Shown: one piece after another, positions 1 to 64,000 of the stretch | How positions within the stretch are numbered: the first letter of the stretch is position 1 | Layout of the letters: each line of letters opens with the position of its first letter | Assembly (NCBI GenBank): GCA_029891345.1 | Contig: CM056995.1 | Coordinates: forward strand, 215,764,547-215,828,546 | Length of the DNA: 64,000 nt | DNA from: Dryococelus australis | Lineage: Eukaryota > Arthropoda > Insecta > Phasmatodea > Phasmatidae | Reading direction: 5' to 3' | The notes under the pieces: generated by a model | Database searches by the model: none | The model's input: only the letters and a program-made list of their open reading frames with translations | Told to the model about the DNA's origin: nothing | Position numbers and translations under genes: made by a program

Positions 1-1166
1 GGATTTAGGCTAATGTACGCACACTGATATTTGCAGCCACTCAACATCCTACATATATTTTTTTAACTATAGGTTGTACGCGGTAAGGTGAGACCATTTG
101 ATAGTCCTGCTTAGGATTTCTGTTTATCTCGTAACACTCCGCCATATATAAAATTGAGATTGTTACGGATTCTCTCACTTAATTCGTGCATAGATCAATT
201 AAAATCGGGATATTATTTGTAGTTTATATATGTTACTTATGTGCCAGTGTTTTTCCATCAAACGAGAGAAAGAACTCGAAATAAATTCTGGTTGAAACAT
301 ACGACATTGATGCATGGTTACTAATCAATTTTTACTTCGCGACAAACTTACTCATGAGAATTTTACCCAGCCACGGACAGTGACTTTTCCAAACGGTGAC
401 AGTAAAGAAAAATGACACTTATTTAGAAACAAGTAGCTTTTTTATGTAACACTACAAGTGGAATATGTTGTGTTTGCAAAACACAGATTTATGAACCTTA
501 CTAAAAGATTATATCTCTCCATGTTTAATAAACGTGAAGTCCACAGCAAGTACTTTTTTGTTGACGCATTCAGACCCAGTGTACGGAATTGTGTATAAAA
601 CACACAGGAATGATATTTTAGGCAGGTACTGCGAGACTCTGTACCTAACAATCGCCACTGCAAGAAACTGTTTCGCATACCGTATTGCTGTTTTAGATTA
701 ATAAATTGTTCATCAGAACCCAATCGAACCCAAGCGAAACAAGTGCAATGTCACCTTATTTGTATCACTTATTTGGAACACTTCATACCATACATTATTG
801 TGGACCTGAAAGAGTTTAGGCACAAATAAGATTTATTTACTCACATTGCAAAGTGTACATAAACTTCCAATAATATATTTACAGTATTACAACAGTTTTA
901 TTAACAACTACTTTTAACCTAACCTACCCTAATTCTAAGTCTCCGGGCGAACCCCTTACGTCTACAAGGGAAGGAAATCATGCAAGGAGACATGCATCGC
1001 GGCAGAGAGGGCTTGGGCAGCCATGGCCTGCAATCCGGGCCATGACTACCTCCCTGAGTGTACCTATAGTTAAACTATAAATAAGAAGAGACTGGGAACA
1101 ACCGGCATAGACACTGTAAAAACCCAATCGACAAGAAAGAATTCATAATTGTTGCATGCAGTAATC

Positions 1167-1270
1167 AGATATGCGACAGGAGATTGAGTGTTGGAAAAAA
1201 ATGCTCTTGTTAGTAGAGATATGCGACAGGAGATTGAGTGTTGGAAAAAAATGCTCTTGTTAGTAGAGAT
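1167..1270. repeat. Exact tandem duplication, period 50 bp
   Basis: The 50-bp unit starting AGATATGCGACAGGAGATTG occurs twice head to tail without a mismatch. A run of about 19 C follows at 1282-1300. Perfect identity means a recent event or an assembly artefact. Confidence 0.93.
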
Positions 1271-2596
1271 GAAAAACTAGTACCCCCCCCCCCCCCCCCC
1301 CGATTGCACAGTAGAACCCGCAAACAAAGAAGGGAAAGAGTGGGCTGCCAGTAAGTGTCGTTGGGCCAACGCTTACTGGTTTCTAGATGGCCCAGAAGAG
1401 ACGGTATGAGCCTGAGAATATAAAACATAAAATTAAACTAAATAAGTTAATACTAAAATACTGTACTACCTCGCAGCAGCCAATCTCTACAGCCATATGC
1501 TACGAGTGCACGGAGTTTCAAGGGTGATGTTCCTTCATTATTAATGAGGGACCCACCAACTGTTGTAGAGGGAAATCTTTTGTTTTGAAGCGCATACATT
1601 TATTATGTTTTATATCGAACCCGAAGATTTGAGCTGTGGAAAGCTAGTTTCTCATTACTTAAATGAGTACTACGAATGGTATTATAGGATATTAACTGAT
1701 CTATTTATATGTTTTCTTTTGTTTAAAATATTTTATGTTGAATATTAGGTTATAGATGACTAACGGAATCGAGCATAGCAAAGAGGAAGTAAAAATACGA
1801 AGAGTCTTTGCAAGAGCAGCGAATGTGGCTGACGATCACGTGAAGCAATAGGAAGTTGTGATTATTGACGTCATATACAGTGCATGCCATCTAGCGACCA
1901 CATTTATAAGCAGAAGTGTTTTCACGATAGCCACGAGTACTCAGCGAATGCGGCCTTCTATAACCAGATGAAACGGAACTTATTGCTGATAAGATACGCG
2001 CTCGCCGCTCGCTTTCAAAGCATTACCAAAAACCATCTCATGATTAGTAAGTATCCATCAAAGAAAAGTATAAAAAAGAGATGTAATAAACGTCTAGAAG
2101 TTAAGGGTTTAGCTGTCTTCCGCAATACAGTAGAATGAAAGACGATCATAATTATACTCCTAAAGAATGTGAATGTTAGATTGAAAAGAGACATAAATTA
2201 TAAGAACATTTATTAACAGAAATTAAAGTGTGACTACAGAGAACATGTATTACAAATACTTTACCAAATTTATTAACTCATAAAGCCGAATATTAATATT
2301 ATCAATCCTAAGTCACAAGGGAAACATTCTTATATACGTTTTATTTTAAGTAACTTCAATAATACAGAACGTGTGGTATGCGGCAAGATCTTAAAAACCT
2401 TTAGAAAACATTCTCTAAAGAAAATTAAAGACTGCTGTACGAAGAAAAAATTATATTTTCCTAAATAATATAATACTAAACACTAACTTCTTGCTAGTTT
2501 CATTTCTGATACTTATTTCCGAAAAGAAAAACTTTCTAAACAGATCATATCTTTCATTATTTATGTGAGATAAGCTGAAACGAACTACAAACTTTG

Positions 2597-2636
<40 letters not shown>
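2597..2636. repeat. Poly(A) tract
   Basis: Forty consecutive A residues. The flanks show no recognised retroelement, so it may be a retroposon tail or a simple repeat. Confidence 0.95.
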
Positions 2637-2638
<2 letters not shown>

Positions 2639-3668
2639 GTCTTACCACAAAATCGAAGGTGATTTATTAAATGGGAAATAACTGTCATTTCATTTTCCTT
2701 TTCACTACGCAAGTTATAGAAAGTTTAATAAAATATTTGGAAAGAATTAAATGACTGAACACAAATAATTTTTCAGAGAAGAATTAAAACATTCTTAATC
2801 TCTAATGATTAAGACATCAAGTATTTTTTAGAATTTTTTTAGAATTGATAAGAAACCAAAGTCTAAGCCAGGATTAAGAATCTTTTAAAAAAAAAATCAG
2901 CATTGAAAAGTAAACTTGAAATTCCTATGTAATCATGAACTTAAAAGCTATGTAGAAGAAGTAATGTTAATTTTTCTGCCAACACACTAAAATGAATGGT
3001 TTGACATAAAAAAAAGAGCAATGGATAAATTTGAATCTTGAGTGAGTGGTTTCATTTGAATTCAGTAAACGAGATTGAACCTTCCATGAACAAGGAAAAC
3101 CCACAGAATTCACCAGAAATAATTTAAAACAAAACAAGTAAAAAATTATCAAAATAATGAACAAATTTATTTTATGTAGCCTGTAAAATCACCGTTATTT
3201 CTGGCGAAAGGCCATATTCAACGCGTTTCAAAGTAAGAAAAAGTAATAGAACATGATCACATTTTACAAAACTCCGAAATACTAATGAAAATAACTCATG
3301 ACAGATATTTCACAAATTGAAAAAAGCAACCATCTCAGTAAATATTTATCCTCTTCATGAGAAAATTGAGGTTAATTCACTACTAATTACAGACGATAAG
3401 AAACTTCCACACATCAACTTGCTATGTAATAAAATTAAAAATAATGGTCGTTGTTTTTGGTTTAAGGATTCCTCAAGGCTGATTTTCAAAGCAAAACAGC
3501 AGACAGAACGGTCGAGTTTTCTCATGTGAAAGGTAATTAACAATTTTACATTGGAAATAAAAATTATCTTAACTTCATTAATTTAAATTAAATTTATATA
3601 CAGAAAAATTTAAACCTGGGTTTTAGGAGATTTCAATGTTTTCGAAAGATATATTCATAAACACATTT

Positions 3669-4092
3669 AAAGGCTATTAACGATGAAGTAAGCACTTTTG
3701 AAATCAACCTTAGAAAAAAACCAATGCTCCTACTTGCATATATTTTAACGGGCGCTCTGAGTGACATATACCCAGTAAAGTTGGTAACGACGGAAGGAAA
3801 AGTAGTTCCATATCTTAACGCCTAATAAAAAGTGTTATGTAACTATTTGCGATAACTGAAATTATTTCTTTCGCTTTCTGGTTTTTTAATTCATATAAGT
3901 GCAAAAATTACCAGATTAGTAACATATTTACTTTTCTAATAATTCCACATTTTCACCTGACCGACGCATGAACAAAGCGATGAGGCTCACATCAACGTAA
4001 ATTTTGCATAAAGCGGAAGAATACACTACGTACATACAAGTAGATCCTAAGCAGGGCTTTCAAGAGTACTCATTTTACAGTGAACCACCTAT
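3669..4092 (+). mobile_element. MITE copy, family A
   Basis: About 424 bp with terminal inverted repeats related to GGCTGTTCACGGTAAAGTGAG. The internal segments are shared with other copies: GAAATCAACCTTAGAAAAAA near the left end, and a block around ATGAGGC...CAA in the right third. I use this copy's direction as plus for the family. Confidence 0.85.
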
Positions 4093-4399
4093 ACAATCTT
4101 TACTTAATAGTTTACCTTTTACCCTCATATTTAATTTTTATAGTACTTTTATTAAATTATTTATAACAGTTTTATAAATACTTTGGCATTAACGTTTTAA
4201 ATAACCACTTATATGTGCTTTAATGAATAGTACATTTTGAACATTTTGATTTTAATCAAAAGAAAATTATATTAAAATTTAGACTAAAATTTTTTTTCTA
4301 TGAACCCATTATATAAAAATATAATTCTGTTATCGAAACTACCACTCCAGCTTCAAATGCCTCAAAAACCCTAATAATAAAACAACATTGGCAGTGACA

Positions 4400-4985
4400 A
4401 AGAACATTTCACTGATGTGATAGTTTGGTTCGATGAGGAAACCTTGAAATTAAAAGGAACTGTCAATCCCAGAACTGTGTGTACCAGGTTAATGAAAATC
4501 ACCTCATTGTAGCAGAACAAGCAGTTAGTCTTCCTGAGTTAGCAGTACGGTGCGACATATCCGCCAGAGGACTTGCAGAGTCACTCTTCTTCGACGGGAC
4601 GGTGATAGGGGAAAGTTACCACACCATGTTGCAGGAAATGCGCCAGCCGTTCACCAGATGGCGATTCCTTCTTTCAGCAGGATGGTGCACCGCCACATTA
4701 CTTGCCATCGAGAAGTACAGTCGTTCATGGCTGAAACGTTTGTTGGGCGATGGACAAATCGACGAGGAAGTGTTGAATATACACCAAGATATGCAGATTT
4801 AACGCCATTAGATTTTTATATGTACGTCACAAAGCCACCAACACCGGCTGCCGTAAGATACAGGATCGCGAACGCATGTGGATCCACTCCCATGGAAACC
4901 ATAGCTACTGTTTTTTGTTCTGTTATACAGCATTGCAGACGATGTCTTTCTGCTGATGGTGGACATTGTGAACATTTATTACTGT
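4400..4985 (+). pseudogene. Mariner/Tc1-superfamily transposase relic
   Basis: Three reading frames in turn give conserved pieces of a DDE/D transposase. WFDEETLKLKGTVN (first Asp) is near 4425. Then comes RGLAESLFFDGTVIGESY near 4570. FQQDGAPPHYL (second Asp) is near 4672. FVGRWTNRRGSVEYTPRY and DLTPLDFYMY (third Asp) lie near 4735-4825. At least two frameshifts separate them, so it cannot encode a working enzyme. The family resembles the PLDFFLWG-type transposases common in arthropods. No terminal inverted repeats were identified. Confidence 0.82.
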
Positions 4986-5188
4986 TATTAACAATCTCAC
5001 ACACCCAACTTTGTCCTTATAGTGTCAAATACAAGCAGTCCTATGATATTGTCTTTAAGAGTTTCTCTGTTATTACCATTCAAAAATGGAAACCACAGAC
5101 TTTAACTTACACACAAAGACTTGCTCTGACTCCATATATATATATATATATGCATTTAAGGACACTCCATAGGAATTCGTGAATCTGC

Positions 5189-5960
5189 TCAAATTTGGTA
5201 CACAAAATTAAGGCAGTGTATGGGATGGATCAAAACATCGAGTGAATACGACATCCAGGAGCCATTCCATATATCCCTCACATGGTCGATGGGGTTGAGG
5301 TCTGGAAATCTAGTGGGCCAGGATAGCATGTATACACCCTGCAGAGAATGCTGTGTTGCCCTAGCGAAATGGGGACGCGCATTGTCGGGTTGAAACATTG
5401 GTTCGTGCTGTTTGTCGAGATATAATTGGAGGACAGGATTGGCTGCGTCATTGATGTACGATGCTCTCGTCATGAACCCCACTGCTCTCCATTCGCCTCT
5501 TAAACACACTCTATCCTGACACCAGCGGAGACATTCACAACGATGGTCAGGTATTAGCGGTAGTTAATGTGCCAAAGGAACATGAAAATATTAAAGCTGC
5601 CTTCAACAATTGATAGTTTATTGTTCGTGCAGATACTTGAGAAGCCACGATGGCTCTGAATGACCGTGTGGTTGCTGTTCTGTCACGCAGGAACGCCCGA
5701 AATATCTTTTCGTCCAGGTGCTTGTCAGTGCAGCAAGGTGGCGCTATTAGGGCTAGGTGGCTGTGGCAACCATCTGTTACCCATCTTCTCAGACACCGAT
5801 GGTCCACTGACACATCACACACAACCCAAGTGAGTGGCCATCCTCTCAGTGTCCCACTATTCGGCTATGCTCAAAGTCACTTAACTGCTCAATTGGTGCT
5901 CACCATCGTCTTCCAAGCGTTGCAGACGCATTTTTTGATACACGTACGATGCGATCGCAC
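5189..5960 (-). pseudogene. Tc1-like transposase relic
   Basis: Read on the minus strand from about 5960. A DNA-binding region resembling DFxRxRIVG...EDG is followed by RDRTATTRSFRAIVASQVSARTINYQLL near 5620-5690. The catalytic domain piece FQPDNARPHFARATQ with the second Asp is near 5370, and FPDLNPIDHVRDIW is near 5290. In the last motif the usual Glu of Tc1 (PIEHVW) is Asp. Stops and a frameshift separate N- and C-terminal parts. It lies tail to tail with the plus-strand relic at 4400-4985. Confidence 0.82.
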
Positions 5961-8900
5961 AGCACACTGCAATCGAGATGTTATCAGACGACCTGCCCTA
6001 AGACTTTTGGTCTAATGGATGCAGACTGGTGTGGTTAACTAGTGTTTTTCAACTTGGATAAGATTTTTCTCTGCACACGAAAAATTAGTGTTGTAAAATC
6101 CCGTTGTAGTGGGCAACATTTATTAGGTGTTTTTCAATGGATTTACACTAGTTTATAGTGTTCAAATATTTTGTGGTCCTTCTGCAGCACACACACACAG
6201 TACAGAAAATTCCCAACATCCATTCGACCACTAAGAGAAAATAAAAACAAGACTCTATCGCCATAAGTATTTTGTCAGTGTATGGTCTTTCTCAATGTCA
6301 TATGTATTGGGCTAGCAATACTACCTTTGAGAAAATTACTGGCATTATGTCAAATGGGCGGTAGGAAGAATTAAAATAGAATCTGAACTTGAAAAACTCA
6401 TAATTCTTAATATAGTGTGATGCTAACCAGTTTTTTAAATCTGGTTACTCTACGATGCAGCCAACATTAAGAGCCAACATTCTATTAAGACAATACAAAT
6501 CCAAGATACTTAATAAATGGGGTTGTAAAATCATTGCGCTGGCTGATTTCAAGGGTCTTGTCAGAGACCAAGTTGAATATTTTTGAGGAAAAGAACCAGT
6601 CCCAAATTTACCTAATTTGGGAGGAAGATCAAATGTGCATCTAAGATTATCATTTATTCAAAATTATAAGTTGTAGGTATACAGTTAAGTTTTATGGAAT
6701 GGGTTATGTGTAACATTGGAAAAGTATAAAACAGAAGCTCTGATTACAGTCGGACTAAAAGGATATCCTGCTCTTTCTTCTTTCAGTTATAAAAAGAAGG
6801 AAAGGAAGGAGATCTATTAAACAAAAAAAACACAAATTAATTTTTATATATCAGAATAATATAATAGTGCATCAATCTCCATGTAGCACTGTGTTTGACT
6901 TTCAAACTGCATATTCTTTTGCCAGTGTGAAGAGGTATGACCACAAACAAAATATAATTTAAATTCCATGCCCCAAAGGTGTTACTACATATTCATAATA
7001 CAAAAAATAAAAATGGGAGAAATGGACCAAACTGGATTCTCTTATAGCATTATATTACATTAGAATATACTATATGAAATGCTCTTTAAGTTAATTTATT
7101 TTATTGACCTAGTTATTTACCATGGATGGCTTTTGTGCTGGTGTAGCCATGACTTCCAAAATCTTGACAATAATAATCAAATGGATTCTCAAGTTGAAGA
7201 AAACCACAAAAACACAAAGAAAAAAAAGGGAAAGCGACAGTAATCCCATTATCGTTTGAAATGAGAAGGGCTGTAGTTGGGCACTAGCCAAATATCTAAG
7301 TGTGCAGGCAAGTATGCAAAAGATTATTGTTCAAAGGATTTTAAAGTTTTTATTATACAAGAATTTATACACTTATGCATTACAAAAGAGAAAATTGGTT
7401 GTGTATTTCCAATCGGTTTAGGGATTTTAATAAGTCGTGTAGTTATATTTATTACATGCACAGCGAGAACATTGAGTAAATGTTTCATTTTAACTCTGAA
7501 TATTGCAGTATAGGATAGTATAGCAGTGTAGAATAAAATAGTTGTATACAATAATAGAGCATGCATTTAGGGAGTACTTGGCATTGCTGGAAGAAGTGAT
7601 AAATTTAGTGAGCTCTGAATAATTCTTGCGCTGTAGTTATACTACGAGCAAATTTCTACTCTTTGTTTATTCTGTTCGTTTCTCGAGGTATCACTTTGGT
7701 TGTACTTCACATCGGTCGAAATTGACACAATGATTTCTAACAGTGGTTCCCGTCTCTTTTGCTAGCTTGATAAGAATTAGTTGATGGATTTAGTTTGAGA
7801 AATTATTGATTATTTGTGATCAATATTATGTTTTATGAATAGTAAGCACATAGAGAAAGAACGAATTGAAAATTACAGAAGGGGCTGTTGTATCCACTCC
7901 TCAGTGTGGACCAGATTGTGTTACGAACTAGGACTAACAGCTAACTTAGAGTTATTTCTGAAGTTATGTATCCCTGGTTGGCTGAAAGAGTGTCCAGTCG
8001 CTGGTGTTAAATACACTTACACTGCCTGTTCTGGAACTAGCTAGCTTGCTCACTCGCAACACAGGCCAAGTTCATTTTGTGACAGAAATATCAACTCGTA
8101 TATCTAGGACCGCCTTGGGCACACCGAGGAAGTCGGCCTGGTATGCACAGCTGACAGAAAAACCAAAGATCAAATTTGCAGGTCGATGGGGCGGACTGCA
8201 GAAGACAATTTTCTGAGATGTCTGATCCAGATTTAGACATTTAATGCTCAATGTATTCCTACCACAGTCAGTACGTTTGTGGACTCAGTGGCGCCCCGAA
8301 TGTAGGCAGTCACATATTATGGCATGCACGAACTTATTGACTGTACTTTTGATATTAAGCATCTACACATTTCTGAGAGCAGTTGAATATGAGTCAGATT
8401 TTGCATCCCACTGACTCCAAATTGAAATGAATCACTTCTGTCAATCACTCCATATATATCGGCAGGACACCTACACAGTCGAGGCTGCAGCAGAGGAAAT
8501 TCTGTACAAAGGTAACTACCCAGTTGCTAAACATGAAATTTCCAGGAATGAAACTGAGACACCCCTGGAGGTCGAAGCCATCTGTGCTAAAACGATATCA
8601 GTAATGGATCACCTGTGCAACTATTACACATTAAAAATTCAAAATTAACAGGGAAGTAGCTAATCATGTTTTGCCACATGTGCAAGAACTGAAAGACCTG
8701 CTCGTCTTCGTGCTGATTTAGTGCTCTAGGTGACGTTTAATCGAGTTTACGAAATGAAAAGACGAAATTTTCAATCGCAGTAAAACCTTGTAAAAAACTC
8801 AAGGAAAAGGAGTCCTGTGAAATTGTGACTAGAAGTTGGTCCCATGCACAAAAGGTGGTAAGCGTGTATCTGTTAGACAGTGAGAAGGGGAGATACGCCA

Positions 8901-9638
8901 TCAAAAAGAGCCTTCAGGTGAACATCGATCTCTTTAAAGAAAGTCTTCATATCATTGGCATACAAGCAGGGGGTGAGTGAATGTAGAGATTGGGCGGCTC
9001 TCAACAGCGAGGTCTTGAGAGTTGATGAGGGTGAGTGAAGTGAATATGGAGCAGCGCCAGAATGAAGGGGCGGGGGAAACAGGAGAACCCCGAGAAAACT
9101 CACTGACTAATGGCATCGTACTGCACGATTCCCAGTTACGAAAATCCGGGGACCCAGCCGGGGATTGAACTCGGTTTCAAGCGAGGGGTGGCATCCTCAT
9201 AGTGTGACAAGACTACTACTGGCAAGTTGTGTAATGGTTACAGGATAAAGGAATTCAGTTTGAGGGCTGAGGAGCCAAAAGTAAAGGACGTGCCGAGGGA
9301 GTAAGATTATCATGCCTTCTCGGATAAGTTGTATGAACAGAACAGTGAGTTGATGGTTGGACTGTCAAAGAAGGAATTGAAAAGGGGTGCACAAGCGAAA
9401 CTTCTGACAGGCCAAGAGAGTTGAATGGTAACCCCACTGTCAGGGTGAATATAGTGGTGGAATGATCACAGGGGATCAGACTGACACTCCAGAACCTTGA
9501 GTGAATCTGTTTTCTAAGTGAAATAAAATACTACACAACCATCGAGTGGACACAAGAGACTTTGCTGCCTCCCAGAGGGCATAATATGTGAATATAGCGA
9601 TGGTTGATTGCGGACAGGAGTGTTCTGACCCTAAGATG
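5961..9638. other. Intergenic; possible 5' part of the LINE
   Basis: No gene recognised. From about 7830 the composition becomes like the decayed LINE that follows, and 8420-8650 could be ORF1 remnant. Near 9510 CFLSEIKYYTTIEW...GHN weakly suggests a zinc knuckle. A SINE-like insertion interrupts it at 8960-9215. Confidence 0.35.
8960..9215 (-). mobile_element. Second SINE-like family, copy 1
   Basis: On the minus strand a B-box-like GAGTTCAATCCCCGG near 9170 is followed by GGATTTTCGTAACTGGGAAT and a block containing GCGCTGCTCCATATTCACTT. A related copy is at 26035-26165. From memory the family resembles repeats abundant in stick-insect sequence; not searched. Confidence 0.55.
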
Positions 9639-12480
9639 TGGGGACTTCACTCACGAAGGTCAACAGAAGTGACGAGTGAGTTGACACAAAAATTTCATGA
9701 ACAATCTTTGGACATTGTGCTGATATAATAGTCATATGTGGCACACTGTCAAATTCCCTGCCTTAAAGGATCGGTGCTAAAGACTGGCGAATCACTTTCG
9801 GATTGTGATGATGCCTATTGGTATTTCTAAATCATACCACATCTGATCAGAAGTTATGTGTAATGGTTTGGAAGTGTATGTGGTCTCCTCATACCTCCGA
9901 TATGCAGACCCCATAGAGGTCCGCTTAGCACAGTGGGTTTTCACATTGCATGCCCTGAGATTCAGGCCAAAAGTAATTGGTGCAGAAATGAATACAAAAT
10001 CTGGAGAATGAAATTCCCCTTAAACATACGATAGAGGAGTGTAATGCAACATATATTTACTGCTTAAAAAGTGTGAGTGGCTAATGTTTCTGTATTATTA
10101 ATACCAACATACATGTCACATGCCCATGAAAATTTATAATTTTATAATCTTTCTTTGGTCCTGGGGTGCTCCATCGGTAAGATACATGATTTCGATGTGA
10201 CCCTTGATAGTTATAGTGACAATCGGTTTGACATTTTCAATGTTTTCTCTGAATCCGGGGTGCAGGAGCCAACCAAGGCCAAAATATGCTACTTTAACGA
10301 AGACACTGACAGTATGTGGCTTCATAGCTGTCTCCATCCAGAAGAACTTGAGAAAGTGTGGTCACTTGCAGGGGATTGGTGTTCTTCAAAAGGCAGAAAG
10401 CATCCTCAGTGTTATAACTGACAGCTACGAGGAGACTCATAAAAAGACTGAATCCTAGTCAATGACCCATTCTTGGTGGGAGAAGCTTATAAGGAGAGCA
10501 CTAACATATGTCTGTAGAAAGAGAAAGGATATCTTTAATGAGAGGGAATGTATCCAGTTGATAAATTTATACAGGTAGACACCTGCATAACACTGAAATC
10601 AGGTGAAATCAAGAGTTTGAAATATTGCCGAGCATTTGTAACAAAGAAATGAAACTACAACCCTTGGGAACTCGTCTGCCAGCTATCGGCCAATAAGGTA
10701 TAACTGCTGCTAAATATACCAGGGATCAGTGTGGAAGTTGAATACCTCTTGAATGTGGAAAATTATCTCAAGATACTGTTAATTATACTTTTGCCAAATG
10801 ACTGTTTAGAAGACGATGTCCCAATCCACATGTTTAAATAAAACCAAACAAGTATCTATCCTAAGATGGAAAATGCAGCACTGTTCAAGATTCGAGAGTT
10901 GGATAAAGTGGTGACTAACCTCATGCTTATAAGTTCTCCTGGAGTTGACCGATAGGCTGTGGAGTTAATATTAAGAGTGTACCATGCATTAATAATGATA
11001 TGCTCAAATTTTGAATAAAGTTCAGGACAGGGAATTTTTTGTAATCCATGGAAAATAGGATTTCTTAAAATCCTATATGAAAGGGTTGGAAAGAATCTTG
11101 CTTCTCTGAAATCTTAGAGACCATTATTTATACTCTCTTTGACGGGTAAAACCTTCGAGAATTTGGTGAACAGTAGGTTGATTGCTTACTTGGAATCGAC
11201 CAATTGCTTAGGCATTGAGATGGTAGTAAGTGATATGGGATTTCCTGTGAGGAAGGCAGCATAGATATATGCAACTGGTATAAATTGTGATGTTTCTGGA
11301 GCCTGGTGATCCCAGATTATGAGGTATCTGAAATGCTTGGATAACCCTGCCAACTTGTATAATGTAATTTTGTCTTTCTTTAATGATCATTTACATATCT
11401 GTAAAGTGGGACCTCACAGAGTGGAAATTGGATTGTGTAAGGGCTGTCTGAGATGATTAATTTTTGGGTATGTACTTTGTAATGTGCTCTTTTAAGTACT
11501 TCTAAGGCTTGAAATGGTCAGATGTATGAAAAAAATATGTATATTCTGATGTTAGATTTATTCTTATATGAGACTGAGGCGAAAACCGAGGAAGTTCTCT
11601 GCAAGATAATTGCATTGTCTATGACTGCTTAACTTCGCTTAACCATTTAAAATACAAATGTAACTAAACTCAAAGGATATAAAAAAAGAGTATCTATAGT
11701 ACGATTTTAAGGGAGAGCTTTGTTCTTCATTCCTGGATTAAATACCTTTGCGTGATTATCGGGGAACAACTGTCATTATATAAACACTTGAGTTATCCAA
11801 TAAATAAATGGTTACATTTCAAAGCTCACAACTGTAGATTTGGAATCTTGGGGTCTAAATCAGTGGACGTTAGGGAAAACTTATAAGCGAGTATTTGTTG
11901 CCATAATTCAATGTGCGGCTGCTTAGTTTAAAATCGCTTCACTAACCTGCATGAAAAGGACATTGCTCAAGGCACTGAGTTTACCTCTATTGGTTTTAGC
12001 TCGAGCCTACAGAACAGTATCCCATGAAGCATTCCATTGTTCTGACTGGAACATATCTATCGATCTGATTATCTAGAAGAGAGGGGTTTCTATGGATTGG
12101 ATGCAGAGTAAGGAACCTACCAGTAAAGAGTAGAGAATCGGGTGTGAAATGTGGGATGGCTCTGAGAAGAGAAGCCATAGGCTTGAGATATTTTCGAATT
12201 TCAGGGAAAGGCAGTTGAATAAGTGAATTGAGTTGGGTCGCTACCTGGACCAGTACCTGAGAGAACATAGCAATTTCAAAAGTCAACTCGGCATATTAAT
12301 TTTAACAGACACACCACTATCTAGTGTGTAGCATTGAGGACACTGCCGATCACATATTGGCAGATTGTGCAAAGGTAGATGACATATGCACAGAATACTG
12401 GCAAAAATTATAATTTAGGTATTGTCTAATTTTATGTGACCTTAATAGTCTGTCCTGGATCGGCTTACTGGGTCTGGTCG
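9639..12480 (+). mobile_element. Decayed R1-type LINE (non-LTR retrotransposon) ORF2
   Basis: Pieces of one protein can be read in order in shifting frames with stops. The endonuclease start (STEVTSELTQKFHEQSLDIVL) is near 9650 and VVSSYLRYADPIEVRLAQW near 9880. A block like NYNPWELVCQLSANKV is near 10645. Reverse transcriptase TGKTFENLVNSRLIAYLE lies near 11145, and DISGAW followed by LDNPANLYNVILSFF near 11290. YLCVIIGEQLSLYKH is near 11740 and LARAYRTVS near 12000. The C-terminal Cys/His motif (CSIEDTADHILADC) is near 12330. These blocks and their order match the R1 group of LINEs as I know them. It is dead: many stops and frameshifts. Confidence 0.8.
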
Positions 12481-13383
12481 GATTATATTGTACAACTAGG
12501 GCTGCGATTTGAGAAGTTTGATAAACGGTATTCTAAACAACCAGAAGCCATGATTTATGAAAATGATGTCTGAGTATAATGACTGTCTCCTTTTCTGAGA
12601 CAGTTGCCAGTTACAAGCAGCTGAGGCAGTATGACCATTTTTTAATGGAGGGCCATTGCCATAAGATGATACCATTATGGATGTCAGGCACATATTGACT
12701 GGTCAATTGGATAGGGGATGGCATGGAAGCATGCAGTAAGTGCAGCAACATCCTCTAAGCACGATCAACCATCGAACATTTAGTCCACATGCACTAAATA
12801 TCATAGCTGTCAGTGTTACCTATCTAATTAGCCAGTGTTCCGATGCATAACATAGCATCGGTATGGATGTTTACCTTTCTGGGGACAGGATGAGCGGTGT
12901 AGGATTGTAGTTCCAGTAAACTTGGCCCAGTTATATCTGGTGTGATTGGGGCCGATGGAACATCTTCAGCATTAGTCTCGGGTTTGAAGTTTGTGCCCTC
13001 ATACCCACCGTTTGAGAGAGTTGGTTCCCTAAACACCGCACCTGTCTTCTGGCAATTGGCAATTGGTACTGAAGTGGGGTGCTTGCATGTTCGCCTGTTC
13101 ATGGCAGTAACTGACTGCGCGAGAGCGACTGTATTGAATATGGCACTGTTCAGATGTTATGGATGTGCTTGCTGAAACCGACTGGGGGTCACAAGGGGAT
13201 GCGTATTATTGGCTAAACGTTCCCCCCTTGTAGACTGGTGGTTGGTGAAGGCGACTGTATGGACGGTGTCGTGGTTCACAATCGTTCAATCTGATTCCTC
13301 CAAGATACCTGTGGAGCGATTTAAGGTGAAAAAAATTAATGTTCTATGATTGAATCACTACTGGTTGGCAGTTCACACACAAA
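12481..13383. other. Intergenic, probably LINE 3' region
   Basis: Lies between the last recognisable LINE motif and the Helitron-type 5' end. No protein match or poly(A) tail was seen, so the LINE boundary is undefined. Confidence 0.3.
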
Positions 13384-13588
13384 TCCATACTAATATTATA
13401 AAGAGGTAATGTGAGTTTGTTTATTGGTTTATATGGCTCGGGTAACCTCGAAAACTACACAGTCGATTATTATATTTTTTCACTATTAGAAAGCTACATT
13501 CTTCCAGAGGTTATAGGTTATACTGAATTAAAAAATAAAATTGCTTGAGAAATTTTATCTTTTTAAGCCAAGTCGGAGAAAAATGATC

Positions 13589-13829
13589 TATAGGCTGTTC
13601 ACTGTAAAGTAAGCACTTTTTAAGACGCTCCCAACACGCTTTAACCACTAGTAAATATATCTTATTGAAGCATCAGGCATTACATTTTGTGGGTGGTGAA
13701 ATGTATACCGTGTGTTTATTTGTTACATTGCAATGTTTATATTAAAGATCAGCTTGAATATGGAAATAAAGTGAAAGGAAAAATTTAGAAGGGCCTTAAA
13801 AAGTGCTCACTTTACCGTGAACAGCCTAT
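13589..13829. mobile_element. MITE copy, family A (nested in Helitron-type element)
   Basis: Terminal inverted repeats CTATAGGCTGTTCACTGTAA and its partner TTTACCGTGAACAGCCTATG bound a short 241-bp copy with an AT-rich interior. It sits between the two diverged internal blocks of the Helitron-type element. Confidence 0.75.
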
Positions 13830-13934
13830 GCTTTGCTGCTTTCCGAGCATGCCCTGCCAAAACTACAGAGCCGATTCTTATAAAGCTTTCACTATTAGAA
13901 AGCTACATTTTTCCAGATGGACATAGGCCATCCA

Positions 13935-16900
13935 GAGGGGCCACAGAGGCACAGTGGGTAGATAAATACCAATTGGGGCCACAGTGGCTCAGTGAATAGA
14001 GAGATATGGAGTGGGTCCACAGTGGCTCAGTAACTAGAGTAATACCAAGTGGGGTCGCAGTGGCCCAGTGGCTAGAGCGATCCCACATGGGGACGCAGTG
14101 ACTCAGTGGCTAGAGCACTCTCAAGTGGGGCACAGTGGGTCAGTGTATATAAATATATCAAGTGGGGATGCAGTGGCCAGTGGCTAAAGCGATCCGAAGG
14201 GAGAACACAGTGGCTCAGTGGATATAGCACTCTCAATGGGGTCTCAGTGTCTTAGTGGATAGAAATATATCAAGAGGGGATTCAGTGTCCCAGGGTGATC
14301 CAGTGATCCCAAATAGGGCCCCAATGGCTCAGTGGATAGAAATATATCTAGTGTGGTCACAGATACAAGTGGCTAGAGCACCTCAAATGGGGCCACAGTA
14401 GCGAAGGGGCTAGCGCGATCCCAAGTGGGGCCATAGAGGCTCAATGTATAGAAAGTTATGAATTGGGATGGATATCGCCCAGTGGTTAGAGCAATCCCAA
14501 GTGGGGTACACAATGGCCCAGTTGCTACAGCGATCCCAGATGGGCCGCACTGTATAAGTGGATAGATAGATCTCAAGTGAGACCACTGTGGCTTAGTGGA
14601 CAGAAATATATCAAGTGGAGACAGAGTGACCGAGTGGCTAGAGTGATCCCGTGTAGGGATGTAGTGGCTCAGGGGCTAAAACACTCTCAAATGGAACCAC
14701 AGTGGCCCAGTAGATATAAATATATCAAGTGGGGATGCCGTGGCCCAGTGGCTAGAGCGATCCCAAGTGGGAACTCAGTGGCTTAGTGGATAGAGAGGTA
14801 TCTCAAGAGGGCCACTTTGGCTCAGAGTCTAGAGCAATCCCAAGTGTGGCCGCAGTGGCCCTCTGGCTAGAGCTATCCCAAGTGGTGATGCAGTGTCTCA
14901 GTGGCTAACACACTCTTAAATGAAGATGCAGTGGCCCAGTGGATATAAATATATCATGTGGGGATGCAGTGGCCCAGGGCTAGAGCGATCCCAAGCAGGG
15001 TCGCAAAGGTTCAATAGATAGAAATATATCTAGTGTGGTCACAGAGGCCAAGTGGCTAGTGCACCCTCAATGGGGCCACAGTGGCCCAGTGGCTAGAGCG
15101 ATCCCAAGTGGAGACGTAGTTGTCAAGTTTCTATAGTTATCCTAGTGTGGCCGCAATGGTTCAATGGATAGAGAGATATTAAGTGGGTCCACAGTGTCTC
15201 AGTGGTAAAGACAATGCCAAGCGAGGCCACAGTGGCCCAGAGGCTAGAGTACTCCTAAATGGGAATGCAGTTGCTCAGTGGCTAGAGCACTCTCATGTGG
15301 GTCCGCAGTGGCTCAGTGTATATAAATATATCAAGTGGGGATGCAGTGGCCCAGTAGCTAGAGCAATCCCTAGTGGGGCTGCAGTGGCTCAGTGGATAGA
15401 GATCTTAAGTGGGGCCACAGTTTCTAAGGGGCTAGAGCAATCCTAAGTGGGACCAGAGTGGCCCAGAAGCTAGAGCGATCCCAAGTGGGGATGCAGTGGC
15501 TCAGTGTATGGAAACATATCAAGTAAGGATGCAATAGTCCAGTGGCGAGAGCGATCCCAAGTTGGGCCTCAGTGAATATAAATATATCAAGGGGAACCAC
15601 AGAGGCCCAGTGGATAGAGAAATCTCAAGTGAGAACACATTGGCCCATTGGCTAGAGCGATCCTAAGTAGTGACACTGAGATTCAGTGGCTAGAGCACTC
15701 AAGTGGCACAGCAGTGAATCGTTGGAAAATAATATATCAAGTGGAGCCACTGAGGCCCAGTGGCAAGATCACACTGAAGAGAAACCACAGTAGCCCAGTG
15801 GCTGGAGTGATCACATGTGGGGCTACAGCAGTTAAATTGATAGAAAGATCTCAAGTGGGGCCGCAGTGACCCAGTGACTAGAGCGATTTCAAGCAGGGAT
15901 GCAGTGGCCCAGTTGCTAGAGCGATCCCTGTGGGGCTGCACTGGCTCAGTGGATAGAAAGATACCAAGTGGGCCACAGTGGCTAAGAGATTAGAATAATC
16001 CCAATCGGGGCTAGTGTGGCGTAGTGGCTAAAGTGATCCCAAATAGGGACAAAGTGAATCAGCGGCTAGAGCACTCTCAAGTGGGACCACGCAGTGGTTC
16101 AGTAGATAGAAATATATAAAATGGGGACAGAGTGGCCCAATGGCTATAGCGACACCAAATGTAGATGCAATGGCTCAGTGGCTAGAGCAATTAGAGCAAT
16201 GGCAGTTGGTGCCGCAAGTCACAGTGGCTAGAGCAACCCCAAATGGAGGCCTAGTGGCTAAGTGGCAATGGCACTGTCAAGTGGGACTGCAGTTGAGTCA
16301 GTTAATAGAAATATATCAAGTGGAGATGCAGGGGCCCAGTGGCTAGAGCAGTCCCAAGTGGGGATGCAGTGACTCAGTGTGTAGAGCGATCCAAAGTGGT
16401 GCCACAGTCGCTCAGTGAATAGTGATCTCAAGTGGGGCAACAGTGGCTAAGTGGATAGAACAACTACAAGTGGCGCCAGAGTCGCTTAGGGGCTAGAACG
16501 ATCCCAAATAGGGCCGCAGTGGCTCAGTGGATAGAAATATATCAAATGAGGATGAAGTGGCCAGTGGCTAGAGCGGCCCCAAGTGGGGATGCAGTTGCTC
16601 AGCGGCTAGAGCATTCTGAAGTGGGTCGCAGTGGCTCAGTGCATATAAAATATCAAGTGGGGACGCATTTACCCTGGGGCTGGAGCTAACCCAATGGGGA
16701 ACACATTGGCTGAGTGGCTAGAGCACTCTCAATTGTAGCCTCAGTGGCTCAGTGGATATAAATATATCAAGTGAAAATGCAACGTCCCAAGGGCTAGATC
16801 GATCATAAGTAAGGCTGCAGTGGCAAAGTGGAAAGAAATATATCTAGTGGGGTCATAGAGGCCAAGTGGCTAGAGCACTCTCAAGTGGAGCCACAATGGC

Positions 16901-17555
16901 CCAGTGGCTAGAGCGATCCCAGTCTTGCCGCAGTGGCTCAGTGGCTAAAGCGATCCCAAGTGGAGATTCTGTAGCTCAGTTGATATAAATATATCAAGTG
17001 GGGATGCAGTGGCCCACTGGCTAGAGAGATCCCAAGTGGGGCCACAGGTGCCCAGTTTGTAATGTAATGCTAAGTAGAGCAGAAGTTCCCCAGTGACGAA
17101 AGCACTCTCAAGTGGGGCCACAGAGGCCCAGTGGCTAGAGCGATATCATGTTAGGCCGCAGTGGCTCAGTGGATAGAGAGATCCCAAGTGGGACCGCAGT
17201 GGCCGAGTGGCTAGAGCGATCCCGAGTGGAGATGCATTGACCCATTGTCTATAGCGATCCCAAGTGGGGCCACAGAGGCCCAGTGGGTAGAGTAATATTT
17301 AGCAGAGCAGCAGTGGGCCAGTGGCTAAATCACTCTTAAGTGAAGCCACAGTGGCCCAGCGGCTAGAGTGGTGTCAAGTGGTGCTGCAGCGGCTCAATGA
17401 ATAGAATGATCTCGAGTGGGGCCACATTTGCCCTCTGGCGAGAGCGATCCAACGTGGGGACGCAGTGGTTCAGTGGCTATATCAATCTGAAGTGGGGCCA
17501 CAATAGCTTGGTGGATAAAAATATATTAAGTGGGGTGCAGTGGCTCAGTGTATCT
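13935..17555 (+). repeat. ~39-bp minisatellite array with tRNA D-arm/A-box-like monomers
   Basis: About 90 degenerate copies of a 38-40-bp unit. The core is GTGGCTCAGTGGCTAGAGC, followed by a variable part and CAAGTGGGG. At least three monomer types recur: GCGATCCCAAG, GCACTCTCAAG and GAAATATATCAAG. They often alternate, which suggests a higher-order repeat of about 115-120 bp. The core contains TGGCTCAGTGG, a match to the pol III A box and to a tRNA D-arm. No matching B box is present in the unit, so these are not tRNA genes. No open frame is conserved across the array. Confidence 0.93.
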
Positions 17556-17589
17556 TTATATTATAAATTCGGAAGTGGTCGAAAGCTGT

Positions 17590-17945
17590 CTGAGGTAGTA
17601 GCATGTAGTTGCAGGTAGTCGCAATTTGTCTCGTGCAGTCACAGGTTGTCGCAAGTAGTCACAGGTCGTCGGAAGTATTTGGAGGTAGTCGCAAGTAGTC
17701 ACAGGTAGTCGGAAGTATTTGCAGGTAGTCACTAGTAGTCGTAAGTAATAATGGGTATTTTCAAGTAGTCGCAGGTAGTCGCAAGTAGTTGCAAGTAGTC
17801 ACTGGTAGTCACAAGTATTCACCGGTAGTCACAAGTAGCCGGGGGTGGTCGTAAGTAGTCATGGGTAGTCGAAAGTAGTGACGGGTAGTCGCAAGTAGTC
17901 GCAGATAGTCGTAGGTAGTCACAAGTATTCACGTGTAGTCGCAAA
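17590..17945 (+). repeat. 10-bp minisatellite (GTAGTCGCAA family)
   Basis: About 35 tandem degenerate copies of GTAGTCGCAA/GTAGTCACAG follow directly on the tRNA-like array. The unit is unrelated to the 39-bp monomer. The array stops about 60 bp before the Helitron-type 3' end. Confidence 0.93.
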
Positions 17946-18837
17946 TATATCAATATGTATTTTAATAACTCCATAAAACCTGAGCGAAACGATACCGGGC
18001 TGCTAGTTTGATAAATAAGATAATAGAAACATGAGTGTGATGTAGACGATTGAGTTGGCAATATCGATAGTACGGCAAGGTGGGGGGGGGGGGGGGAGGG
18101 AGAGGTTGATATGAGAATACAAGATGAGAAAGAAATATTTTTTGTGATGGTACGAAGTGATTTGATTACTAGACTTCCTTTATAGGTAGGATGAGTTTTG
18201 ATATTCGGGACAGTTCGCTTGTATGGTAATGTTTCACACTGAAGACGATTAGGACTAAAAACGTCTGCCAGATACAAAAAGAATAGCTAAAAGAAATAAA
18301 GTAATTCCCCCAGTATACCCCGTAAGGGATTGGGTCTGGGATGTGCTGGAGGGTAAGCCAGGCTCGGTTTTTTGGAAAAAATGTATTATGTTAGTTCGTG
18401 GATACCAAATAATTTATCTCGGTCTTCTTCCACAGTGAAATTCTTTAAGATTGTCAGCACTATTTTTTTTCTCTAACAAGAATGCTGCTTGTTGAAAAAT
18501 GTAATATAATGTAAGATGCACAACAGTTATATAAAAATGTACCAGATACAGCGATATAAATATTCTATTATATCAGAAAAAGTTTTTCTTGTAAGTATTC
18601 CTAAATTAGTTCCTGACGAAAGTTTCGTAAATCACTGCAATCAATTCAAAGAAATGTTATATATATATATATATAATTATGATATCACATTTCTAAGCTT
18701 GATGTTTACATGTTGTTCCTTGTAGCGTAAAAAGGAAAAGTTGACTGCAAATAGCAACTATATGTACAAATGCAATTGAGAGCAATATTATTGCTAGGGA
18801 CAATAAAATAAAATTTGATCGCTAGACATCAATTTTT

Positions 18838-18883
18838 CGGTTCATCTCTAATGACTTCGCTGTCGACGAGACGTTATGCTTAA
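18838..18883 (+). mobile_element. SINE tail fragment
   Basis: The segment TCTAATGACTTCGCTGTCGA followed by CGAGACGTTATG matches the tail of the SINE at 39339 on the opposite strand. Only about 45 bp is present, just beyond the 3' end of Mhc. Confidence 0.55.
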
Positions 18884-19155
18884 TATACCTGAAGTTCTTC
18901 AGTCTTTGCGTTGATTAAAAAAACTCGTCTTAAGTTGTCGAATTTATTTTTCTTGAGATACGCATTATTTTACTTGTATTGATAACTTTTCGTATACAAC
19001 CTTTTATAACATTTATTTATAATATAGTTGCTGTTTTATCATATAATATAAATTGCACGAAGACGATCTCGCATGTTGAAGCTACTGGGATTTTGGGACT
19101 ATCAGTAAGGGTTGTTGAAATGAAAACACTTTTAAATAATAACGATAATAACTTC

Positions 19156-19161
19156 TTTATT
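19156..19161 (-). terminator. Candidate Mhc poly(A) signal (distal)
   Basis: AATAAA on the minus strand lies about 590 nt downstream of the stop at 19755. It is the first canonical hexamer I noticed in the 3' flank. Another candidate for the short-tail mRNA is AATAAA at 20333-20338, about 1 kb after its stop. Neither is proven. Confidence 0.3.
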
Positions 19162-19754
19162 TGGTGCCTTAACATATAATAATATATATTACTTATTTTT
19201 CCCCACAGTAAGCCATGTATACAATGTGAATCTTAGAAGTTATTATTAAATTATGTGGAAACGGCTGCAAGCCAGCGCCTTCAAAACGGCGAAGGTACAC
19301 GTGCACTCAGGTAACCAGAGAAGCATCGTTTCGAACGAAGAACGACGAAGGGCTGGGCTCAACTCGAGTATCTTGAGAGCTAGTGTACGATTCAGTCTCT
19401 GGCTGTCACACTCTTCTACCCCCATTCAAAATTTACACGGGCATCATCATAGTAATACTCAAATAAAGATATAAACTAAGAACAAACAAGAACTACACGG
19501 GCAGTACTCATGGAATATGCACTCTTATAATGTGGAATACATTATAGACATTATTACAAAATAATTACATCTGTTAAAAGAGTATTACATGCCTTTGTCT
19601 AGTTTCGTCTCCCTCCCTCAAGGATAAAATTAAAAGGCCAACACGAAGATATGCGTAATATGTTTTTGTTGTTTTTTTTTCTCTCAATCCTCACAGGAAA
19701 TTTATATAAGGTTTCTTTTGTGGTTCACTTTAGTCTTTCGCCAAAATTATGTTT

Positions 19755-64000
<44,246 letters not shown>

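Follow-up and report, generated by a model that had tools for sequence, protein, structure and literature searches.

A long 38-bp tandem array within a probable old, non-coding Helitron of Dryococelus australis

Within the window, which here denotes the entire 64,000-nucleotide stretch of Dryococelus australis DNA that we analysed, positions 13,384 to 18,006 of the plus strand are very probably an old, decayed, non-coding Helitron that belongs to a dispersed family and holds two tandem arrays as an integral, internal part. Read from the sequence, the element comprises 4,623 bp, starts with TC directly after an A, and finishes with CTAG directly before a T. A sequence-only reading had placed Helitron-like ends at these positions, with insertion between A and T, and had described two tandem arrays, two diverged internal blocks, and a nested MITE between them. 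The ends are present as claimed and both are dispersed repeats, whilst TRF and sequence comparison confirmed all of the internal features.

Structure and dispersal of the element

The 5′ end region, which includes the first internal block, covers 13,384–13,589 (+), and the 3′ end, which closes with GGGCTGCTAG, covers 17,941–18,006 (+). We searched the window's own genome (3.4 Gb) with both ends. For the 5′ end, 40 of 2,213 candidates were scored, and 38 of the 39 matches other than the window itself begin within 8 bases of 13,384. For the 3′ end, 40 of 627 candidates were scored; all 39 other matches extend over the CTAG position, and none runs more than 28 bases beyond it. Both boundaries are therefore sharp. 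The only stop-to-stop frame of at least 110 amino acids that touches the element overlaps its 3′ end (17,819–18,286, minus strand), and we consequently regard the element as non-autonomous.

Twenty other copies were read. These were the best matches to the window, so their frequencies are biased; nor are the counts independent, as six of the copies share one insertion site. The 5′ TC is found in the window and in 16 of the 20. A 3′ end was recognised in 12 of the 20 and in none of the remaining eight; ten of these 12 ends are CTRR (nine of them CTAG), a count in which CTAG is favoured, since these four bases also closed the sequence used to search for 3′ ends. Other copies show these ends, blocks, and arrays arranged in the same way. 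The search with both ends that had been proposed from the sequence alone hence returned many dispersed copies, 12 of the 20 with both ends recognised and with arrays of variable length, and the A/TC...CTAG/T pattern in the copies read bears out the identification as a Helitron. When compared with the majority consensus of 21 copies (window copy included), the window 5′ end is 10.9% diverged versus a mean of 6.4% in the other copies (~1.7-fold).

The two copies of the internal block (13,451–13,517 and 13,859–13,927, both +) are 84% identical to one another, and the second precedes the longer array in many copies. Between them lies the MITE (13,593–13,826, no strand assigned), with terminal inverted repeats and a TA on each side; when the TA is counted in, 35 bp at either end pair with 94% identity. 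It is missing at its place in all 20 other copies, which read through, and is therefore a separate insertion.

To look for empty target sites, we joined the 110 + 110 bases that flank the shared insertion site. Of 393 candidates, 40 were scored, and every one of them crosses the junction; judged by length, they are mostly equal to it within 1–2 bases, with one off by 11. We take these matches to be paralogous empty sites that belong to a sister insertion rather than to the window copy. Together with the A that precedes 19 of the 20 copies and the T that follows 10 of the 12 recognised 3′ ends, these sites of nearly equal length indicate insertion between A and T without target duplication. An empty A/T target in a relative had been named as support for the element; the empty sites found come from the same genome and from a sister insertion, and so belong neither to a relative nor to the window's own copy.

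The two arrays and the age of the longer one

Array 1 (13,937–17,550, +) was characterised by TRF, unit alignment, class assignment, and an order test. It holds ~95 units of 38 bp (TRF: 95.5 units with 61% matches, as assembled), which fall into five classes and in which a three-unit order, b-e-c, is weakly apparent. It makes up 78.2% of the element, in keeping with the earlier estimate of about 80 percent, and the two arrays together account for 85.7%. Array 2 (17,594–17,940, +; TRF) has 10/20-bp units and varies among the other copies, reaching ~117 units in copy L080. Array 1 is absent from nine of the 20 other copies, has ~1–10 units in ten, and ~26 in one. Five copies with the same flanks carry approximately one to eight units, and their array 2 lengths differ too.

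For unit comparisons, those with more than four gaps were left out, which kept 94 window units and 88 from other copies; where classes were compared, units without a clear class were also left out, which kept 83 of the 94 and 83 of the 88. The classes are common to the window and the other copies, and class a opens 9 of the 12 array stretches (window included). The trimers bec and ecb in the window array exceed all 5,000 shuffles, and 19 of the 94 window units, versus 3 of 88 others, have ATG at unit positions 5–7 (P = 0.0005). Large block duplications inside the array gained no support over within-class permutations; the one marginal exception is a 47-unit lag. The 38-bp unit resembles the D-arm or A box of a tRNA (TGGCNNAGTGG). 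A tRNA origin was rejected, given that ARAGORN found no tRNA and Rfam nothing at gathering scores, and the resemblance is likely coincidence; with E up to 5 allowed, Rfam gave no more than three matches, all chance-like and to other families.

Array 1 of the window copy is old and has not been homogenised. At the 26 class-invariant unit positions, window units are 15.3% diverged versus 9.5% in other copies (~1.6-fold), and because this excess is similar to that of the 5′ end, we conclude that the array is as old as the element. It is very improbable that the array grew recently in place, well after insertion, as a young satellite in the making. Such growth would agree with an array that greatly exceeds those of the 20 other copies in length and with the enrichment of some unit variants; however, the units lie 15–17% from their class consensus, above the 10.9% of the element's own 5′ end, and are no more similar among themselves than to units elsewhere (within-class identity for classes b–e of 0.71–0.75 inside the window copy versus 0.735–0.795 between the window and other copies).

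We explain the array as follows. Whole 38-bp units are gained and lost; slippage or unequal exchange is the probable mechanism, and such changes may also happen while the element is copied as a rolling circle. In the window copy's lineage, certain unit variants in b-e-c order were probably amplified to ~95 units, before or soon after insertion; later, point mutation has eroded the array without homogenisation, and the MITE has landed in the element. The five same-flank copies probably descend from one insertion, in which case their unit numbers changed afterwards. If so, they differ only by later change, and the gain and loss of units can be read from them directly.

Helitron group and the moving enzyme

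Canonical Helitrons have a 5′ TC, a 3′ CTRR, a 16–20 nt palindrome ~11 bp from the 3′ end, and a Rep/helicase transposase, and insert between A and T without target duplication (PMC4067079, cited from excerpts, as are all PMC sources below). The 3′ hairpin of the window element has a weak stem, and 51% of shuffles are equally stable; for a hand-written 39-nt family 3′ end, the figure is 56%. A canonical palindrome is thus not confirmed, and with a hairpin no better than shuffles one might assign the element to the Helentron/HINE (DINE-1-like) group. We consider this very improbable, as CTAG ends and an A/T target fit the canonical definition and not the T-rich targets of DINE-1 (PMC4067079); T-rich insertion is not seen here, as judged from the A/T target rather than from the T content of the flanks. 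A Helentron-like enzyme has been described in an element with Helitron-type ends (PMC4067079), and therefore the ends alone do not settle the group.

Helitron_like_N (PF14214) gave 150 scored matches among 1,453 candidates in the genome (best E 1.8e-59). The family 5′ end was absent from up to 2 kb upstream of the Rep domain at all three Rep loci examined, and no autonomous partner was found at these loci or at the C2 site. The Rep gene at C2, which lies beside a family 3′ end, was rejected as a partner, since the 300 bases read there are without the family 5′ end. Candidate relatives from viral and prokaryote collections (33 and 14 viral contigs, five prokaryote contigs, all matching short patterns of the element) were likewise set aside, as none continues, by eye, into the element. 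A Rep/helicase encoded elsewhere would have mobilised the element, with rolling-circle replication that started at the TC end, ran to the CTAG end, and took the array with it.

Arrays elsewhere and comparison with known systems

A search with the array gave 5,748 mostly unscored first-look candidates, of which 39 loci were scored. Matches overlapping the array were left out when flanks were searched. Helitron 5′ sequence or the internal block adjoins 26 of the 38 other arrays; 11 lack it in the stretch of 5′ flank that was read, and one is undecided. The 11 may be broken copies. Two of them, C13 and C6, have no Helitron sequence on either side, a further 5 kb each way included. The array on contig C14 reaches ~8.7 kb, compared with 3.6 kb in the window. 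It is extremely unlikely that the array is an independent satellite whose Helitron-like ends are chance or unrelated neighbours, as the 11 arrays without a Helitron 5′ flank, and C13 and C6 on both sides, might suggest, given that both ends recur genome-wide with sharp boundaries, the order of ends, blocks, and arrays is repeated in other copies, Helitron 5′ sequence or block adjoins the 26 arrays, and the sister insertion has empty sites.

The suggestion that so long an array would be a seed for new satellite DNA was not borne out: the array is old and unhomogenised, and there is no large free satellite among the 39 scored loci. Classical satellites are long, free-standing, homogenised arrays, whereas this array lies within a transposon and its units are 61–66% alike. 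We offer only tentatively, and think unlikely, the idea that this Helitron family generates satellite arrays throughout the genome, scattering short 38-bp arrays in fixed register over perhaps thousands of sites, where some grow and some lose their ends. In such a scheme, growth to several kilobases would correspond to the window and C14, and ends lost or shed to C13 and C6.

With its unusually long 38-bp array, the Helitron clearly adds an example to a known kind and does not represent a new one. It offers a large animal genome in which tandem-array growth inside a transposon can be measured. A literature search, limited to one library of papers, did not find the end sequence TACTAATATTATAAA, and matched one of four array words, in an unrelated paper on Hedgehog signalling; neither outcome shows the family to be undescribed. 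Moth Helitrons presumably have 5′ ends similar to that of the window element. The link between Helitrons and satellites has already been reviewed (PMC12628747), so the present case sharpens the question rather than opening it.

Among insect elements, Hel-2 (BmHel-2/OnHel-2) shares the TC...CTAG ends, A/T flanks, non-autonomy, and a variable internal tandem repeat; compared by description, its repeat is a (CTGT)n microsatellite and its consensus is 250 bp long, whereas the window element has two arrays of longer units, the larger of 3.6 kb (PMC4344730). Helraiser/Helibat has the same TC/CTAG ends and AT insertion, but is coding and reconstructed, and a palindrome of 19 bp lies 11 nt from its 3′ end; the excerpted text mentions no array (PMC4778049). 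Helitron-2 of Drosophila virilis contains tandem repeats of 154 bp, which are found in many clusters, but the element is 9.1 kb long and its consensus has four units (PMC3833285). DINE-1/HINE elements are non-autonomous rolling-circle elements, some with tandem repeats, which in two HINE-Cq cases make up approximately half of the sequence; they differ in belonging to the Helentron group, which also has subterminal inverted repeats, and in their T-rich targets (PMC4067079). Cg_HINE of the Pacific oyster is likewise non-autonomous and rolling-circle, with variable, satellite-like central arrays that are sometimes double, the longest, from a cluster whose units measure 166 bp, having 29.3 units; unlike the window element, it belongs to the Helentron group, prefers an oligo-T site, and has units mostly of 140–180 bp, averaging up to five per array (PMC7492417).

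Architecture and setting of the element

The element spans 13384-18006 (4,623 bp), begins with TC preceded by A and ends in CTAG followed by T. It contains array 1 (13937-17550), with ~95 units of 38 bp, array 2 (17594-17940), with 10/20-bp units, and two internal blocks (13451-13517 and 13859-13927; 84% identity), between which lies a MITE (13593-13826) flanked by TA on both sides. The sequence matches the sequence-only reading of Helitron-like ends, two arrays, internal blocks and a nested MITE, and the array share, put there at about 80 percent, was measured at 78.2% of the element for array 1 alone. All 20 other Helitron copies that we read run through the MITE site without interruption, and the MITE is therefore a separate insertion. 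Its inverted ends have 13 further matches in the window (E up to 0.01), at 3665-3702, 4059-4093, 22695-22721, 23072-23100, 27535-27573, 38100-38129, 38465-38510, 47460-47504, 47715-47741, 48256-48283, 48637-48673, 55963-55998 and 62228-62255, so the MITE's family is common here. Array 2 of one Helitron copy (L077) holds another member of it.

The window also carries a muscle-type myosin heavy-chain gene on its minus strand, with the conserved C-terminal word at 22486-22563. A Pfam scan of six window stretches returned Myosin_tail_1 for three (one below the cut-off) and no match for three. The Helitron lies ~4.5 kb to the 3' side of the C-terminal word, either in the last intron of the gene or beyond it. 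Directly past that word is a separate tandem array (22100-22396) of ~24-27 bp units, CCAGGGGCTACTAGCTAGGTGTAA.

A dispersed family and its insertion sites

We searched the window's own genome (3.415 Gb, 646 contigs) with both ends of the element. The 5' end gave 2,213 candidates, of which 40 places were scored, the window included; 38 of the 39 others begin no more than 8 bases from the position matching 13384. The 3' end gave 627 candidates, and all 39 scored matches other than the window (40 in total) cover the CTAG position and end at most 28 bases past it. We then read 10 kb at each of 20 further 5' places, those that scored best among the 39. A precedes the element in 19 of these copies and TC starts it in 16. 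The 3' end was recognised in 12, with CTRR in ten (nine CTAG, a count biased upwards by a search word that itself ended in CTAG) and a following T in ten; it went unrecognised in eight, in some of which, such as L073 and L080, BLAST shows 3'-type sequence. These counts are not independent, because six of the 20 copies sit at a single insertion site, part of which is also found in a seventh (L062). The genome thus holds many dispersed copies, 12 of the 20 read having both ends recognised, with arrays of varying length. We regard the window element as genuine and well supported: a non-autonomous Helitron whose internal array is exceptionally long.

The shared site lies within another repeat. When 110 bases from each side of L068, one of the six copies there, were joined and used as a query, 393 candidates came up, and every one of the 40 that were scored spanned the junction at 80-85% identity; the host repeat therefore occurs many times without the Helitron. 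Match lengths were mostly within a base or two of the query (one was off by 11), and these lengths, rather than base-by-base alignments, together with the A/T flanks of the copies, are consistent with insertion between A and T that leaves no duplication. The empty A/T target, which the sequence-only reading named as support if seen in a relative, was accordingly found for the L068 insertion, at paralogous sites of its host repeat in the same genome.

Array length, age and spread

No array 1 was detected in nine of the 20 copies; another ten carry ~1 to 10 units of it, and L080 carries ~26 alongside an array 2 of ~117 units. In L067, array 1 is split into two pieces with ~2.6 kb between them. 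In L070 (reverse complement) a 7-bp AAGTCTT array (890-1021 and 1564-1666) replaces the 38-bp array while the 5' end is the same; the same ends accompany different arrays. At the shared site, array 1 ranges from about one to eight units among five copies, which differ in array 2 as well. Their shared flanks suggest that they come from one insertion, in which case unit number changed afterwards.

We defined five unit classes (a to e) on 13 positions. All five also occur in other copies, and class a leads in 9 of 12 array stretches, window included. For classes b to e, window units are 71-75% alike among themselves versus 73.5-79.5% to units of other copies, and they lie 15-17% from their own class consensus versus 9-14% for the others. 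Divergence at 26 class-invariant positions is 15.3% in the window and 9.5% elsewhere (ratio 1.6), and that of the 5' end from its consensus is 10.9% versus an average of 6.4% (ratio 1.7). Judged from these unit divergences and similar ratios, the window array seems about as old as the element and not homogenised. Enrichment of ATG at unit positions 5-7 (19/94 window units versus 3/88 others, P=0.0005) and of CACTCTC (8/94 versus 1/88, P=0.035) shows that some unit variants were amplified in the window copy's lineage. The unit order b-e-c is over-represented in the window array (9 observed, 1.2 expected); larger block duplications there found no clear support when tested.

An 801-bp piece of array 1 yielded 5,748 candidates, of which 39 loci were scored, the window included. 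The longest of them (C14:93422945-93431602) is ~8.7 kb long and made up of this 38-bp unit. To its left lies partial Helitron 5' sequence, and to its right are a further Helitron 5' end, array 2 and a 3' end (read as L081 and L082); the whole looks like a composite. We read the 5' side of all 38 other arrays: 26 adjoin Helitron 5' sequence or block, 11 have neither in the flank read, and one is unclassified, the stretch read being array throughout. For ten arrays we read the other side as well: in six, the array is followed by array 2 and the 3' end, two (on C2 and C9) have the 5' side only, and two (on C13 and C6) have Helitron sequence on neither side, even within a further 5 kb each way. 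The 11 arrays may be broken or nested copies, and we therefore treat the proposal that the array seeds new satellite DNA only as a possibility. Two arrays lacking Helitron 5' sequence, L085 (on C13) and L111 (C9:128612679-128613399), have very similar left flanks beside the array (a comparison made in part by eye), and a different repeat may therefore carry this 38-bp array too.

Mobilisation and relation to known systems

Helitron_like_N domains are abundant in the genome: of 1,453 candidates, 150 hits were scored. The family 5' end was absent from the 2 kb upstream of each of the three such loci examined, and we therefore infer the enzyme that moves the family. In one place (G000:C2:282133605-282137345) a Helitron Rep domain follows a family 3' end after ~3.1 kb, both pointing the same way; no family 5' end shows in the 300 bases that we read there. 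The 3' hairpin of the window element is indistinguishable from shuffles.

A Helitron carrying an internal array is of a kind already known; the useful parts here are the exceptionally long array and the same-site series of array lengths. Transposon circles have been demonstrated for Helraiser (PMC4778049). Canonical Helitrons start with TC, end in CTRR, carry a 3' palindrome and insert at A|T without duplicating the target (PMC4067079); the window family agrees in its ends and target. The array loci resemble an oyster satellite which, as described in PMC12628747, occurs in three states: inside an element, one-sided and free.
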